A DNA stretch of 64,000 bases from Euzebya tangerina (GTDB lineage: Bacteria > Actinomycetota > Nitriliruptoria > Euzebyales > Euzebyaceae): assembly GCF_003074135.1 (NCBI RefSeq), contig NZ_PPDK01000003.1:1-64000 (forward strand). The letters are read 5' to 3'. Of the stretch, positions 1 through 64,000 are shown piece by piece; within the stretch, counting starts at the first letter, position 1, and each line of letters opens with the position of its first letter. The translations under genes and the position numbers were made by a program. The notes beneath the pieces are model-generated. The model was not told the DNA's origin, did not search any database, and was given only the letters and a program-made list of their open reading frames with translations.

Positions 1-1
1 C

Positions 2-1420
2 GCCGACGCAGTCGCGGGCGCCGACGCAGTCGCGCAGGCCGACTCGCCACTGGACGCCTACGTCCCGCCGCTCCCCGAACCCGAGCCGGAGCCGATCCGA
101 CCGCCCGACGGCATCAACCCCTTCGTCGACACGGCCGAGGACGACCTCTCGACGTTCGGCTTGGACGTCGACTCGGGCTCCTTCGACCTGGCCGCGGCGG
201 CCATCGAGTCGGGCCGGTTCCCGCAGGCTGATCAGGTCCGCGTGGAGGAGTTCGTCAACGCGCAGGACTACGGCTACGACGCCGACGCCAGCGAGACGTT
301 CACGGTCAGCACCGACCTGGCGCCGTCGCCGTTCACGAGCGATCCGGACAACGCCCTGCTGCGCATCGGCCTGTCCACACCCCAGGTCGACGAGCGAGGC
401 CCCGCCAGCCTGGTCTTCGTGGTGGACACCTCGGGCAGCATGGCCGACCACCTGCCGCTGGTGCAGGACGCGCTGCGCACTCTGGCCGTCGAACTGGAAC
501 CCGGTGACGACGTGGCCATCGTGACGTACTCCACCGGCGCCCGAGCGGTCCTCGACGCCACGGACGCGAGCAACCGCGCGAGCATCCTGGAGGGCATCTC
601 GTCCCTGCAGATCGGGGGGTCGACGAATCTCGAGGCGGGCCTGGACCTGGGCTACCAGATCGCGCGTGGTCTGGCTGGGGACGACCGGACGACCCGCGTG
701 ATCCTGACCTCCGACGGCATCGCCAATGTGGGCAACACCTCTCCGGAGCGGATCCTCGACACGGCGCAGCAGGCCGCCTCGGAGGGCATCGAGTTGGTGA
801 CGGTCGGGTTCGGGCTCGATGGCTTCAACGACCCGCTGATGGAGCAGCTGGCTGACCAGGGCGATGGGTTCTACGCCTACGTCGACAGCCTGCAGGAGGC
901 CGACACGTTGTTCCGGACCGACCTGGTCGCCACCCAGCCCGCCATCGCCCGGGAGGCCCGCGCCCAGGTGGTCTTCGACCGGGACCAGGTCGTGGCGTAT
1001 CGGCTGCTCGGCTACGAGAACCGGGACATCGCGGACGAGGACTTCCGCAACGACGACATCGACGCCGGTGAGCTCGTGGCCGGGCACACCGTGACGGCGC
1101 TGTACGAGCTGCAGCTCGCCGGCCGCAACACCGGCAACCCGCTCGCCACCGTGCAACTGCGGTGGCTGGACCCGGCCGACGGCGCCGCTCGGGAGCGCGC
1201 CCACGACGTGACCGCGGCCAACATCACCCGGGACTGGCGCGACGCCCCGGTCTCGTTCCGCCTTGCCGCGACGGTCGGCGCCTGGGCTGAGTACCTGCGC
1301 AACTCGCCGTACGCCCCACGTGATGGACGTCTGCTGCGTGACGAGGTCGAGGAGCTGCGCCGGGCGTTCAACACACCCGAGGTGGACCGGCTCATGGAGC
1401 TGGTCACCAACAGCGTGTAG
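2..1420 (+). CDS. VWA-domain protein, YfbK/DUF3520 type (5' end missing)
   Basis: The reading frame is open from the window edge, so the gene starts upstream; the TTG at 161 is internal. The upstream part contains NPFVDTAEDDLSTFGLDVD, a conserved segment before the von Willebrand factor A domain in YfbK-like proteins, followed by VRVEEFVN. The VWA domain has the metal-ion-dependent adhesion site DTSGSMADH (near 425) and a later TSDG. The C-terminal third fits the DUF3520 region. At least 472 residues are present. Members are usually secreted or lipid-anchored surface proteins of unknown role. The proline/glutamate-rich N-terminal segment looks like a linker after an export signal lying outside the window. 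Confidence 0.85.
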   Translation, partial: ADAVAGADAVAQADSPLDAYVPPLPEPEPEPIRPPDGINPFVDTAEDDLSTFGLDVDSGSFDLAAAAIESGRFPQADQVRVEEFVNAQDYGYDADASETFTVSTDLAPSPFTSDPDNALLRIGLSTPQVDERGPASLVFVVDTSGSMADHLPLVQDALRTLAVELEPGDDVAIVTYSTGARAVLDATDASNRASILEGISSLQIGGSTNLEAGLDLGYQIARGLAGDDRTTRVILTSDGIANVGNTSPERILDTAQQAASEGIELVTVGFGLDGFNDPLMEQLADQGDGFYAYVDSLQEADTLFRTDLVATQPAIAREARAQVVFDRDQVVAYRLLGYENRDIADEDFRNDDIDAGELVAGHTVTALYELQLAGRNTGNPLATVQLRWLDPADGAARERAHDVTAANITRDWRDAPVSFRLAATVGAWAEYLRNSPYAPRDGRLLRDEVEELRRAFNTPEVDRLMELVTNSV

Positions 1421-1581
1421 CCCTCAGCCCGGTCCCCCGCCGGGGGTCAGGACCCAGGGTCCGTCCGCCACCTGCCACTACGCTGGACGGCACTGCTGGT
1501 GCAGGGACCGCGTCCGCCCGTCGTCGGGGCCGGTTCCGATCAATCGCGAACCGATTCCCCGCGCCGTGCGTAGGGAGGGGT

Positions 1582-2154
1582 GTGACGACCCACGTCCGCC
1601 AACGGCCACACGCCTGCGACGTCGATCCGGGGACCATCCGCCGATTCCGCCGGGGCGACCCGGATGCCTTGGCTGAGATCTACCGCCACTACGCCCGAGC
1701 GGTCTGGACCGTCATCATGCGGGTGCTGCGCGACCGGATGCTGACCGAGGACGCGACCACCGAGACCTTCGTCCGGGCCTGGCGCAGCGCCGACTCCTTC
1801 AACCAGGACCGAGCACTGGCTCCCTGGCTGTTCACGATCGCCCGCCGCACCGCCATCGACGTCCACCGACGCGAGTTCCGGCCTACGCGCGGGGATCACG
1901 CGCCCGAGACCGACGTGGCCATCGAGCCGCCGGGCGTGGAGGATGCCTGGATGGCGTGGGAGGTGAGACGGGCCCTGGCCGATCTCCCCGACGACGAGCG
2001 AGTGGCCCTGTACCTGTCCCACTTCGAGCAGCTGACGCACGGCGAGATCGCCACACGACTGGAGATCCCGCTGGGAACGGTCAAGTCACGGACGCACCGG
2101 GCGCACCGGCGGCTGGCTGAGCGTCTGAGACACCTTCACGACGTCCTGTCCTGA
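1582..2154 (+). CDS. RNA polymerase sigma factor, ECF (sigma-70) family
   Basis: A 190-residue ECF sigma factor. Region 2 is seen around residues 18-85, with WLFTIARRTAIDVHRR matching the -10-recognition helix. Region 4 is around 125-180, with LPDDERVALYLSHFEQLTHG and GTVKSRTHRAHRRL forming the -35-binding helix-turn-helix. The GTG start at 1582 follows a strong ribosome site (AGGGAGGGG, 1572-1580). No recognisable anti-sigma gene follows: the next gene, 58 bases on, encodes a lipoprotein serpin. The factor may therefore be controlled from elsewhere, or the serpin gene may be a target. That link is inference from spacing only. Confidence 0.9.
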   Translation: MTTHVRQRPHACDVDPGTIRRFRRGDPDALAEIYRHYARAVWTVIMRVLRDRMLTEDATTETFVRAWRSADSFNQDRALAPWLFTIARRTAIDVHRREFRPTRGDHAPETDVAIEPPGVEDAWMAWEVRRALADLPDDERVALYLSHFEQLTHGEIATRLEIPLGTVKSRTHRAHRRLAERLRHLHDVLS

Positions 2155-2212
2155 CGCCGGAGGGAACGACAAGGACCGGAACCATCCCGCTCCCGGCGAC
2201 GTCGGACCTGGC

Positions 2213-3538
2213 ATGCGACATCTGGCTGGCCTTCTTGTGACCCTACTGATGATCAGCGCCTGTGCGGCGACGGAGTCGGGGGCAGGCCGGCCGACCAGCG
2301 ACTCGGGCACAGGAGCGCAACCGACCGTCGCTGAGGAACCAGGTAACACCCGCCCAGATCCGGACTCACAGAGCGCAGCAACGCTAGCGAGAGGGCTCAA
2401 CCAGGCGGGAATCAGCATGTTCCTGTCCTTGGATTACCAGGATTCGGGAGTCATCTCACCCCTGTCCATCGGCGTGGCCTTCGGCATGGCTGATGTCGGA
2501 GCCGGAGAGATGTCCGGGGGTGATCTCGCGAGGCTGTTCGGCTTCGGCCCTGATGCCTCAGGCGGCCTCACCGACGACGCGCAACTGTCAGCCTTCAACA
2601 CCCTCCTGCAGGACATCACCGCCGACGGGGAAGGCATACTCAACGGGCCGAGCGAGGGGCCGCCGCCCGACCCCGTGGTGGTGATTGCCAATCGGCAGTT
2701 CCCCGACGAGTCCTTCGACCCGATCCCCACCTTCAGCGACGCCATCGCCACCTGGTTCGGCGCCCTCGCACAACCGCTCCCCCTACAAGCGGACCCAGAC
2801 GGGTCACGCCAGGTGATCAACCGCTATGTGGGAGAGCGCACCCGAGACGTGATCCCGGAGCTGCTCCCGCGCGGCGCCATCACCCGGCAGAGCATCCTGG
2901 TCCTCGTTAATGCGCTGTACCTCGAGGCGGCGTGGGAGCGCCCCTTCGGTGGCAAGTACGCAACCACCGCTCAGCCGTTCACAGACCTGGCGGGGACCGA
3001 GTCGCCGGTACAGCTCATGCACGACGCCGAGGCGTTCGGGCCTGCAGTCGATGGTGGCGACTATGTCGCAGCCGAGGTGCCCTACGCCGGCGGGGAGCTG
3101 TCGATGTTGCTGATCGTGCCCGATGACGGCGCGTTCGGCGCGGTCCGGGACCGGCTTGCCGAGGGCCTGCTGGAGGAGATAGACGCCGGTGGCACTCCGC
3201 GGGCCATTGATCTGTACCTGCCCGTCTTCTCCACAACAACACCGGTCAACCTGGCGACGATGATCAGCGAGGACCTCGGATTCTCCAACATCTTCTCCGG
3301 CGACTACCCGGGCATCGCAGACGGCATCGCGCTCACCGGGGCGATCCACACAGCCGACATCCAGGTAGACGAAGCCGGAACCGTCGCCGCGGCGGCCACG
3401 GCGTTGATGTTCGAGGAGTCCGGTCCCCCCGAGCCCGAGATCACGGTCCGGGCAGACCGACCATTCCTGTACGCGGTCAGACATCAGCCCAGTGGGGCGA
3501 TCCTGTTCTTGGGGCAGCTAACGTCGACGACGGAGTGA
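2213..3538 (+). CDS. serpin-family protease inhibitor, predicted lipoprotein
   Basis: This 441-residue protein begins with a lipoprotein signal peptide whose lipobox is ISAC (cysteine near residue 18), so it is probably anchored outside the cytoplasmic membrane. An acidic, low-complexity linker follows, then a serpin fold: SPLSIGVAFGMADVGAG, VLVNALYLEAAWERPF, and the C-terminal signature FLYAVRHQPSGAILFLGQ. The reactive-loop hinge EAGTVAAAATALMF has small residues at P12-P9, as in inhibitory serpins. Counting from the hinge glutamate as P17 puts P1 near Ser in EES, an inference. Serpins trap serine or cysteine proteases; the target here is unknown. It lies directly downstream of an ECF sigma gene. 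Confidence 0.9.
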   Translation: MRHLAGLLVTLLMISACAATESGAGRPTSDSGTGAQPTVAEEPGNTRPDPDSQSAATLARGLNQAGISMFLSLDYQDSGVISPLSIGVAFGMADVGAGEMSGGDLARLFGFGPDASGGLTDDAQLSAFNTLLQDITADGEGILNGPSEGPPPDPVVVIANRQFPDESFDPIPTFSDAIATWFGALAQPLPLQADPDGSRQVINRYVGERTRDVIPELLPRGAITRQSILVLVNALYLEAAWERPFGGKYATTAQPFTDLAGTESPVQLMHDAEAFGPAVDGGDYVAAEVPYAGGELSMLLIVPDDGAFGAVRDRLAEGLLEEIDAGGTPRAIDLYLPVFSTTTPVNLATMISEDLGFSNIFSGDYPGIADGIALTGAIHTADIQVDEAGTVAAAATALMFEESGPPEPEITVRADRPFLYAVRHQPSGAILFLGQLTSTTE

Positions 3539-3719
3539 GCGCTTCATCGGTCGAGGCCACGTGAGCCAGCTCGGCGACGCCGCCGTTCACCATGAAGCCT
3601 CGGCCCGGAGGCAACGGCCCGTTGGCCTTCACGCGCATCCTGAACACGTCACCAGCGTCCGGCTGAGGACGCAGCAACAACCCGGTGCGTCCTGCTGTGA
3701 GCCCGCTGCCGCGTGATCT
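3477..3719 (-). pseudogene. C-terminal remnant of an FtsK/SpoIIIE-type (type VII) ATPase
   Basis: In this minus-strand frame the peptide runs SGLTAGRTGLLLRPQ, PDAGDVFRMRVK, LPPGRGFMVNGG and VAELAHVA. This order (a G-LLL-P segment, then acidic D-V-F, then PPGRG and a short beta tail) is what I know from the extreme C-terminus of actinobacterial FtsK/SpoIIIE-like secretion ATPases. Only about 60 residues remain and there is no start codon with a ribosome site. The frame ends inside the 3' end of the convergent serpin gene. The adjoining WXG100-like genes support a collapsed secretion locus. The recognition is from memory, without an alignment. Confidence 0.45.
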
Positions 3720-3895
3720 GCTGCGGCGGCGGCAGCAACGGCCAGCTCCCGGGAGAGGGCGCTGGCGTCGGCGTCGCTGTCGTCGATGACCTGCTCCACC
3801 GAGGCAGTCAGCGCGCCGCCGCTGAGCACCTCTGGACCCATGGCGGCGCTGACCGGCCCCATGATGGACCGGCTGCGGACGCTGGCGTCGTCCAA
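3629..3895 (-). CDS. truncated hypothetical protein, possible WXG100-like partner
   Basis: The frame reads DDASVRSRSIMGPVSAAM, GPEVLSGGALTASVEQ, VIDDSDADASALSRELA, then an alanine run, and finally an uncharacteristic cysteine-rich tail. The first 60 residues have a coding-like, helical, acidic composition resembling small proteins encoded beside WXG100 genes. The tail probably comes from out-of-frame reading into the FtsK-like remnant, so the gene may be broken near 3710-3730. The only in-frame start is TTG at 3895. The coding-like frame continues upstream almost to the stop of the preceding gene, so the true start is uncertain. No function can be assigned. Confidence 0.4.
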   Translation of the reverse strand: MDDASVRSRSIMGPVSAAMGPEVLSGGALTASVEQVIDDSDADASALSRELAVAAAAAADHAAAGSQQDAPGCCCVLSRTLVTCSGCA

Positions 3896-3959
3896 GAGTG
3901 CGGCGGCGCGCTGGAATTGACCTTCGGTCGGCGTGTGCCGGTGGCGTCGGGTCGGCGGA

Positions 3960-4445
3960 TCAGGAGATGCCGCTGCCGAACAGTGCTTCGGTGTCGCCCA
4001 AGTGCCCCAGGAGCACCTGCCCGTACTCGCGAGTCGCCTCCTCGGCCTGGGCCGACGTGGTGTCGAACTGCCGCCCGACTTCCTGCAGTGAGGCGTTGAG
4101 GTTGTCGGCGGCGCCGCGGAACTCGGCGTAGGCCTCGGCCATGGCGGCGCGGGTGCGGTCGATGGAGCCGACCAACTCGCCGGTGGCGCCGCGGAAGCGG
4201 TCGGAGCTGGCCCCGGTCCACTCGGCCCCGTCGGTTGCCGTGAGGGTGCTGGCGGTGTCCTGGCCCAGTGTGTCGAGGGCGGCGTTCAAGCGCGGCTCGG
4301 TGGCCTGGGCCTGGGCCAGCAGCCCCTCGACCTCCTCGATGATGGCTTGGACCTCGGCGCGGGTGCCGGCGACCGACCCGGCCTGGTTGGTGTAGCGGTT
4401 GACCTCCTCGCTGACGCTCTCGGTCCCCATGGTGAGCTGTGGCAT
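3960..4445 (-). CDS. WXG100-like helical protein
   Basis: A 161-residue, mostly helical protein with one central W-x-G turn (EWTGASSDRFRGA, near residues 75-87) between two long helices, the layout of WXG100/ESAT-6-like type VII secretion substrates. It is longer than the usual 100 residues. The ATG at 4445 has a purine-rich ribosome site (GGAGAAGGGAA) about 4 bases upstream. Downstream on the same strand lie a truncated second gene and a fragment resembling the C-terminus of an FtsK-type ATPase. No intact secretion machinery is present in the window, so whether the protein is exported is unknown. Confidence 0.6.
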   Translation of the reverse strand: MPQLTMGTESVSEEVNRYTNQAGSVAGTRAEVQAIIEEVEGLLAQAQATEPRLNAALDTLGQDTASTLTATDGAEWTGASSDRFRGATGELVGSIDRTRAAMAEAYAEFRGAADNLNASLQEVGRQFDTTSAQAEEATREYGQVLLGHLGDTEALFGSGIS

Positions 4446-4792
4446 GACGTTCCCTTCTCCGTGGCGGTTCGTCTGTCGGGTGGGCTCTGACGACCTCGTC
4501 TGGGGTACGTCCCGAAGGGCCTATCCGGTTCGTGTGTGGTGTGCGATCGTGGAGTTGTTCGGCCCGGGGCGAGGAAGTCTACGATCGCGCACCCGACCGG
4601 GGCGCCGGCCGCTCCTACGGGACCGCTGAGAGGGCCTCATCGGTCAGGTGGTCCGGCACCAGCCGCTCGACGGCGGACTCCGACTCCTCGAAGCCGGGCT
4701 CGAGCAGCGTGTCCTCGGTCGCCGCCCCTCGAGCGGCGTCGCTGGTCTGCCCGGTGCAGCGGGCCTCGCTGCGCCACGCTGCCCGCCGCCGC
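4446..4792. other. 347-base stretch without a confident gene
   Basis: No confident gene is seen between the divergent WXG100-like gene and the next plus-strand gene. On the minus strand, the last 59 codons of a frame ending at 4615 have coding-like composition (ATEDTLLEPGFEESESAVER, then LVPDHLTDEALSAVP). They could be a gene remnant or a very small gene starting at the ATG at 4794. The plus strand is also open here but reads as low-complexity Ser/Arg. Promoters for the flanking divergent genes should lie here; no clear -10/-35 pair was picked out. Confidence 0.4.
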
Positions 4793-5266
4793 ATGGAGGA
4801 GGTTGCGGCCCCCTCCGCGGCACCTACGGAGGGGCCGCTCGCCGCCATCCGCGAGGCTGATCCGGTCGTGGCGGCTGCCGAGGACGTTGCGACGGAGACG
4901 GCCGTCCAGGCGTGGGAGTCCATCCGACGTCTGGTTGCGGCAACCACCGGAGGACTCGTGCCCTGGGAGCACGGGCCGTTCCGAGCTCGGGTCTCGGTCG
5001 AGTTCGGAAACGGGTCACCGGCCCGGCAGCGGGAGCTGGCAACGGCCGACGCGTGTGTGACCGCCCTGCGCCAGGCGATCAGGGGGATGGATGAGGAGGG
5101 TCGAGCCCAACTGGCCGAGGTGGTGGCCGAGCAGACGCTGGGGCAGCAGGAGCGTGGTGGACCGATCAGCGTGGAGCCGGCCGCGCTCGCGCTCTCGCGC
5201 GCGGGCCAGGTCCACGACCTGGTCGCGGGGGTCCGCCGTGCCCTGGCCGGCCAGCGGGGAGCCTGA
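4793..5266 (+). CDS. hypothetical protein
   Basis: A predicted 157-residue protein that I do not recognise. It is rich in Ala, Glu and Arg with a helical character: ETAVQAWESIRRLVAATTGG, ATADACVTALRQAIRGMDEE and LAEVVAEQTLG are the clearest stretches. A VSVEFGNGSP strand sits in the middle. There is no signal peptide or membrane segment. The ATG at 4793 was chosen because composition becomes protein-like there; no good ribosome site precedes it, so the start may differ. It precedes the methyltransferase gene by about 120 bases and may be a conserved actinobacterial hypothetical. Confidence 0.5.
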   Translation: MEEVAAPSAAPTEGPLAAIREADPVVAAAEDVATETAVQAWESIRRLVAATTGGLVPWEHGPFRARVSVEFGNGSPARQRELATADACVTALRQAIRGMDEEGRAQLAEVVAEQTLGQQERGGPISVEPAALALSRAGQVHDLVAGVRRALAGQRGA

Positions 5267-5369
5267 GCGCCCCAGCGGAGAGCCTGACCGTCCCATCCGC
5301 GAATCCCTCCCCAGGCACGCGCCAACCCTCCCCACGGCGAGGGGGCCACGACACGGCCCCGTGGCCCAC

Positions 5370-5375
5370 TACGCT
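5370..5375 (+). promoter_or_regulatory. -10 box for leaderless methyltransferase mRNA
   Basis: TACGCT lies nine bases before the ATG at 5385, with no Shine-Dalgarno sequence between. This spacing fits an actinobacterial leaderless promoter (TANNNT followed by a start codon at the transcription start). It favours ATG 5385 over the upstream GTG at 5361. Confidence 0.35.
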
Positions 5376-5384
5376 CGGGCGACC

Positions 5385-6170
5385 ATGACCTCGGCGCCGC
5401 ACCTCCCGATCACCGGTGAACGAACCGTGCCTGGGGTCGAGGCCGAGAACTACTGGTTCCAGCGTCACGTCATCGCCTACGAGTGGGCCGCCACACGGTG
5501 CCGAGACCGGGTCGTCGTCGACGCAGGGTGCGGCGAGGGCTACGGCCTCCCGATCCTGGCCCGACGGGCCGCCTCCGTCACCGGGATCGAGTTGGTCGCA
5601 CCTGTGGTCGACCACGTCCGCCGGGCCTACCCCGACCAGCCCGTCCTCGAAGCCGACATCTGTGACACCGGGCTCCCCTCGTCCAGCGTCGACATCGTCG
5701 TCAACCTGCAGGTCATCGAGCACCTCCCCGACGTCCCGCGATTCCTGGGGGAGGTCAGCCGGATCCTGCGGCCTGGCGGGGAGCTGATCGTCGCCACGCC
5801 CAACCGCCTGACCTTCAGCCCGCACGATGACCACGGTGCCGATCCGACCAACGTCTTCCACGTCGAGGAGTTCACGGCCGCAGAACTCATCGATCGCCTG
5901 CGGACGCTGGGTGCGTTCACCGTCGAGCAGGTCCTCGGCGTCCATCACGGCGCCCGCCTGCGCGCCCTCGACCGGCTCCTGCGCATCGCGGGTGACGACC
6001 GCACGCCCGACACGGCCAGTCCCTTCGTCGACCGGCTCGTGACACCCGTCGAGCAGTGGCCGGCGTGGCTCCACGCCACGGTGCGGCGGATCACCCCACG
6101 CAGCTTCGTCCTGCGGCGGACCCACATCGACGCCTCGCTCGACCTGCTCGTCGTGGCCAGGAACGGCTGA
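5385..6170 (+). CDS. SAM-dependent methyltransferase next to GH57 enzyme (Rv3030-like)
   Basis: A class I methyltransferase of 261 residues. The SAM-binding motif I is VVVDAGCGEGYGLPIL (around residues 44-59), followed by an acidic loop ADICDTGLP and the motif VNLQVIEHLPDVPRFLGEV typical of the Methyltransf_11 group. The gene ends six bases before the GH57 branching-enzyme start, so the two are surely co-transcribed. In mycobacteria the same pair, Rv3030-Rv3031, belongs to the methylglucose lipopolysaccharide (MGLP) region, which suggests this enzyme methylates a glucan or glucosylglycerate primer. The order is established for mycobacteria; transfer to this organism is inference. A GTG at 5361 is an alternative start. 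Confidence 0.85.
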   Translation: MTSAPHLPITGERTVPGVEAENYWFQRHVIAYEWAATRCRDRVVVDAGCGEGYGLPILARRAASVTGIELVAPVVDHVRRAYPDQPVLEADICDTGLPSSSVDIVVNLQVIEHLPDVPRFLGEVSRILRPGGELIVATPNRLTFSPHDDHGADPTNVFHVEEFTAAELIDRLRTLGAFTVEQVLGVHHGARLRALDRLLRIAGDDRTPDTASPFVDRLVTPVEQWPAWLHATVRRITPRSFVLRRTHIDASLDLLVVARNG

Positions 6171-6175
6171 CCTGG

Positions 6176-7780
6176 ATGCCGGGATCACTCGCCTTCGTGC
6201 TGCACAGCCACCTGCCCTGGCTGCGGCAGCACGGCGTCTTCCCCGTCGGGGAGGAGTGGCTGTTCCAATCGTGGTCGGAGTCCTACCTGCCCCTGATCCG
6301 AGTGCTCGACGGGTTGGCCGACGACGGCTTCACCGACGTGGTGACGTTGGGGATCACCCCGGTGCTGGCCGAGCAGATGGCCGACCCGTACCTCATGGAG
6401 GAGTTCCACGGCTGGCTGGGCCGACGGCAGCTCGACCTGCGCTGGACCATGTCGGCCGCACCAGCCAGCGACAAGGCGACCCTGGGCCCCGTCTGGGAAC
6501 ACCACTGGCAGCGACAGGCGCAGCTGCTCGAGCAGCTGGAGGGCGGACTGCTCGACACGGGTCTGGTGGAGCCGTTCGCGCGTCTGGCCCGGCGGGGTGT
6601 CATCCAACTGCTCGGCGGACCGGCGACGCACCCGTACCTGCCGTTGATGACCGACCCGGCGCTCATCCGTGGCCAGATCGCCGACGGTCTGGCCATCACG
6701 CAGTCCCTCACCGGGATCCGCCCGACGGGTGTCTGGACACCCGAGTGTGGCTATCGGCCCGCCGGCCGGGTCGCCGATCCGTCGGAGATCCCGCTCCACG
6801 TCGCCGACGACGGAACGCCCACGCTGCCGGTCAGCACCACCGACCTGCCAGGGATCGAGGCCTTCTGGGCCGAGGCGGGGGTCTCCCACCTGGTACTGGA
6901 CGGGCCGACGCTGGCACGGGCAGCCGGCGCACCGCCCACTGACTGGGGGTCCACCGCTCGTGACCTGCCCCGCGTCGGGACACCCATGGACGTGCTGGAC
7001 CGGCCCGTGCTGATCGGCGACTCCGACGTCGCGGCCTTCGGCCGGAATCTGGCGGTGGCCTACGCCGTGTGGAACCCGACCGGTGGCTACCCCGCCGACG
7101 TCTGGTACCGGGACTTCCACGCCATCGACATGGAGGGCGGCTACAAGTCCTGGCGGGTCACCGACACCACGAGCCTGATCAAGGAGCCCTACGACCCTGC
7201 TGCCGCGACCGCCCGGGTGGCTGACCACGCCGCCGACTTCATCGGACTGCTCAGCGAGCACATCGCGCCCCGGCCGGACGACACCTGTGTGGTGGCCGCC
7301 TACGACACCGAGCTCTTCGGCCACTGGTGGTATGAGGGACCGCAGTGGCTGGATGCCGTGGTCCGCGGGTTGGCGGCGCAGGCCGATGTCGGCACGACCA
7401 CCCTGGCGTCCTCCCTTCGTCAGCATCCGCCGTCCACATCCCTGGCGCTGCCCGAGTCCTCCTGGGGCTGGGGCAAGGGCCACGCCGCCTGGGTGACGGA
7501 GGAGACTCGCTGGATCTGGCGGGAGATCCGGCGGGCGGAGGAGCGCTTCTCCATGCTCCCGGGTGGACCCAGCCGGCGGGCGGCGTGGCGGCAACTGACC
7601 TTGCTCCAGGCGTCGGACTGGCCGTTCATGATCGCCCGAGAGCAGTCGGCACAGTACGCCGTCGAGCGCGTGAAGACCCACCTGGCCCGCTTCGAGCAGG
7701 CCTGCCGTGGGACGCTGGACCCTGATACGGACCTGGCGGCGGCCCACACACCCCCCGCCTCTCACACACGGCCCGCCTGA
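6176..7780 (+). CDS. glycoside hydrolase family 57 1,4-alpha-glucan branching enzyme
   Basis: This 534-residue cytosolic enzyme opens with the GH57 hallmark FVLHSHLPWLR. The nucleophile glutamate is in the TPECGYRP motif (about residue 187). The acid/base aspartate is in AAYDTELFGHWWYEG (about residue 370). A C-terminal helical DUF1957 domain ends the protein, matching the length and order of GH57 branching enzymes such as the mycobacterial Rv3031. It creates alpha-1,6 branches in alpha-glucans and, in mycobacteria, acts on methylglucose lipopolysaccharides. The gene follows the methyltransferase gene after only five bases. The ATG at 6176 is the first start giving the conserved N-terminus. 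Confidence 0.92.
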   Translation: MPGSLAFVLHSHLPWLRQHGVFPVGEEWLFQSWSESYLPLIRVLDGLADDGFTDVVTLGITPVLAEQMADPYLMEEFHGWLGRRQLDLRWTMSAAPASDKATLGPVWEHHWQRQAQLLEQLEGGLLDTGLVEPFARLARRGVIQLLGGPATHPYLPLMTDPALIRGQIADGLAITQSLTGIRPTGVWTPECGYRPAGRVADPSEIPLHVADDGTPTLPVSTTDLPGIEAFWAEAGVSHLVLDGPTLARAAGAPPTDWGSTARDLPRVGTPMDVLDRPVLIGDSDVAAFGRNLAVAYAVWNPTGGYPADVWYRDFHAIDMEGGYKSWRVTDTTSLIKEPYDPAAATARVADHAADFIGLLSEHIAPRPDDTCVVAAYDTELFGHWWYEGPQWLDAVVRGLAAQADVGTTTLASSLRQHPPSTSLALPESSWGWGKGHAAWVTEETRWIWREIRRAEERFSMLPGGPSRRAAWRQLTLLQASDWPFMIAREQSAQYAVERVKTHLARFEQACRGTLDPDTDLAAAHTPPASHTRPA

Positions 7781-7857
7781 TGCATCCGGGACTGACGAAT
7801 TGCGTACAGATCGGCGAGGTGGCTTGCCGTCATGATCGTCGTCGTGCAGGGTTGGCA

Positions 7858-7881
7858 CCGGTCAGATGAGGGTCTGACCGG
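7858..7881 (+). terminator. hairpin downstream of the GH57 gene
   Basis: A perfect 9-bp inverted repeat, CCGGTCAGA and TCTGACCGG, with a six-base loop, 77 bases after the GH57 stop. There is no T-run, as is common for actinobacterial terminators. A second perfect 7-bp hairpin (GGCCTGC/GCAGGCC, 7894-7914) follows at once, so this could be a double terminator, or the second hairpin could belong to the leader of the next gene. Confidence 0.5.
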
Positions 7882-7939
7882 CCGATGAGATGCGGCCTGC
7901 CGCCCGAGCAGGCCATCCGCGACAGACAGGACGTCGTCA

Positions 7940-9163
7940 GTGTCAGACCAGCCACCTCCACCTCTGGGCGGCCCCGGGGGGTACCAGCAGCCGAACCCGA
8001 CACAACCCTTCCCCCCGCAAGGCGGCCAACCACCCGGCGGCTACGGCGGCCCACCCCCGGGCGGCTACGGCGGCCAACCCCCGGGCGGCTACGGCGGCCC
8101 ACCCCCCGGCGGCTACGGCGGTCCACCGGGCTACGGCGGACCTCCCCCCGGCGGCTTCGGCGGTCCCCCGAAGAAGAGCAAGGCACCGCTGATCGTCGGG
8201 ATCATCGCGGGAGTGCTCATCCTCGGCGGTGCCGTCGGTGGGTTCCTGCTGATCAGCGGCGACGATGACGGCGCCGTTGCGATCCAGGCCACGCCCACGA
8301 CGATCGCACCGCCCTCAGACGAACCGACCGACCCCGCGACACCGGCCGCAACACCAACCCCCGCGACATCGGACGGACCGGGCAGCGAGACACCGGCCAC
8401 CGGCGGTCCCGACCCGGCCGGAACCATGCCGGCGGCCCCACCGGAGCCCGGTGGTGGCGCTGACTCGTCACCACCTCCTCCACCTCCACTACCGCCACCT
8501 CCTCCCCCACCACCGCCACCGCCACCGCCGCCACCCCCTGGGGGCGGCCAGTCCATGGCGATGAACGAGGCGGCGACCGGTGAGATCGCAGCCGGCGGCG
8601 ACACCGTCGACTTCTTCTTCGACGGCGAGTCGGGCCAGGAGATCCTGCTGACCATGATCGGCCTGGACGGTCTGGACCCGGTCCTGACGCTGTTCGCTCC
8701 GGATGGCTCAGAACTCGCCCGCAACGACGACGCCCGCAACGACGCGCTGCCGTCCGTTCGAGATGCCCAGATCATGAGCGCCCTCCCCACGACCGGTGAG
8801 TACCGGGTCGAGGCGGCCGGCTTCTCGACCAGCACCGGCCCATTCGAGATCACGCTCGAGTTCCCCTCGGTGCTGACTGCGACGGATGAGATCACCGAGT
8901 CCGTGCAGGAGATCGCCTATGACTACGTCGGCACCGCCGGACAACAGATCGTCATCAACGTCCGCAGCGTGGACGACATGATGGACCCGATCGTCTTCAT
9001 CGAGGACGACGCGGGGAACGAGATCGCCCGTGACGATGACGGCGGAGATGGACTCGACTCGCTGCTCGAGTTCACCATCCCGGCCGACGGCACCTACACC
9101 GTGGTGGTGACCTCCTTCGGGACCCGGTACGGCCGGTACTCGATCAGCCTGGCGGAACTGTAG
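7940..9163 (+). CDS. membrane-anchored surface protein with two PPC-like domains
   Basis: A 407-residue protein with four parts. A cytoplasmic Pro/Gly/Tyr-rich head (residues 1-75) is built of GGYGGPPP-type repeats. One membrane helix follows near 80-105 (LIVGIIAGVLILGGAVGGFL). A Thr/Pro linker ends in a run of about 20 prolines. The external part has two beta domains of about 100 residues that fit the bacterial pre-peptidase C-terminal (PPC) fold: VDFFFDGESGQEILLTM with GEYRVEAAGF, then GTAGQQIVINVRSVDD with GTYTVVVTSF. The orientation resembles actinobacterial proteins that expose ligand-binding modules beyond a proline spacer. GTG 7940 is used; its ribosome site is weak. Confidence 0.75.
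   Translation: MSDQPPPPLGGPGGYQQPNPTQPFPPQGGQPPGGYGGPPPGGYGGQPPGGYGGPPPGGYGGPPGYGGPPPGGFGGPPKKSKAPLIVGIIAGVLILGGAVGGFLLISGDDDGAVAIQATPTTIAPPSDEPTDPATPAATPTPATSDGPGSETPATGGPDPAGTMPAAPPEPGGGADSSPPPPPPLPPPPPPPPPPPPPPPPGGGQSMAMNEAATGEIAAGGDTVDFFFDGESGQEILLTMIGLDGLDPVLTLFAPDGSELARNDDARNDALPSVRDAQIMSALPTTGEYRVEAAGFSTSTGPFEITLEFPSVLTATDEITESVQEIAYDYVGTAGQQIVINVRSVDDMMDPIVFIEDDAGNEIARDDDGGDGLDSLLEFTIPADGTYTVVVTSFGTRYGRYSISLAEL
8032..8165 (+). repeat. coding GGYGGPPP repeat, about 24 bp per unit
   Basis: About five near-identical units encode GGYGGPPP-like octapeptides in the cytoplasmic head of the PPC-domain protein. The nucleotide identity between units is high, so the copy number may vary between strains. 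Confidence 0.7.
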
Positions 9164-9188
9164 GTCGAGGCCGTCCGTTCGGGCGGGT

Positions 9189-10430
9189 GTGACCATCTCC
9201 TCACTCCATCGTGCTCGCCACCTCGTCCCCCTGCTGATGGCCCTCGCCCTCGTCGTCGCCGCTTGCGGCACCGCGGATGGTGAGGGCGAGGCCGAGCAAG
9301 CCGGCGTCCCAGCTGAGGACGATGGGTCGACGGGCGGCGAGACCGCGGCTGACGAGGCGACTCCGCAGCCGGATGGACTGCCCCCGGCCGAGCCGTTCTT
9401 CTGGGAGCCTGACGGGAACCCGGATGCGCCGTCGCTCATCAGTCTGGACGAGATCATCCCCGGCGGACCTCCACCGGATGGCATCCCGCCGATCGACCAG
9501 CCGCAGTACACCAGCATCGCCGAGGCCGATGAGTGGTTGGAAGATCAGGAACCCGTCCTCGTCCTCGAGATCGACGGGACCGCTCGCGCCTATCCCATCC
9601 AGATCCTGACCTTCCACGAGATCGTCAACGACGTGCTGGCCGGTCAACCCGTCCTGGTGACGTACTGCCCGCTGTGCAACTCCGGGTTGGCCTTCGACCC
9701 GACGATCCGAGGCGAGACCCTCGACTTCGGCACCTCCGGCCGGCTCTTCCAGTCCAACCTGATCATGTACGACCGCCAGACCCAATCGCTGTGGTCCCAG
9801 TTCACCGGTCAGGCCGTCACCGGACCACTGATCGAGGAGGAGTTGGAGCGGCTCCCCCTCGGCCTCGTCGCGTGGCAGGACTTCATCGCGGCACATCCCG
9901 ACGGAGATGTGTTGAGCCGCGACACGGGCCACTCACGTGACTACGGGACCAACCCGTACGTCGGGTATGACAGCTCCGCCGACCCGTTCCTGTTCTCCGG
10001 TCCCACCGACGACACGCTGCCCCAGATGGCCCGGGTCGTCGCCACCGGAGGCGCGGAGGACCCCACGGCTGTGCCACTGGACGCACTCCGCTCCGAGCTG
10101 GCCATCAACACCGACATCGCCGGTCAACCAGTGGTGGCGTGGTGGACACCGGGAACGAGCAGCGCGCTCGACAGTCGGGCCATCGCCGAGGGCACCGATG
10201 TCGGAGCCACCGGTGTGTTCGTCCGCGTCGTGGACGGCCGGACGCTCACGTTCGAACCAGGTGACGATCAGGACTTCACCGACGTCGAGACGGGCTCGAC
10301 CTGGAACGTGCTGGGTCAGGCGACGAGCGGCAGCCTCGCCGGGTCACAACTCACGCGCCTGCCCAGCGACGACACCTTCTGGTTCGTGCAGTTCGCGTTC
10401 CGCCCCGAGACGCGGCTCGTCACCCGGTGA
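9189..10430 (+). CDS. DUF3179 domain lipoprotein
   Basis: A 413-residue protein with a lipoprotein signal: Arg/His-rich start, hydrophobic LLMALALVVA, lipobox VAAC with cysteine near residue 26. After an acidic linker the DUF3179 domain is recognised by PIQILTFHEIVND, VTYCPLCNSGLAFD, FGTSGRLFQSNLIMYDRQT and SLWSQFTGQAVTGP. The paired cysteines in YCPLCN are the family hallmark and may bind metal or a cofactor. The biochemical function of DUF3179 is not established to my knowledge. GTG 9189 gives the complete signal peptide. The gene ends one base before the convergent GNAT gene. Confidence 0.88.
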   Translation: MTISSLHRARHLVPLLMALALVVAACGTADGEGEAEQAGVPAEDDGSTGGETAADEATPQPDGLPPAEPFFWEPDGNPDAPSLISLDEIIPGGPPPDGIPPIDQPQYTSIAEADEWLEDQEPVLVLEIDGTARAYPIQILTFHEIVNDVLAGQPVLVTYCPLCNSGLAFDPTIRGETLDFGTSGRLFQSNLIMYDRQTQSLWSQFTGQAVTGPLIEEELERLPLGLVAWQDFIAAHPDGDVLSRDTGHSRDYGTNPYVGYDSSADPFLFSGPTDDTLPQMARVVATGGAEDPTAVPLDALRSELAINTDIAGQPVVAWWTPGTSSALDSRAIAEGTDVGATGVFVRVVDGRTLTFEPGDDQDFTDVETGSTWNVLGQATSGSLAGSQLTRLPSDDTFWFVQFAFRPETRLVTR

Positions 10431-10431
10431 G

Positions 10432-11178
10432 CTACTCCTCCTCGTCGGACCCCCGTTGCCGCAGTTGATCCTCCGCCCAGCCCTTCAGCAACCGTGAGGG
10501 ACTGGCATCGGCGACCACCTCACCGATGTCCGCCACCTTCCGATACAGCCACAGCAACGGGTAGGCCCACTCGTCGGCCTCGGACTCCGTCTGACGTCCA
10601 ACCGAGGCGACCCAGCGGCCGGCCGGCGTGTCAGGCTGCGCCTCCTCCGGGCCTCGCACGGGCACGTCGACGCGGAACACAGTGGAGCCCTCAGGCTGGA
10701 TCTCACCGTCCAGCTGGCGGAAGATCTCCAGCATGGTCCGGTTCTCCGCCAGGACGTAGTTGCGGAACGTGCGGATGCCGCGCGCGTGGGCCAACTGCTC
10801 CAACATGCCGATCAGCGCGGTCCCGATACCACGTCCCTGGTACTCGTCGATGACGGTGATCGCAGCCTCGGCGATCGTCGGGTCCTCCTCCAGGCGGATG
10901 TAGCGAGCCACGCCGACCCCCGGCTCATCCGGCGCGTCGGGGTCCAGCGCGACCAGCGCCTCGTGGTCGTGGTGGTCGATGTTCAGCAGATAGTCGAGCG
11001 TCGCCTCTGACAGCGTCTTGACGGGGCTGTGGAACCGCATGTAGCGGGAGCGCTCCGACAGCCGACTCCAGCCGTCCAGCAGTTGGGCACGATCATCCTC
11101 ACGGATCGGACGCACCCAGATCCGTTGGTCGCCCTTCGCGGTGAGCTCGGTGACGTCCTTCGGAGTCCGTCGCTTCAC
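10432..11178 (-). CDS. GNAT-family N-acetyltransferase
   Basis: A 248-residue protein with a GCN5-related acetyltransferase core. WVRPIREDDRAQLLDGW opens the fold and SERSRYMRFH resembles the segment seen in protein-lysine acetyltransferase GNATs. VIDEYQGRGIGTALIGML is acetyl-CoA-binding motif A, and AENRTMLEIFRQL is motif B. A C-terminal extension of about 75 residues has no clear assignment. It shares features with Pat-like GNATs that lack a cyclic-nucleotide domain, but the substrate is unknown. The ATG lies one base from the stop of the upstream TSP3-repeat gene, so the two form an operon. Confidence 0.85.
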   Translation of the reverse strand: MKRRTPKDVTELTAKGDQRIWVRPIREDDRAQLLDGWSRLSERSRYMRFHSPVKTLSEATLDYLLNIDHHDHEALVALDPDAPDEPGVGVARYIRLEEDPTIAEAAITVIDEYQGRGIGTALIGMLEQLAHARGIRTFRNYVLAENRTMLEIFRQLDGEIQPEGSTVFRVDVPVRGPEEAQPDTPAGRWVASVGRQTESEADEWAYPLLWLYRKVADIGEVVADASPSRLLKGWAEDQLRQRGSDEEE

Positions 11179-11179
11179 G

Positions 11180-11671
11180 TCATGCTGCGGCCGCTGTCCC
11201 GCGGCGGCGGTAGCCGACCACGAGGACGGTACCGATCAGCAGCAGCGTGGCTGCGACCATGGCGATCGTCGCGGAGTCGATACCCGTCGTGGCCAACCCG
11301 CTGTCACCCGGCTGCGGCGATCCAGTGTCGCCACCAGCCGCACCGTCATCGCCACCAGCCGCACCGTCACCGTCATCGTCACCGTCGACGTCGCCACCGG
11401 TGTCGTTGTCGTCGGTGCCATCGAGCACGTCGATCAGGCCGTCTCCGTCGCTGTCCGGCTGCTCGGTGTCCGGTACGCCGTTGCCGTCCGCGTCAGGGTC
11501 CTGGGCGTTGGGGATGCCGTCGCCGTCCGCATCGTCGTCCTCGGTGTCCGGGATGCCGTCACCATCGATGTCGCCGGGAACGCCCACGGGCGGTGGGTAC
11601 TGCGCGCTGGCCGGCACGGCCATCAGCACCGCAAGAGCAGCGACGGCGACGACGAGCAGGAGCTTCTTCAT
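11180..11671 (-). CDS. TSP3-repeat surface protein with LATTG sorting signal
   Basis: This 163-residue protein starts at MKKLLL with a classical signal peptide ending ASA (about residue 24). Next come several thrombospondin type 3-like calcium-binding repeats of the form DxDGDGIPD (residues 32-80), then an acidic Gly/Asp stretch. The C-terminus has LATTG, a hydrophobic helix, and YRRR. LATTG fits the LAxTG motif used by actinobacterial class E sortases, so the protein is probably linked to peptidoglycan; no sortase gene is in the window. Adhesion or calcium-stabilised spacing are possible roles. A palindrome at 11714-11728 lies just upstream. Confidence 0.75.
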   Translation of the reverse strand: MKKLLLVVAVAALAVLMAVPASAQYPPPVGVPGDIDGDGIPDTEDDDADGDGIPNAQDPDADGNGVPDTEQPDSDGDGLIDVLDGTDDNDTGGDVDGDDDGDGAAGGDDGAAGGDTGSPQPGDSGLATTGIDSATIAMVAATLLLIGTVLVVGYRRRGTAAAA

Positions 11672-11713
11672 GATCGGATCCAGTCTGGCTGGTCTGGCGC
11701 TGGCTGCCACTCG

Positions 11714-11728
11714 CACACCTCAGGTGTG
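11714..11728. promoter_or_regulatory. 15-bp palindrome upstream of the TSP3 gene
   Basis: CACACCT-C-AGGTGTG is a perfect inverted repeat, 42 bases upstream of the start of the TSP3-repeat gene and so in its promoter zone. It has the size of a dimeric-regulator operator. I cannot match it to a known regulator. Confidence 0.35.
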
Positions 11729-11853
11729 TGGGCACAGGACAACCCGTATGAGCCTACCGAATAGCTCGGAGGTGTCGGGGGAAGGTCCACCACGGTACAG
11801 GCTCTGCGGATCGCACCACAAGAGGCACTGCGCTGATGGACGGGCGAGCAGAC

Positions 11854-12699
11854 TCAGACGTCCAGCGGATCGCCGGGAATGGGATGTCCGGCACGTTGGA
11901 GGGCCAACCCCTCCTCCACGGTCATGCCGGCAGGCAGCCGGGAGCGGATCACCCGGGCTGGTGTGCCGACCACGATCGAGAAGGGTGGGATCGGCCCCTT
12001 GACCAGCGCCTGACTGGCGATGACCGACCCGGAGCCGACGTCGGCGCCCCGGAGGATCGATGCCTTCTCACCGACCCAGACATCGGCGCCGATGCGGACG
12101 GGGGTCTTGACCAGGCCCTGGGACTTGATGGGGATGTCCAGCCGCTCGTAGACGTGGTCGAAGTCGCAGACGTAGATCCAGTCACCCAGCAGCGCGTTGG
12201 TCCCGATCTCGATGTCGAGGTAGGTGTTGATGACGTTGTCGCGTCCCATGACGACCTTCGGCCCCAGGCGGAGGTTGCCCTCGTGGGCCCGCAGCTTGTT
12301 GGTGTTGCCGATCCAGCACCAGGGGCCCAGCTCCAGGTTCCCGTGGCCGCGGCGGGCCTTCAACTCGACCCCACGGCCGAAGAAGACCATGCCGGGCATG
12401 ACGACGTGGGGGTTTCGGGCGCGTTGCCACAGATAGCGGGCGTACAGCGCCAGGTACTCGGGGGTGTACATGCGTCGGGCCCGGGCGAACTCGATGGTGC
12501 GACGGATGCCCCACCGCTGCGGTCGTGGCAGGGCCGGGACGACCGCTCCCGGCACCTGGTGGTCCGCACCGAGCAGGGCAGCTCGCTGGGTCACGGCCCG
12601 GGCCACGTCGCGCTTGGCGGCCACCTCGGCGTGAGCCCGGGCGGCCTCCTGCACGGTAGCCAGTACCTGCTCTGGTGTCGTGTCGGGCGGTGTGCTCAT
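11854..12699 (-). CDS. left-handed beta-helix (hexapeptide) acyltransferase, Rv3034c-like
   Basis: A 281-residue protein. The first 90 residues are helical and Arg/Ala-rich. The rest shows the hexapeptide-repeat pattern of left-handed beta-helix acyltransferases: LELGPWCWIGNTNKL, LRLGPKVVMGRDNVI, IEIGTNALLGDWIYV, VRIGADVWVGEKASILRG, DVGSGSVIASQALV, then VVGTPARVI. The HVY in VCDFDHVYERL sits where the family has its catalytic histidine. A similar gene, Rv3034c, lies in the mycobacterial MGLP region and is thought to acylate the polysaccharide. The neighbouring methyltransferase and hydratase genes repeat that neighbourhood, so an MGLP-like substrate is plausible but unproven. Confidence 0.85.
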   Translation of the reverse strand: MSTPPDTTPEQVLATVQEAARAHAEVAAKRDVARAVTQRAALLGADHQVPGAVVPALPRPQRWGIRRTIEFARARRMYTPEYLALYARYLWQRARNPHVVMPGMVFFGRGVELKARRGHGNLELGPWCWIGNTNKLRAHEGNLRLGPKVVMGRDNVINTYLDIEIGTNALLGDWIYVCDFDHVYERLDIPIKSQGLVKTPVRIGADVWVGEKASILRGADVGSGSVIASQALVKGPIPPFSIVVGTPARVIRSRLPAGMTVEEGLALQRAGHPIPGDPLDV

Positions 12700-12731
12700 C
12701 GGGCCTGTCTGGTCGGTTGTGCAGGTCGGCG

Positions 12732-13667
12732 CTAGCGGAGCGGACGAACCGCGGTGAGGATCGCGTTGTAGAAGATGTCCTTCGGCAGCAGGCGGGTCAG
12801 GACGGCGTTGTCCAGCCAGAACAGCGACTTCCAGATCCGGTAGGCGACCAGGCGGTAGCCATCGGGCACGATCCCCTCGGCCAGCATGGCCTCAGCCGTC
12901 CGGGTGACCCAACCGAACCAGTTGGCCGTCAACTCCTCCGTGAAGGTCTCGACCTCCGTGAAGTTGCAGCCGAGAGCCAACCGCTCGAGCTCGACCGGGG
13001 TGAAGATGTGGAGGTCGACGTGGGCCTCGAGCGCCGCCGCCTCGGCGTCCTCGGGGGCGTGGTGCGCGGTGGCCAGGACCCGCTCGCGCCCCAACGTGGC
13101 CGCGGCCGCCTTGATCCCGAGGCGCGTGAGGCGCTTGAAGTGGCTCGCGATCGCATCACCCAGGAGCGTCGGCTCGCCGGCGATGATCAGCCGACCGCCG
13201 GGCTTGAGGACCCGGTGGAACTCGCTGAAGGCCGTCTCGAGGTCAGGGACGTGATGGATGAACGCGTGGCCCATGACCAGGTCGAAGGAGTTGTCCGGGA
13301 ACGGGAGCGACTCGGCTTCGCAGGCCTCCCCGATGACGTCGATGCCCAGCCGGCGGCCGTTGGCGACGCAGGTCTTGACCATCTGCTCGGAGATGTCGGT
13401 TGCGAATGCTTGGCCGATGTAGCCGGCCTGGGCGACGTTGAGCAGGAAGAAGCCGGTGCCCGCGCCAACCTCGAGCACCATCTCGAAGTGTCGTGGCGTA
13501 CCGCCCAGCGCCTTCGCAAATCGGCCCACCGCGTACTCGACGCAGCGGTCGTCGTAGCTGATCGACCACTTCTCGTCGTAGGAATCGGCCTCCCAGTCGT
13601 GGTAGACGATGTTGGCCAGCTTCGGGTCGAGTGGCTCGCGGTCCTGCGGGATGACGTGGGCGGACAT
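12732..13667 (-). CDS. SAM-dependent methyltransferase (Rv3037c/Rv3038c-like)
   Basis: A 311-residue class I methyltransferase. VLEVGAGTGFFLLNV is SAM-binding motif I, ATDISEQMV holds the acidic residue that contacts the ribose, and SFDLVMGHAFIHHVPDLE precedes LKPGGRLIIAGEP. The C-terminal third continues with a helical domain ending in FYNAILTAVRPLR. The ATG at 13667 has a good ribosome site (GGAG, 8 bases upstream). In mycobacteria, methyltransferases Rv3037c and Rv3038c lie beside an acyltransferase gene and echA17, the same order as here. Methylation of sugar hydroxyls in MGLP-like glycans is the best guess. Confidence 0.85.
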   Translation of the reverse strand: MSAHVIPQDREPLDPKLANIVYHDWEADSYDEKWSISYDDRCVEYAVGRFAKALGGTPRHFEMVLEVGAGTGFFLLNVAQAGYIGQAFATDISEQMVKTCVANGRRLGIDVIGEACEAESLPFPDNSFDLVMGHAFIHHVPDLETAFSEFHRVLKPGGRLIIAGEPTLLGDAIASHFKRLTRLGIKAAAATLGRERVLATAHHAPEDAEAAALEAHVDLHIFTPVELERLALGCNFTEVETFTEELTANWFGWVTRTAEAMLAEGIVPDGYRLVAYRIWKSLFWLDNAVLTRLLPKDIFYNAILTAVRPLR

Positions 13668-13730
13668 GGATTCGGCTCCTGCGGTGGGGTGTGGTGCGGC
13701 GTGATGGCCGGTGCAGCTGGGGTGGCCCTA

Positions 13731-13781
13731 CTGCTGGGTGGACGTCACTGCTGGGTGGACGTCACTGCTGGGTGAACGTCG
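13731..13781 (+). repeat. 17-bp direct repeat, three copies, over a stop codon
   Basis: CTGCTGGGTGGACGTCA occurs at 13731-13747 and 13748-13764, with a one-base variant at 13765-13781. The middle copy contains the stop codon of the enoyl-CoA hydratase gene, so the last codons of that gene appear to have been duplicated twice into the 3' flank. This is typical of slipped-strand duplication. Confidence 0.85.
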
Positions 13782-14535
13782 CCGTCCCCTTCTCGATGAA
13801 GGCGTCCATCCCGATCTTCTGATCCTCGGTGGCGAAGCAGGAGGCGAAGAGCTCGGTCTCCAGGCGCAAGGCGGCAGAGAGGTCCAGGGCGTACCCCTCG
13901 TCGATGGCCTTCTTGGCCAGGCGGAGGGCGAAGGGCCCGGCGGCGTACCGGCGGGCAGCCTCGATGGCTCGGTCGTACACCTCATCGGCGGGGTAGACCC
14001 GGTCGACCAGGCCCAGCTCGGCGCAGGTCTGGGCGTCGTACATCTCGCCGCCGTAGACCCACTCCTTGGCTGCGGACAGGCCGATGAGTCGCGTGAGCCG
14101 CTGGGTGCCGCCAGCGCCAGGTATCAGCCCCAGATTGATCTCGGGCTGCCCGAACTTCGCGTTATCGGCGGCGTAGCGGAAGTCGGCCGTCATGGCCAGC
14201 TCACACCCGCCGCCAAGGGCATAGCCGTTGACCGCGGCGATGGTGACCTTGGGGATGCTCGACAGGATCTCGAAGGCGTCCTGCAGCTTGCGGGCCTGGG
14301 AGATCGCGACCTGGTAGCTCATCTGCCGCATCGCCTTGATGTCGGCCCCCGCCGCGAACACCTTCGGACCGCCCCAGATCACAACCGCCTTGACGGCGTC
14401 GTCGTCGGTGACCTGCGTCCCGGCCTGGGCGAACTCGTCCCAGGCCTCGAAGTTGAGGGCGTTGACCGGCGGACGGTCGAGGCGGATGGTGGCGACGCCG
14501 TGGTCGTCGGTCGTGACGGAAACGAACTCACCCAT
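13762..14535 (-). CDS. enoyl-CoA hydratase/isomerase family protein (EchA17-like)
   Basis: A 257-residue crotonase-fold enzyme that hydrates 2-enoyl-CoA in beta-oxidation. The oxyanion-hole segments are VFAAGADIKAM and ALGGGCELAM. The two catalytic glutamates are in GGGCELAM and QPEINLGLIPGAGG, so a true hydratase is likely. The C-terminal helix carries EKGTATF. The ATG at 14535 was chosen for its ribosome site (GAGGAG, 6-7 bases upstream) and the MGEFV start typical of actinobacterial homologues. The mycobacterial echA17 lies beside methyltransferase Rv3038c in the same order. The stop codon lies in a tandem 17-bp repeat. Confidence 0.92.
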   Translation of the reverse strand: MGEFVSVTTDDHGVATIRLDRPPVNALNFEAWDEFAQAGTQVTDDDAVKAVVIWGGPKVFAAGADIKAMRQMSYQVAISQARKLQDAFEILSSIPKVTIAAVNGYALGGGCELAMTADFRYAADNAKFGQPEINLGLIPGAGGTQRLTRLIGLSAAKEWVYGGEMYDAQTCAELGLVDRVYPADEVYDRAIEAARRYAAGPFALRLAKKAIDEGYALDLSAALRLETELFASCFATEDQKIGMDAFIEKGTATFTQQ

Positions 14536-14690
14536 GGTCGACTCCTCGAGATCTGGTGGGTGGGACCCTGCTGGTTGGGGGTGCAGTGTAGGACGACGGC
14601 CCAGCCAGCCGATCCCGCGGTGGTTGGGGCAGACGCGCCCGCGTGCAAGCATGGCCCCTGGACGGCAGTGGTGGACGATCCCGAGGAACC

Positions 14691-15518
14691 GTGGAGCAGC
14701 TCAGCCAGGACTCATCGGCGCAGCACGACAACCCGCTGTCCCGCAGCCGTTCCCTCCTGCTCGGCGTGGTGGCCGGGGTCCTCGCCGGGCTCTTCGGCGT
14801 GGGTGGGGGCGTCATCCTGGTGCCCGGCCTGGTCTGGCTGGCACGGCTGCCCCAACACCAGGCCCATGCGACCAGCCTGGCCGCGATCATCGTCACCGCG
14901 CCCGCTGCGCTCGCCCCGTTCGCCGCCGAGGGGGACGTGGCCTGGCCGGCAGCGGCCGCGCTGGCAGCCGGCGCGGTCCTCGGAGCCGTGGGAGGTGCCG
15001 GTGTGATGAGCCGGATCCCCGCCGGGACGCTCCGCCGGATCTTCGGCGGGTTCATGCTCCTGGTCGCCGCGCGACTGGTGGCGTCGGCCTCGGGAACCGG
15101 CGCGGCAGAGGAGGCCGCGCTGGCGGTGACCACGGGGGCCATCGTCGGTCTCGCGGTCACCGGGCTGGTCACCGGCCTGCTGAGTGCGCTGATGGGTGTG
15201 GGGGGCGGCATCGTGATGGTGCCGGCAATGGTGATCGGCTTCGGCTTCGATCAGCACCTGGCCCAGGGCACCTCCCTGGCCGTCATCGTGCCGACCGCCG
15301 TGATCGGGGCGTGGCGCCACACCCGTCGTGGCTACACCCGGTGGTCCATCGGCCTCCTGGTCGGCGCCGGAGGGGTCCTCGGCGGGTTGGCCGGCGCCGG
15401 CCTGGCACAGCTGCTCCCGGCGCGGGAGTTGCAGATCGCCTTCGCCGGCCTGCTGGTCGTCTCGGGAGTGCGCCTGATCCGCAAGCGGCCAGCTGCCGCG
15501 GGGGTTGCCCGTGAGTGA
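14691..15518 (+). CDS. sulfite exporter TauE/SafE-family permease
   Basis: A 275-residue polytopic membrane protein with about eight helices in two similar halves. Each half carries the family glycine motif: GLFGVGGGVILVPGL near the start and ALMGVGGGIVMVPAM in the middle. A conserved QAHATSLAAIIVTA is matched by LAQGTSLAVIVPTA in the second half. The family exports sulfite, sulfoacetate or related organic anions. GTG 14691 follows a GAGGA ribosome site; an in-frame GTG at 14643 would add 16 residues. The 3' end overlaps the start of the kinase gene by eight bases, so the two are translationally coupled. Substrate unknown. Confidence 0.9.
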   Translation: MEQLSQDSSAQHDNPLSRSRSLLLGVVAGVLAGLFGVGGGVILVPGLVWLARLPQHQAHATSLAAIIVTAPAALAPFAAEGDVAWPAAAALAAGAVLGAVGGAGVMSRIPAGTLRRIFGGFMLLVAARLVASASGTGAAEEAALAVTTGAIVGLAVTGLVTGLLSALMGVGGGIVMVPAMVIGFGFDQHLAQGTSLAVIVPTAVIGAWRHTRRGYTRWSIGLLVGAGGVLGGLAGAGLAQLLPARELQIAFAGLLVVSGVRLIRKRPAAAGVARE

Positions 15519-16839
15519 CCTGGCCCCCGGCGCACGAATCGGCCCGTACGTGATCCGCAGCGTGGCCGGCCGCGGTGCGGTCGGCGTGGTCTACGCCGCC
15601 GATCACGAACAGCTCGACCGGCGCGTCGCGATCAAGACGCTGAACTCGCAGCTGGTCGGCGAGGAGACCTACCGGGCGCGCTTCCTCCGCGAGGCCGAGG
15701 GTGCCGCCCGCTTCGACCACCCCAACATCATCAACGTCTTCGACGCCGGTGAGCACGAGGGCGCCCCGTACCTGGTGATGACGTACGTGACCGGACCCGA
15801 CCTCGAGCAGGTCCTCTTCGACCGTGGCGGCAAGCTGGAGCCGGCCGAGACCGTGCTGATCTGTGCGGCCATCGCGGCGGCGCTCGACGCTGCCGGCGCG
15901 GTCGGCCTGGCCCATCGCGATGTCAAGCCGGCGAACATCATGTTGGAGGGCTGGGAGCCCGAGCGGTACGGCGGCCGACGACGGCGCCCGCACGTGTACC
16001 TGACCGACTTCGGGCTGCTCAAGTCCTCGGCGCAGGCGACGCTGACCAAGACCGGCCAGTTCGTGGGCACCCTGCTGTACATGTCGCCGGAGCAGATCAA
16101 CTCCGCGGCCGTCCCGGCGAGTGACCAGTACTCGTTGGCCTGTGTCATGTGGGAGTGCCTGACCGGCGACTACGCGTTCCGGCCGACCGGGAACTCGGTG
16201 CTGTCGCTGATCAAGGCCCACCTGACCGCGGATCCGCCCTCCATCTCACAACAGTCCGGCGGGATGTTGCCTGCGGCAGCCGACGCCGTGTTCCGGCGGG
16301 CACTGGCGAAGGACCCGTCGGAGCGCTTTGCGACCTGTACGGAGTTCGTGGACCACGCGACGCGGGCCCTGGGGCTTGGCGCGAGCGCGCCGCGCGTGGA
16401 GCCTGCTCCGCCGCTCGCGGCCGTCAACACGACGGCTGAGCTCGAGCGACGGCACCAGGATGACGATCGGGCCAGGCGCGATGGGGTCAGGCGCGATGGG
16501 TCGGTGACCCCTCCATCGCTGGCGGACCTCCCCCCGGTGCCGCTGGGTGACCTTCCACAGTCCGCGCCGGCAGACCTTCCTCCGGTCCCGCTGGGTGCCG
16601 ATCCGGTGTCGCCGGGGCAGCCGTACCCCTCGACGACCGATCCTGTCGCGGGAGCCGGAGATGCTGGTGCCGCCAGGTCAGGCCCCGTGGCCCCTCAGGA
16701 GCACGCCGGTCAACTGCCGCCGACCAACGTCCCGGCCCCCTCCCCCGGAGCTGACCGGCAGGTGAGGCGGATCGTGCTCGCGGTCCTCGTGGTGCTGGTG
16801 GTGGTGGCGCTGGCCGCCCTCGGCCTCTGGCTTCGATAG
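15511..16839 (+). CDS. serine/threonine protein kinase, PknB-like
   Basis: A 442-residue membrane kinase. The Gly loop is GRGAVGVVYAAD, the ATP-binding lysine is in RRVAIKTL, the catalytic loop is HRDVKPANIM, the metal site is DFGLL, and MSPEQ is the APE-equivalent, so catalytic residues are intact. After the kinase domain (about residues 1-290) comes a Pro-rich segment. One transmembrane helix (IVLAVLVVLVVVALAALGLW) lies at the very end with only an arginine beyond it, so there is no external sensor domain. GTG 15511 overlaps the upstream permease gene, implying coupled expression. It may sense via the TauE partner or simply be membrane-tethered. Confidence 0.93.
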   Translation: MSDLAPGARIGPYVIRSVAGRGAVGVVYAADHEQLDRRVAIKTLNSQLVGEETYRARFLREAEGAARFDHPNIINVFDAGEHEGAPYLVMTYVTGPDLEQVLFDRGGKLEPAETVLICAAIAAALDAAGAVGLAHRDVKPANIMLEGWEPERYGGRRRRPHVYLTDFGLLKSSAQATLTKTGQFVGTLLYMSPEQINSAAVPASDQYSLACVMWECLTGDYAFRPTGNSVLSLIKAHLTADPPSISQQSGGMLPAAADAVFRRALAKDPSERFATCTEFVDHATRALGLGASAPRVEPAPPLAAVNTTAELERRHQDDDRARRDGVRRDGSVTPPSLADLPPVPLGDLPQSAPADLPPVPLGADPVSPGQPYPSTTDPVAGAGDAGAARSGPVAPQEHAGQLPPTNVPAPSPGADRQVRRIVLAVLVVLVVVALAALGLWLR

Positions 16840-16881
16840 CGGCGCGCCTACAGCCCTGGGAGCGGTGCCGTCCGAGGCCGT

Positions 16882-17100
16882 CGACTCTCGGTACACCGCG
16901 GCCGGGCCTCCCACTCTCGGTGCACGCCGGGCAGCGCTGGCCGCGACCATGTGCTGAGAGTCGGCTCCCACCTGGCCAGGTACAACTCTCGGCACACTCG
17001 TCTTCACGGTTAGGCCGAGATCGTGTACCGAGAGTCGTTCGGGATCACGACGGCGTCTACTGAGAGTCGGCCGGACCCTGACGGCGTGTACCGAGAGTCG
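16882..17100. repeat. cluster of seven 15-bp motifs (GTGTACCGAGAGTCG)
   Basis: Seven copies of a 15-bp motif, consensus GTGTACCGAGAGTCG, lie between convergent genes. Plus-orientation copies are at 16949, 17023, 17055 and 17086; minus-orientation copies are at 16882, 16911 and 16983. Three (16882, 17023, 17086) are identical; the others differ by 1-3 bases. Start-to-start spacing is 29-40 bases, near three helical turns. The copies at 17023 and 17086 continue with TTCGGGA. No open frame here has a plausible start. The motif is not seen elsewhere in the window by eye. Its identity is unknown. Confidence 0.8.
16983..17037. terminator. possible bidirectional hairpin between convergent kinase and DoxX genes
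   Basis: The motif copy at 16983-16997 is complementary to the one at 17023-17037 at 13 of 15 positions, giving a stem with a 25-base loop. It lies between two genes that end toward each other, so it could stop transcription from both sides. It forms part of the seven-copy motif cluster. Confidence 0.35.
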
Positions 17101-17114
17101 TTCGGGACCCTGGA

Positions 17115-17594
17115 TCAGCCGCCGTCGCGCCGGATCCGCAGCGCCCACCAGATCAGCGGGAGCTGGAGGGGGAGGCGCAGGATCGCCGCCGTCCGAGATC
17201 CCAACCAGCCGTCGACCGGTAGGCCACCCGACAGCACGGTGTCGATGTTGGCCGGGAAGACCGCGATCAGCGTCGCCGCAGTGAGGGTCCCCCCGAACCG
17301 ACGGGTCCTGCGGTTCAGCAACAGACCAGCACAGAGGACCTCGACCACGCCCGAGCCGTACGTCAGCGGGCGGTGCAGCTCCTCCGGGATGGCTCGTGGC
17401 ATGACCATGTCGTAGGCCGCCGGAGCCAGGAAGTGGGTGATGCCGGCTCCGCCCATCAGCGCGGCCAGGCCGAGAACCCGCCACGAGGGTCGGGGACGCC
17501 CGGAGGGTGGTGGACCTGCATCGCCTGTGGTTCGACCGCGGCGGGGCTGGAGTCCGCCTGACTGCTGGGCCGTCTTGCCTCCACTCGCGGTCAA
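17115..17594 (-). CDS. DoxX-like membrane protein
   Basis: A 159-residue protein with about four membrane helices. The DoxX-type core is LGLAALMGGAGITHFLAP, AYDMVMPRAIPEELHRPLTY, GSGVVEVLCAGLLLNRRTRR and AVFPANIDTVLSG. Family members are small membrane proteins often linked to redox or thiol stress, with no firm enzymatic role. TTG 17594 was chosen because a strong GGGGAGG site lies four bases upstream on the minus strand. The first 40 residues are hydrophilic. The leader region of this gene contains nine copies of an 18-bp tandem repeat. Confidence 0.8.
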   Translation of the reverse strand: MTASGGKTAQQSGGLQPRRGRTTGDAGPPPSGRPRPSWRVLGLAALMGGAGITHFLAPAAYDMVMPRAIPEELHRPLTYGSGVVEVLCAGLLLNRRTRRFGGTLTAATLIAVFPANIDTVLSGGLPVDGWLGSRTAAILRLPLQLPLIWWALRIRRDGG

Positions 17595-17692
17595 TTCGCC
17601 TCCCCCGTTGTCGGGCTTCTCGGTGCTGCTGCGGCCCAGTGGGCCATCCTGCCTCCGCCTCGCGGCCGATCTGGGTTCGCCGGAGGCAGTTT

Positions 17693-17852
17693 GACCACAC
17701 CAGGCCGACTGACCACACCAAGCCGACTGACCACACCAGGCCGACTGACCACACCAAGCCGACAGACCACGCCAGGCCGACTGACCACGGCAGGCCGACT
17801 GACCGCGCCAGGCCGACTGACCACACCAGGCCGACTGACCACGGCAGGCCGA
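17693..17852 (+). repeat. 18-bp minisatellite, nine units
   Basis: Eight full units and one partial unit of GACCACACCAGGCCGACT lie head to tail between the start of the DoxX gene and the end of the upstream NAD-binding gene. Substitutions are limited to a few positions (ACACC, ACGGC, GCGCC; one CTC/ACA-type change). Because the unit is a multiple of three, it stays open in several frames, but no frame has a start with a ribosome site. It lies in the leader of the DoxX gene and could vary in copy number. Confidence 0.9.
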
Positions 17853-17862
17853 GGGGGCGCAT

Positions 17863-18723
17863 TCACGATGACCCGGCGATCTGCGTGCCGATGGCGTCCT
17901 CGGGGCGGCCGACCACACGCGCCAGCAGCGACCGAACCTCGGGGTCGAGCAGCCGATCAGCGTGCGGCGCCGGCGACCCCGCCCCCACGTTGGGCAGGCC
18001 CTCCGCCTCGCTACCAGCCGCCCCGCCCTCCACGACCGACGTGGCGTACACCGACAGATCACGGGTCCGCACCTGATCAGGCCCGGCCAGCGGCACCACG
18101 ACGTGCAGGGAGGTGTCGACGTCACGCTCCGCGTCAGCCATCACCGCGGTGGCGGCAACAGCGCCCGCCGGAATCGGCCAGTGCTCGCCCTCCTCGGGCA
18201 GGGTCCCCTCCGCGGTGCCGGCCAGTGCCCTGGTCAGCCGATCCGCGGGGTCGACGGTGAGGGCCGCCCGCAGGATGACGCTCTCCAGTGGGGCATCGGC
18301 GGCCATGTCCTCGGCCTCGGCCAGCGCCTCCAGCCACGGGTGGCCAGCCGGGTCGGTCACGGCCAGGTCGCTCAGCAGCACCAGCCGCTTGCAGCCGGCG
18401 CCGATCGCCGCGCCGACGACCGTCGCGGTCTGTTCGACGTAGGTGTCCGGGTCGTCCCCCGGCCGACCCAGCAGGTGCAGGACCGTGTGGACCTGCTCGA
18501 GCGCCGTCTCGACGTGCGCCTCATCGTCCAAGAACCCGTGGGCCACCTTGCAGCGCGACGCCCGCAGGTCCTCGCGGAGCTCATGGACCCGAGCCTGCTC
18601 GGCCGGGCCGGCCTCGGGAGCCGCTGCCTGGATGAACACACGGACCTCACCGCCACCGGCCAGCAACTGGTCGACAGCCCGTCGGCCGACGACGTCCTCG
18701 ACCCCCGTGACCATGACCGGCAT
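17863..18723 (-). CDS. NAD(P)-binding protein, atypical SDR/NmrA-like
   Basis: A 286-residue Rossmann-fold protein. The N-terminus PVMVTGVEDVVGRRAVDQLL follows the atypical SDR pattern with a degenerate dinucleotide glycine motif (TGVEDVVG instead of TGxxGxxG). GEVRVFIQ is strand 2, and TVLHLLGRPGDDPDTYVEQ with LVLLSDLAVTDPAG lies where NmrA/isomerase-like sugar-nucleotide dehydratase relatives bind substrate. No catalytic YxxxK is obvious, so it may be a regulator or a non-classical reductase. ATG 18723 gives the conserved start. The gene precedes the 18-bp repeat array and DoxX on the same strand. Confidence 0.65.
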   Translation of the reverse strand: MPVMVTGVEDVVGRRAVDQLLAGGGEVRVFIQAAAPEAGPAEQARVHELREDLRASRCKVAHGFLDDEAHVETALEQVHTVLHLLGRPGDDPDTYVEQTATVVGAAIGAGCKRLVLLSDLAVTDPAGHPWLEALAEAEDMAADAPLESVILRAALTVDPADRLTRALAGTAEGTLPEEGEHWPIPAGAVAATAVMADAERDVDTSLHVVVPLAGPDQVRTRDLSVYATSVVEGGAAGSEAEGLPNVGAGSPAPHADRLLDPEVRSLLARVVGRPEDAIGTQIAGSS

Positions 18724-18876
18724 GGCCGACAGTGTGCCAGCGCTTGCACGCCTCAACTGGCGTAGCGCAGCTGGGCAAGCTAGAACGTGCGGAGGACAAA
18801 CTGACTGGAGTCATGTTGCGCACGGCCGCGAAGCCGGCCAGCCACCGCACCACTCCCCCCACCCTGAGGACTGCCG

Positions 18877-20052
18877 ATGGACCTAACCCCGACACCCGAA
18901 CAGGTCACCTTCAGAGAAGAGGTCCGAGAGTGGCTCGAGGCCAACGTGCCCACCGACCTGCCGCCCCTGGAATCCAAGGAGGAGCTGCCGCTCTACCAAG
19001 CATGGGAGCGGAAGCTGTACGAGGCCGGCTACGCCGCGATCTCCTGGCCGAAGGAGTTCGGCGGGCGCGACGCCGACCTGATGACCCAGGCCATCTTCGC
19101 CGAGGAGTACGCCCGCGCCGGCGCCCCCACGCGCATCAACGTCCTCGGTCTGGGACTTGCCGGCCCAACGCTCATGGCGCGCGGAACGCAGGAGCAGCAG
19201 GCCCAGTGGTTGCCCGGCATCCTCTCCTGCGACGACATCTGGTGCCAGGGGTTCAGCGAGCCGGACGCCGGCTCCGACCTCGCCGCCATCCGCACCACGG
19301 CGGTGCTCGAGGACGACACCTACATCATCAACGGCCAGAAGATCTGGACCTCGCAGGGTCGCTACGCCGACTGGATGTTCGCGCTCGTGCGGACCAACCC
19401 CGACGTGCCCAAGCACAAGGGGATCACGTTCATCATGATCGACATGGCCTCCCCGGGCATCGAGGTCCGCAACATCGTCCAGATCAACAACGACGCCGGG
19501 TTCGCCGAGGTGTTCTTCGACGATGTCCGGGTCCCGGCCGCCAACGTCGTGGGAGGAGTGGACGACGGCTGGTCGGTCGCGATGACCACGCTGTCGTTCG
19601 AGCGGGGCACCGGCCTCGGCTCACACGTCCGGTTCCAGAGGAACCTGGACGATCTGGCCACGCTCGTGAAGGCGCGCGGCGTCGCCGACGACCCGCGGGT
19701 GCGCGACAAGGTTGCCGAGCTGCACATCCGCAACCAGGTCTTCCGCCACAACGGGGCCCGCACGCTCACCTCCCTGACCAACGGGAACGAACTCGGCCCC
19801 GAGGCCAGCCTCAACAAGCTGTTCTGGTCGACCATGGAACGCGACATCTTCGAGACCGGCATGGACGTCCTCGGCCCGTACGCCGAGCTGGAGGACCCGG
19901 GTCTGGACGGCGTCGACGCCAAGGCCTGGCACAAGACCTACTGGTACTCGCGGGCCGCCTGCATCTACGCGGGGACCAGCCAGATCCAGAAGAACATCAT
20001 CTCCGAACGAGTCCTGGGGCTCCCCAAAGAGCCCAAGATGGCTGCGAAGTAG
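18877..20052 (+). CDS. acyl-CoA dehydrogenase (subunit A of a likely heteromer)
   Basis: A 391-residue FAD-dependent acyl-CoA dehydrogenase catalysing the first oxidation step of beta-oxidation or side-chain breakdown. FSEPDAGSDLAAIRTTA and INGQKIWTSQGRYADW are flavin and substrate contacts. Near the C-terminus YAGTSQIQKNII replaces the usual YEGTSQIQ, so the classical catalytic glutamate position holds alanine. A glutamate in LSFERG could serve instead, as in isovaleryl-CoA-type enzymes. The gene is followed after 12 bases by a second, shorter dehydrogenase, as in actinobacterial alpha2beta2 FadE pairs. A GAGGA ribosome site precedes ATG 18877. Confidence 0.92.
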   Translation: MDLTPTPEQVTFREEVREWLEANVPTDLPPLESKEELPLYQAWERKLYEAGYAAISWPKEFGGRDADLMTQAIFAEEYARAGAPTRINVLGLGLAGPTLMARGTQEQQAQWLPGILSCDDIWCQGFSEPDAGSDLAAIRTTAVLEDDTYIINGQKIWTSQGRYADWMFALVRTNPDVPKHKGITFIMIDMASPGIEVRNIVQINNDAGFAEVFFDDVRVPAANVVGGVDDGWSVAMTTLSFERGTGLGSHVRFQRNLDDLATLVKARGVADDPRVRDKVAELHIRNQVFRHNGARTLTSLTNGNELGPEASLNKLFWSTMERDIFETGMDVLGPYAELEDPGLDGVDAKAWHKTYWYSRAACIYAGTSQIQKNIISERVLGLPKEPKMAAK

Positions 20053-20064
20053 AGGAATCAGACC

Positions 20065-21072
20065 ATGTACTTCGACTTCACCGATGACGCCAAGGACCTC
20101 GCCGCCGGCGCGCGGGAGTTCCTGACCGGCGAGTACTCCCCCTCCTACGTCCGCAGCGTGTGGGACTCCGACGAACCTCGCGATCCGGCCAAGTGGCAGC
20201 AGCTGGCCGAGACGGGCTTCGTCGGCGTCGCCATCGCAGAGGAGCACGGCGGCCTGGGCATGGGCGATGTGGAGATGGCCCTGCTGCTCGAGGAGGCCGG
20301 CCGGGCCAACCTGACCGAGCCGCTCCTCGAGACAGCCGCCGTCGCCGCACCGACCCTGGCCGACTACGCGCCGGAGGCGATGCAGAAGGAGTGGCTGCCG
20401 CTGGTCGCCGCTGGGGAGGCCATCATCGCCGTCAAGCTGGGCGACGCCCCGGCCGTGGCCGACGCCGATGTCGCGGCTGCCCTGCTGGTCGAGACCGACG
20501 GTGCCCTGCACCTGGTCCCGGCGGACGGCGTGAGCGCCAAACCGACGGGCTCGATCGACCTCTCCCGGCGCATGTTCACGGTGGAGGTCACCACCGGCCC
20601 CGACACGCTGGTGACCGACGACGCCGACGCCATCGCCCGCACCTTCGACCGTGGCGCCGTGGCGACGGCCGCGTGGCTGAACGGCATCGGGCAGCAGGTC
20701 CTCGAGATGAGCGTGGCCTACGTCAAGGAGCGCGAGCAGTTCGGCCGGCCGGTCGGGTCCTTCCAGGCGGTCAAGCACCTGTTGGCCGAGACCGTCCTGG
20801 ACGTCGAGACCTCACGGGCCGCGACCTGGTACGCCGCCTACGCGGTGCAGCACGATCTGGAGGATCGGGTCGAGGCGGCGAGTGTCGCCAAGGCCTTCGC
20901 CTCAGACGCCGAGCGGCTGGCCAACACCAACTCGCTGCAGGCTCACGGCGGGATCGGCTTCACCTGGGAGCACGACCTGCACCTGTGGCTGAAGCGCGGC
21001 AAGGCGCTGGAGGGCGCGTTCGGGACCGCGTCGTTCCACCGCGAGCGGGTCGCCCAGATCATCCTCGACTGA
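20065..21072 (+). CDS. acyl-CoA dehydrogenase (subunit B of a likely heteromer)
   Basis: A 335-residue protein, about 50 residues shorter than classic acyl-CoA dehydrogenases. The N-terminal helical domain (YFDFTDDAKDLAAGAREFL) and C-terminal helical domain (QQVLEMSVAYVKEREQFGRP, then FQAVKHLLAET) are clear, with HGGIGFTWEHDLHLWLKRG near the end. The middle beta domain is reduced and lacks the canonical flavin motifs. Together with its upstream partner it fits the heteromeric FadE type, in which each subunit contributes part of the flavin site. Mycobacterial examples act on CoA esters of steroid side chains; the substrate here is unknown. Confidence 0.9.
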   Translation: MYFDFTDDAKDLAAGAREFLTGEYSPSYVRSVWDSDEPRDPAKWQQLAETGFVGVAIAEEHGGLGMGDVEMALLLEEAGRANLTEPLLETAAVAAPTLADYAPEAMQKEWLPLVAAGEAIIAVKLGDAPAVADADVAAALLVETDGALHLVPADGVSAKPTGSIDLSRRMFTVEVTTGPDTLVTDDADAIARTFDRGAVATAAWLNGIGQQVLEMSVAYVKEREQFGRPVGSFQAVKHLLAETVLDVETSRAATWYAAYAVQHDLEDRVEAASVAKAFASDAERLANTNSLQAHGGIGFTWEHDLHLWLKRGKALEGAFGTASFHRERVAQIILD

Positions 21073-21189
21073 GGACTCGGTCGCCCTCCCCGGGCATGCC
21101 CTGCACTCAATCCACTCCTCAGTGACGAGTACACCGCCGGCGCAGCGGAGGACGTCACGTGTCCCGCACCGCCGCACCACCACCCTGGC

Positions 21190-21195
21190 TACGGT
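21190..21195 (+). promoter_or_regulatory. -10 box for leaderless DsbA-like gene
   Basis: TACGGT lies six bases before the GTG at 21202. No Shine-Dalgarno sequence is present. This decides the start: the in-frame GTG at 21196 would abut the -10 box. Confidence 0.35.
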
Positions 21196-21201
21196 GTGCG
21201 G

Positions 21202-21759
21202 GTGCTGACCCTGTTCCACGACCCGACGGACCCGGCCTCCGCCGTGGCCGTGGCCCGCTGCACCCGCTTGGCGGAGGAGGGGGTCCCCATCGAGTTCGAG
21301 GGGTTCGACGCCCTCGGGCTGGACCTCGCCATGCCCGTCGACCTGGGGATGCTTGCGCTGATCGGCCGACTGCAGGAGGAGGCCGCGGCCGAGGGCATCG
21401 TGCTCAACCGGCCCTCGGGACGTCCACCGAGCGCGCTGGCCCACGTGCTCATGCACCGGACCGAGGGCACCCCGGTCGCTCACCCGGTCCGGCACGCCGT
21501 GTACCAGGCCTACTGGGAGGACGATGCCGACATCGGCGACGCCGCCGTCCTGACCGAGGTGGCCGCCGCTGCGGGTGCGAACCCCGACACCGTTGCCGAC
21601 CTGCTGGCCGACCGTGTGGCCCTGGCGTCCCGTCGTCGAGAGATGGGAACCCACCGGCGAGAGGGGGTCGGCGGGGTTCCCGTCGTCCTGGCCAGCCGGA
21701 CCCTCATCCCCGGCCTGCTGGACGAGCAAGCCATACGGGACCTGGCCGCCGCCGTCTGA
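21202..21759 (+). CDS. DsbA/FrnE-like thioredoxin-fold protein lacking active cysteines
   Basis: A 185-residue protein resembling the DsbA/2-hydroxychromene-2-carboxylate isomerase group. The N-terminal strand is followed by FHDPTDPAS where active members have a CxxC, so no catalytic cysteine pair exists. A helical insertion occupies the middle (AAAEGIVLNRPSGRPPSALA). Near the C-terminus VGGVPVVLASRTLIPG carries the cis-proline loop of the thioredoxin fold. It has no signal peptide, so it is probably cytosolic. Loss of the cysteines suggests a non-redox role or a glutathione/mycothiol-type isomerase. The start was set by the leaderless promoter signal. Confidence 0.7.
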   Translation: MLTLFHDPTDPASAVAVARCTRLAEEGVPIEFEGFDALGLDLAMPVDLGMLALIGRLQEEAAAEGIVLNRPSGRPPSALAHVLMHRTEGTPVAHPVRHAVYQAYWEDDADIGDAAVLTEVAAAAGANPDTVADLLADRVALASRRREMGTHRREGVGGVPVVLASRTLIPGLLDEQAIRDLAAAV

Positions 21760-21838
21760 GTCGGATCGAACCGCACACCTGTCGCGGAGCGTCGAACGGC
21801 CACGGGGCAAGGGAGCCCCGGTACGTCACACTGGCCTG

Positions 21839-23254
21839 ATGCAACGTATTGCCGGCCGCTACGAGCTCCTTCGCCTGCTCGGCGAGGGAGGGATGGCGCA
21901 GGTGCACCTGGCCCGGGACCAGGTGCTCGACCGCCAGGTGGCCCTCAAGCTGCTCCGCAGCGACATCGGACAGGACGAGGTCCTGCGCGAGCGGTTCCTC
22001 CGCGAGGCCAAGCTGGCCGCCCGCCTGACCCACGAGAACATCGTCCGCGTCTACGACACCGGCATCGACGAGGACGTGCCGTGGATGGCGATGGAACTGG
22101 TCGAGGGGCGCTCCCTGCGTGACGAGATGACCGACTCCGGTCAGATGCCCGTCGGACGATCCTTGGAGCTGGTCGAGCAGGTCCTCGCCGGCCTGGGTGC
22201 CGCCCACGAGGCTGGCATCGTCCACCGGGACATCAAGCCCTCCAACGTCTTGGTCAACGGTCGGGCGCAGCTCAGCGACTTCGGGATCGCCAAGAGCCTG
22301 CAGGGCGGTGGCGACCTGACCCAGACCAACCAGTTCCTGGGAACCCCCAAGTACACCGCACCCGAGGTCGCAACGGGCTTCCCGGCCACACCCCAATCCG
22401 ATCTGTACTCCACCGCCGTGGTGCTGTGGGAGATGCTGGCCGGCGCCCCGCCGTTCGAGCACGACAACGCGCTGGCCCTGGCGATGATGCACCAGACCGA
22501 CGATCTGCCCGCCCTGGGCGAGCGCCGCCCCGACCTGCCTGCCGCCCTGATCGCCGCGATCGAAGCCGGACTGGCCAAGGAGCCGACCGACCGACCCGAC
22601 CACGCCGCAGGGTTCACCGCGCTGCTCAAGGCCGGCCTGTCCGGCGACACCGTCGCGCTGGCTGCCGCCACCGCACCGACGGCCGCCCTGCCCCGGGTGT
22701 CGATCGTCGACCCGGACGTGCCGCCCACCGTCGACCCGGATCAGGCCACCGTGGCGATGCCGCAGCCGCAGCAGACGGCGGCGCCCGGTGCGGGTGGCAG
22801 CAACCCTCCCCCGAGGTCGGGGGACCGGCCGAGCGCCGCGCAGCGGCCACCCCGCCGCCGGAACGCCCCCGGTCTCATCCTGCTGGTGGTCCTGCTCATC
22901 GCAGCCGCGGCGGTCGCCTACACCACCCTGGTCGACACCGGCACCGAGCCGGACGTGCCGGCCACACCGACGGCCACACCGACGGTCTCCCCGACAGCCA
23001 CACCCACGTCCGAGCCGCCCACCGACGCGGCTCCCGCCGCACCAGCACCAACCACCGACGCGACGGCGGAGCCCGACCCCGTCCAGCCAGTTCCCACAGC
23101 CACCCAGCCGCAGCCGACCGGCGAGCCGGCCCCGACGCAGCCGGCCGAGCCAGCGCCCGACCCCCAACCCACCGTGGAGCCCACCTCCCCCGCGACCCCC
23201 GAGCCGCTGGAGCCACCGGAGCCGACCCCCGAACCGCTGTCCTCGCCTGCCTGA
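21839..23254 (+). CDS. serine/threonine protein kinase, PknB-like
   Basis: A 471-residue membrane kinase. The Gly loop GEGGMAQVHLARD, the lysine in RQVALKLL, the catalytic loop HRDIKPSNVLV, DFGIAKSL and APEVATG are all intact, and the domain covers residues 1-270. A Pro-rich juxtamembrane segment leads to one helix (LILLVVLLIAAAAVAYTTLV). About 110 external residues follow, almost entirely Thr, Pro, Ala and Glu, resembling a cell-wall-spanning stalk rather than PASTA domains. The ATG at 21839 has no ribosome site and may be leaderless. Regulator and substrates are unknown. It is the second PknB-type kinase in the window. Confidence 0.93.
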   Translation: MQRIAGRYELLRLLGEGGMAQVHLARDQVLDRQVALKLLRSDIGQDEVLRERFLREAKLAARLTHENIVRVYDTGIDEDVPWMAMELVEGRSLRDEMTDSGQMPVGRSLELVEQVLAGLGAAHEAGIVHRDIKPSNVLVNGRAQLSDFGIAKSLQGGGDLTQTNQFLGTPKYTAPEVATGFPATPQSDLYSTAVVLWEMLAGAPPFEHDNALALAMMHQTDDLPALGERRPDLPAALIAAIEAGLAKEPTDRPDHAAGFTALLKAGLSGDTVALAAATAPTAALPRVSIVDPDVPPTVDPDQATVAMPQPQQTAAPGAGGSNPPPRSGDRPSAAQRPPRRRNAPGLILLVVLLIAAAAVAYTTLVDTGTEPDVPATPTATPTVSPTATPTSEPPTDAAPAAPAPTTDATAEPDPVQPVPTATQPQPTGEPAPTQPAEPAPDPQPTVEPTSPATPEPLEPPEPTPEPLSSPA

Positions 23255-23335
23255 GCCCACCTGACGGGCTGATGACCGCTCGGAGTACGGTGGGACGGCC
23301 CAGCCACCCACCGTCCTGCCGCCCTTGGAGGCCAC

Positions 23336-24841
23336 ATGTCCAGCACCGACACGTCCCGCGTAGCTGAGGGGCAGACCTTCCAGTCCCTCAATCCCGCGAC
23401 CGACGAGCCGCTGGCGACCTACCCGGTTCACACCGCTGCAGACGTGGAGAACGCCGTGATCCGGGCGCGGGCGGCCGCCTCGTGGTGGCGGGACCTCGGC
23501 TTCGACGGACGCAAGCACCGGCTCCTGGCGTACAAGGGCCTGATCGCCCGCAAGTCCGACGAGCTGGTCCAGCTGATCCACGTCGAGAACGGCAAGCCGC
23601 TGGACGATGCCTTCATCGAGATCCTGCTGTGCGTGGATCACCTCGACTGGGCCGCACGGAATGCCCAGCGCATCATGAAGCCACGACGGGTCTCGATGCC
23701 GCCGCTGACCAAGGACCACGCCGGCTACCTGCAGTACGACCCCATGGGGGTCGTGGGGGTGATCGGGCCGTGGAACTACCCGGTGCACACGCCGATGGGC
23801 TCGATCTCCTACGCCCTCGCGGCCGGGAACGCCGTCGTCTTCAAGCCGTCGGAGTACACGCCCGGCATCGGCACCCGCATGGTCGAGCTCTTCGCCGAGG
23901 TCGTCGACGAGGAGCCCGTGCTCCAGCTCATCACCGGCTTCGGTGAGACGGGTGCGGCCTTGTGCTCGAGCCCTGGCATCGACGTCCTGGCCTTCACCGG
24001 CTCGGCTGCAACGGGCCGCAAGGTCATGACCGCGTGCGCGCAGAACCTCACCAAGGTCGTGATGGAGTGCGGCGGCAAGGACGCGCTGCTGGTCGACAGC
24101 GACGCCGACATCCGAGCCGCGGCCGAGGCGACGCTGTGGGCCGGCTGTGCCAACGCCGGCCAGACCTGTGCCGGCGTGGAACGGGTCTACATCCACGACC
24201 AGGTCTACGACGAGTTCGTGGCGGAGATAACCCGACAGGCCGAGGGGGTCCGGGCCGGCCAGGACGCCGAGGCCGACTACGGCCCCATCACCATGCCGTC
24301 CCAGATCGAGATCATCGCCTCGCACCTCCGGGAGGCGCTCGATCGTGGTGCCCACGCCATCGTGGGCGGCCTCGACTCGATCCGAGGGGCCTTCGTCGAC
24401 CCGATCGTCCTCACCGACGTGCCGGCGGATGCCGCGATCATGACCGAGGAGACCTTCGGCCCGGTCGTCCCACTGGTCCGGGTGCCGGACATGGACGAGG
24501 CAGTCCGGCTGGCCAACGCCTCGCCCTACGGCCTGGGCAACACCGTCTTCTCCCGGCGACGTGGTCTGGCCCTGGCACGAGCCCTGAACAGCGGCATGGT
24601 CAGCGTGAACAGCGTCCTGCGCTTCGCCTCGGTCCCGGCACTTCCCTTCGGCGGGCGGGGCGAGTCGGGCTTCGGCCGGATCCACGGCGAGGACGGCTTC
24701 AAGGAGTTCGTCCAGGCCCGGGCCATCACCCGGAAGCGGCTGGGCTTCGCGCCGGAGTTCGCGAGCTTCGCCCGGCCGGACTGGCTGTTCACGGTCGCCG
24801 ACCAACTGCTCAAGGTGACCCACGGCCGCCATCGGCTCTAG
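23336..24841 (+). CDS. aldehyde dehydrogenase family protein
   Basis: A 501-residue NAD(P)-dependent aldehyde dehydrogenase that oxidises an aldehyde to its acid. Cofactor binding is shown by FTGSAATGRKVM. The general base is the glutamate in VVMECGGKDALLVD and the catalytic cysteine is in NAGQTCAGVERVY. EETFGPVVPLVRV and NASPYGLGNTVFS follow the family. A C-terminal hydrophobic stretch (ASFARPDWLFTVADQLLKV) may bring it to the membrane, as in some fatty-aldehyde dehydrogenases, but it is short. The start ATG has a strong TTGGAGG site. The substrate cannot be fixed from sequence. Confidence 0.93.
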   Translation: MSSTDTSRVAEGQTFQSLNPATDEPLATYPVHTAADVENAVIRARAAASWWRDLGFDGRKHRLLAYKGLIARKSDELVQLIHVENGKPLDDAFIEILLCVDHLDWAARNAQRIMKPRRVSMPPLTKDHAGYLQYDPMGVVGVIGPWNYPVHTPMGSISYALAAGNAVVFKPSEYTPGIGTRMVELFAEVVDEEPVLQLITGFGETGAALCSSPGIDVLAFTGSAATGRKVMTACAQNLTKVVMECGGKDALLVDSDADIRAAAEATLWAGCANAGQTCAGVERVYIHDQVYDEFVAEITRQAEGVRAGQDAEADYGPITMPSQIEIIASHLREALDRGAHAIVGGLDSIRGAFVDPIVLTDVPADAAIMTEETFGPVVPLVRVPDMDEAVRLANASPYGLGNTVFSRRRGLALARALNSGMVSVNSVLRFASVPALPFGGRGESGFGRIHGEDGFKEFVQARAITRKRLGFAPEFASFARPDWLFTVADQLLKVTHGRHRL

Positions 24842-24846
24842 CGGCA

Positions 24847-24882
24847 CCGGGGCCCTTGCCCGACCGGTCAGGGCCGCCCCGG
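24847..24882 (+). terminator. possible terminator after the aldehyde dehydrogenase gene
   Basis: CCGGGGC (24847-24853) and GCCCCGG (24876-24882) form a 7-bp GC-only stem, with a weaker nested GGCCC/GGGCC pairing inside the 22-base loop. It starts five bases after the dehydrogenase stop. No T-run follows. Confidence 0.4.
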
Positions 24883-24903
24883 GTTTCCAGCGTAGGTCCG
24901 CCA

Positions 24904-24909
24904 TACGAT
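24904..24909 (+). promoter_or_regulatory. -10 box for leaderless membrane-protein gene
   Basis: TACGAT lies seven bases before GTG 24917 with no ribosome site between. A TTG at 24911 is too close to the -10 to be the start of a transcript from it. Confidence 0.4.
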
Positions 24910-24916
24910 CTTGCGG

Positions 24917-26575
24917 GTGGAGGGACGTCGCGCTCGGTGGGTCGTTGTGGCCTTGGCGACGGTCCTCGGGCTGGGCCACCTCCTGGCCACCCCGTCGATG
25001 TGGCCGGTCGATGAGACCGCACACATCGCCTACGCCGAGTCGCTGGTGCGGACCGGTACACCGCCACACATCGACGACCCCCTCCCCCAGGGAGTTGACG
25101 CCCGGGCGATCCCCGGCCTGACGGAACGGCTCCGCTGGGAGCAGGACCAGAACCGGGACGGCCGGCAGGACATCTGGCTCTCCAACCATCCACCCGCTGC
25201 CTACCTGATCCAGGGGGTCGCCTTCCACGCCGGGCGCGCGCTGGCAGGTGGAACGCTGGCCGTCACGCTGGCACGTGCCACCTCGGTGGTGTGGATGGCG
25301 GTGGGCGTCTGGGCCACCATGGCACTGGCCACACTCCTGGCCGGAGCCTCACCTGCCAGAGATCGCCGACGGCTGAGCCCTGATCAGATCGGCCTGGCTG
25401 CCGGGCTGCTCGTGGCGGTGACGCCAACCCTCAGCCACCTGGCCGGCGTAGCGTTCACGGACGTCCCCGCCTTCACCACCTCCACCCTGTGCCTGCTCCT
25501 CGGTGCCAGGATCGCGCTGGAGGGGCCGACGCCGCTGCGCCTGTACCTGCTCGGCCCCGCGATCGGCCTCGCCGTGGCGGTGCGGACGACCAGCCTGCCG
25601 GCCGCCGGGATCGCCGGGTTGCTGGGTCTCTACGGCTGGTGGGGGGCCCGGCGCGGCGAGACGGACGCGCTGGCAGACAGATCGAGGAGGCGGACCTGGC
25701 CCGATCTCCGCGGTCTGATCGGGCCTGCGCTGGTCGCCGCTGTGGCTCTGACCCCTGCGGCTGTGTGGGCGCTGCGCAACGCGGCGCTCTACGGCAGCGT
25801 GACCGCGTCCTCCTACCTGCTGGACAAGTTCGAACGGGACGTCAACGCCGGGGCCGTCGAGACCCTCGTCAGCAGCGACTCGTGGCTTCGTCTTGCCACA
25901 CGGATGGTGGCGGATCTGACCACCGGGCACTGGAATGTCGGGCTGCGTCGCGACACGGTCCAACTCGTCCTGACGTTGCTCTTCGGCGCCGGGCTGTGGT
26001 GGCTGCTGCTGACCCTACGGGCCCGGCATGACCAGCCCCCCCGGTCAGGGTCCGTGCGACACACGCGACACGTCCTGCGTGCCACCTGGGCGCTGCTGTC
26101 GGCCGTGCCGATCAGCCTGGCCGTCGCGGCACTGCTGTTCCACGCCAGCGGTGGCTCGCTGCACGGTCGATACGTCCTGGCCGGTCACGCGGTCGTCGTG
26201 ATCGCTGCGGTGGTCTGGCTCAGCTCGCTGCCCCGGTGGTCCGGCGTCGCCGTAGCCGTGGTCGCAGGGCTGCTGCTGATCGTCGACCTCTCCCTGATCT
26301 GGGGGGTCTTCGCCGAGGACAGCGGCAACTGGACCAGGACGACGATCCGCATCCAGCTTCCCTACGTCGCCGGCGTGGCCACGCCGTGGCTGCTCGGTGT
26401 GGCCACGGCGCTGTCCGCCTGGCTGTTCAGGTCCGTGGCCGGGCAGCTGGTGGCGTCAGGACCTCCGGTCGAGCGGCATCGTGATGCCTCACGTCCCCAG
26501 GTCGCCGAGGAGTCGGTCGGCCGCGTCGTAGGGGTCGACGCGGCCGTCGGCCACGGCCTCACCCAACCCGGCTAG
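24917..26575 (+). CDS. polytopic membrane protein, GT-C/GT39-like glycosyltransferase candidate
   Basis: A 552-residue protein with about 11-12 predicted membrane helices. The first external loop contains MWPVDETAHIAYAESLVRTG, where the aspartate-glutamate pair after the first helix matches the catalytic acidic motif of GT-C polyprenyl-sugar glycosyltransferases and DUF2142-like proteins. SNHPPAAYLIQG follows, as in those families. No C-terminal domain is recognised; the last 50 residues are hydrophilic and the 3' 87 bases overlap the convergent meaB gene. It probably transfers a sugar to a wall or membrane acceptor, but this is inferred from topology and one motif. Confidence 0.6.
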   Translation: MEGRRARWVVVALATVLGLGHLLATPSMWPVDETAHIAYAESLVRTGTPPHIDDPLPQGVDARAIPGLTERLRWEQDQNRDGRQDIWLSNHPPAAYLIQGVAFHAGRALAGGTLAVTLARATSVVWMAVGVWATMALATLLAGASPARDRRRLSPDQIGLAAGLLVAVTPTLSHLAGVAFTDVPAFTTSTLCLLLGARIALEGPTPLRLYLLGPAIGLAVAVRTTSLPAAGIAGLLGLYGWWGARRGETDALADRSRRRTWPDLRGLIGPALVAAVALTPAAVWALRNAALYGSVTASSYLLDKFERDVNAGAVETLVSSDSWLRLATRMVADLTTGHWNVGLRRDTVQLVLTLLFGAGLWWLLLTLRARHDQPPRSGSVRHTRHVLRATWALLSAVPISLAVAALLFHASGGSLHGRYVLAGHAVVVIAAVVWLSSLPRWSGVAVAVVAGLLLIVDLSLIWGVFAEDSGNWTRTTIRIQLPYVAGVATPWLLGVATALSAWLFRSVAGQLVASGPPVERHRDASRPQVAEESVGRVVGVDAAVGHGLTQPG

Positions 26576-27436
26576 CTCGCCCGCCAGCGGGTCGGTGGTC
26601 AGCCGTCGACGCACGGTCGCGAGGACGATCTCCCTGATCTGCACGGTGGCGGCCAACCGGTGACTGGCTGCGTCGTGACCGGACCCTCGAGTCCACGTCC
26701 GATGCGCCTCCGCGGCGTCGATCAGCGCCTCGACGCCGACGCCGCGATCGGCGCTGGTGGACAGCACGGGGGGTGACCACTCGCGCTCGACCGGCGCCAA
26801 CTCGAGTGCGCTGCGCAGTTCTCGGACCGTCCGGTCGGCGCCCTCGCGGTCTGCCTTGTTGACCACGAAGACGTCGGCCACCTCCAAGATGCCGGCCTTG
26901 GCAGCCTGGATGGTGTCGCCCATGCCGGGAGCCAGAACCACCAGGGTGGTCTCGGCCAACGCGGCGACCTCGACCTCGGCCTGACCGACGCCGACCGTCT
27001 CGACGAGGATCACGTCGAAGCCGGCCGCGGCGAGGACCCCGATGGCCGGAGGCGCAGCCCAGGAGAGGCCACCCAGGTGACCGCGGCTGGCCATGGATCG
27101 GATGAACACCCCATCGTCGGTTGCGTGATCCGCCATCCGGACCCGGTCGCCGAGCAGGGCACCCCCCGTGAAGGGCGAGGAGGGGTCGACGGCCAGCACG
27201 GCGACGGTCCGACCGCGCGTCCGCCACTCGGTCACCAACGCCGCGGTGAGCGTGGACTTGCCGACCCCCGGGGCGCCGGTGATGCCGATCGTGTGTGCCT
27301 GGGTGGTGGAGGTGTGGGTTGCCCCGACGATGGCCCGGACATCCTCGTCGCGCCCTGCCTCGACCAGGGAGAGCACGCGCGCCAGGTCACGACGGCTCCC
27401 CTGCCGGGCCCCCTCGATCAGCGTGGTGATGTCCAT
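26489..27436 (-). CDS. meaB: methylmalonyl-CoA mutase-associated GTPase MeaB (ArgK family)
   Basis: A 315-residue G3E GTPase. Walker A is GAPGVGKSTL, the base-II region is AVDPSSPFTGGALLGDRVRM, RSMASRGHLGGLS is the family signature, Walker B is VILVETVGVGQAEVEV, and NKADREGADR gives guanine specificity. MeaB protects and reloads adenosylcobalamin-dependent methylmalonyl-CoA mutase. The mutase genes are not in this window, but methylmalonyl-CoA epimerase is encoded at 32.9 kb, so a propionate/methylmalonyl pathway is present. Older literature names this family ArgK. The 3' end overlaps the convergent membrane-protein gene by 87 bases. Confidence 0.95.
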   Translation of the reverse strand: MDITTLIEGARQGSRRDLARVLSLVEAGRDEDVRAIVGATHTSTTQAHTIGITGAPGVGKSTLTAALVTEWRTRGRTVAVLAVDPSSPFTGGALLGDRVRMADHATDDGVFIRSMASRGHLGGLSWAAPPAIGVLAAAGFDVILVETVGVGQAEVEVAALAETTLVVLAPGMGDTIQAAKAGILEVADVFVVNKADREGADRTVRELRSALELAPVEREWSPPVLSTSADRGVGVEALIDAAEAHRTWTRGSGHDAASHRLAATVQIREIVLATVRRRLTTDPLAGELAGLGEAVADGRVDPYDAADRLLGDLGT

Positions 27437-27478
27437 GACGAGGGCGCACGGTAGCGCCGTGCCGCGGTCACGTCCCGG

Positions 27479-28792
27479 TCATGCCCCGGTCACGGCCCAG
27501 GCGCCGGTGCGCCACCGCAACCACAGCGGAGCGGCCCGGGCGGCCATGAACGCGCCGATGGCGACCCACAGCCACACGATGCCCGCGTCTGCAGCGAGGA
27601 CCACCGCTGCCAGGACGGCCATGATCGCAGCGGCCCCGACCATGGCCTTGGCGAGGAACGCCAGGTCACCCGCGCCGATCAGCAGCCCGTCGAGGACGAA
27701 GGCGAGACCGTTGACCGGCTGGCTGACGGCGGCCACCAACAACAACGTCGTCGCGGTCGCAGCCACCGCATCGTCTTCGGTGAACAGCTGCGGGAGGACC
27801 GGACTGGCCACGGCGAGCACACCACCCAGGAGCACCCCGAACGCGGCGCCGAGCACCAGCATCCGCTGTCCGACTTCGCGAGCTGCCCGCCCGTCGCCCG
27901 CACCCAGGAAGCGCCCGACCAGGGCCTGACCGGCGATCGCCAGGGCGTCGAGCGCCAGCGCGAGCAACGCCCAGATGGCGAACACGACCTCGTGGGCCGC
28001 GACCTCGACGGTCCCGATCCGTGCCGCCACCGCGGTGCTGACGGTGACCGCAGCCCGCAGGGCGATGGTGCGGACCAGCAGGTCGCCACCAACCCTCGCC
28101 AGCCGCAGGATGGTGCGCGGATCGGGCCGCCGGGATACGTGGAGGGCACCGGTGGCGCGCAGGATCAGTCCGACGAACACCGCGGCGCTGCCGCCCTGCG
28201 CAATGACGGTCGAGAGCGCCGACGCCCCGATCCCGAAGTCCAGGCCCACGACGAGGACCAGTTCGAGCACCAGATTGCCGACTGCAGCAACGACCGCGAC
28301 CACCAACGGCGTGACGGTGTCCTGCAGGCCACGGAGGTAGCCGGTCCCGGAGAACACCAGCAGCTGGAACGGCACACCCGCCAACGAGACGCGGAAGTAG
28401 GTCAGCGCCTGGTCGATGACGGCGGGGGCGGCGTCACCGGCCAGCCCGCGGATGATCGGACCGGCGAAGGCCGCGCCCACGGCGGTGACCGCGACGCCGA
28501 TGAGGACCGCCAGCCACAAGGACTGCACCGCCTGGTGGGCGGCCTCGTCCGGTCGGTCCGCCCCGAGGAGGCGCGAGACGGCCGCGGTGGTCCCGTACGC
28601 CAGGAAGATGAAGATGGCGAAGCCGCTCAGCAGGGCGGCGGAGGCGATGGCCAGTCCGGCGAGGGCCTCCGTGGAGATCCGCCCGACCACGGCCGTGTCA
28701 GCGAGGACGTAGAGGGGTTCGGCGACCAGCGCCCCCAGTGCTGGGACAGCCAGTCGGGCGATCTCGCGGTCGTGGGGGCTGGACGACCTCAT
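27479..28792 (-). CDS. MATE-family efflux transporter (DinF-like)
   Basis: A 437-residue integral membrane protein with 12 predicted helices in two halves. REIARLAVPALGALVAEPLY and LADTAVVGRISTEALAGLAI are the N-terminal MATE signature; GTGYLRGLQDT and a second-half VAAHEVVFAIWALLALALDA match DinF-type members. These transporters use a proton or sodium gradient to export cationic drugs and metabolites. The gene lies downstream of the thiolase gene on the same strand but is separated from it by a perfect 19-bp hairpin, so it is probably transcribed independently. Confidence 0.92.
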   Translation of the reverse strand: MRSSSPHDREIARLAVPALGALVAEPLYVLADTAVVGRISTEALAGLAIASAALLSGFAIFIFLAYGTTAAVSRLLGADRPDEAAHQAVQSLWLAVLIGVAVTAVGAAFAGPIIRGLAGDAAPAVIDQALTYFRVSLAGVPFQLLVFSGTGYLRGLQDTVTPLVVAVVAAVGNLVLELVLVVGLDFGIGASALSTVIAQGGSAAVFVGLILRATGALHVSRRPDPRTILRLARVGGDLLVRTIALRAAVTVSTAVAARIGTVEVAAHEVVFAIWALLALALDALAIAGQALVGRFLGAGDGRAAREVGQRMLVLGAAFGVLLGGVLAVASPVLPQLFTEDDAVAATATTLLLVAAVSQPVNGLAFVLDGLLIGAGDLAFLAKAMVGAAAIMAVLAAVVLAADAGIVWLWVAIGAFMAARAAPLWLRWRTGAWAVTGA

Positions 28793-28859
28793 CGCGCCCG
28801 GCCAGCCGAGGTGGGGGTCACGGGCACCTCAGGCGCCAGGTCGGTGCCGGCCTGGCCAT

Positions 28860-28902
28860 GTGGGTGGACTTCCCACCCGGCGTGGGTGGGAAGTCCACCC
28901 AC
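28860..28902 (-). terminator. perfect 19-bp hairpin between thiolase and MATE genes
   Basis: The arms 28860-28878 and 28884-28902 are perfectly complementary over 19 bases, each starting or ending with GTGGGTGGACTTCCCACCC or its complement; the loop is five bases (GGCGT). The hairpin lies 43 bases past the stop of the thiolase gene and upstream of the MATE gene. It has no T-run but is strong enough to act as a terminator or an mRNA 3' stabiliser. Each arm also contains an internal GTGGG/CCCAC repeat. Confidence 0.65.
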
Positions 28903-28945
28903 CACCCGACCGGGCAGGCCCCGATTTCCGCCCAGGCGGGACGGC

Positions 28946-30127
28946 CTACATCGTCTCCAGGATCAGCGCATCTCCCTGGCCGCCACCGCCACACAGCGAG
29001 GCCGCACCACGCCCGCCCCCGCGATTGCGCAACTCGTGCAAGAGCGTCACCGTGATCCGGGCGCCGGTGCAGCCGATCGGGTGGCCGATCGCGACCGCAC
29101 CGCCGTTGACGTTGACCCGCTCCTTCTCCACGCCGAGGAGCTCGGCGGAGTGGATGGCGACCGACGCGAACGCCTCGTTCATCTCGTACAGGTCCAGGCC
29201 ACCCGGCTCGACGTCGACCTTGGCGGCGGCCGCCCGGATGGCCTCGGCCGGCTGGTGGTGCAGGGACGGATCGGGGCCGGCTACCGTGCCGTAGGACAGG
29301 ATCCGGCCGAGCGGCTGCACGCCCAACTCGGCGGCCCTCAACGCGGTGGTCATGACCACCGCCGCGCCGCCGTCGGACACCTGCGAGGCGTTGCCGGCGG
29401 TGATCGTCCCCTCCTTGGTGAAGGCAGGGCGCAGTCGCGCCAGGGACTCAGCGGTGGTTCCCGGCCGCATGCCCTCGTCCTGCTCGACCAGGACCGGGTC
29501 GCCCTTGCGCTGCGGGACCTCGACCGGCACCACCTCGCCGTCGAAGCGGCCGTCCTTCCACGCCTCCACGGCCCGCTCGTGTGACATCGCCGCCCACTCG
29601 TCCTGCGCTTCCCGCGAGATCCCGTACTCGTCGTTCTTGGCGTCCGACCCCTCCCCCATGTGGCTGTTCTCGAAGGCGCACCACAGCCCGTCGTGGATCA
29701 TGGCGTCCACGGCCGTGGTGTTCCCCATCCGCGCCCCCTGGCGAGCAGCGGGCAGGACGTAGGGGGCGCCCGTCATGGACTCCATGCCGCCGGCCACGAT
29801 CACGTCGGCCTCGCCGAGCAGCAGCGTCTGCCGGGCCAGGCCGATCGCGGCCATGCCGGACGGGCACACCTTGTTGATCGTGACGGCGGGGACCTCCATG
29901 CCGATCCCGCCGATGGTGGCTGCCTGGCGCGCCGTGATCTGTCCCTGACCAGCCTGCAGCACGTGACCCATGTAGACCTGATCCACCTGTCCGGGGTCGA
30001 CGCCGGCCCGGTCCAGCGCGCCAGCGATGGCGCGACCACCCAGGTCCATCGCGGTGAGAGAGGCGTACCCTCCCAAGAACTTGCCGATCGGCGTCCGTGC
30101 GTATCCGACGATCACTACGTCCTGCAT
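28946..30127 (-). CDS. acetyl-CoA acetyltransferase (thiolase)
   Basis: A 393-residue thiolase, the normal length for the family. The nucleophilic cysteine is in INKVCPSGMAAIG, the second catalytic segment is GHPIGCTGAR (His), and the general-acid cysteine is in SLCGGGGQGDA. NEAFASVAIHSAE is the NEAF motif. It condenses or cleaves acetoacetyl-CoA or 3-ketoacyl-CoA. The ATG at 30127 was chosen over an upstream frame extension because the family N-terminus MQDVVIVGYARTPIGKF starts there and a GGAG site is six bases upstream. It complements the dehydrogenase and hydratase genes elsewhere in the window. Confidence 0.95.
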   Translation of the reverse strand: MQDVVIVGYARTPIGKFLGGYASLTAMDLGGRAIAGALDRAGVDPGQVDQVYMGHVLQAGQGQITARQAATIGGIGMEVPAVTINKVCPSGMAAIGLARQTLLLGEADVIVAGGMESMTGAPYVLPAARQGARMGNTTAVDAMIHDGLWCAFENSHMGEGSDAKNDEYGISREAQDEWAAMSHERAVEAWKDGRFDGEVVPVEVPQRKGDPVLVEQDEGMRPGTTAESLARLRPAFTKEGTITAGNASQVSDGGAAVVMTTALRAAELGVQPLGRILSYGTVAGPDPSLHHQPAEAIRAAAAKVDVEPGGLDLYEMNEAFASVAIHSAELLGVEKERVNVNGGAVAIGHPIGCTGARITVTLLHELRNRGGGRGAASLCGGGGQGDALILETM

Positions 30128-30270
30128 GAGGGCTCCACTTCCGTTGGCGCGAGCGAGAAACTCATTCTTGCCCTGGATACCATGCAGAAGCAATGTCAGC
30201 CGTCTGGATACGACGTGATGACGCGCAGCGCGGCAGTCTCCCAGCTCGCTGTGCCCGTTCGGGGCGGCGC

Positions 30271-30783
30271 GTGATCAGCCGGTACCCCCACGATGTGGCG
30301 TTCCTGCCCGCGTGGCTCGAGTGGCTGGCCTGGACCCGACTGTGGCCACTTCACCGTGATCAGCCACATGAGAGGATCGTCCTGCCGCTGCTGCCGCGCT
30401 GGCAGCGGGTGCATGTGCTCCTGCGCCGCGCTCGGGACCTCTCGGCCGCCACGCTGCCGATCGCGCTGCTGGTCCTGCTGCTCACGGGGGACGGCCTGGT
30501 GAACACCGCGGTCAACTGGGTGATCGTGGCCGCCGTCGCCGTCCACCTCCTCGCCGCTGGTCTCGGCCTGCTGCTGACCGTCGACGTCAGACAGGACGTC
30601 ACCGGCGAGTGGATCCTGCTGTCGCGGGTCAGCGCTGCCTTCGTGGCCGAGGTCGAGCGGCGGCTGTCCCGCCCCGCTCAGGAGCCCATGCTCGCCCTGC
30701 CGGAGACGGTCGACGAGCTGTCCGATCGGGCCGCATCCACGCCCCGACGACCCGACACGGTGGACCCCGCACCGGGGACCTGA
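30271..30783 (+). CDS. hypothetical membrane protein
   Basis: A 170-residue protein not recognised. The N-terminal 60 residues are rich in Trp, Leu and Arg (FLPAWLEWLAWTRLWPLHRD). Two membrane helices follow, near residues 62-78 (AATLPIALLVLLLTGDG) and 83-105 (NTAVNWVIVAAVAVHLLAAG). An acidic and proline-rich tail ends the protein. GTG 30271 was picked because conserved-looking sequence starts there; a purine-rich GGGGCGG segment is upstream. It is followed nine bases later by another small membrane-protein gene, so they are likely one operon with the GGDEF gene region. Confidence 0.6.
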   Translation: MISRYPHDVAFLPAWLEWLAWTRLWPLHRDQPHERIVLPLLPRWQRVHVLLRRARDLSAATLPIALLVLLLTGDGLVNTAVNWVIVAAVAVHLLAAGLGLLLTVDVRQDVTGEWILLSRVSAAFVAEVERRLSRPAQEPMLALPETVDELSDRAASTPRRPDTVDPAPGT

Positions 30784-30792
30784 CGTCCACCG

Positions 30793-31374
30793 ATGACGAC
30801 TGCTGGGGACCCAGCCCGGTTGGAGTTCGAGCTGACGGCCACCGAACTGGAGGGGGATCTCCCACTCGTCTGCGCTCGAACCGGGGAGCAGACGGACGGG
30901 ATGGTCGGCGTCTGGTTCGCCCGATCGGCACGGTGGACCTGGATCCCACTGGCCGCCGTCATCGCGCTGGCGATCGGGCGGGGTGACGGTCGTCTCCTCA
31001 CCTCCTACTGGGCCGTGGGCGGTGTCGTCTTGCCCTTGGTGTTCTCGCGCGGTGTCCGGGGCCGGCTCCCCCTGGATGCGACGCTCAGGCAACGGCAGGC
31101 GTCACTACGGTCACGGCGTCTGCGGACGATCCTGACCGCGCTGCTGCTGACCTGGGTCGCGGTGGGCCTGTGGCTGCTCGACTCGCGCGCAGCCGGCGTC
31201 GTCGTGCTGGGCGCGGTGCTGGCGCTGTATGCGGCGGCGCTCGGCATGGCCTGGGTGAGCCGGAGGCTGGGCGCCCGCGGTCGACCCACGCCGGAGGGCG
31301 GTGTGCGGCTGATCAACGCCCATCCGGGCTTCGTGGAAGCGGTGGAGCTGCGACGGACCGGGCACCGGCCATGA
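30793..31374 (+). CDS. hypothetical membrane protein with CARTGE motif
   Basis: A 193-residue protein. The N-terminal domain is hydrophilic and contains LPLVCARTGEQTDGMV, a C-x-[RK]-TG pattern seen in uncharacterised actinobacterial membrane proteins. About four helices follow, in two pairs (WTWIPLAAVIALAIG and SYWAVGGVVLPLVFS; then LTALLLTWVAVGLWLL and GVVVLGAVLALYAAALG). The C-terminus LINAHPGFVEAVELRR has strand-like amphipathic character. No function can be assigned. The gene sits between another small membrane-protein gene and the GGDEF gene, with short gaps on both sides. Confidence 0.6.
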   Translation: MTTAGDPARLEFELTATELEGDLPLVCARTGEQTDGMVGVWFARSARWTWIPLAAVIALAIGRGDGRLLTSYWAVGGVVLPLVFSRGVRGRLPLDATLRQRQASLRSRRLRTILTALLLTWVAVGLWLLDSRAAGVVVLGAVLALYAAALGMAWVSRRLGARGRPTPEGGVRLINAHPGFVEAVELRRTGHRP

Positions 31375-31386
31375 CCGGGCCACACC

Positions 31387-31392
31387 TAGACT
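31387..31392 (+). promoter_or_regulatory. -10 box for leaderless GGDEF gene
   Basis: TAGACT lies eight bases before GTG 31401, with no ribosome site. It suggests the GGDEF gene has its own leaderless promoter even though it follows two small genes closely. Confidence 0.4.
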
Positions 31393-31400
31393 CGTCCTCC

Positions 31401-32897
31401 GTGGCTGACTCCACCCTGACCGACACCGCGTACGAGGTGCTGGTCGCCTGTCAGATCCATGATGCCGCCGACTACACCGACCAGATCAGCCGCTCGCTGC
31501 GGCTGGCGCAGGACGCGGGGGACGACGAGGCCGAAGCCACCTGGATGTTCGTCGACGTCGTTGCATCCGTCCTCACCGGCTCGCCTGATGTCCAGGACCG
31601 CGTGGACCACATGGTCCGTCGCACCCTGGAGCTCAACAGACCAGTGTGGCACGCGACCGGGCTCGCGCTGAGCGCCGTCTCCGGGCACGACCACACCCAC
31701 GTCACCGGCCGATTGGAAACCCTCGCCGAGGCCGTTGCCATCCTGATGGCCAACGCGCGGCCGAGCCGGGCGTACGCACGGGCGCTGAACGCTGTTGCGC
31801 TGGCCTACTCGGCCGATCGGATGTGGGAGTTGGGGGAGGAGTTCTTCGCCCGGACCCAGCAGGTCATCAATTCCATCGATGACGTGGCCATGCAGGTCGG
31901 CACGGTGGTGAACCGGCTCTCACTGGCCGTCAACGAGGCGTCCGATCTCATCCGGCTCGGGAGCTTCAAGGACGCTCAGGAGCGGGCCAGGGTCGCGCTC
32001 GAGGTGGAGCAACTGCACAGCAGGGCCCACGTGACCGGTGAGGAACCCCAGCTCGTCTGGATCCCGCGGGCTCTGCGCTCTTTGCTGGTGTACCCGCCGG
32101 AGCCGGAGTTCGACGTGGACGCCTGGGAGGCCCTGGGCTCGAGCCGGCATCGCCTGGGCGCGCTGCTGACGGGTGCCATGGCCATCGAGAACGACGATCC
32201 GGACCGGGCCGAGGCGCTGCTCGACATCGTCGTCCGCTACCCCGTGCCGATCGAGGAGCCGATGGCTGCCAAGCTGGCCAGCTGGCTCGAGGCCCGGATC
32301 GCAGCACACGGCATCGAGCCGTCTGCGCGCGATGGCGTGATGACCCAGGTGAACCAGCTGTCCGAGGAGATCATGCAGATCCGCGAGGCCCTCTCGGCCA
32401 TGGCGCTGGCCAGCATCGAAGCCCGGCAGCAGGAGGAGGAGACGGCTGAGCTTCGGCGCCTGTCGGCCGAGGATGCGCTGACTGGCGTGGCCAATCGACG
32501 CGCGTTCGACGCGATCCTCGACCTCCGTGCTGGCAAGAAGACCGCCCTGCTCCTGATCGACATCGACCGCTTCAAGACGGTGAACGACCGCTTCGGCCAC
32601 CAGGTCGGCGACGAGGTCCTGCGTCGGGTCGCCAGCGCCATCACCGCAGCGACCAGGGAGCGAGACACGGTCTGCCGGATCGGCGGAGACGAGTTCGCAG
32701 TGGTGCTCTCGACCGCCGAACAGGCACTCGCGGACCGAATCGCCACCAGGATCCTCTCGGAGGTCAGCACCATCGACTGGGCGCAGCTGGCCGAGGGCCT
32801 CGAGATAGATGTGAGCGTGGGGACCTCGACCGCGCGCACCGCGGACGTCTACCGGCTTGCTGATGAAGCCCTGTACGAGGTAAAACGCCAGCGTTGA
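31401..32897 (+). CDS. GGDEF-domain diguanylate cyclase with TPR-like sensor
   Basis: A 498-residue soluble protein. Residues 1-320 are helical repeats of TPR-like character (ATWMFVDVVASVL, ARPSRAYARALNAVALAY, DAQERARVALEVEQLH). A coiled coil (LASIEARQQEEETAELRRL) leads to a GGDEF domain at about 345-498: LTGVANRRAFD, LLLIDIDRFKTVNDRFGHQVG and the active-site loop RIGGDEFAVV. An RxxD I-site (RERD) sits five residues before GGDEF, so product inhibition by c-di-GMP is likely. GTG 31401 follows a leaderless -10. It overlaps the epimerase gene by four bases. Confidence 0.9.
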   Translation: MADSTLTDTAYEVLVACQIHDAADYTDQISRSLRLAQDAGDDEAEATWMFVDVVASVLTGSPDVQDRVDHMVRRTLELNRPVWHATGLALSAVSGHDHTHVTGRLETLAEAVAILMANARPSRAYARALNAVALAYSADRMWELGEEFFARTQQVINSIDDVAMQVGTVVNRLSLAVNEASDLIRLGSFKDAQERARVALEVEQLHSRAHVTGEEPQLVWIPRALRSLLVYPPEPEFDVDAWEALGSSRHRLGALLTGAMAIENDDPDRAEALLDIVVRYPVPIEEPMAAKLASWLEARIAAHGIEPSARDGVMTQVNQLSEEIMQIREALSAMALASIEARQQEEETAELRRLSAEDALTGVANRRAFDAILDLRAGKKTALLLIDIDRFKTVNDRFGHQVGDEVLRRVASAITAATRERDTVCRIGGDEFAVVLSTAEQALADRIATRILSEVSTIDWAQLAEGLEIDVSVGTSTARTADVYRLADEALYEVKRQR

Positions 32898-33346
32898 CTC
32901 ACCGAACCCCGATCCTCCAGCGCATCGACCACGTGGGGTACGCCGTCGGAGATCTCGAGGCGGCGATCAGCTACCACGAGCGGCTGTACGGCGCCGAGGT
33001 TGCTCACCGCGAACGCATCGAGTCCGACGGAGTTGCCGAAGCGCTCCTGGCCGTCGGCCCGTCGTTCATCCAGCTGTTGACCCCGACGCGGGACGACTCA
33101 CCGGTGGCGCGGTTCCTCGAACGGAACGGCGAGGGGGTGCATCACGTCGGCTACGGCGTGGCGGACATCGAGGCGACCTTCGCTGATCTGCAGGAGCTCG
33201 GCGTCCGACTGGTGGAGGACCATCCCCGACCCGGCAGCCGTGGCTGCACCGTGGCCTTCCTGCACCCGAAGCACGCGATGGGTGTGCTCGTGGAACTCGT
33301 CGAGGATCCCGCGCTCCGCGGTGCGCCCTACTCCGGCCGGTCGTAG
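32894..33346 (+). CDS. mce: methylmalonyl-CoA epimerase
   Basis: A 150-residue VOC-fold metalloenzyme that interconverts (2R)- and (2S)-methylmalonyl-CoA. IDHVGYAVGDLEAAISYHER and VHHVGYGVADIEATFADLQE are the two metal-binding halves, with histidines in DHVGY and HHVGY. ESDGVAEALLAVG and FLHPKHAMGVLVELVE complete the family pattern; the final glutamate in VELVE is a ligand. The start TTG 32894 overlaps the stop of the GGDEF gene (TTGA), showing tight coupling. Together with meaB it supports a methylmalonyl-CoA route for propionate or odd-chain fatty acids. Confidence 0.92.
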   Translation: MTHRTPILQRIDHVGYAVGDLEAAISYHERLYGAEVAHRERIESDGVAEALLAVGPSFIQLLTPTRDDSPVARFLERNGEGVHHVGYGVADIEATFADLQELGVRLVEDHPRPGSRGCTVAFLHPKHAMGVLVELVEDPALRGAPYSGRS

Positions 33347-33349
33347 TAT
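33344..33349 (+). promoter_or_regulatory. -10 box for leaderless hypothetical gene
   Basis: TAGTAT, close to the TATAAT consensus, lies eight bases before GTG 33358 with no ribosome site. It overlaps the stop codon of the epimerase gene. Confidence 0.45.
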
Positions 33350-33357
33350 CGGCCCTC

Positions 33358-33741
33358 GTGGGCCTGTTCGATCGCTTTCGCCGCCGCAAGTCAGACGCGG
33401 ACAAGCCGTCTTCCGCCCGAGGCCCCAGCGCCCAGGCCATGGATGACCTGAAGACGTTCCTGGCCGCCCGCGACGGGGTCGAGGGATTCATCGAGCCGCC
33501 GACCGCCGTCTACGCCATGACGTTGCTGCTGGTCGCAGGCGACGGCGAGTACCTCCGACGACCCGTCAAGCACGAGAAGCAGGCCGCGAAGCTCTGCGAC
33601 GAGCATGGCATCCCGCTCTATGAGGCCCGGAAGGTCGGCTACCCGCAGCGCATGAAGGACTACGAGCGAGGCGTCAAGCGCAAGGCCATCTCACTCGAGG
33701 ACCTGCCCCCGCTCGACAACATCACCGAACGGGATCAGTAG
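33358..33741 (+). CDS. conserved hypothetical protein
   Basis: A 127-residue soluble protein. A basic N-terminus (MGLFDRFRRRKSDADKP) could contact membranes or nucleic acid. The core MDDLKTFLAARDGVEGFIEP, TAVYAMTLLLVAGDGEYLRR and LCDEHGIPLYEARKVGYPQR has a mixed alpha/beta character. Similar proteins occur widely in actinobacteria without known function, as far as I recall. It has a leaderless promoter and ends 15 bases before the convergent cyclophilin gene. Confidence 0.7.
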   Translation: MGLFDRFRRRKSDADKPSSARGPSAQAMDDLKTFLAARDGVEGFIEPPTAVYAMTLLLVAGDGEYLRRPVKHEKQAAKLCDEHGIPLYEARKVGYPQRMKDYERGVKRKAISLEDLPPLDNITERDQ

Positions 33742-33744
33742 CGC

Positions 33745-33758
33745 AGCGATTCGTCGCT
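33745..33758. terminator. small hairpin between convergent genes
   Basis: AGCGA-TTCG-TCGCT is a 5-bp stem with a stable TTCG tetraloop (CGAA on the other strand). It sits between the stops of the hypothetical gene and the cyclophilin gene. The stem is short, so the terminator role is tentative. Confidence 0.3.
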
Positions 33759-34266
33759 AGCTCGCCATCCGGACGGACTCGACGACGACGTCCTCGGTCG
33801 GCTTCTCGCCGCGACGCGGGACCGCAGCTACGGCGTCGACGACGTCCATGCCGTCGGTGACCTGCCCGAAGACGGTGTAGTTCGGCGGCAGTCCGACGTC
33901 ATCGAGGCAGATGAAGAACTGGCTGCCGTTGGTGTTCGGACCGGCGTTGGCCATCGCCAACGTGCCGCGGCTGTACCCGCGGTTGCGGGCACTGACCAAC
34001 TCGTCCTCGAAGCGATAGCCCGGCCCACCCGTTCCGGTGCCGGTCGGGTCGCCCATCTGGATCACGAAGCCCGGGACGACCCGGTGGATGATCGTGCCGT
34101 CCCAGAACTCCTTGCCGGCCAGGAACGCGAAGTTGTTGGCCGCCAACGGCGCTTCGTTGGAGAAGAGCCGCACGGTGATGGTCCCGAGCGAGGTGGTGAT
34201 GACCCCGTCGTGGGTGGTGGCGTCGTCGAGTACCTGGTCGGGCCGGTCGAATTGCATGCTTGCCAT
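33757..34266 (-). CDS. cyclophilin-type peptidyl-prolyl cis-trans isomerase (cytosolic)
   Basis: A 169-residue cyclophilin that speeds folding by isomerising X-Pro bonds. IIHRVVPGFVIQMGDPTGTG contains the catalytic arginine and the FVIQ/GDP segment. MANAGPNTNGSQFFICLDD is the central signature, and YTVFGQVTDGMDVVDAV ends the fold. The replacement of the usual tryptophan region by LPPNYTVFG fits bacterial PpiA/B types. There is no signal peptide. It is six bases downstream of a second, membrane-anchored cyclophilin gene on the same strand, so both probably come from one transcript. Confidence 0.93.
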   Translation of the reverse strand: MASMQFDRPDQVLDDATTHDGVITTSLGTITVRLFSNEAPLAANNFAFLAGKEFWDGTIIHRVVPGFVIQMGDPTGTGTGGPGYRFEDELVSARNRGYSRGTLAMANAGPNTNGSQFFICLDDVGLPPNYTVFGQVTDGMDVVDAVAAVPRRGEKPTEDVVVESVRMAS

Positions 34267-34272
34267 GGGTTG

Positions 34273-35205
34273 TCAGCTCTCCTGGATCGTCACGGATTCC
34301 ATGTAGACACGTTCGGTTGGGGTCTCGCCATCGACGGGGATCGCCCCGATCTCCTCGGCCACATCGAGCCCCTCGGTGATCTGACCGAACACGGAGAAGG
34401 TGATCGCGTCGCCCGTGAAGGCCTGGTCGAAGGCGTCGGTGTAGACGAAGAAGAACTGCGAGCCGGCGCTATTCGGCCCGGAGTTCGCCATGGCCACCGC
34501 CCCCACGGGGTAGCCCTGATCGCGGGCCAGGCCCAGCTCATCAGGGATGCTGTAGCCGATCTGCCAGGTGTTGGTCTGGTCGCCGCCACCCGTCTGCAGC
34601 GCACCGATGCCCGTGGCATTGCGGAAGATCTCCAGGCCGTCGAAGAAGCCCTCCTCGGCCAGGAAGACGAAGGAGTTGACGGTCAGCGGCGCTTCGTCCT
34701 CGAGCAGGTCCATGGTGATCGTTCCGCACGAGGTCTCGATGACCGCGGTGTAGTCGACCCCCTCCTCCAGCACGTCTGCCGGACCACCGGGGAACTGGGG
34801 GCGCGTGTCGAAGGCGTTGGCCGGCTCCTCCGCGCCACAGGCCACCGGCCGGTCATCGGTCGCCGGCTCGAGCCCCGAGTCCACGGGGGTCCCCGGCTCG
34901 ACGGTGTCATCGTCGACGGTGACCTCGGTCGGGGTGTCGGTCGGGCTGTCCACAGCCTCGCTGGCCGCGGCCTCCGAGGCGCTGGCGATGGCCTCGGACT
35001 GCAACGCCGCCGCCTCGCTGGCCAACTGCTCCTGCTCGGCGTTGTCACCTTGCACGGTGACCGCGACGATGATCCCGCCCAGCAGCAGCACCACGCCCGC
35101 GGCGATCCCGGTCATGACGTTGCGACGGCGCTCTTCCTGACGCGCCTTCTCACGCTCTGCCTTGCGGCGTGCCTTCTCGGCCTTCTTCTTCTGACTACCA
35201 CTCAA
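34273..35205 (-). CDS. membrane-anchored cyclophilin peptidyl-prolyl isomerase
   Basis: A 310-residue protein. A highly charged cytoplasmic N-terminus (KKKAEKARRKAEREKARQEE) precedes one membrane helix (GIAAGVVLLLGGIIVAVTV, about residues 33-51). An acidic Ala/Glu/Thr linker of about 90 residues follows, then an external cyclophilin domain (about 145-310) with TCGTITMDLLEDEAP-like, FVFLAEEGFFDGLEIFRNAT, and MANSGPNSAGSQFFFVYTD. The usual FHRV arginine segment is changed to IFRNATG. It probably assists folding of exported proteins at the membrane. Actinobacteria commonly encode this anchored form. Confidence 0.92.
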   Translation of the reverse strand: MSGSQKKKAEKARRKAEREKARQEERRRNVMTGIAAGVVLLLGGIIVAVTVQGDNAEQEQLASEAAALQSEAIASASEAAASEAVDSPTDTPTEVTVDDDTVEPGTPVDSGLEPATDDRPVACGAEEPANAFDTRPQFPGGPADVLEEGVDYTAVIETSCGTITMDLLEDEAPLTVNSFVFLAEEGFFDGLEIFRNATGIGALQTGGGDQTNTWQIGYSIPDELGLARDQGYPVGAVAMANSGPNSAGSQFFFVYTDAFDQAFTGDAITFSVFGQITEGLDVAEEIGAIPVDGETPTERVYMESVTIQES

Positions 35206-35267
35206 TGGTCTGTGTGTTCCTTGGCTCGGGTCTGCACGGCCTATCGGCAGGCGGGCGCGGGAAGCCG

Positions 35268-36023
35268 CTAGAGGCTGAGCCCGCCGTCGATGACCAGGGT
35301 CTGGCCGGTCATGTACGAGGACCGGTCCGACGCAAGGAAGGCTATGGCGTCCGCGACCTCCTGGGGCTCACCCCAACGGCCAAGGGGGGCGCCGGCGATG
35401 AAGGCCTGTTCCTTCTCCGGATCGGTCCACGCGAAGGTGTTGAGGTCGGTCTTCACCCAGCCCGGCGCCACCGCGTTGACGCGGACACCTCGGCTGCCCC
35501 ACTCGATGGCCGCATTGGTGGTGAGGTTGACCAGGCCGGCCTTGGCCGCACCGTAGTGGACCATGCCGGGTGAGGAGGCGACGCCCGCCAGCGAGGCCAC
35601 GTTGACCACCGCGCCGGAGCCCTGCTCCAGCATGATCCGACCAGCCTCCTGCATGGCCCAGAACGCCTGGGTGAGGTTCAGCGTGAGCCCCTTGGCGAAG
35701 CCGGCTGGTTTCATGTCGACGAGCGGGGCCATGAAGCTGTTCCAGCCTGCGTTGTTGACGAGGACGTCGAGGCCACCGAGCTCCTCTGCGGTGCTGGTCA
35801 CCGCGTGGCGGACCTGGTCCTCCTCCAGCACATCGGTCTTGACGACCCACGTCCTCGCGCCGTGGTCGGCGCAGCGCGCGGCGACCGCTTCGAGGTCCGG
35901 GACCGTCCGCGCGGCCAGCGCAACATCATGTCCGTCGGCCGCCAGCGTGACTGCGGTTGCCGCGCCGATCCCCCGTGAGGCCCCCGTGACCAGTGCGACG
36001 CGACGAGTGTCGTCGCCGCTCAA
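35268..36023 (-). CDS. SDR-family oxidoreductase
   Basis: A 251-residue classical short-chain dehydrogenase. The cofactor motif is TGASRGIG (residues 14-21), NNAGWN lies at about 90, the active-site serine is in NVASLAGV and the YxxxK pair is in [20 protein letters not shown] follows the PG motif APGW. The C-terminus [17 protein letters not shown] is typical of FabG-like enzymes, so 3-ketoacyl reductase or secondary alcohol oxidation is possible. The start overlaps the stop of the zinc-ribbon gene upstream by four bases. Confidence 0.93.
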
Positions 36024-36325
36024 GCCGAGTCGACCGAGCGGCCGACTTCGATCCGCCAGCAGTAGGTGTGCCAGTGCCGGCGCAGATCCGGGTCACCCGT
36101 CGGGAAGACCACCACGTGGCTCTCCCCCTCGGGGATCGTATTGCCGCAGTCCGGGCACACGTAGCTCTTCTCCGCGCGGTGCTCGGGCACCGGCTGGACC
36201 TCATACCCCGGCAGTTGGAGGTCGTGGTCGACCTGTGACCGGGACAGGATGTCGGCCATGTCCTGCAGGGCCTCGGGGTTCTGCCAAGGCCGGGACTTGC
36301 GCTTCCGACGCGCACCCTTGCTCAT
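36020..36325 (-). CDS. small zinc-binding hypothetical protein
   Basis: A 101-residue basic protein. The N-terminus [20 protein letters not shown] is positively charged. A single metal site is suggested by [20 protein letters not shown] and, 20 residues later, RRHWHTYCW, giving a CxxC plus H/HxxxC arrangement. Similar short proteins are encoded in many actinobacteria and are sometimes annotated as ATP/GTP-binding without good support. It forms an overlapping pair with the downstream SDR gene. No function can be assigned beyond probable zinc binding. Confidence 0.7.
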
Positions 36326-36431
36326 GTCATCGACTTCTCTCGTCGGAGCGGGGGGCGATCAGATGGGCGTCACCCGCCGCGGGTCTGCAATCAACGGGCC
36401 CCACTCTAGTGGTCCGCGCTCATCCGCACCG

Positions 36432-38201
36432 TCAGTAGGTGTAGAAGCCTCGGCCGACCTTGCGACCCAGGTAGCCGACGCCGACCATCTGCTCCAGCAG
36501 GTCGACGGGGGCGAAGCCGGGGTCGCGGAACTCGGCGTGCAGGGCCCGACAGATCTCCAGGGTCACGTCGAGACCGACGATGTCCATCAGCTCGAAGGGG
36601 CCCATCGGGTGTGCGCAGCCGAGCTTCATGGCGGTGTCGATCTCGGTCACCGTCGCGTACCCGTCCTCGAGCATCCGGATCGAGTCGTTGAGGTACGGGA
36701 ACAGCAGCGCGTTGACGATGAAGCCGGCCCGGTCACCACACAGCACAGCGTGCTTGCCGAGAGCTTCGGTGATGGCCCTCGCCTGCATCAGCGTGGTGTC
36801 GTCGGTGCGGACCGTCGGGACCACCTCGACCAGCTTCATGATCGCCGCCGGGTTGAAGAAGTGGAGTCCGACGACCTTCTCCGGTCGGCCGGTGGCCATG
36901 GCCAGCTCCACCACGGGCAGGGACGACGTCGTCGTCGCCAGCACACAATCGGGCCCGGTGATCTGGTCGAGCTGTTCGAACAGCGGCTGCTTGACCTCGA
37001 GCTGCTCGGCCACCGCCTCGATGACGAGGTCGCAGTCGGCGAAGGCGGCCATGCCGTCGGTGGGGGTGATGTGGGCCAGCGCCTCGTCGGCGACGGCCTG
37101 CTCCATCCGCCCCTTGTCGACCATCCTGGCCATGGACCGCCCGACGGATGCCTTGGCCGCCTGGGCCTTCTCCACCGACCGGCCACGCAGGACCACGTCG
37201 TACCCCGCCTTGGCACAGACCTCCGCGATCCCGGCTGCCATGGTTCCCGAGCCGAGCACCCCGATCGTGCTCCACCCGTCGATGACGCCGGCATCGACCG
37301 GCTCGACGTCACTGGCGTCCCCCGGCGCCACCTTGGAGGTGTTTCGCTTGATGTAGGAGTAGAAGCCACGACCGGTCTTGCGCCCGAGGAAGCCGGCGCT
37401 CTTCAGCTGCCGGATGATCGGCTTGGGGGCGTAGCGCACGTCGCCGAACTGCTCGTACATCCGCTCCATGATCGAGTTGGTCGAGTCGATCCCGATCAGG
37501 TCGACCAGTCCGATGGGGCCGATCGGGTGGCCGGTCCCGAGCTTCATCGCCGCGTCGATGTCCTCGCGGGTGGCGTAGCCCTCCTCGACCATGCCCACGG
37601 CCTGGTTGAGGTAGGGGAACAGCAGCAGGTTGGCGATGAACCCGGCTCGATCCCGGACGACGACGGGGGTCTTGCCGAGCTCCTCGGCGAAGGTCGTGGC
37701 CAGCGCGACCACCTCAGGGTTGGTCACCACCGTGGTGATCATCTCCACCAGCTCCATCACGGGAGCCGGGTTGAAGAAGTGGAAGCCGAGGACCCGGTCC
37801 GGTCGCTTGGTGTGGACGGCGACGTCGATCACGCCGAGGGAGGAGGTGTTGGTGGCGACGATGGCGTCGTCGCGCAGCACCCCATCCAGCTTGCGGAACG
37901 TGTCCTGCTTGATCGACAGGACCTCGGGGACGGCCTCGACGACCAGGTCGCAGTCGGCGAGTGCGGCGAAGTCGGTGCTGCCGGCGATGTGAGAGAGGAT
38001 CTCATCCATCTCCTCCGGGGTGAGCTGCTCCCGATCCACGGCCCGTTGGAGCGAGTTGGTGATCCGGTTCAGGCCCCCCTCGACCATCTCGTCGGTCAGC
38101 TCGACGAAGGTGATGTCCTTGCCACCACGGGCAACCACCTCGCAGATTCCCGAACCCATGGTCCCGCAGCCGACGACGCCGACGTTGTTGATCCGCTCCA
38201 C
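36432..38201 (-). CDS. double 3-hydroxyacyl-CoA dehydrogenase (tandem fused modules)
   Basis: A 589-residue protein made of two complete 3-hydroxybutyryl-CoA dehydrogenase modules. Module 1 (about 1-290) has VGVVGCGTMGSGICEVVARG, NTSSLGVIDV, GFHFFNPAPVMELVE and GHPIGPIGLVDLIG. Module 2 (about 305-589) has IGVLGSGTMAAGIAEVCAKA, TTSSLPVVEL, GLHFFNPAAIMKLVE and CAHPMGPFELMDIVG. The catalytic Ser, His, Glu and Asn positions look intact in both. It oxidises 3-hydroxyacyl-CoA with NAD. Single-module enzymes are about 285 residues, so this is a tandem duplication or fusion. Module identity is only moderate, so the copies are old. Confidence 0.93.
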   Translation of the reverse strand: MERINNVGVVGCGTMGSGICEVVARGGKDITFVELTDEMVEGGLNRITNSLQRAVDREQLTPEEMDEILSHIAGSTDFAALADCDLVVEAVPEVLSIKQDTFRKLDGVLRDDAIVATNTSSLGVIDVAVHTKRPDRVLGFHFFNPAPVMELVEMITTVVTNPEVVALATTFAEELGKTPVVVRDRAGFIANLLLFPYLNQAVGMVEEGYATREDIDAAMKLGTGHPIGPIGLVDLIGIDSTNSIMERMYEQFGDVRYAPKPIIRQLKSAGFLGRKTGRGFYSYIKRNTSKVAPGDASDVEPVDAGVIDGWSTIGVLGSGTMAAGIAEVCAKAGYDVVLRGRSVEKAQAAKASVGRSMARMVDKGRMEQAVADEALAHITPTDGMAAFADCDLVIEAVAEQLEVKQPLFEQLDQITGPDCVLATTTSSLPVVELAMATGRPEKVVGLHFFNPAAIMKLVEVVPTVRTDDTTLMQARAITEALGKHAVLCGDRAGFIVNALLFPYLNDSIRMLEDGYATVTEIDTAMKLGCAHPMGPFELMDIVGLDVTLEICRALHAEFRDPGFAPVDLLEQMVGVGYLGRKVGRGFYTY

Positions 38202-38271
38202 GTGTGTGTTCCTGTCGTTGCTGGTGTGCGCGTCCTGTTCTACTGGGGCCGGCGCGCTCTGGCTCGGGCGG

Positions 38272-38697
38272 TCACGCTACGACACTGATCACGCCGAGCA
38301 CCACTCGGAGGAGGGCCGTGCCCTGCGGCAATCCGTGGATCTCCAGTCCCCCGCTGGCCCAGCGACCGGTGACGCGGCGACCGCTCGAGGACAGCAGATC
38401 GGGCAGCCCGAAGCGCAGGGGCACGGTCGACAGGCCCATGATCGCGTCGGCCGTGCCGACGATCCGCAGCTCGGCAGCCTCGGTCTGCCGGCCCGCGTGG
38501 CTGACGGTGATGCCGATCCCGTCGACGTGCAGCTCGACAGCTTCCATGCGGTCGGTGATGTCCAGGGCCACACGGCCGGTCGTGCGCGTGAGGACCCGCG
38601 CCTTGGCAGGATCGGCGCGCAGGTTGGCATCGATCAGGCCCCCGATCATCTGGGCGAACGAGCCGGGATCCGCATCGACGGTCACGGTGCCCGTCAT
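38272..38697 (-). CDS. SCP2-like sterol/lipid-transfer domain protein
   Basis: A 141-residue small protein starting at ATG 38697, overlapping the stop of the CPBP protease gene by four bases (ATGA). It shows the pattern of SCP2-like proteins: VALDITDRMEAVELHVDGIG followed by VSHAGRQTEAAELRIVGTAD, then MGLSTVPLRFGLPDLLSSSG and a final hydrophobic strand-helix LRVVLGVISVVA. The family binds acyl chains or sterols in a hydrophobic cavity. The fold assignment is from pattern only. Its coupling to the membrane protease is conserved here but unexplained. Confidence 0.6.
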   Translation of the reverse strand: MTGTVTVDADPGSFAQMIGGLIDANLRADPAKARVLTRTTGRVALDITDRMEAVELHVDGIGITVSHAGRQTEAAELRIVGTADAIMGLSTVPLRFGLPDLLSSSGRRVTGRWASGGLEIHGLPQGTALLRVVLGVISVVA

Positions 38698-39494
38698 GCC
38701 GCCCCGACCCCGGCCCGGAGCAGCGCCACACCGATGAGGTTGAACACGGCGTGCGCCATGATCGGGACCACCAGCGTGCCGTGCCGCCGCAGCATCCAGG
38801 CCAGCAGCATGCCCAGCGGGAACGTCAGCACGACCACGAGCAGCTCGCCGTGCGTCAGGCCGAACGCCAGGCCGGACAGTCCGATTGCCGGCCACCCCGA
38901 CACGCGCTTCGCCAGCGCCTGGTACAGCACACCGCGGAACCACAACTCCTCGCCCAACGGAGCCAGGACCGCCACGCTGAACGCCACGATCAACGGCAGG
39001 AGCCCGTCCCCGACGACCGAGGTCTGGACCTCCTGCTGCACCTCGGGGACCTCCCCACCCGATGCCTCGATCAGCACGGTGAGCAGCGTGCCGAAGCCGA
39101 TCTGGATCACCACGAAGGCGGCCAGGCCGTAGCCGATCCCGACCAGGAAGTCCCGCGGACGGATCTGCTTGACCCCGAAGGCGCGCCTGATGCCCCGAGG
39201 CACCTCCGCGGCCGCCGATCGGACGGCGACCCAGCCCAGCGTGGTCAGGATCAGCAGCAGGAGCCCGAGGAGGATCGAGAGCTCCGTCGGCGGCTCGTCG
39301 CCGTCGCTGACGCCCAGCAGGACGGCGCCGACCACCGTCTGCAGGACCGCCCAGATCACGAAGATGCCGATGGCATCGAACCACTCCCAGGGGATGGCGT
39401 AGCGGCGCACACGGCCGTCCATCAGCGGTGCCTCGAACGTCTCGTGCGGGACCGGGATGTCGAGCAGGTGCTCAGGCGTGGGGGTCTGGGTCAT
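38694..39494 (-). CDS. CPBP-family intramembrane metalloprotease
   Basis: A 266-residue membrane protein with about seven helices and the ABI/CAAX protease signature: APLGEELWFRGVLYQAL (EExxxR), the FGLTHGEL histidine motif, and the terminal HAVFNLIGVAL. The N-terminal 55 residues are hydrophilic and precede the first helix. CPBP proteases cleave or process prenylated peptides, bacteriocins or regulatory membrane proteins; no substrate can be named. It is translationally coupled with the SCP2-like gene downstream and lies 23 bases downstream of the histidine-kinase gene. Confidence 0.9.
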   Translation of the reverse strand: MTQTPTPEHLLDIPVPHETFEAPLMDGRVRRYAIPWEWFDAIGIFVIWAVLQTVVGAVLLGVSDGDEPPTELSILLGLLLLILTTLGWVAVRSAAAEVPRGIRRAFGVKQIRPRDFLVGIGYGLAAFVVIQIGFGTLLTVLIEASGGEVPEVQQEVQTSVVGDGLLPLIVAFSVAVLAPLGEELWFRGVLYQALAKRVSGWPAIGLSGLAFGLTHGELLVVVLTFPLGMLLAWMLRRHGTLVVPIMAHAVFNLIGVALLRAGVGAA

Positions 39495-39517
39495 CGACGG
39501 GCGGAGGCGGGTGTCGC

Positions 39518-41548
39518 CTAGGGTCGCAGGGGCAGGGTCACGGAGAGCGTTGTTCCCCCGCCGGCGGCGGCGTGCACGGCGATGCTCCCCCGGTGCAGCT
39601 CGACGATGCGCTTGACGGTGTACAGGCCCAGTCCCGTGCCACCACCGCTCCCCCGTCCGAACCGGCTGAACGGGTCGACGTCCTCGGGGAACCCCGGACC
39701 GCGGTCGGTGACGTTCAGAACGGCGTTGTCGCCCTCCTCGGCCAGGGTGATGCGCACGTCGGTGTCGGCGGGCGTGTGATGGAGTGCGTTGACCAGCAGG
39801 TTCTGGACCACGCGGGTGATCTGCCCGAGATCCCCGAGCACCTCGATGTCCGGGTTCGCCTCCACCGAGATCCGATGTTGATCATCGGGAGCCGCGACGA
39901 CCACCGCGTCGGAGATGGCGTCGGCCAAGACCAGCGGCACCTGCCGTTCCGGACTGAGGACCCCCGCCTCGGCCATCGCCGAGTCCATCATGTCGTCGAG
40001 CATGCGGTTGACCCGCGTCGACTGCCGGCTGATGGCGTCGAGCGCCTCGTCGCGCTTGTCCGGCGGAAGGGTGTCCCCCCGCTGGATGATGGTGTCCACG
40101 AACCCGCTGATGGCCGTCATCGGTGACCGCAGGTCGTGGACGACACCGGCGATCCAGTCGGCCCGCTGCCGGTCCATGCGCTTGAACCGCTCGGTCGCCT
40201 CCTCCTGCTTGCTGAACAGCTGGGCATTGGCCAGTGCCAGCGAGGCCTGACGGGACACGGCCTCTCCGACCTGGGTGCAGAGGCTGGTGAACCCGCGCGG
40301 GTTCGCCGTGGTGTGGGCCACGACGAGCACACCGACCTTCTGGTCGCCGATGCCCAGTGGCATCGCGTAGACGGCGAGAGCGCCGCGGTCGTGATCCCAC
40401 GGACCGTCGAGCCACGGACAGGTGCGGGTGTCCTGCGTCAGGAAGGGCGTGATCGAGTCGAACATGTCATGGGCGGCCGACACGCCGGCCTTGTGGTCCT
40501 TCTCGCTGAGCGGCAGTGGCATGTCGGTGGCGTGGAAGGACGCCAACTCCAGATCACTGCCGTCGTCGTTCCACAGGTACAGGGCGGCCCGCTCGCAGGA
40601 CAAGGCGACGGAGGTGTGACGGACCAGGTGATCTGCAACGGCCTGCGTGTCCAGCCCGGCGGTCTGGGCGACGCCGGCGATCGCCTCGAGGATCTCGACC
40701 TTGCCCTCCAGTTCGTCGACAGCCTCCACGCGGCCGAGGGTGGCCCACGCCTCACTGGCGAGCGCCATGACGAGTTCGTGGTCGATCTCGCTGATCCACT
40801 GCTCCTCATCGGGGTCGTCGAGTTCGGTGTCACGGGCGAGGAGCAGGACGGTCCTCGCCTTCGTGGGACCGCTTGGCACGGCCAGTGCGTCCAACTCGCG
40901 GCCGGCAACCGTGATCATCGTGTCGACGCACACCCCGGTGTCCACGACGAAGTCGAGCACCTGCGGGGAGGCCACGGTCAGGTTCTGCGCCACCTCGTGA
41001 TAGTCGCCGACCGAGAGCCACCCCTCCCAGCCGACAGCCGAGCCCCGCACGAAGAAGCCACGATGGCCGGGGAAGAGGTCCGCGACCACCGCGTCCAGCG
41101 CCTCGAGGACGTCGTCAACCCGGACACTGGCAGCCAGCCGGCCCGAGAAGACGTTGCGGGCGTGCGTGTGGATGTCGCTGGGGCGGACCTGCCGGAAGAA
41201 CATGCCCAGCCCGGGGCCCTCCTCCTGCGCCCCGTCCAGGCGGACCACCTCGCTCACCAGCACCTGGCGCAGGCGCCCATCGGCGTGGAGTGCGGGACGG
41301 ATGACGGGGACGCTGTAGGCCCAGTAGTCCCAGTCCTCCAGCCAGCGCTCCATCCCCTCGATCTGGGCGGGGGTGAGCGTCGGGATGGGCCCGCCGATCG
41401 CCTGCTCCTTGGTGTAGCCCGTCAGCTGGACGGCGGCCTCGTTCCAGACGCGGACGATGAGGTCGGGGCCGACGGCGACGAAGGCCTCGGGGCAGGTCTC
41501 GATGATGGCGGCGGCGTCCCTGACGGCGGGCGTGTGACCGGTTGCCAT
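39518..41548 (-). CDS. PAS-GAF sensor histidine kinase (orphan)
   Basis: A 676-residue soluble kinase. A PAS domain occupies about 12-115 (EAFVAVGPDLIVRVWNEAAV, GYTKEQAIGGPIPTL). A GAF-like segment follows at about 290-440 (DHLVRHTSVALSCERAALYL). The HisKA box is WIAGVVHDLRSPMTAISGF (phospho-accepting His). The ATPase domain has NLLVNALHHTP (N box), VTDRGPGFPEDV (G1) and GTGLGLYTVKRIVE (G2). No transmembrane helix is seen, so it senses internal signals. No response-regulator gene is adjacent. The 5' end overlaps the upstream acyltransferase-like gene by 127 bases. Confidence 0.93.
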   Translation of the reverse strand: MATGHTPAVRDAAAIIETCPEAFVAVGPDLIVRVWNEAAVQLTGYTKEQAIGGPIPTLTPAQIEGMERWLEDWDYWAYSVPVIRPALHADGRLRQVLVSEVVRLDGAQEEGPGLGMFFRQVRPSDIHTHARNVFSGRLAASVRVDDVLEALDAVVADLFPGHRGFFVRGSAVGWEGWLSVGDYHEVAQNLTVASPQVLDFVVDTGVCVDTMITVAGRELDALAVPSGPTKARTVLLLARDTELDDPDEEQWISEIDHELVMALASEAWATLGRVEAVDELEGKVEILEAIAGVAQTAGLDTQAVADHLVRHTSVALSCERAALYLWNDDGSDLELASFHATDMPLPLSEKDHKAGVSAAHDMFDSITPFLTQDTRTCPWLDGPWDHDRGALAVYAMPLGIGDQKVGVLVVAHTTANPRGFTSLCTQVGEAVSRQASLALANAQLFSKQEEATERFKRMDRQRADWIAGVVHDLRSPMTAISGFVDTIIQRGDTLPPDKRDEALDAISRQSTRVNRMLDDMMDSAMAEAGVLSPERQVPLVLADAISDAVVVAAPDDQHRISVEANPDIEVLGDLGQITRVVQNLLVNALHHTPADTDVRITLAEEGDNAVLNVTDRGPGFPEDVDPFSRFGRGSGGGTGLGLYTVKRIVELHRGSIAVHAAAGGGTTLSVTLPLRP

Positions 41549-42738
41549 CGATCCTCTCCCTGGACGGTCGTCGGTGTCTGCGGCGTGGTGTGGTGGCTCG
41601 GGCCCTGTCCTGGGGGTGCTCCATGGAGCGGTCCTGTCCCGGCCGGGCCGGCATCACGCGTACGCGTGCGCCGTGAGAAGGGTAGCCCGAGGAGATACTC
41701 GAGGGGGCCACGCGCGAACCAGTGGCGCCATAGGACACAGAACAGCACGGCCACGACGTAGAAGCGGCCGACCTTCAGCGTGGCCTCGCCGTAGGAGGAG
41801 CGCGCCTCGAACAGGGTGGGCGCCCAGTCCAGCAGGAAGAGGTGCCCGACGTAGACCGTCAGGGCCATCTGGCCGGTGGCGACCAGCGGCCAGCAGATCC
41901 GCGGCAGCCAGCCCGCCAGCAGCAGGCAGGTGCCGAGGACCGCCACGGCGACCGCGGTCGCGCCGATGACGTTGAGCGGGGTCCCCGTGTGCCCCTCGGT
42001 GATCAGCCACTCCTGGTTCGCGGCCGTCGTGATGCTGGATCGGGCCACCTCGGCACCGCCGTAGGCCAAGCCCGCCACGCCCGCACCGCCGACCGCCAGC
42101 ACAACCCGCGTGGCGGTGTCGCGGAGGTCGGCTCGACCGATCAGGAGGCCGACCAGCAGTGGGGGCGTCCACGTCACCAGGGGGTAGAACCCACTCCACG
42201 CCAGGTCGGAGACGACCGAGATCGGGTCGGTCAGGACCGTGGCGGTCCCGCGGCCAGCCAGTGACGGGTCGGCCAACGCCGTGAACAGGACCGGGCCGAG
42301 TACCGCCCACAGCACGGTCAGCCCCGCCAGCACCCGCGTCGGCAGCATGGCCCCGAGGCCCCCCACCAGGTAGTACGCCGCGTAGAACTGCAGGATCACG
42401 GCGACGGGGGTGTCCAGGCCCTGGAGGAACATGCCGAGGGGGAAGAAGACGATCGCGCGCCACACCACCTGCAGCCAGGCTTGGTCGGTCGTTCGAGTCC
42501 GGAACAGCATGCTGATGCCGACACCGGCGAGCATGACGAACAGCACGGACGCCCGGCCGTAGCTGAAGCGGTACAGCATCGTGCCGACCGTGTCGATCGG
42601 CGCGCTGAACGGTCCGAAGTGGACCATCACCATGCCGAGGATGGCCAGTGCCCGCGCCATGTCGATCCCGGTGATCCGTCGACTGGTGGCCGGGGTGGCG
42701 GCGGCCGACGTCGGGATCAGGGCGGTCATCGCCACCAT
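41422..42738 (-). CDS. polytopic membrane protein, DUF1624/DUF418-like
   Basis: A 438-residue protein with about 10 helices. The start TSRRITGIDMARALAILGMV and VHFGPFS match the heparan-alpha-glucosaminide N-acetyltransferase-like (DUF1624) pattern. WPLVATGQMALTVYVGHLFL matches the C-terminal DUF418 pattern. Such proteins are thought to move acetyl or acyl groups across the membrane; the substrate is unknown. After the last helix (about residue 345) the sequence is low-complexity Pro/Ser/Thr for about 80 residues and overlaps the histidine-kinase start out of frame. That tail looks like read-out after loss of an original stop codon, so the functional protein may end near residue 360. Confidence 0.8.
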   Translation of the reverse strand: MVAMTALIPTSAAATPATSRRITGIDMARALAILGMVMVHFGPFSAPIDTVGTMLYRFSYGRASVLFVMLAGVGISMLFRTRTTDQAWLQVVWRAIVFFPLGMFLQGLDTPVAVILQFYAAYYLVGGLGAMLPTRVLAGLTVLWAVLGPVLFTALADPSLAGRGTATVLTDPISVVSDLAWSGFYPLVTWTPPLLVGLLIGRADLRDTATRVVLAVGGAGVAGLAYGGAEVARSSITTAANQEWLITEGHTGTPLNVIGATAVAVAVLGTCLLLAGWLPRICWPLVATGQMALTVYVGHLFLLDWAPTLFEARSSYGEATLKVGRFYVVAVLFCVLWRHWFARGPLEYLLGLPFSRRTRTRDAGPAGTGPLHGAPPGQGPSHHTTPQTPTTVQGEDRWQPVTRPPSGTPPPSSRPAPRPSSPSAPTSSSASGTRPPSS

Positions 42739-42808
42739 CTTGACGCGGGTGTCGCCCCGCCGTTCCGCTCGTGACCGTTTGTTGACGTTCGGATGCGGTC
42801 GGGTGACC

Positions 42809-42888
42809 CGGTGGGGAACCTGACCGTCCGGCGGGGAACCTGACCGCGCGGTGGGGAACCTGACCGTCCGGCGGGGAACCTGAGGCGG
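42809..42888. repeat. 20-bp tandem repeat, four units
   Basis: Four head-to-tail copies of a 20-bp unit (GGTGGGGAACCTGACCGTCC and close variants). Units 1 and 3 are identical apart from position; unit 2 changes CGTCC to CGCGC and unit 4 ends GAGGCGGT. The array fills the gap between the end of the macrodomain gene and the start of the membrane-protein gene, so it lies in the latter's promoter or leader. Confidence 0.85.
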
Positions 42889-42893
42889 TCGGG

Positions 42894-43385
42894 TCAGGTC
42901 AGGAGGGCGGTGTACCCCTCCGCCGTCTCCGCGTCGAACGCGCAGAGAATCACGCGGTCGACACGGGTGTCGGTAGCCCGCAGGGTATCGATGGCGACGT
43001 GGGCGGCCTGGTCCTTCGGGTAGCCGTAGACGCCGGTCGAGATGGCCGGAAACGCGATCGTGCGTGCCCCGATCTCATCAGCCACTTCCAGGGAGCGGCG
43101 GTAGCAGCGGGACAGCAACTCAGGCTCCCCGTCGTCACCGCCTCGCCAGACGGGTCCGACGGTGTGGATGACGTGGTCGGCTGGCAGGTCGTGGCCCCCG
43201 GTTGCCTTCGCGTCCCCCGTCTCGCAGCCACCCAGCAGCCGGCACTCGGCGAGGAGGTCCGGCCCGGCTGCCCGGTGGATGGCGCCGTCCACGCCCCCGC
43301 CGCCCAGCAGCGAGCTGTTGGCGGCGTTGACGATCGCATCGACCTGGAGGGTGGTGATGTCGCCCTGCACGACCTCGATCTTCAT
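42894..43385 (-). CDS. macrodomain protein, O-acetyl-ADP-ribose deacetylase type
   Basis: A 163-residue single macrodomain. [17 protein letters not shown] is the ADP-ribose adenine site and [19 protein letters not shown] is the phosphate loop of the MacroD/YmdB class, with asparagines and the glycine-rich loop intact. [20 protein letters not shown] and [13 protein letters not shown] complete the binding pocket. Enzymes of this type hydrolyse O-acetyl-ADP-ribose or remove ADP-ribose from acidic residues. It sits five bases downstream of the WYL regulator gene and is likely co-transcribed, hinting at nucleotide-derived signalling control of that regulator; this is inference. Confidence 0.92.
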
Positions 43386-43390
43386 GTCGC

Positions 43391-44383
43391 TCAGCCTAGG
43401 GCGCCGACGGACGCCGCCAGCCGAGTCGACAGCCTGCGGATCGCGTCGATGCTGCTCTGGGACGCTGTGGCCTGCAGCCGCACCTCACCGACCGTGGCCA
43501 GGACGGCGAGCTGGAGCGCAAGCCAGTCCCCTGAGCCCTCGCGCAACCGGACGCGCGTCCAGGTCCCACCTGGGTCCTCCTGGACGACGTCGATCTCAGC
43601 CCAGCTCACGACCTGTTGGATGGCCGCCCGGCTGGCATCCACCTCGACGACGATGTCGTGCGGAGTAGGCATCCGGGCGATGGAACGCTCGACGAGCGCG
43701 GCGGCGTCCCCGCCCGGCATCTGACGACGGACGAACCGCTGGCCCTGCGGCTGCACCTGGTCGATCCGGTCGAGGCGGAAGGTCCGCCACGCAGACCGGC
43801 CGAGATCCCAGGCGGCCAGGTACCAGCGGCGATCGATCGCGGCCAACCCGTGGGGCTCGACGTCCCGGCGCGCGATCGCGCCGTCGGCGCGGCGGTATCG
43901 GAACCGCACTCGTTCCGCGTCACGGCTGGCCAGCGCCAACACCGAGAGCAGGTCGACATCGACCGGCACGGCTGACGGGTCGTGCCACAGCGGCCCGGCG
44001 GTCACCGCCCCGAGGGCATCGACCCGACGCCGCAGCCGGGCGGGCAGGAGCTGCTCCAGCTTGATCAGGGCGGCAGGAGCGATGTCCTCGATCCCCGCGA
44101 CAGCCGTCTGCGCGGACAGGCGGACAGCGACGACGACCGCCACGACCTCGTCATCGTCCAGCAGCAGCGGCGGCAGGGAGGACCCCGCGGCCAGGCGGTA
44201 CCCACCGGCTGCCCCGGTGGTGGAGACGACCGGATACCCGAGGCCCCGGAGCCGGTCCACATCACGCCGGAGTGTCCGCTCGCTGATGCCGAGTGCCGAC
44301 GTCAGCTCGGCACCGGTGCGATGTCGGCGCGCCTGGAGGAGCGACAGGAGTCGCAGCGCTCGTTCGGTGGGGTCGGCCGGCAC
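43391..44383 (-). CDS. WYL-domain transcriptional regulator (YafY-like)
   Basis: A 330-residue regulator. The N-terminal helix-turn-helix is [20 protein letters not shown] followed by [20 protein letters not shown]. The WYL domain is at about 140-300, with [15 protein letters not shown] and a C-terminal [10 protein letters not shown] strand. WYL proteins usually bind a nucleotide or single-stranded DNA ligand and often act as repressors. It is divergent from the epoxide-hydrolase gene. A 12-bp perfect inverted repeat between them (44398-44428) is the likely operator, and the start GTG 44383 is close to it, suggesting autoregulation. Confidence 0.9.
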
Positions 44384-44397
44384 GCGACCATCATCGC

Positions 44398-44428
44398 ATC
44401 ATTGCGGCCGGCATCTGGCCGCAATGAT
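44398..44428. promoter_or_regulatory. 12-bp inverted repeat, likely operator between regulator and hydrolase
   Basis: ATCATTGCGGCC (44398-44409) and GGCCGCAATGAT (44417-44428) are perfectly complementary, separated by seven bases (GGCATCT). The site lies in the 60-base gap between the divergent WYL regulator and epoxide-hydrolase genes. Its symmetry and position fit a repressor operator covering both starts. Confidence 0.6.
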
Positions 44429-44443
44429 CTCGATGCTGTCGTC

Positions 44444-45646
44444 ATGAACACAGAACCCAACTCCATCGCCCCATTCACCATCGACATCGCGGACTCCGCC
44501 CTCGACGACCTGACCGACCGGCTGGCTCGGACTCGTTGGCCCACGCCCCTCGCCGGGGACGGCTGGGATCGTGGTGTCCCCGTGCCCTACCTCCGCGAGC
44601 TCGCCGAGTACTGGCGCACGGGCTACGACTGGCGCGTCCACGAGGCCCGGGTCGCAGCGCTCCCGCACTTCACGACCACCGTGGAGGCGCAGCCGATCCA
44701 CTTCGTCCACGTCCGCTCCGATCAGCCGGACGCCTTACCGCTCCTGCTCACCCACGGCTGGCCGGGGTCGTTCCTCGAGTTCCTCGACGTCATCGGTCCG
44801 CTCACCGATCCCGCGTCCCACGGCGGCAATCCGGCCGACGCATTCGACGTGGTGATCCCGTCCATGCCGGGGTTCGGGTTCTCCCCCGCCCCGACCACGC
44901 CGGGATGGACCAGCGATCGGATGGCCGCGGCCTACGCGGTCCTGATGGACCGGTTGGGCTACGACCACTACGGCACGCAGGGCGGGGACTTCGGTGCCTT
45001 CATCGCTCCGGCTGTCGGCCGGGCCGCCCCGGACCGGGTGGTCGGCGCACACGTCAACGCAGCGACCTACGGGTTCATCCCGTGGGGGCCGGTGGATGAC
45101 GACGAACGCGCCACCCTCTCGGAGGTGGAGCGTGCACGACTGGACCGACTCGCACGCTGGACCGACGAGGGCATGGGCTACTTCCACCTCCAGAACACCA
45201 AGCCGCAGACGTTGTCCTACGGCCTCGCCGACTCACCGGTCGCGCAGTTGGCCTGGATGATCGAGAAGTTCCAAGCCTGGACCCACCCCGCACCTGACCT
45301 GCCGGAGGCGGCCATCGAGCGCGACACGTTGCTGACCCATGTGACGCTGTACTGGCTGACGAACACCGGCGGCACCTCGGCGGCCGCCTACTACGAGGAC
45401 GCCCACAGCGGTTGGGAGGAGGCCGACGCCGATCAGGCCAGCGACGGTGAGGCAGGTGCGGTGCCGCTGGGCGTTGCCGTGTTCGCCGAGGACATCGCCA
45501 TCCGCCGCTACGCCGAGGGGTCCAATCCCACGATCACCCACTGGAGCGACATCGACGTCGGCGGTCACTTCGCAGCCATGGAAGTCCCGGATGTCTTCGT
45601 GGACGACGTTCGCACCTTCTTCCGCGAGCTGCGACCGCTCACCTGA
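44444..45646 (+). CDS. epoxide hydrolase (EHN domain, alpha/beta hydrolase)
   Basis: A 400-residue protein of the epoxide-hydrolase N-terminal (EHN) group, which converts epoxides to vicinal diols. The EHN segment is FTIDIADSALDDLTDRLART. The oxyanion motif is LLTHGWPGSFLEFLD. The nucleophile aspartate is in YGTQGGDFGAFIAP, and ITHWSDIDVGGHFAAMEVP carries the catalytic histidine; AAAYYED gives ring-opening tyrosines. ATG 44444 follows the putative operator. Its divergent regulator suggests substrate-inducible control. The 3' 82 bases overlap the convergent sigma-factor gene. Confidence 0.93.
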   Translation: MNTEPNSIAPFTIDIADSALDDLTDRLARTRWPTPLAGDGWDRGVPVPYLRELAEYWRTGYDWRVHEARVAALPHFTTTVEAQPIHFVHVRSDQPDALPLLLTHGWPGSFLEFLDVIGPLTDPASHGGNPADAFDVVIPSMPGFGFSPAPTTPGWTSDRMAAAYAVLMDRLGYDHYGTQGGDFGAFIAPAVGRAAPDRVVGAHVNAATYGFIPWGPVDDDERATLSEVERARLDRLARWTDEGMGYFHLQNTKPQTLSYGLADSPVAQLAWMIEKFQAWTHPAPDLPEAAIERDTLLTHVTLYWLTNTGGTSAAAYYEDAHSGWEEADADQASDGEAGAVPLGVAVFAEDIAIRRYAEGSNPTITHWSDIDVGGHFAAMEVPDVFVDDVRTFFRELRPLT

Positions 45647-46872
45647 TCATCACGCACGTGCTCCGCGCTGGCGGACGAGGTGATCCCGGGCGCCCGATCG
45701 TGTGTGAGAGCGATGGCCCGTGCGAACGCCTCGTCCGCGCCCTCCTGGTCATCCAGCCGGCGGAGGAGGGTCGCCCGGGTCACCCAGGCCGGCTGGTACC
45801 GGCTGGCCTTCTCCGGCAGATCGTCAAGGGCCGCAAGGCCCACCTCCGGCCCCTGCACCTCGGCTCGGGTGGCAGCCAACGCCACCTGACTGGCCAGGCT
45901 CGGCGCGATGGCGTGCAGGTCCTCGTGGAGCCCGAGGAGAGTGGGCCAGTCGGGCGGCCCCCCCGCCCGGCGAGCGCAGTGAAGGGCCTGGATCGCAGCC
46001 TCCAACTGCATCCGGCCGAGGCTTCGCTTTCGGTGGGCGGCGCGCAGGTGACGGTGGCCCTGCTGGATCAGATCTGCCGACCACGAGGTAGGATCCTGGT
46101 CTGCGAGGGCCACGAAGCCACCGGCGGCGTCCCACCGAGCGGATCGTCGCGCGGCCGACAGGGCCACCAAGGCGGCGAGGCCACGCACCTCTGGGTCCTC
46201 CGGGGCGAGGGTCGCCAGCACCTCGGCGAGGTGTTGGGCCTCCGTCGGCAACTGTCTGGCCTCGGGGGCAGCAGTCCCCCACTCGATGGTGTTGGCGGCG
46301 TACACCGCCTCGAGCACCGTCGCCATGCGAACCTCGATCTCGTCGGCGTCCGGCGCTCGGAACGGGATGCCAGCCTGTTTGATCCGCCGCTTCGCCCGGA
46401 CGAGTCGGGTCGCCATGGTTCGAGTCGGAATCACCCACGCTCCGGCGATCACGGCTGCAGTGAAGCCAAGGACCGTGTTAAGCATCAGTGGACTGCGCGC
46501 AGTGGCTGCGATAGCGGGATGCGCACAGACGAACAGCAGTTCCAGTCGACGGTTCGGGCTCCGATCCAGGTTCGCTTGCGCGTCGATGTCGATCCATGGT
46601 CCGACAACGTCCAAGGCGACCGTCCGCTGAGTCTCGGCTGATCGCCACGCGTCACGCTGCCGATTGCGGGCCGTTACCAAGAGCCACGCGTCGGGGCAGT
46701 CGGGGACCCCGTCAGTGGGCCAGCGCCGCAGCGCACGTTCCAGCGCGTCGCCAAGGGCATCCTCGGCCTGCTGGATGTCTCCCGTTCCAGCTGCCAGCAG
46801 CGCGAGCAGTCGCCCGTAGCTGTCGCGGGCCGCCCGCTCGGCGGCAACTGCAGCGGACGGGGCAGCCGTCAC
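45565..46872 (-). CDS. ECF-like sigma factor with DUF6596/TPR C-terminal domain
   Basis: A 435-residue sigma factor of the large ECF type with a C-terminal DUF6596/TPR-like domain (the group often placed beside a YCII/DGPF gene, e.g. ECF42). Region 2 is near the N-terminus with RRWPTDGVPDCPDAWLLVTA and ARNRQRDAWRSAETQ. Region 4 is MLNTVLGFTAAVIAGAWVI and TMATRLVRAKRRIKQAGIPF. Residues 185-400 are helical repeats. The start GTG overlaps the YCII pseudogene stop (GTGA). The C-terminal 30 residues overlap the convergent hydrolase gene and look like extension after stop loss. Its usual partner gene is broken here. Confidence 0.85.
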   Translation of the reverse strand: MTAAPSAAVAAERAARDSYGRLLALLAAGTGDIQQAEDALGDALERALRRWPTDGVPDCPDAWLLVTARNRQRDAWRSAETQRTVALDVVGPWIDIDAQANLDRSPNRRLELLFVCAHPAIAATARSPLMLNTVLGFTAAVIAGAWVIPTRTMATRLVRAKRRIKQAGIPFRAPDADEIEVRMATVLEAVYAANTIEWGTAAPEARQLPTEAQHLAEVLATLAPEDPEVRGLAALVALSAARRSARWDAAGGFVALADQDPTSWSADLIQQGHRHLRAAHRKRSLGRMQLEAAIQALHCARRAGGPPDWPTLLGLHEDLHAIAPSLASQVALAATRAEVQGPEVGLAALDDLPEKASRYQPAWVTRATLLRRLDDQEGADEAFARAIALTHDRAPGITSSASAEHVRDDQVSGRSSRKKVRTSSTKTSGTSMAAK

Positions 46873-47243
46873 GCGCGGACCCAGCCTCCGTCGACCAGGG
46901 ACGTTGCGGCGGGCCGTACCTCGATGCTGCCGAACTCCGCGCCCGGGCAGCGCTCCGCCCCGCTGATGGCGCTGTCCAGATCGGTCACATCGACCACGAA
47001 GACACCGGCAAGGGCTTCATGGGTCTCGGCGAAGGGTCCATCCTGGACCTCGAGCGATCCGGTACGGCGCGAGACGACTGTGGACGCGGTCGGGGCCTGC
47101 AGGACCAAACCGGCCACGACGACTCCGGCTTCGGCCAACGCCCGGCCTTACCGGCCGAACGCTTCCTGGGTCTGCGTGATGAGTTCGTCGTCGAGTTCTC
47201 CCGGCTCCGGCGTCCGGTGGTGCATGAGCAGGCTGTAGCGCAT
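46869..47243 (-). pseudogene. YCII/DGPF-domain gene with an in-frame TAA
   Basis: The gene starts at ATG 47243 with a strong AGGAG site and reads MRYSLLMHHRTPEPGELD and ELITQTQEAFGR. A TAA stop is at 47148-47150, then the same frame continues with GRALAEAGVVVAGLVLQ and EVQDGPFAETHEALAGVFVV to 46869. Both parts are in one frame and together match a YCII-like protein (about 124 residues); the stop lies where family members have an aromatic or hydrophilic residue between the two. A single base change would restore it. YCII proteins pair with this sigma-factor type. A sequencing error or read-through are alternatives. Confidence 0.85.
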
Positions 47244-47292
47244 GGGTCGTCTCCTGTGTTGTCGTGGTGCGCAGGTTGCGCCTCCACCACGA

Positions 47293-47320
47293 TGACGATC
47301 CAACACCCTGGAAATCGTCA
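47293..47320 (-). promoter_or_regulatory. 7-bp inverted repeat upstream of the YCII/sigma operon
   Basis: On the minus strand TGACGAT and ATCGTCA are 14 bases apart, 50-77 bases before the YCII start. ATCGTCA contains the CGTC element common in -10 sites of ECF sigma factors, so this may be an autoregulated ECF-type promoter; it may equally be a repressor operator. Confidence 0.35.
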
Positions 47321-47352
47321 GCGTCCATCTGGAGCCACGCGACCGCCACAGG

Positions 47353-48204
47353 TCAGTCCAGTCGCTGCCATCCACGGGCGGACAGGGGGAGGAAGATCGA
47401 GACCAGGGCCCCGGCCCAGGCCAGTGACCAGAGCGCGTCCTCGGCCACGCCGGTGCACAGCGTGGTCTGCTCAAGCGTCGGTCCACACGGGTAGCCGCCG
47501 ATGGTGAGGGACCGAGCGGCGTTGGCCAGGCGCGACAGTGGGTTGTGCGTCGCGAAGGCCTGCAACCACGACGGCATGGTGGCCGGCAGCACGAAGATGC
47601 TCGAGGCGAAGGCGACCGGGAACAGCCACACGAAGCCCGCCGACTGCACTGCCTCCGGCTCGCGCAGGGTCAGGCCGATCCACGCCGCCACCCACGCGAA
47701 GGACATGGTGAAGGCCAGCAGCAACAGCAGCGCTGCCACCGCCTGGACGGCCGAGGTGGTGATTCGGAAGCCAACCAGGTAGGCGACGGCGAGCATCACG
47801 ACCAGCGTGACCAGTGAGACGGCGGTGTCGGCCAGCACCCGACCACCGAGGACGGCCGATCTGGCCATCGGCAGCGAGCGGAAGCGATCCATCATGCCGG
47901 CCTTGAGGTCCTGGGCGATCCCGACCCCGGTCCCGACCACCGAGAAGGCGATCGACTGCACGATGATGCCCGGCATCAGGTACTGCACGTAGTCGACACC
48001 CGGAGTTGGAATCGATCCACCGAAGACGTAGCGGAACAGCAGGACGAACATGACCGGTTGGATGATGACGAAGACCGCGATCTGCGGTTGCCGGGCGTAG
48101 AAGCGCAGGTTGCGGCCCATGATCACCCAGGCGTCAACCAACCCCCCGACCACGCCGGAGCGGGGGATGTCAGGTGTCGGGGGCTCGATGGTCGTCGCGG
48201 TCAC
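47353..48204 (-). CDS. ABC-2 type transporter permease (DrrB-like)
   Basis: A 283-residue membrane protein with six predicted helices. NLRFYARQPQIAVFVIIQPV and MFVLLFRYVFGGSI start the ABC-2 domain, GVDYVQYLMPGIIVQSIAFS follows, and MMDRFRSLPMARSAVLGGRV is the conserved coupling segment. The C-terminal helices end in SARGWQRLD. The family exports drugs, polyketides or lipids. The start overlaps the stop of the upstream ATPase remnant by four bases, so the pair was once a normal DrrAB-type exporter. With the ATPase gene truncated, this permease probably lacks its energy source unless another ATPase substitutes. Confidence 0.88.
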   Translation of the reverse strand: MTATTIEPPTPDIPRSGVVGGLVDAWVIMGRNLRFYARQPQIAVFVIIQPVMFVLLFRYVFGGSIPTPGVDYVQYLMPGIIVQSIAFSVVGTGVGIAQDLKAGMMDRFRSLPMARSAVLGGRVLADTAVSLVTLVVMLAVAYLVGFRITTSAVQAVAALLLLLAFTMSFAWVAAWIGLTLREPEAVQSAGFVWLFPVAFASSIFVLPATMPSWLQAFATHNPLSRLANAARSLTIGGYPCGPTLEQTTLCTGVAEDALWSLAWAGALVSIFLPLSARGWQRLD

Positions 48205-48680
48205 GTGGCCTCCTTCATCTGCTCGGCCGAGCCCTCGGTGGTCCGCCCGGTGAGGGCGAGGAACACGTCGTCCAGCGAGGCTCGCCGCAGCGACATCTCC
48301 GCCAGTCGCACACCGGCCTCATCCAGAGCTCGGACGGTTGCTGGGAGCGGGTCGGCATCGGCGTCCACCGGGAAGGAGACGGCCCCCTTTGGCGCGTCCA
48401 GGGTGACCTCCCCGACGGCGTACGGTCGCACGAGGTCAACGGCAATCGGACCTTGGTTCGGATCGGACACCGTCAACTCGATCCGCTCACCGCCGACACG
48501 GCTCTTCAACGAGTCGGCGGTCCCGCGTGCCAACTCCCGACCGTGGTCGATGACGAGGATCTCATCCGCCAGCGCGTCGGCCTCCTCCAGGTACTGCGTG
48601 GTGAGCAGCAGCGTCGTGCCATCCGAAACGATCTCGCGCATCACCGACCAGAGCGACCGGCGGGAGGCCGGATCCAGGCC
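48201..48680 (-). pseudogene. C-terminal fragment of a DrrA-like ABC ATPase gene
   Basis: Only the last 159 codons of a roughly 320-residue ATPase remain. They begin at GLDPASRRSLWSVMREIV (D-loop), include LLLTTQYLEEADALADEIL (switch region with the DrrA-type Q), and end with the DUF4162-like C-terminal domain (AEMSLRRASLDDVFLALTG). Walker A, Q-loop, signature and Walker B are absent. Upstream, the frame is open to 48863 but has no family similarity. The similarity breaks at about 48680, exactly where a MarR-like fragment begins on the opposite strand, so this end is a recombination joint. Confidence 0.85.
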
Positions 48681-48683
48681 GCG

Positions 48684-48892
48684 GAGGCCGACGACCTGAC
48701 GGCGCAGCAGTTCGGCGCGCTCCTGAAGCTGCCCCTGGACAACTCTCGTGGGTCGGCGATGGGCTGGCTCGCCGAGTCTTGTCGGTCCACCCCCTCCTGA
48801 CCACGGTGATCGATGTGCTCGAGCACCGCGGGTTGGTATCCCGGCGTCGGGTACCGCTGACACGGCCGTCCAGGACGGTCAGGGTCGGCGGC
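48684..48892 (+). pseudogene. MarR-like winged-helix fragment with a one-base frameshift
   Basis: Plus-strand sequence reads EADDLTAQQFGALLKLP, DNSRGSAMGWLAES, then, after a shift of one frame near 48777, LSVHPLLTTVIDVLEHRG, LVSRRRVPL and TRPSRTVRV. Joined, this matches the MarR winged-helix pattern (QQF-x2-LL, then LA-x-x-L, T-x-V-I-D-x-LE-x-RGLV-x-R and a basic wing). The 5' part of the gene is missing and its end overlaps the PIN gene. It starts at the same base where the DrrA-like fragment stops. The call rests on pattern recognition without an alignment. Confidence 0.5.
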
Positions 48893-49274
48893 GCACGCCC
48901 GGCACCCGACCAAAGCCCTGATCGAAGCTCAGGATCTCACCGATGTCATGATGGCGCATCACGGCGATGTGCACCGCATCACGGGCTGATAGACCCGCGT
49001 TCGCACGAAGCACCGACGTCGCGGCGCGGACCGTGTCGCGGTCGATCGGGTGAACCCGATTGACCAGGCCGTCCAGGACGGCGGTGCACGGTCCGATGGC
49101 ATCGTCCCGTCGGATCGCCCGGTAGCGATGCAGGATCTCTTGGTACACCTCGGCATCGGTGACCAACTCGTGGCCTTCCGCGGCCGCTTGTCGGACTGCG
49201 TCTGCCGCTGCGGACTTGCGCGCCTCGTCCGCGCCGACGAGGTACATCGGGATGTTGCTGTCGACCAGGATCAC
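48879..49274 (-). CDS. PIN-domain ribonuclease toxin (VapC-like)
   Basis: A 131-residue PIN-domain protein. The acidic metal-binding residues are in MILVDSNIPMYLV (Asp), TDAEVYQEILHRY (Glu), LSARDAVHIAVM (Asp) and SFDQGFGRVPGV (Asp). Such toxins cut specific RNAs when free of antitoxin. The start overlaps the antitoxin gene by four bases. The 3' end overlaps the MarR-like fragment and adjoins the broken exporter, so the pair sits at the edge of the eroded region. Confidence 0.85.
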   Translation of the reverse strand: MILVDSNIPMYLVGADEARKSAAADAVRQAAAEGHELVTDAEVYQEILHRYRAIRRDDAIGPCTAVLDGLVNRVHPIDRDTVRAATSVLRANAGLSARDAVHIAVMRHHDIGEILSFDQGFGRVPGVRRRP

Positions 49275-49522
49275 CGTTCGAGGTAGCCGGCTTCGATCTC
49301 GGCGTTGATCTGCCCGATGTCGGGGGCCGGGAACGCATGGCCGGCCGCCGTCGCGAGCACTCGCTCGAGCTCATGACGGTCCGGTCCGGCAGGCCCTGCG
49401 TCCCTCGCTTCACGCAACGCCTGGCGGACCCACTCCGACAGAGTCATCCGAGCGCTGCGGGCAACGGCCTTCATCTCTGCCAGCTCCTGCTCCGACACCA
49501 CGACCTGGAGGCGCGTACTCAT
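49271..49522 (-). CDS. ribbon-helix-helix antitoxin (VapB-like)
   Basis: An 83-residue protein. MSTRLQVVVSEQELAEMKAV and ARSARMTLSEWVRQALREAR form a ribbon-helix-helix DNA-binding module at the N-terminus. The C-terminal half (AFPAPDIGQINAEIEAGYLE) probably neutralises the adjacent PIN toxin. It overlaps the toxin gene by four bases (ATGA). A -10 box lies six bases upstream inside a palindrome, fitting a leaderless, self-repressed promoter. Confidence 0.85.
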   Translation of the reverse strand: MSTRLQVVVSEQELAEMKAVARSARMTLSEWVRQALREARDAGPAGPDRHELERVLATAAGHAFPAPDIGQINAEIEAGYLER

Positions 49523-49528
49523 AGCATC

Positions 49529-49541
49529 AGCATATCATGCT
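49529..49541 (-). promoter_or_regulatory. palindromic operator overlapping the antitoxin -10 box
   Basis: AGCAT-ATC-ATGCT is a 13-bp inverted repeat. On the minus strand its end gives TATGCT, a -10 box six bases before the antitoxin ATG at 49522. A ribbon-helix-helix antitoxin bound here would block its own promoter, the usual autoregulation of VapBC pairs. Confidence 0.45.
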
Positions 49542-49580
49542 GCAGGACGCGGTTGCTCTCCAACGACTCGACATGGGTCA

Positions 49581-50348
49581 TCAAGCTCCAGCGTTGGCCG
49601 AACGGGTCGCCGAGTCGATCAGGATCTGCGCCAGACCATCGGGGTCGCTCAGCATCGGCCAGTGGCCGCCGTTCATCGTCCGGACGTCCCAGCCATCGGG
49701 GAGGCCGTCGACGACCTCCGGTGGGAGATCATCACTCGGATCTGACCCGGGGGCACTCGAGGCGACGAACGTGACGTCTTGGGCCGTGATGGGGGCGGAC
49801 ATCGCGGCCGGGTCCAGGACGGTCCGACCAGGATGAGGCACGAACCGCTGCGACAGCCACCGTCGCTGCTGGCTGGAGAGTGCAGCCTCGTGCTCGAGCG
49901 CCCCGGGTGGAGGGGGTGCCCAGAGCAGGTCGCCTGCCAGGATGTCCTGTCGCTCCTGTTCACGGGCTTGCTCATCGGGGCCCCAGTCATCGATCAGCGA
50001 GCGACCGTCGCGGGGTAGGAAGGACGAGACGTGCACGGAACGACGCACCAACTCGCCCAGCTGGTCGGCGACCTGGCCAACCACCAGTCCGGAGTAGGAG
50101 TGCCCGACCAAGACGACACTTCGCCCGTCGGCAACAACGACGTCCATGAGTTGTCGCACGTGGTCGAGGAGTGTCACGGAGGATCGCTCGTCGTCATGGA
50201 GGTCGTGGGCCAGTCCCTGGAGCGTGACGGAGGTCACGCCAACCCGCGCGACCCTGAGCCGGGCGACGGTTTCGTCCCAGATCCAGGAACCCATCCACGC
50301 ACCAGGTACGAGCACGAGCTGCGGCCCGATCGAATCAGCCTTGCTCAC
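49581..50348 (-). CDS. alpha/beta-fold hydrolase
   Basis: A 255-residue soluble hydrolase of the EstC/methylesterase-like type. The oxyanion segment is VLVPGAWMGSWIWDETVARL, the nucleophile serine is in VVLVGHSYSGLVVGQV (GHSYSG), and MNGGHWPMLSDPDGLAQIL carries the catalytic histidine; SSDP-like DPSDDLPPE is near the acid position. The GTG at 50348 was picked for its GGAGG site five bases upstream. It is divergent from an HxlR regulator gene. It might act on an aromatic or formyl ester, given the neighbouring tryptophan-degradation genes, but that is inference. Confidence 0.85.
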   Translation of the reverse strand: MSKADSIGPQLVLVPGAWMGSWIWDETVARLRVARVGVTSVTLQGLAHDLHDDERSSVTLLDHVRQLMDVVVADGRSVVLVGHSYSGLVVGQVADQLGELVRRSVHVSSFLPRDGRSLIDDWGPDEQAREQERQDILAGDLLWAPPPPGALEHEAALSSQQRRWLSQRFVPHPGRTVLDPAAMSAPITAQDVTFVASSAPGSDPSDDLPPEVVDGLPDGWDVRTMNGGHWPMLSDPDGLAQILIDSATRSANAGA

Positions 50349-50360
50349 AACGACCTCCAA

Positions 50361-50383
50361 ACCGATTGTTAAATGGGATCGGT
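50361..50383. promoter_or_regulatory. inverted repeat between HxlR regulator and hydrolase
   Basis: ACCGAT (50361-50366) and ATCGGT (50378-50383) are complementary with an 11-base AT-rich centre. The site lies between the divergent hydrolase start and the HxlR gene -10 box. It is a reasonable HxlR operator candidate because the protein beside it is a dimeric winged-helix regulator. Confidence 0.4.
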
Positions 50384-50396
50384 CTGCACCGTACCG

Positions 50397-50402
50397 TACA
50401 CT
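50397..50402 (+). promoter_or_regulatory. -10 box for leaderless HxlR gene
   Basis: TACACT lies six bases before ATG 50409 with no ribosome site. The ATG is the first start that yields the family N-terminus. Confidence 0.4.
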
Positions 50403-50408
50403 GATTGC

Positions 50409-50864
50409 ATGTCGCAATCAGTTTCTCTGCAGCTTGCTAACGAGCCTCGATCGGGCTGTCCGATCAACCTGTTCTCCGAGTTGATCGGGGACCGCTGGAG
50501 TCTGGTTGTGATCCGTGACGTCATGTTCGCGGACCGGAGTGGGTTCCGGGAGTTGCTTGCCGGCTGCGAAGAGGGCATCGCCTCGAACGTCTTGTCGGCG
50601 CGGCTCGACAAACTGACCGCGTCTGGCCTGTTGAGCAAGCACGATGATACCCGCCACAAGCAGAGGGTCCACTATCGGCTGACCGAGGCGTCGATCCAGT
50701 TGGTCCCGCCGCTGGTGGCGGTCGGCGTCTGGGCATCGACGTGGCTCCCGGCGGACCCCGCCTTGGCCGAACCGGCCCAGACGCTTGAGGCTGGGGGTCA
50801 AAGCGCGATGGCAGCCTTCATGGACGATCTGAGACGGCGTCATCTGCTCGCAGCGGGATCCTGA
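50409..50864 (+). CDS. HxlR-family transcriptional regulator
   Basis: A 151-residue MarR-like winged-helix regulator. CPINLFSELIGDRWSLVVIR is the HxlR signature, with the cysteine found near residue 20 in many members. DRSGFRELLAGCEEGIASN and VLSARLDKLTASGLLSKH form the recognition helices and RVHYRLTEAS the wing. It is divergent from the alpha/beta-hydrolase gene and precedes the kynureninase gene by 29 bases, so it could control both. HxlR proteins often respond to aldehydes, quinones or redox stress. Confidence 0.92.
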   Translation: MSQSVSLQLANEPRSGCPINLFSELIGDRWSLVVIRDVMFADRSGFRELLAGCEEGIASNVLSARLDKLTASGLLSKHDDTRHKQRVHYRLTEASIQLVPPLVAVGVWASTWLPADPALAEPAQTLEAGGQSAMAAFMDDLRRRHLLAAGS

Positions 50865-50880
50865 GGGCATTGACCTCGGC

Positions 50881-50886
50881 TACGAT
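50881..50886 (+). promoter_or_regulatory. -10 box for leaderless kynureninase gene
   Basis: TACGAT lies seven bases before ATG 50894, with no ribosome site. This supports a leaderless mRNA for the kynureninase operon separate from the HxlR transcript. Confidence 0.5.
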
Positions 50887-50893
50887 CCGCTCG

Positions 50894-52096
50894 ATGGAGG
50901 CGTTGGCCCGGGACCGGTTCGAGTTGGCCGACGATCTGATCTATCTGGACGGGAACTCGCTGGGCCCGCTTCCCCGTGGGGTTTCGCAGCGCATGGCCGA
51001 GGTGATCCAGACCGAGTGGGGAGCCTCGCTCATCCGCGGCTGGAACGACCACAGCTGGATCGGCATGCCGGGCCGTGTTGGTGACCGGATCGCCCGACTG
51101 ATCGGCGCCGGGTTAGGCACAGTGATGGTGACCGACTCAACCTCACTCAACGTCGCCAAGGTCCTCTCCGCAGCGGTCGATCTCCGGCCGCAGCGGCGGG
51201 TGGTGCTCAGCGACTCGGGCAACTTCCCCACCGACCTGTACATGGCCCAGGGGCTGCTGGGGGCACGCAAGACCGGCCACGAGCTGCGGATCGTGGCACC
51301 GGAGGAGGTGGAGGCGGCGATCACCGATGCCGGAGACGACCTGGCCGTGGTCATGCTCACCCACGTCGACTACCGCACGGGACGGATGCACGACATGCCC
51401 TCGGTGACGGCGGCCACCCACGCTGCCGGTGCGCTGAGCCTCTGGGATCTGGCGCACTCGGCTGGTGCCGTCCCGGTCGACCTGACCGGCGACGACGTCG
51501 ACTTCGCCGTCGGCTGCACCTACAAGTACCTGAACGGTGGTCCCGGCTCGCCCGGCTTCGCCTACGCCGCTCCGCAGCACGCCGCGACGATGACCCCGTT
51601 GCTGAGCGGCTGGATGGGCCACGCGAGCCCCTTCGCCTTCGACCTGGACTACCAGCCCGCGGAGGGGGTGGAGCGCCTGCGCGTGGGGACTCCTCCGGTG
51701 CTGGCGCTCAGCGCGCTCGATGCCGCCCTCGACGTCTGGGACGGCATCGAGATGGCGGCGGTCCGTGAGGCGTCCGTCGGGCTGACGACGGCCTTCATCG
51801 AGGGCGTCGAGGACCGGTGCGGCGACCATGATCTGCAGCTGGTCACCCCGCGAGATCCGGCCCGACGGGGCAGCCAGGTGTCCTTCGCCCACCCGGCCGC
51901 CTACGCCGTCGTCCAGGCACTGATCGCAGACGATGTCATCGGTGACTTCCGGGCCCCCGACGTCATGCGGTTCGGGTTCACGCCGCTGTACCTGGGTCTG
52001 GCCGAGGTCGAGGAGGCGGTCGAGCGGCTTCGCACCGTGCTGGACGAGCGACGCTGGGACCGGGCCGCGTTCAAGGTGCGGGCGGCAGTGACGTGA
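50894..52096 (+). CDS. kynU: kynureninase
   Basis: A 400-residue PLP enzyme that cleaves kynurenine to anthranilate and alanine. YLDGNSLGPLPRGVSQRMAE is the N-terminal signature, and GWNDHSWIGMPGRVGDRIA follows. The PLP-binding lysine is in CTYKYLNGGPGSPGF, with WDLAHSAGAVPVDL providing the aspartate contact to the pyridine ring. RDPARRGSQVSFAH is near the C-terminus. ATG 50894 follows a leaderless -10 and gives MEALARDRFEL. The stop overlaps the start of the tryptophan 2,3-dioxygenase gene (GTGA). Confidence 0.95.
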   Translation: MEALARDRFELADDLIYLDGNSLGPLPRGVSQRMAEVIQTEWGASLIRGWNDHSWIGMPGRVGDRIARLIGAGLGTVMVTDSTSLNVAKVLSAAVDLRPQRRVVLSDSGNFPTDLYMAQGLLGARKTGHELRIVAPEEVEAAITDAGDDLAVVMLTHVDYRTGRMHDMPSVTAATHAAGALSLWDLAHSAGAVPVDLTGDDVDFAVGCTYKYLNGGPGSPGFAYAAPQHAATMTPLLSGWMGHASPFAFDLDYQPAEGVERLRVGTPPVLALSALDAALDVWDGIEMAAVREASVGLTTAFIEGVEDRCGDHDLQLVTPRDPARRGSQVSFAHPAAYAVVQALIADDVIGDFRAPDVMRFGFTPLYLGLAEVEEAVERLRTVLDERRWDRAAFKVRAAVT

Positions 52097-52959
52097 GCGA
52101 CGTCGAGGACGCAGACGATCGGTCTACCGACCCAGCCGCCCACGATGCCGCCGACGCCCACACGGACTTCGCCAGCGCCATGTCCTACGGCGACTACCTG
52201 GGGCTGCCGCCGGTCCTCTCGGCTGCCCACCCGCTGACCGACGCCCATGACGAGTTGCTGTTCATCATCCAGCACCAGACCTCGGAGCTGTGGATGAAGC
52301 TGGCCATCCACGAACTGGACGCGGCCATCGTGGAGATCGCGGCGGGTCGCCTCCGCCCCTCCTTCAAGATGCTCACCCGCGTGGCGCGGATCTTCGAACA
52401 GCTCAAGAACGCCTGGGACGTCCTGCGGACGATGACCCCGTCGGAGTACGCACGGTTCCGGGATGAGCTGGGTGTCTCCTCGGGCTTCCAGAGCTACCAG
52501 TACCGAGCGATCGAGTTCCTCTGCGGCAACAAGGACCGCGAGATGCTGCGGGCCCATCAGCACGACCCTGCAGTCCTCGCCGAGCTCGAGCGACGCCTGC
52601 ACGCAGACAGCCTCTACGACGTCACCCTCCAGGTGCTGTCCGACGCCGGCTTCGACCTCCCCGAGGAAGTTCTGTCGGCCGACCGGACGGTGGCACGGTC
52701 CAGCGACCCGGCGGTGCTGGCGGCCTGGCAGGCCGTGTACGCCGACCCCCAGGCCCACTGGTCGGTGTACGAGCTGGGTGAGAAGCTGGTCGACCTGGAG
52801 GACTACTTCCGCCGCTGGCGCTTCAACCACGTCACAACGGTCGAGCGCATCATCGGGTCCAAGACGGGGACCGGTGGCACCTCGGGTGTGCAGTACCTAA
52901 AGCGTCGCTTGGACGTGGTGCTGTTCGACGAGCTGTGGGAGGTGCGCGCGGCGCTGTGA
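52093..52959 (+). CDS. kynA: tryptophan 2,3-dioxygenase
   Basis: A 288-residue haem enzyme that opens the tryptophan indole ring to N-formylkynurenine, the first step of the kynurenine route. MSYGDYLGLPPVLSAAHPLT and FIIQHQTSELWMKLAIHELD carry substrate contacts, including the active-site histidine. SGFQSYQYRAIEFLCGNKD and DLEDYFRRWRFNHVTTVERI include the haem-ligand histidine. GTGGTSGVQYLKRRLD ends the active site. The start GTG overlaps the kynureninase stop, so both are co-translated. The first 20 residues are acidic and not conserved. Confidence 0.95.
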   Translation: MSDVEDADDRSTDPAAHDAADAHTDFASAMSYGDYLGLPPVLSAAHPLTDAHDELLFIIQHQTSELWMKLAIHELDAAIVEIAAGRLRPSFKMLTRVARIFEQLKNAWDVLRTMTPSEYARFRDELGVSSGFQSYQYRAIEFLCGNKDREMLRAHQHDPAVLAELERRLHADSLYDVTLQVLSDAGFDLPEEVLSADRTVARSSDPAVLAAWQAVYADPQAHWSVYELGEKLVDLEDYFRRWRFNHVTTVERIIGSKTGTGGTSGVQYLKRRLDVVLFDELWEVRAAL

Positions 52960-52966
52960 CGGCGCC

Positions 52967-53086
52967 TCAGAACGGCAACGTCACGAAGTCGACCACAGCA
53001 TCGATGAGCCGTCGCCACCATCGGCGCCCGTGCCCACGCTGCCTGCCAGGTGTGCGCCGCTTGACCGGCCCCTGCCGACGAATCAT
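52967..53086 (-). CDS. 39-codon small protein coupled to the decarboxylase gene
   Basis: The ATG at 53086 overlaps the decarboxylase stop codon as TGATG, a classical translational coupling. The peptide is MIRRQGPVKRRTPGRQRG followed by HGRRWWRRLIDAVVDFVTLP and F: a strongly basic N-terminal half and an amphipathic or hydrophobic C-terminal half. It would fit a small membrane-associated or regulatory peptide. No family is recognised. A chance frame cannot be excluded because it is so short. Confidence 0.4.
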   Translation of the reverse strand: MIRRQGPVKRRTPGRQRGHGRRWWRRLIDAVVDFVTLPF

Positions 53087-54510
53087 CACGGTCCAAGGCT
53101 AGCCCGGCCAGCCGTGCTACCGGAGCTTGCATCGATGACCGCCCAGAGGGACTCGACGTGCTCGCGCCGCGTCGTCGTCGAGCCGATCGAGACCCGGATG
53201 AACCGACGACCGTCGATCACCGAGGTCGCCAGGTAGTTGACCCTGGTCGCGACCACCGCGTCGGCGAGGGCCTGGGTGGCCTCGTCCCCTCCGCGATGCG
53301 CGAAGCTGACCAGGGCGAACGGGGTCGGGGCGACCAGCTCGAGGTCGGGGTGATCCGCCACCCGGTTCGCCAGCCAGACGGCCCACTCGCAGTGGTCGCG
53401 GATCTGCCGCCTCAGCCCCTCGACACCGATGCTTCGAAGGACCCACCAGAGCTTGAGCGCCCGGAACCGACGGCCCAGCGGGACGTGCCAGTCGCGGTAG
53501 TCGATCGCCGCACCGCCCTCACCGGAGGCGGCCTGCTCCACCAGGTAGGGCGGCAGGATCGACATCGTCTCGATCAACGGCCGCCGGTCAGCCACCCACA
53601 AGACCGAGCAGTCGAAGTTGGTCTGCAACCACTTGTGCGGATTGACGGTGTAGGAGTCAACCAGCTCGAGCCCGTCCTGGTGATGACGGAACTCGGGACA
53701 GATCATCGCACTGCCGGCGTAGGCGGCGTCGACGTGGACCCACATGTCGTGGCTCCTGGCCACCGTCGCGATGTCGCGGACCGGATCAACCGCGGTGGTG
53801 CCGGTGGTGCCGACGCTGGGGCAGACCACGACCGGGGTGAGCCCGGCGGCCAGGTCCTTCTCGACCGCGGCCTCGAACGCCTCCGCGGACATCGCGTGGG
53901 TGCCCGGGGTGGTGTCGACGAGCCGAACCGTCGGGAGCGCCGCCACCCGTGCGCCCTTCTCGACCGAGGAGTGCGCCTGGGTCGAGGTGTAGACCACCAT
54001 CTCCGCGATCGGAGTGCCGCGCCGTGCGGCCTGCTCACGGGCGACGACGAGGGCCGTGTGGGTGGAGTCCGATGCGCTCATCTGCAGCGCGCCGCCGCCC
54101 GTGCTGGTCGTCTTCCAGGTCTGCGGCAACCCGAGCAGGTCGACCAGCCAGTCCAGGACGTGTGCCTCGACTTCGGTGGTTGCGGGTGAGGTGGACCACA
54201 TCATCCCCTGCTGTCCCAGCCCCGCGGCGGCCAGCTCACCGAGGATCGCCGGGAACGAGGCCTGCGCCGGGAAGTAGGCGAACCACCCGGGATGCTGCCA
54301 GTGCGTGAGTCCGGGCATGACGACACGGTCGAGGTCGGCGACGACGGCGTCGAACGGCTCGGGCTGCTCCGGCGCCCGGTCGGGCAGGAGCGCGCGGATC
54401 TCTCCCGGGGTGATGTCAGGCGTGATCGGCCGCTGGCCGACGCTGTCCCAGTAGTCGGCGATCCAGTCGATCAGATCCTTGCCGTGGCTCCGGAACTCCT
54501 CAGGCGTCAT
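53086..54510 (-). CDS. PLP-dependent aromatic-L-amino-acid decarboxylase family
   Basis: A 474-residue group II decarboxylase. MTPEEFRSHGKDLIDWIADY and HWQHPGWFAYFPAQASFPAI are the N-terminal family motifs. VYTSTQAHSSVEKGARVAAL contains the histidine that stacks on PLP, VHVDAAYAGSAMICPEFRHH holds the aspartate that pairs with the pyridine nitrogen, and TVNPHKWLQTNFDCSVLWV contains the Schiff-base lysine. Substrates of this family are tryptophan, DOPA, phenylalanine or tyrosine. It lies divergent from the LtrA gene and next to the tryptophan-degradation pair, so tryptophan decarboxylation is attractive but unproven. Confidence 0.92.
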   Translation of the reverse strand: MTPEEFRSHGKDLIDWIADYWDSVGQRPITPDITPGEIRALLPDRAPEQPEPFDAVVADLDRVVMPGLTHWQHPGWFAYFPAQASFPAILGELAAAGLGQQGMMWSTSPATTEVEAHVLDWLVDLLGLPQTWKTTSTGGGALQMSASDSTHTALVVAREQAARRGTPIAEMVVYTSTQAHSSVEKGARVAALPTVRLVDTTPGTHAMSAEAFEAAVEKDLAAGLTPVVVCPSVGTTGTTAVDPVRDIATVARSHDMWVHVDAAYAGSAMICPEFRHHQDGLELVDSYTVNPHKWLQTNFDCSVLWVADRRPLIETMSILPPYLVEQAASGEGGAAIDYRDWHVPLGRRFRALKLWWVLRSIGVEGLRRQIRDHCEWAVWLANRVADHPDLELVAPTPFALVSFAHRGGDEATQALADAVVATRVNYLATSVIDGRRFIRVSIGSTTTRREHVESLWAVIDASSGSTAGRASLGP

Positions 54511-54581
54511 GGCGGCAATGTAGATGCTCGCCGTGCCCGGACGGATTCGGAGGGGTTGCGCCAGATGTAAGAATCAAGACC

Positions 54582-56084
54582 ATGGCCCTGACGAAGCGGC
54601 AACCGCTCATCCTCCGCCACCGCGTCGACCATGCCGGCGAGGCGTCGTGGTTGGAGCTGTACTTCGACCTCATCTACGTCGCGGCGCTGATCCAGCTCGG
54701 CAACGGATTGTCCGACGACGTCAGTTGGGGCGGCTTGCTGGCGTTTGTCGGCATGTTCGTGCTGCTGTGGTGGACGTGGGTCGGGACGACATCCTTCATG
54801 AACCGGTTTGCGGTGGACGACGGGGTCCATCGCGCGCTGGTCTTCGCGCAGATGTTCACGGTCGGCAACTTGGCGCTGGTCGCCGTCGCACCTTTGGAGA
54901 ACCGGTCGTCGTGGCTCGTCATCGCCTACGTCGTCGCCCGTCTGCCACTCCTTGCGATGTACGCCCGGGTCGCTCGGCAGATCCCCTCCTCGGCCGGCCT
55001 CTCACGCCTCTACATCCGGGTGTTCAGTTCCAGTCTGGTGATCTGGCTGCTGTCCCTCACCGTCCCGGAGCCGTGGCGGTACGTCGTCTGGGGCGCAGCA
55101 CTGGCTGTTGAGTTGACGGCTCCGGCCGTGGCGCTGAAGAAGACGGATCCGCCACCCACCCACCCGGAGCACTTCCGCGAACGATACGCACTGTTCACCA
55201 TCATCGTGCTCGGCGAGAGCTTCGTGAAGGTCCTCACCGAGCTGTCCGAGACGGGTGTCAGCGTGACCAGTCAGGTGCTGGGTGCGATGGGAATGGTCCT
55301 CAGCGTCGCGCTGTGGTGGACCTACTTCGACGACATCGCGGACTCCTCGATCCGCCCGACGTATCGATTCGGCGCCCTCACCTGGGCCTACGCCCACCTG
55401 CCCTTGACCATGGCACTGACTGCCTTGGGGGTCGGCGTGAAGAAGGTCGTCGTGGTGGACTCGCTCGGCAGCGACATCTCCGCGAATTACGTCTGGTTGC
55501 TGGTCGGATCCATCGCCGGCGTCCTGATCGCAGCGGCCGTGCTGGACTGGGTGACGATCAGTCCCCACATCGCCGTCGGCAGCCGCCAGCGGGCGCTGAC
55601 CCGACTCGCTGGAGCGGCGCTCGTGATCGCGGTCCCGTTGGTGCTCGGCACCGGGCCGGCCGCGCTGGTGATCGGTGTGATAACGGCGATCGTGCTGGTC
55701 CAGATCGCCGCGGAGGTGATCGTGGCCGAGAAGGTCGACAAGGCCATCAGACGCACCATGGACGCGGAACTCGCAACGGCAGGCGACGCCTGTGAGGACC
55801 TGTTGCTGGCTGAGGACCCGCTCGCCGGCGAGCCGGTGTGCACGATCTGCGAGGAGAAGGGCGATGCCTGGGTCGAGCTTCGCCAGTGCCTGGTCTGCGG
55901 CGTCACCGGGTGCTGTGACAGCTCACCCGGCCAACATGCTCGAGCGCACGCGGAGCACCTGGATCATCCGATCATCAAGAGCGCGGAGCGCGATGATGAC
56001 TGGGCCTACTGTTTCGACCACGACGCCGTGTTCGAGGATTGGTCGCGGCGCACCACCACACCCGCCGAACAGGAGACATCATGA
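54582..56084 (+). CDS. LtrA-like membrane protein fused to a UBP-type zinc finger
   Basis: A 500-residue protein. Residues 20-395 are an LtrA (low temperature requirement A) domain with about 11 helices: ASWLELYFDLIYVAALIQLG at the start and ERYALFTIIVLGESFVKVL in the middle are hallmarks. Residues 425-490 are a zinc finger of the UBP type: VCTICEEKGDAWVELRQ, CLVCGVTGCCDSSPGQHARA and HAEHLDHPIIKSAERDD. Cysteines and histidines for at least two zinc sites are present. In eukaryotes this finger binds ubiquitin C-termini; bacterial ones are mostly unexplained. The fusion is unusual. TAAGAA eight bases before ATG 54582 suggests a leaderless start. Confidence 0.88.
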   Translation: MALTKRQPLILRHRVDHAGEASWLELYFDLIYVAALIQLGNGLSDDVSWGGLLAFVGMFVLLWWTWVGTTSFMNRFAVDDGVHRALVFAQMFTVGNLALVAVAPLENRSSWLVIAYVVARLPLLAMYARVARQIPSSAGLSRLYIRVFSSSLVIWLLSLTVPEPWRYVVWGAALAVELTAPAVALKKTDPPPTHPEHFRERYALFTIIVLGESFVKVLTELSETGVSVTSQVLGAMGMVLSVALWWTYFDDIADSSIRPTYRFGALTWAYAHLPLTMALTALGVGVKKVVVVDSLGSDISANYVWLLVGSIAGVLIAAAVLDWVTISPHIAVGSRQRALTRLAGAALVIAVPLVLGTGPAALVIGVITAIVLVQIAAEVIVAEKVDKAIRRTMDAELATAGDACEDLLLAEDPLAGEPVCTICEEKGDAWVELRQCLVCGVTGCCDSSPGQHARAHAEHLDHPIIKSAERDDDWAYCFDHDAVFEDWSRRTTTPAEQETS

Positions 56085-56383
56085 GCAGAGCCACGATGAC
56101 CGAGGAGGAGGCCGGCGCTGCCGCCCCCGAGGGCTGGACCGCCGCGGACAACCAGCTGCAGGCCACGTTCGCAACCGGCTCGTTCCTCAAGGGCGTGGAG
56201 TTGATCAATGCCATCGCACCCCTGGCGGAGCAGGCCAACCACCACCCGGATGTCGAGTTGGGCTACCCGTCGGTGATAGTGCGGTTGACCACACACGACG
56301 CGGGTGGGTTGACCCAGCTCGACGTCGACCTGGCCGGGGAGATCTCCTCCGTCGCGGCCCAATTGACCATTGAGGTCGATTGA
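56081..56383 (+). CDS. pterin-4a-carbinolamine dehydratase (PCD)
   Basis: A 100-residue PCD that recycles the 4a-hydroxy-tetrahydropterin produced by aromatic amino-acid hydroxylases. EGWTAADNQLQATFATGSF is the start of the fold, and PLAEQANHHPDVELGYPSVI contains the active-site histidine pair and proline-aspartate. VRLTTHDAGGLTQLDVDLA is the C-terminal motif. ATG 56081 overlaps the LtrA stop (ATGA) and has a perfect AGGAG site. Such proteins are also used as transcription co-factors (DCoH). No pterin-dependent hydroxylase gene is nearby. Confidence 0.92.
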   Translation: MSRATMTEEEAGAAAPEGWTAADNQLQATFATGSFLKGVELINAIAPLAEQANHHPDVELGYPSVIVRLTTHDAGGLTQLDVDLAGEISSVAAQLTIEVD

Positions 56384-56676
56384 CTGACCGAGCCCGTGAC
56401 CAGTGCCGTGGGGCCTCACCGTGCTACGGTGACCCGGCAATGATCTAGCACCCGTCACCACTCCGGCCTTCCACGCCGATGGTTCAGCGTCGCCGTTCGG
56501 GCGACCGGATCGCATGGCGGGGCCACGACGTGGCTGTGCGGGTGTCTCGACCGGCGTTGTGTGCCGTGTCGTCTCAGGGAACAGGTCCAAGCGATCTGGT
56601 CCGACGACGCGGCCCCGTGGGGTCGGCGAGCGTCCGCTGGCGCGTGCATCCCACACACGACGAAAGCGAGACCCCC
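56384..56676. other. intergenic region before the DHFR-like gene
   Basis: Nearly 300 bases without a gene. It holds a short inverted repeat CACCGT-GCT-ACGGTG (56417-56431) and GGTGAC/GTCACC (56428-56433 and 56455-56460), which could pair in one structure. A TACGGT within the first repeat is a possible -10. The leader would be over 200 bases long, unusual in this window, so an RNA element is possible but none is recognised. Confidence 0.4.
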
Positions 56677-57210
56677 ATGCGAACCCTCTCCTACACCGTC
56701 GCCGTCAGCCTCGACGGCTACATCGCCCGACCCGACGGCGATTTCTCCGACTTTCCCTTCGACGACGACTTCGCCGCCCAGTTCCTCCAATCCCTCAACC
56801 GCTTCGATGCGATCGTGATGGGCCGGTCGACCTGGGAGGTCGGTGCCGACCAGGGCGTGACCAACCCGTACCCGTTCCTCGACGTGGACAAGGTGCTGGT
56901 CTCCACGACCATGGTCGACTCCCCCGATCCGGCGGTCCGCCTGACCGCTGATCCGGTTGCCGAGGTCACCCGGATGAAGCAGGAGGCTGGCGGGCCGATC
57001 TGGCTCTGCGGCGGCAGCCAACTGGCCACCACGCTGCTGGAGGCCGGCCTCATCGACGAGATCGTGCTCAAGCACAACCCGGTCCTCCTCCGTGCCGGCA
57101 TCCCACTGCTGCGGCCAGGTGGCGCGGTCCGGCACGCCCGGCACACCGGGAGCGAGGTTCACGCGGCGACCGGCATCCGAACATCGAGCTACGAACTCAT
57201 CGCCCCGTAG
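56677..57210 (+). CDS. dihydrofolate reductase-like (RibD C-terminal) protein
   Basis: A 177-residue protein of the DHFR-like/RibD C-terminal group. MRTLSYTVAVSLDGYIARPD is the N-terminal signature, FDAIVMGRSTWEVGADQ the cofactor loop, and GPIWLCGGSQLATTLLEAGL plus IDEIVLKHNPVLLRAGIPL the nucleotide-binding end. Such proteins reduce flavins, pterins or unknown substrates with NADPH. ATG 56677 is preceded by a weak purine stretch. The gene is followed by a strong terminator-like hairpin. Confidence 0.88.
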   Translation: MRTLSYTVAVSLDGYIARPDGDFSDFPFDDDFAAQFLQSLNRFDAIVMGRSTWEVGADQGVTNPYPFLDVDKVLVSTTMVDSPDPAVRLTADPVAEVTRMKQEAGGPIWLCGGSQLATTLLEAGLIDEIVLKHNPVLLRAGIPLLRPGGAVRHARHTGSEVHAATGIRTSSYELIAP

Positions 57211-57222
57211 GGCGTCCACCTT

Positions 57223-57250
57223 GCGCCCGGTCCTGGAGGTGGCCGGGCGC
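57223..57250. terminator. bidirectional terminator between convergent genes
   Basis: GCGCCCGG and CCGGGCGC form a perfect 8-bp GC-rich stem with a 12-base loop, 13 bases after the DHFR-like stop. A second small hairpin (CCTGA/TCAGG, 57257-57272) follows. They lie between two convergent genes and have no long T-run. The position makes a two-way terminator likely. Confidence 0.6.
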
Positions 57251-57306
57251 TGTTCACCTGATCCTGGTCAGGCAGGTGCGCGACACCCTTGGTCGGTCAG
57301 GTGGAC

Positions 57307-58614
57307 TCAGGGGTGAGGGTTCTGCGTCGGCTCATCGTCGTCATCATCATCGCCGTCATCCGAGTCGTCTGAGCCGTCGCCATCCGAGTCGTCAGAATCA
57401 GAGTCCTCAGAGTCGTCGTAATCCGAGTCGTCAGAGTCGTCAGAGTCGGAGTCGTCAGAGTCGTCCGAGTCCGAGTCGTTCGTGGCCGGTCCATCGTCGT
57501 CGTCGAAGGGCGTCTCCGGGTCGCTGTCGATGTAGTCCGGGATGCCGTCGTCGTCGTTGTCCGGATCGTCATCGTCGTATGGTCCGTCCGGTGTCTGGTC
57601 GATGGTGTCGGGGATGCCGTCGTCATCGTTGTCCGGGTCGACATCGAACGGATCGGGACCGTCGAACGGGTCGTCGCCATCATCACCCGGTTGGTCATCG
57701 TCGCTCTCCGGTCGTGGTGCGTCCGGGGCCGGATACGTCTGTGTCGGTTGCGGCTCTCCGTCGATGGTCTGGTTGACCGTCGTCTGCAGGACCGAGCCGT
57801 CGTAGTCGTTGTAGTCCACCGTCACCGTCGTCTCCACAACGGTCCCGTCGGGCCCGACGCTGGTCGTGGTGATCGTCTCTGGCTTGTCCGTGACGACGCC
57901 GTCCGGCTCCACCACGGTTGTGGTCGTTCCCTCATCCGTCTGCGACACCGAGGCGACCTGCCCATCGGGGCCGTCGAAGACACCAGGCTGGTCAGGTCGC
58001 TCCTCGAAGCCCTGGCCCTCCAGATCCTGATGAGCCTGTTCGGCCTGCGAGCCAGGCGCGGGTGGACGATCATCCCCGTCGTCGAGAGCGTCGATGGTCC
58101 CCTCGACACCGGCCTCGAATGCGTCGTTGATCTGCAACTCGAGCTCGTACTGAACCGGATCCGGTCGGCCGAGCGGCGGCTCAGGCGGCTCCTGGTTGCC
58201 GGGACCTGGCCCGGTCGGGAAGCCCGTGTCCGGCACCGGCGGAAAAACCGGGGGTGGCGGGACCGGCCGATCACCCGGCGGGCGGGGAGGTGACCCCGGC
58301 CCCGGCTCGTGGCACGCCGCATTCGTGCACTCCGACGTCGGTCGCGCGAAGAGCAGGAGCGGAGGCCGGGTGTCCTCCGCCGGCACAGCACCAGGAGCTG
58401 AGGGCCCGTGGGGGGAGCCCCCGCTGTCCGCCACCTCCCCAGGCACACAGGCGTCATGTGTCGTGATCCGGCAGGCAAGATCACCGAACGTCGTGGCGAG
58501 ATGCGCTGCGATGTCGCTGGTCGCGATGGCGGTCACCATCGCGACGATTACCGTCAGAATCCCCAGGAACTCGAGCGTGGTCTGACCATGGTCCGCACGT
58601 GCACATCGTCTCAT
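57307..58614 (-). CDS. pilin-like N-terminus with acidic TSP3/Ser-Asp repeat surface protein
   Basis: A 435-residue protein. Near the start DHGQTTLEFLGILTVIVAMV resembles a Flp/TadE class III signal (G-Q-x-T-x-E before a hydrophobic helix), so it may be cleaved by a prepilin peptidase. A Pro/Gly-rich spacer follows, then a beta-like domain (TTTTVVEPDGVVTDKP). The C-terminal 140 residues are very acidic: TSP3-type DPDNDDDGIPDTID repeats and then Ser-Asp dipeptide repeats as in Sdr adhesins, ending TQNPHP. No wall anchor is seen. ATG 58614 places the pilin motif at the N-terminus; upstream starts exist. Confidence 0.7.
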   Translation of the reverse strand: MRRCARADHGQTTLEFLGILTVIVAMVTAIATSDIAAHLATTFGDLACRITTHDACVPGEVADSGGSPHGPSAPGAVPAEDTRPPLLLFARPTSECTNAACHEPGPGSPPRPPGDRPVPPPPVFPPVPDTGFPTGPGPGNQEPPEPPLGRPDPVQYELELQINDAFEAGVEGTIDALDDGDDRPPAPGSQAEQAHQDLEGQGFEERPDQPGVFDGPDGQVASVSQTDEGTTTTVVEPDGVVTDKPETITTTSVGPDGTVVETTVTVDYNDYDGSVLQTTVNQTIDGEPQPTQTYPAPDAPRPESDDDQPGDDGDDPFDGPDPFDVDPDNDDDGIPDTIDQTPDGPYDDDDPDNDDDGIPDYIDSDPETPFDDDDGPATNDSDSDDSDDSDSDDSDDSDYDDSEDSDSDDSDGDGSDDSDDGDDDDDDEPTQNPHP

Positions 58615-58713
58615 GGCTTCACTATCTGCCCGCACGATCGGTACTCCAGGGCCCGTGGACCCCAATCTCGGCCGTCGGCGGGCCCAACCCTGCCTAGGCC
58701 CGCCGGGGCCTCC

Positions 58714-59646
58714 TCACCCGTGAACTCGCAACAGACGGCGCAAGGTCGAGGCGTTTCGATACCCGACCTCGGCCGCCACCCGCGACGTGCTCCACTCCGT
58801 CTCGGCCAAGAGGTCACGCGCCCGCCCAGCCCGCCTGCGACGGATCAACCCGAGCGGCGTAAGCCCGGTTGCGGCCTGCACTCGCCGCTCCAAGGTGCGG
58901 CGTGTGGTGCCGAGCTCGCCAGCAAGATCGTTGACCCCTGGAGACCGTGCCAGGGACTGGACGACCAACCGGTCGAAGGCCGCCACCAGCGAGTCTCCGG
59001 CAGTCAGATGAGCCAACTCGATGAAGTCACCCTGTCGGGTGCGCTGGTCGACAGCCAGGTATCGACCCACGGTTGTCGCCAGCTCCGCGGAGATCGAGGC
59101 AACGATGGCCAGCGCGAGGTCAACATGTCCGAACGCGGCCCCCGCGGTCAGCACGGGACCATCCCGGACGACCATCTCGTCGATGGCGAGGTCCACGCGT
59201 GGGTACCGCACGCGGAAGAGACGGCTGAGCCACCACGTCGTCGTCGCCCGACGATGCTCCAGGAGTCCCGCTTCGGCCGCGAGGAACGACCCAGCACAGG
59301 CGGCCGCGATGTTGACCTCCGACGACCCGAGCGCGCCGAGGGCGTCGACCAGCTCCAGCACGTCCGGGCGACGCAGGAATGGGGCCACCTCGTGCTCGCG
59401 TTCGATGCCGAACCCGGGCACGACGACGACGTCCGCCGAGGAGAGCCCGTCCCAACCAGCGGTGCAGGGGATGGTCATGCCGTTGCTCGCGACCACTGAC
59501 TGGCCGCTGCCGACACACGTCACCGTGATCGGGGGCGCGTGAGACCTCCTGGCGCCGCGGACGGACTCGGCGGTGGAGAACACATCCACGACTGAGCTGA
59601 CTCCGGTCGCGAGGACCCCGTCGACCACTGCGACATCAACGCGCAT
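58714..59646 (-). CDS. GlxA-type transcriptional regulator (DJ-1/PfpI plus AraC HTH)
   Basis: A 310-residue regulator. The N-terminal DJ-1/PfpI-like domain shows VVVPGFGIEREHEVAPFL and NIAAACAGSFLAAEAGLL, with the nucleophile-elbow cysteine in AACAGS. The C-terminal AraC domain has two helix-turn-helix units: VNDLAGELGTTRRTLERRV and WSTSRVAAEVGYRNASTLRR. GlxA-type proteins control catabolic operons and bind small metabolites in the DJ-1 domain. It is divergent from the antibiotic-biosynthesis monooxygenase gene, with an inverted repeat (59666-59681) between them that may be its operator. Confidence 0.93.
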   Translation of the reverse strand: MRVDVAVVDGVLATGVSSVVDVFSTAESVRGARRSHAPPITVTCVGSGQSVVASNGMTIPCTAGWDGLSSADVVVVPGFGIEREHEVAPFLRRPDVLELVDALGALGSSEVNIAAACAGSFLAAEAGLLEHRRATTTWWLSRLFRVRYPRVDLAIDEMVVRDGPVLTAGAAFGHVDLALAIVASISAELATTVGRYLAVDQRTRQGDFIELAHLTAGDSLVAAFDRLVVQSLARSPGVNDLAGELGTTRRTLERRVQAATGLTPLGLIRRRRAGRARDLLAETEWSTSRVAAEVGYRNASTLRRLLRVHG

Positions 59647-59665
59647 GTCGCAAATGGTAGCAATC

Positions 59666-59681
59666 GTGTCGTTCCGGACAC
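59666..59681. promoter_or_regulatory. inverted repeat between GlxA-like regulator and monooxygenase
   Basis: GTGTC-GTTCCG-GACAC lies 20 bases from the regulator start and about 75 bases from the monooxygenase start. It is short but central in a divergent promoter region; AraC-type regulators more often use direct repeats, so this is tentative. Confidence 0.3.
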
Positions 59682-59756
59682 CTCTGATCGCTGATTTCTG
59701 TCTCTACGCTGCGTCGTGCAACCACCCGACGAACACCACATCCAACGGAGGACCCG

Positions 59757-60095
59757 ATGCCCACCGGTGACACGCACAGCGAACCGAACGGTGCACCGAC
59801 GGTCGGCCTCATGGTCCAGCTGACGGCGCGGCCCGGTAGGGAAGATGACCTGGTCTCCTTCTTCAGGGACGCCATCCCCGACGCGGTCGCCGAACCCGAC
59901 ACCCTCACCTGGATGGTGGTCAGGTCGGGGCCGAACACCTTCTACATCCTGGACACGTTCACCGACGACGACGGCCGCCAGACCCACATCCACGGCGTCA
60001 TCGCCGAGCGGCTGCGCGAGCAGGGCCCCAACTTCCTGGATGACGTGAGCATCGTTCCCACCGAGGTCGTCGCGTTCATGCCCTCGACGGTCTGA
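59757..60095 (+). CDS. antibiotic-biosynthesis-monooxygenase (ABM) domain protein
   Basis: A 112-residue protein with the ferredoxin-like ABM fold: VGLMVQLTARPGREDDLVSF opens the domain, EPDTLTWMVVRSGPNTFYIL and DTFTDDDGRQTHIHGVIAER follow in the expected order. Members oxidise quinols or remove small polar products without a cofactor, or act as dimeric dehydratases. A strong GGAGG site precedes ATG 59757. It is divergent from a GlxA-type regulator, which probably controls it. Confidence 0.88.
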   Translation: MPTGDTHSEPNGAPTVGLMVQLTARPGREDDLVSFFRDAIPDAVAEPDTLTWMVVRSGPNTFYILDTFTDDDGRQTHIHGVIAERLREQGPNFLDDVSIVPTEVVAFMPSTV

Positions 60096-60141
60096 CAGCT
60101 CGAGCGGTCGCCGTGGGCACCGCGGAGGACCTCCAACGGCA

Positions 60142-62220
60142 CTACGGGGCTGCATGCCGTTCGATGGCGACGCCGACGGAAGGGGCCAACACATCCGGTC
60201 CACCCACCAGCGTGACCGCAGGACCTGCGGCGGCGGCCAGCACCGTGGCGGTCGCCGGAGAGGCACCGAGGTCCTGGCCGTCCACCAGGAGCAGCGATCC
60301 TCCTGCAGCGGCAGCCGCCGGTCCTGCGGTCAGGCTGTCGGCCCAGAAGGTGCCGATCGCGACCCACACCTGGTCAGGGTCCGCACCGAGCTCGACCGCC
60401 TGCTCGGCGACCCGAGCGGAGGTCTCGTACCGGTTCGCCCCAGCCACCCGCTCGATGGCGACGCCCAGATCCGCGATCTCCGCCTCGACCTCCACTGACA
60501 CTGCCGGCGGCCCACCGATGATCGTGACCGAACGGATGTTGCGGTCACGGATGGCCTGAGCCGTCTCAGAGGGCAGCCGATCACGTTCGACCAGCAGGAT
60601 GGGTTGTCGGGTCTGAGCGGCCAGTCCGGAGACGGCGACGGCGTCCGGCCAGCCACGAGCCGGGTCGGCGGCAGCACCCTGGACGATGTAGGCGTGGTCG
60701 GCATCCACCTGCGCCGCCACCACCGCAGCTGTGCCATAGCGCGTGGTCCCCGCCAGCCGTTCGACCTCGACATCGAGTGCCTGCAGTTGCTCGGCCACGG
60801 TCGCTGAGATCGCGCTCCGGTCGCCCAGGACCACCACCCGGTCAGCCCCCAGCCGAACGATCTCGTTCGCCACCGTGGAGGGCAGCCCAGCCGTCGGCGT
60901 CAGCAGCACCGGTGCACCGAGGCTGCCGGCCAGTCCGGCCGCCGCCAGCGCATCGGCGTACCCATCTGCACGGGCCAGGAGCACCGCCGGTGCGCGGTCG
61001 AACGCCCGCCGCGACACCTCGACGGCCGTCTCCACCCGCGTGGGACCGGACACCCGGAGCGTCGCGCCAGGTGCTGGCACCGGATCCAGCCGGCCGTTCA
61101 GGAACTGCCGGACGTCGGCCTCCACGCCGGCCACGGCGACCGGCGGGGACGAGGCGTCTGCCGGAGCCGTCCAGATCGTGGCTGGCTGACAGTGGCACCC
61201 GGAATCGTGGTTGAAGCCTTCGAAGACGATATGCCGTCCGTCCGCCGTCCACTGCGGCGTTCGTTCCTCACCAGGCGTTTCGGCGATGCGGCGCTCCTCC
61301 CCTGTCGCAAGGTGGGTCGCCCAGATGCCACTGCCAGGGCCACGAGCCAACCCGTCGGCGGTACAGGAGAACGGATCCCCGTGGCACTCACGGCGATAGG
61401 CCACCTCGGTCCCGTCTGGAGAGACCGCCGGATGCGTGGCGGTCGAGTCCGCCGCGACCTGACGAACGGGCCCGCCGTTCACGTCGACGGCCACGATCCC
61501 AGAGGGCAGGGACGAACCAGTCGCCCGGGGTGCCGCGACCAGCAGAACCGTCCGCCCGTCCGGCGTCCACGCGATGTCGCCGGTCGGTGCCCAGGTCGAC
61601 CGGTCCATGAGGACACGAGCCTGGCCTGGAGCAAGATCGATCGACACCGGGATGACCTCGAGCGATGAGCCCTGCCCTTGCACTGTCCGGCGGTAGACGA
61701 GGTGACGACCATCTGGTCCCCACGAGGGGGTGCTGTCCACCGCGCCATCGGGAGGTCGCGTCATCTGGACAGCGGGACTTACGTCCGCGTCTGCTGTTCC
61801 GTCCACACGAACAGCTCGAATGCCGTCGGGCGACTGGGCGACGACGGATCGGCCGTTCGGATGCCAGGCGAAAAAGCCCTCGACCGTGGCATCCCACAGT
61901 TGCGGCTGGGCTCCCTCCGCCGCCTCCACGGTCCACAGTCCGTCATCGGTGAGGTAGGCAAGACGCTGTCCGTCAGGTGACCACAGGGCTCCGGCGGCGT
62001 CCTCCGCCAGCACGAACTCCTGCCCTGACGGCGGGTCCAGGACGACCAGGTGACCCGGAGCACGGTAGCCCCGGACGTAGTCGACGAACCGGTCTGCGCC
62101 GGTGAGGTAGGCGATCGGCCCGACACCGGCGTCACCCTGTTCGGACTGCGCTCCAACAGGGCCCGGAGCAATGAGGGCGAGTACGAGAGCCGCGAGGGCA
62201 AGAACGCGAGCGTGGGACAT
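60142..62220 (-). CDS. surface protein with beta-propeller and three CW_2 modules
   Basis: A 692-residue secreted protein. The signal peptide (VLALAALVLALIAPGPVGAQ) starts at ATG 62220. Residues 35-385 are TolB/WD-like propeller repeats: LWSPDGQRLAYLTDDGLWTV, FAWHPNGRSVVAQSPDG, IAWTPDGRTVLLVAAP, VSPDGTEVAYRRECHG. Three cell-wall-binding repeat 2 modules follow (about 405-690): RVSGPTRVETAVEVSRRAF, VERLAGTTRYGTAAVVAAQ and IERVAGANRYETSARVAEQ, each ending in a V-V-LGG-type strand. CW_2 modules bind anionic wall polymers, so the propeller is displayed on the wall. The ribosome site AGGAG is 10 bases upstream. Confidence 0.93.
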   Translation of the reverse strand: MSHARVLALAALVLALIAPGPVGAQSEQGDAGVGPIAYLTGADRFVDYVRGYRAPGHLVVLDPPSGQEFVLAEDAAGALWSPDGQRLAYLTDDGLWTVEAAEGAQPQLWDATVEGFFAWHPNGRSVVAQSPDGIRAVRVDGTADADVSPAVQMTRPPDGAVDSTPSWGPDGRHLVYRRTVQGQGSSLEVIPVSIDLAPGQARVLMDRSTWAPTGDIAWTPDGRTVLLVAAPRATGSSLPSGIVAVDVNGGPVRQVAADSTATHPAVSPDGTEVAYRRECHGDPFSCTADGLARGPGSGIWATHLATGEERRIAETPGEERTPQWTADGRHIVFEGFNHDSGCHCQPATIWTAPADASSPPVAVAGVEADVRQFLNGRLDPVPAPGATLRVSGPTRVETAVEVSRRAFDRAPAVLLARADGYADALAAAGLAGSLGAPVLLTPTAGLPSTVANEIVRLGADRVVVLGDRSAISATVAEQLQALDVEVERLAGTTRYGTAAVVAAQVDADHAYIVQGAAADPARGWPDAVAVSGLAAQTRQPILLVERDRLPSETAQAIRDRNIRSVTIIGGPPAVSVEVEAEIADLGVAIERVAGANRYETSARVAEQAVELGADPDQVWVAIGTFWADSLTAGPAAAAAGGSLLLVDGQDLGASPATATVLAAAAGPAVTLVGGPDVLAPSVGVAIERHAAP

Positions 62221-62258
62221 GACACGAGAACTCCTGGCGAGACTGGCAGGTTCACTTC

Positions 62259-62264
62259 TAGAGT
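62259..62264 (+). promoter_or_regulatory. -10 box for leaderless PPOX-type gene
   Basis: TAGAGT lies eight bases before ATG 62273 with no ribosome site. It sits 38 bases from the start of the divergent CW_2 gene. Confidence 0.4.
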
Positions 62265-62272
62265 TGAGACCG

Positions 62273-62701
62273 ATGGCCGCCGACCGTGATACAGACGCCA
62301 TCGACGAGGCGGACTACATTTTGCTGGTCACCTTCCGCCAGGACGGCTCGCCCGTCCCCACACCGGTGTGGGTCCACGGCTCAGACGGTTCCTACGCCGT
62401 GATGACGAAGGTCGACACGCACAAGGTCAGCCGGCTCCGCCAGGACAGCCGGGTTGAGGTCGCACCCTGTGACATCCGCGGCAACATCGCCCCAGGAGCA
62501 CCACGGTTCACCGGGACTGCCCGGCTGGAAACCGACCCTGACGTCGTGGCACGGACCGTCCAGGCCATCACCGGTCAGTACGGCTTCCGGGGCACGGTCA
62601 TGCGCCTGCTCCGCCGCGGCCGCGACCTGCTCCCCGGGGATCGCGAGGAGACGCACCTTATCGTCCAGATCACCCTCGACGACCGGCTGGACGACGGCTG
62701 A
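62273..62701 (+). CDS. PPOX-class F420/FMN-dependent protein (Rv2061c-like)
   Basis: A 142-residue split-barrel flavin-fold protein. DYILLVTFRQDGSPVPTPVW is the N-terminal strand pair and AVMTKVDTHKVSRLRQDSRV the phosphate-binding segment; VEVAPCDIRGNI and FTGTARLETDPDV follow the PPOX-class F420-dependent group (Rv2061c-like). These enzymes reduce or oxidise small substrates with F420 or FMN. ATG 62273 gives MAADRDTDAID and fits the leaderless -10. The gene ends six bases before the convergent atpC gene. Confidence 0.85.
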   Translation: MAADRDTDAIDEADYILLVTFRQDGSPVPTPVWVHGSDGSYAVMTKVDTHKVSRLRQDSRVEVAPCDIRGNIAPGAPRFTGTARLETDPDVVARTVQAITGQYGFRGTVMRLLRRGRDLLPGDREETHLIVQITLDDRLDDG

Positions 62702-62707
62702 GCAGGC

Positions 62708-63004
62708 CTACGCCTGCGAAGCCTCCAGCTTGGCGAACGCCGCGTCCTTGTCGTCCACCCGCTCGGCCTTGTCGGCCAGCACGGTCAGTTGACCGTCGGC
62801 GAACTCGAGGAAGCCGGAGCGCACGAGGTACGTCACGGCCGACCCGTCCGGAAGGTGGAGTTCGAGCGGCGCCGGGGCCAACAGCAGCAGCGCGGGCTGA
62901 TGCCCCTCAAGGATCCCGATCTCACCCTCGGTCGAGCGGGCGGAGCAGGACACCACCTCACCCTCGAACAGGGCCTCGTCGGGACTGACGACCTTGGCGT
63001 CCAC
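62708..63004 (-). CDS. atpC: ATP synthase F1 epsilon subunit (short form)
   Basis: A 98-residue epsilon subunit. KVVSPDEALFEGEVVSCSAR and STEGEIGILEGHQPALLLLA form the beta-sandwich, and VRSGFLEFADGQLTVLADKA ends it. The C-terminal helical hairpin found in longer epsilon subunits is mostly missing, so the inhibitory domain is reduced; short epsilon forms are known in other bacteria. It lies two bases after the atpD stop, the last gene of the ATP synthase operon. Confidence 0.95.
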   Translation of the reverse strand: MDAKVVSPDEALFEGEVVSCSARSTEGEIGILEGHQPALLLLAPAPLELHLPDGSAVTYLVRSGFLEFADGQLTVLADKAERVDDKDAAFAKLEASQA

Positions 63005-63006
63005 CT

Positions 63007-64000
<994 letters not shown>

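Follow-up and report, generated by a model that had tools for sequence, protein, structure and literature searches.

The window analysed here is a 64-kb stretch of Euzebya tangerina DNA (genome G000). Between positions 16882 and 17100 it carries seven 15-bp sites of the GTGTACCGAGAGTCG type, four in one direction (+) and three in the other (-), which start at 16882(-), 16911(-), 16949(+), 16983(-), 17023(+), 17055(+) and 17086(+), that is, at start-to-start distances of 29, 38, 34, 40, 32 and 31 bp. Our recount agrees with the original prediction of seven copies in both orientations, 29-40 bp apart and three of them identical (those at 16882, 17023 and 17086), and the sequence TTCGGGA indeed directly follows two copies. 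In whole-window shuffles the motif has a chance background of 3.14 matches per 64 kb at up to three mismatches, so that the probability of meeting seven sites in any one given stretch of 219 bp is about 3e-18. The array and its surroundings are composed as follows:

15511..16839, + strand: flanking gene for a Ser/Thr protein kinase
16882..16896, - strand: outer (extra) site, GTGTACCGAGAGTCG
16911..17037, + strand: core element (-)38(+)34(-)40(+), retrieved with profile R1 (E = 7e-22, this core being one of the training sequences of the profile)
16911..16925, - strand: core site 1, GTGCACCGAGAGTGG
16949..16963, + strand: core site 2, the most degenerate, ATGTGCTGAGAGTCG
16968..16974, + strand: slot of the central TGACCTG box, which reads CCACCTG in this array
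16983..16997, - strand: core site 3, GTGTGCCGAGAGTTG
17023..17037, + strand: core site 4, GTGTACCGAGAGTCG
17055..17069, + strand: outer (extra) site, GTCTACTGAGAGTCG
17086..17100, + strand: outer (extra) site, GTGTACCGAGAGTCG, a tandem copy of the site-4 unit with a period of about 31 bp
17115..17495, - strand: flanking MauE/DoxX-like gene, its stop at 17115 and its start not fixed
17588..17697, no strand assigned: probable degenerate element of a second G000 motif family (GGAGGCA..)

The last of these features lies 0.5 kb from the seven-site array. Its sites, at 17588(-), 17641(-) and 17682(+), have the 53/41 spacing found at the gene cognate to this second family (L125, G000:C3:71917-72945), and the copies of the family seen in the stretches that were inspected are all degenerate. 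An 18-bp tandem repeat, TGACCACACCAGGCCGAC, is present in nine copies at positions 17692-17852; it starts within the last site of the GGAGGCA.. element, as if it had grown out of this element.

The genome-wide search proposed with the original prediction gave a clear result. In the 4.78 Mb of G000, 57 motif sites (31 + 26) were found at up to two mismatches against 9 (6 + 3) for the reversed motif, and 29 against 0 at up to one mismatch. When grouped, the 57 sites form 11 strong cores and some weaker ones, making about a dozen arrays. Nine cores consist of four sites arranged as (-)38(+)34(-)40(+), or as the mirror image 40/34/38, with a variation of 1 bp at most; in two further cores the inner sites have diverged. 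A TGACCTG-like box, located between the two inner sites, determines the side of a core, and extra sites are found almost solely outward of the core, - on the left and + on the right. As the spacers are unrelated in sequence, the G000 cores are not recent copies of one element. The profile built on the core, R1, which uses sequence only, retrieved the 11 strong cores of G000 and seven in the same-genus genome G001; its training sequences match by construction, and four of the G001 elements are outside the training set. The G001 cores keep the 73/41 geometry with a motif variant, GTGCACYGAGAGTYC, and have a palindrome, TGACCNNGGTCA, behind site 1. The same search detected no significant core in G002 and G003, two other genomes of the genus.

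These results bear on two of the simplest accounts, namely a local duplication and a classical REP/BIME element moved by a RAYT transposase, which together retain a negligible probability. Few copies elsewhere in the genome would have spoken for duplication only; the dispersal of cores with a fixed geometry excludes it, although some of the outward copies are locally duplicated. The resemblance to REP/BIME elements is real, since the G000 units are dispersed, mostly intergenic and inverted. The BIME mosaics of E. coli consist of alternating inverted units with fixed spacers and extra tandem copies and are mostly intergenic, and our arrays share all of these traits with them, fixed spacer lengths included, while they differ by having no REP sequence, no RAYT and another unit size. 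Moreover, the Y1_Tnp domain of RAYT proteins (PF01797) has no match in G000, a 98%-complete genome, while the control search was positive in E. coli and four other genomes. The proposed REP/BIME-like nature thus stands as an analogy (dispersed, intergenic, inverted, retained in place), but membership of REP/BIME or REPIN-RAYT is excluded by the missing Y1_Tnp, as far as the 98%-complete genome shows.

The window array does lie between convergent genes, as originally described, but this is not general: arrays are found between convergent, tandem and divergent genes, several of them right after stop codons. Such mixed contexts indicate that they are not ordinary terminators or operators. A replichore-oriented, KOPS-like site was also considered and rejected, core orientations being mixed even 1.3 kb apart. 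A function at the RNA level, as a bidirectional terminator or a structured intergenic RNA, would agree with the arrays behind stop codons and with the complementarity of opposite-strand sites, which can pair. Nevertheless, we regard it as very improbable: alifold gave a covariation term of only -0.15 of -13.76 kcal/mol, so the stem once proposed between two copies finds no covariation support, left and right sites differ in number, divergent genes border some of the arrays, and the spacing of the sites points to duplex DNA.

Indeed, same-orientation distances of 21-22, 53-54 and 72-76 bp recur despite different motifs, and an inverted partner site is found at 38-41 bp in most motif families. 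When pooled, the same-orientation distances show a 10.5-bp phase (R = 0.52, n = 223, the points not being fully independent because of tandem copies), compared with R = 0.13 at a period of 9.5 and 0.11 at 12. One pair of orthologous elements (L253/L233) is about one helical turn longer in both species. Together with the near absence of covariation, this phasing speaks for arrays that would be occupied by a protein complex on duplex DNA.

A candidate for such a protein is encoded in G000 itself. A 332-aa gene (L043:5346-6344, which is G000:C1:3385948-3386943) lies between two cores, and so does the G001 homologue, which is 55% identical and has another gene context. Across the four genomes of the genus (G000-G003) there are eight homologues of this gene, and each of the eight has arrays of its own motif in either flank, no further than about 450 bp away:

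L043: GTGTACCGAGAGTCG
L110: GTGCACCGAGAGTTC
L125: GGAGGCA..TGCCCG
L126: CACGGATCGACTCCG
L127: CACGGATCGACCAC
L128: GGATGGATTCGACATC
L129: GACGGAATCGCCTCAC
L130: TGACGGATCTTGACCCA

These motifs were read by eye off repeat lists, and that of L125, which scores 12 in the cross-flank comparison described below and so falls under its threshold, is defined by its geometry. The matrix of motif counts against genes is near-diagonal, with appreciable cross-matches only in the related pairs L043/L110 and L126/L127. The three other genus motifs that were searched genome-wide are all dispersed, with 66 matches against 1 for the control in G001, 41 against 1 in G003 and 17 against 0 in G002. Furthermore, G002 and G003 each contain just six matches for the motif of the other's gene, the motif of their own gene being commoner. 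The coupling between gene and arrays is therefore well supported, and the idea of binding sites for a DNA protein is the best supported of those first put forward, with a putative cognate protein now in hand. The cores in the two flanks are inverted at L043 and direct at L110 and L125, and a transposon with terminal inverted repeats was rejected on this ground.

The L043 protein is matched in Pfam by DUF559 and weakly by AbiEi_4, and in PADLOC by AbiEi (2e-13), while NCBIfam holds no model for it. In a structure model with a pLDDT of 92, residues 1-204 resemble the AbiEi antitoxin 6y8q_A (Z 10.3, rmsd 5.3, 187 aligned residues), and residues 205-303 resemble both the I-Bth0305I homing-endonuclease domain 3r3p_A (Z 11.9, rmsd 2.1, 94 aligned) and Vsr 1cw0 (Z 9.5, rmsd 2.3, 96 aligned). 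Residues E210, D238, E249, H255 and D262 are invariant across 36 diverse homologues. The prediction is thus a fusion protein, with an AbiEi-like module for DNA binding followed by an EDxHD nuclease of the Vsr/I-Bth0305I type. A multi-site array would agree with both relatives: one or two pairs of 23-bp inverted repeats are the binding sites of AbiEi and Rv2827c (PMC7319586), and I-Bth0305I reportedly forms a dimer on a target almost 60 bp long (PMC3943268).

These folds also show where the system would depart from its nearest structural relatives. With AbiEi and Rv2827c, which belong to the type IV toxin-antitoxin system AbiE, it shares the modelled fold of its first 204 residues and, as may be expected from it, binding to inverted repeats; inverted sites are indeed present in both flanks of the genus genes. 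It differs from them by the nuclease fusion and by sites that are dispersed rather than confined to the promoter. With I-Bth0305I and Vsr it has in common the E, D, H and D residues and the fold of its residues 205-303; it differs from them in that it is not located in an intron or intein, has an AbiEi-like DNA-binding half and is surrounded by target-like arrays. The called neighbours at L043 and L110 comprise a glycosyltransferase, a patatin-like gene and others, and none of them was called as the AbiEii-like (DUF1814 nucleotidyltransferase) toxin gene that would be expected beside an AbiE antitoxin.

The latter observation is relevant to a role in defence or self-recognition, in which the nuclease would act against foreign DNA and the chromosomal arrays would titrate, mark or guide it. 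AbiE is a known phage-resistance and toxin-antitoxin type, PADLOC models match the protein, and a fast-changing specificity would suit such a role. We nonetheless hold it to be improbable, because neither a partner toxin nor a modification gene is present among the called neighbours of L043 or L110 and because the arrays sit on the cell's own chromosome.

Outside the genus, we scanned a public genome collection of about 85,000 species at the DNA level for two inverted copies of the window motif, with no use of the protein. A single stretch was retrieved (L262), in an Actinomycetes MAG. It contains two inverted palindromes of about 50 bp, each with the 38-bp site spacing, on either side of a 340-aa ORF that a profile search assigns to the family (99.8% probability) and that also matches Pfam AbiEi_4. 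This is our one blind result. By our own estimate a few matches to this pattern would arise by chance, so that the position of the sole match at a member of the family strongly supports a link between motif and protein.

A homologue at E <= 1e-12 was found in 40 of 396 genomes drawn across the phylum. Among the 33 distant actinobacterial homologues with enough flanking sequence, ten have a cross-flank repeat with a score of at least 16, a score that control placements within these loci reach in seven of 480 cases (Fisher P = 4e-9). The other 23 have no cross-flank repeat at this score, which means that the association is common and that its universality is not established. Several distant homologues have hairpin-like repeats on either side, and the palindrome beside a more distant one occurs at four loci in G039, the genome it comes from (11 matches against 0 for the control). 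Two homologues, L160 (G006:C1:2507000-2507926) and L179 (G034:C12:107840-108655), have an in-frame stop, with inverted repeats kept on both sides of L179 and upstream of L160; they are possibly decaying loci. No relative was detected in phage and plasmid records (with L043 as query) or in IMG/VR (with profile A3), and a scan of genome contigs with profile A3 gave 45 pattern matches, none of which is a relative by tblastn.

The comparison of G002 and G003 indicates how gene and elements evolve. Around array loci these genomes are about 84-94% identical, and they share most of the compared elements at the same intergenic positions. In four orthologous element pairs the motif sites are 89% and the spacers 58% identical, a comparison somewhat biased towards the sites, as these were called by motif match. 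Among the compared elements we saw no new insertion at a formerly empty position; they look stable in place. The genes L125, L126, L129 and L130 have on one side a neighbour block common to all four species, and both flanks are common within the pairs L125/L126 and L129/L130, with one gene per motif; they group in the tree with moderate support, and their motifs are clearly different. The associated gene thus behaves as a single-copy gene under largely vertical inheritance. Within the G002/G003 pair the gene is 67% identical in DNA and 63% in protein, against 84-90% for its flanks. Stable loci and a diverged gene pair together suggest elements that are fixed in place while the gene and its specificity change fast.

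Part of this picture could also be explained by the main rival to our reading, a regulon or chromosome-organising system in which the protein is an AbiEi-type autorepressor, the dispersed arrays serve as operators or in chromosome architecture and the nuclease is not used there. AbiEi and Rv2827c autoregulate through inverted repeats at their own promoter (PMC7319586), the sites are better conserved than the spacers and the elements keep their position between species. But arrays are found on either side of the gene, often right behind stop codons and also between convergent genes, the catalytic residues are invariant in the 36 homologues, and the motif sequence turns over while the loci persist. 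We consider this explanation rather unlikely, though the most serious of the alternatives.

Altogether, we favour the reading, with a probability of roughly 0.6, that a cognate AbiEi-EDxHD nuclease, with a fast-changing specificity and a largely vertical inheritance, has the arrays as its target elements. We infer binding, cutting and propagation by repair, which could proceed as follows. The AbiEi-like N-terminal half would bind the 15-bp motif, and several copies of the protein would assemble on helically phased sites around the TGACC box. The C-terminal EDxHD nuclease would then nick or cut the DNA at the array, and repair or copying of cut elements from other copies may spread and homogenise the arrays. 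Gene and elements would be maintained jointly and shift their specificity in step, as is the case for RAYT transposases and REPINs, and the arrays flanking the gene might serve its autoregulation and its own persistence. That this amounts to a selfish or domesticated system of Actinomycetota, in which the nuclease maintains or multiplies its own motif arrays with a rapid co-turnover of protein specificity and motif at a largely vertically inherited locus, is a more tentative proposal, to which we give slightly less than even odds.

REPIN-RAYT systems, whose features we took from PMC8049555, offer the closest comparison. As in these, a population of short dispersed repeats is tied to a gene at a conserved place and flanks that gene, repeat copies are more numerous in genomes with the cognate gene, and no protein relative is known from the phage or plasmid records searched. 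Unlike them, there is no Y1 transposase, the protein being AbiEi-like with a predicted EDxHD nuclease; the elements of the genus are helix-phased multi-site arrays and not one hairpin; and the same gene locus has different motifs in different species. The open-access full texts that treat DUF559 or AbiEi together with repeats, mobility or Actinobacteria yielded no description of this association, and neither did the open-access literature on palindromic interspersed repeats. The novelty rests on a protein and a repeat architecture unrelated to REPIN-RAYT; if any pair of repeat and enzyme is taken as one kind, the array-nuclease system belongs within that kind. This work gives a testable role to one group of DUF559/AbiEi-type proteins, annotated only as of 'unknown function' or as 'antitoxin'. 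If our reading is true, they would provide a second, unrelated counterpart to REPIN-RAYT, with a long-lived repeat population linked to a single enzyme. They would also form a natural set of nuclease-like proteins, every one paired with a 14-17-bp target of its own, on which the evolution of DNA-binding specificity would be directly testable.

Finally, three positions deserve a mention. At one of them, two species have elements of different motif families (L244:3780-4300 with GACGGATCTTGACCC and L232:3800-4250 with GACGGAWTCGCCTC), as if one element had replaced the other in situ or the site had been used more than once. L127:4390-5974 in G001 comprises a gene and two arrays, and L231:3801-4184 in G003 is a solo array of another motif with no gene; their correspondence is suggestive of a homing-type pair of gene-bearing and gene-less alleles. 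At L250 and L226, around position 4200, G003 has, right next to a shared array, an insertion that contains a transposase-like reading frame and interrupts synteny; G002 has an element of the second family at this position.
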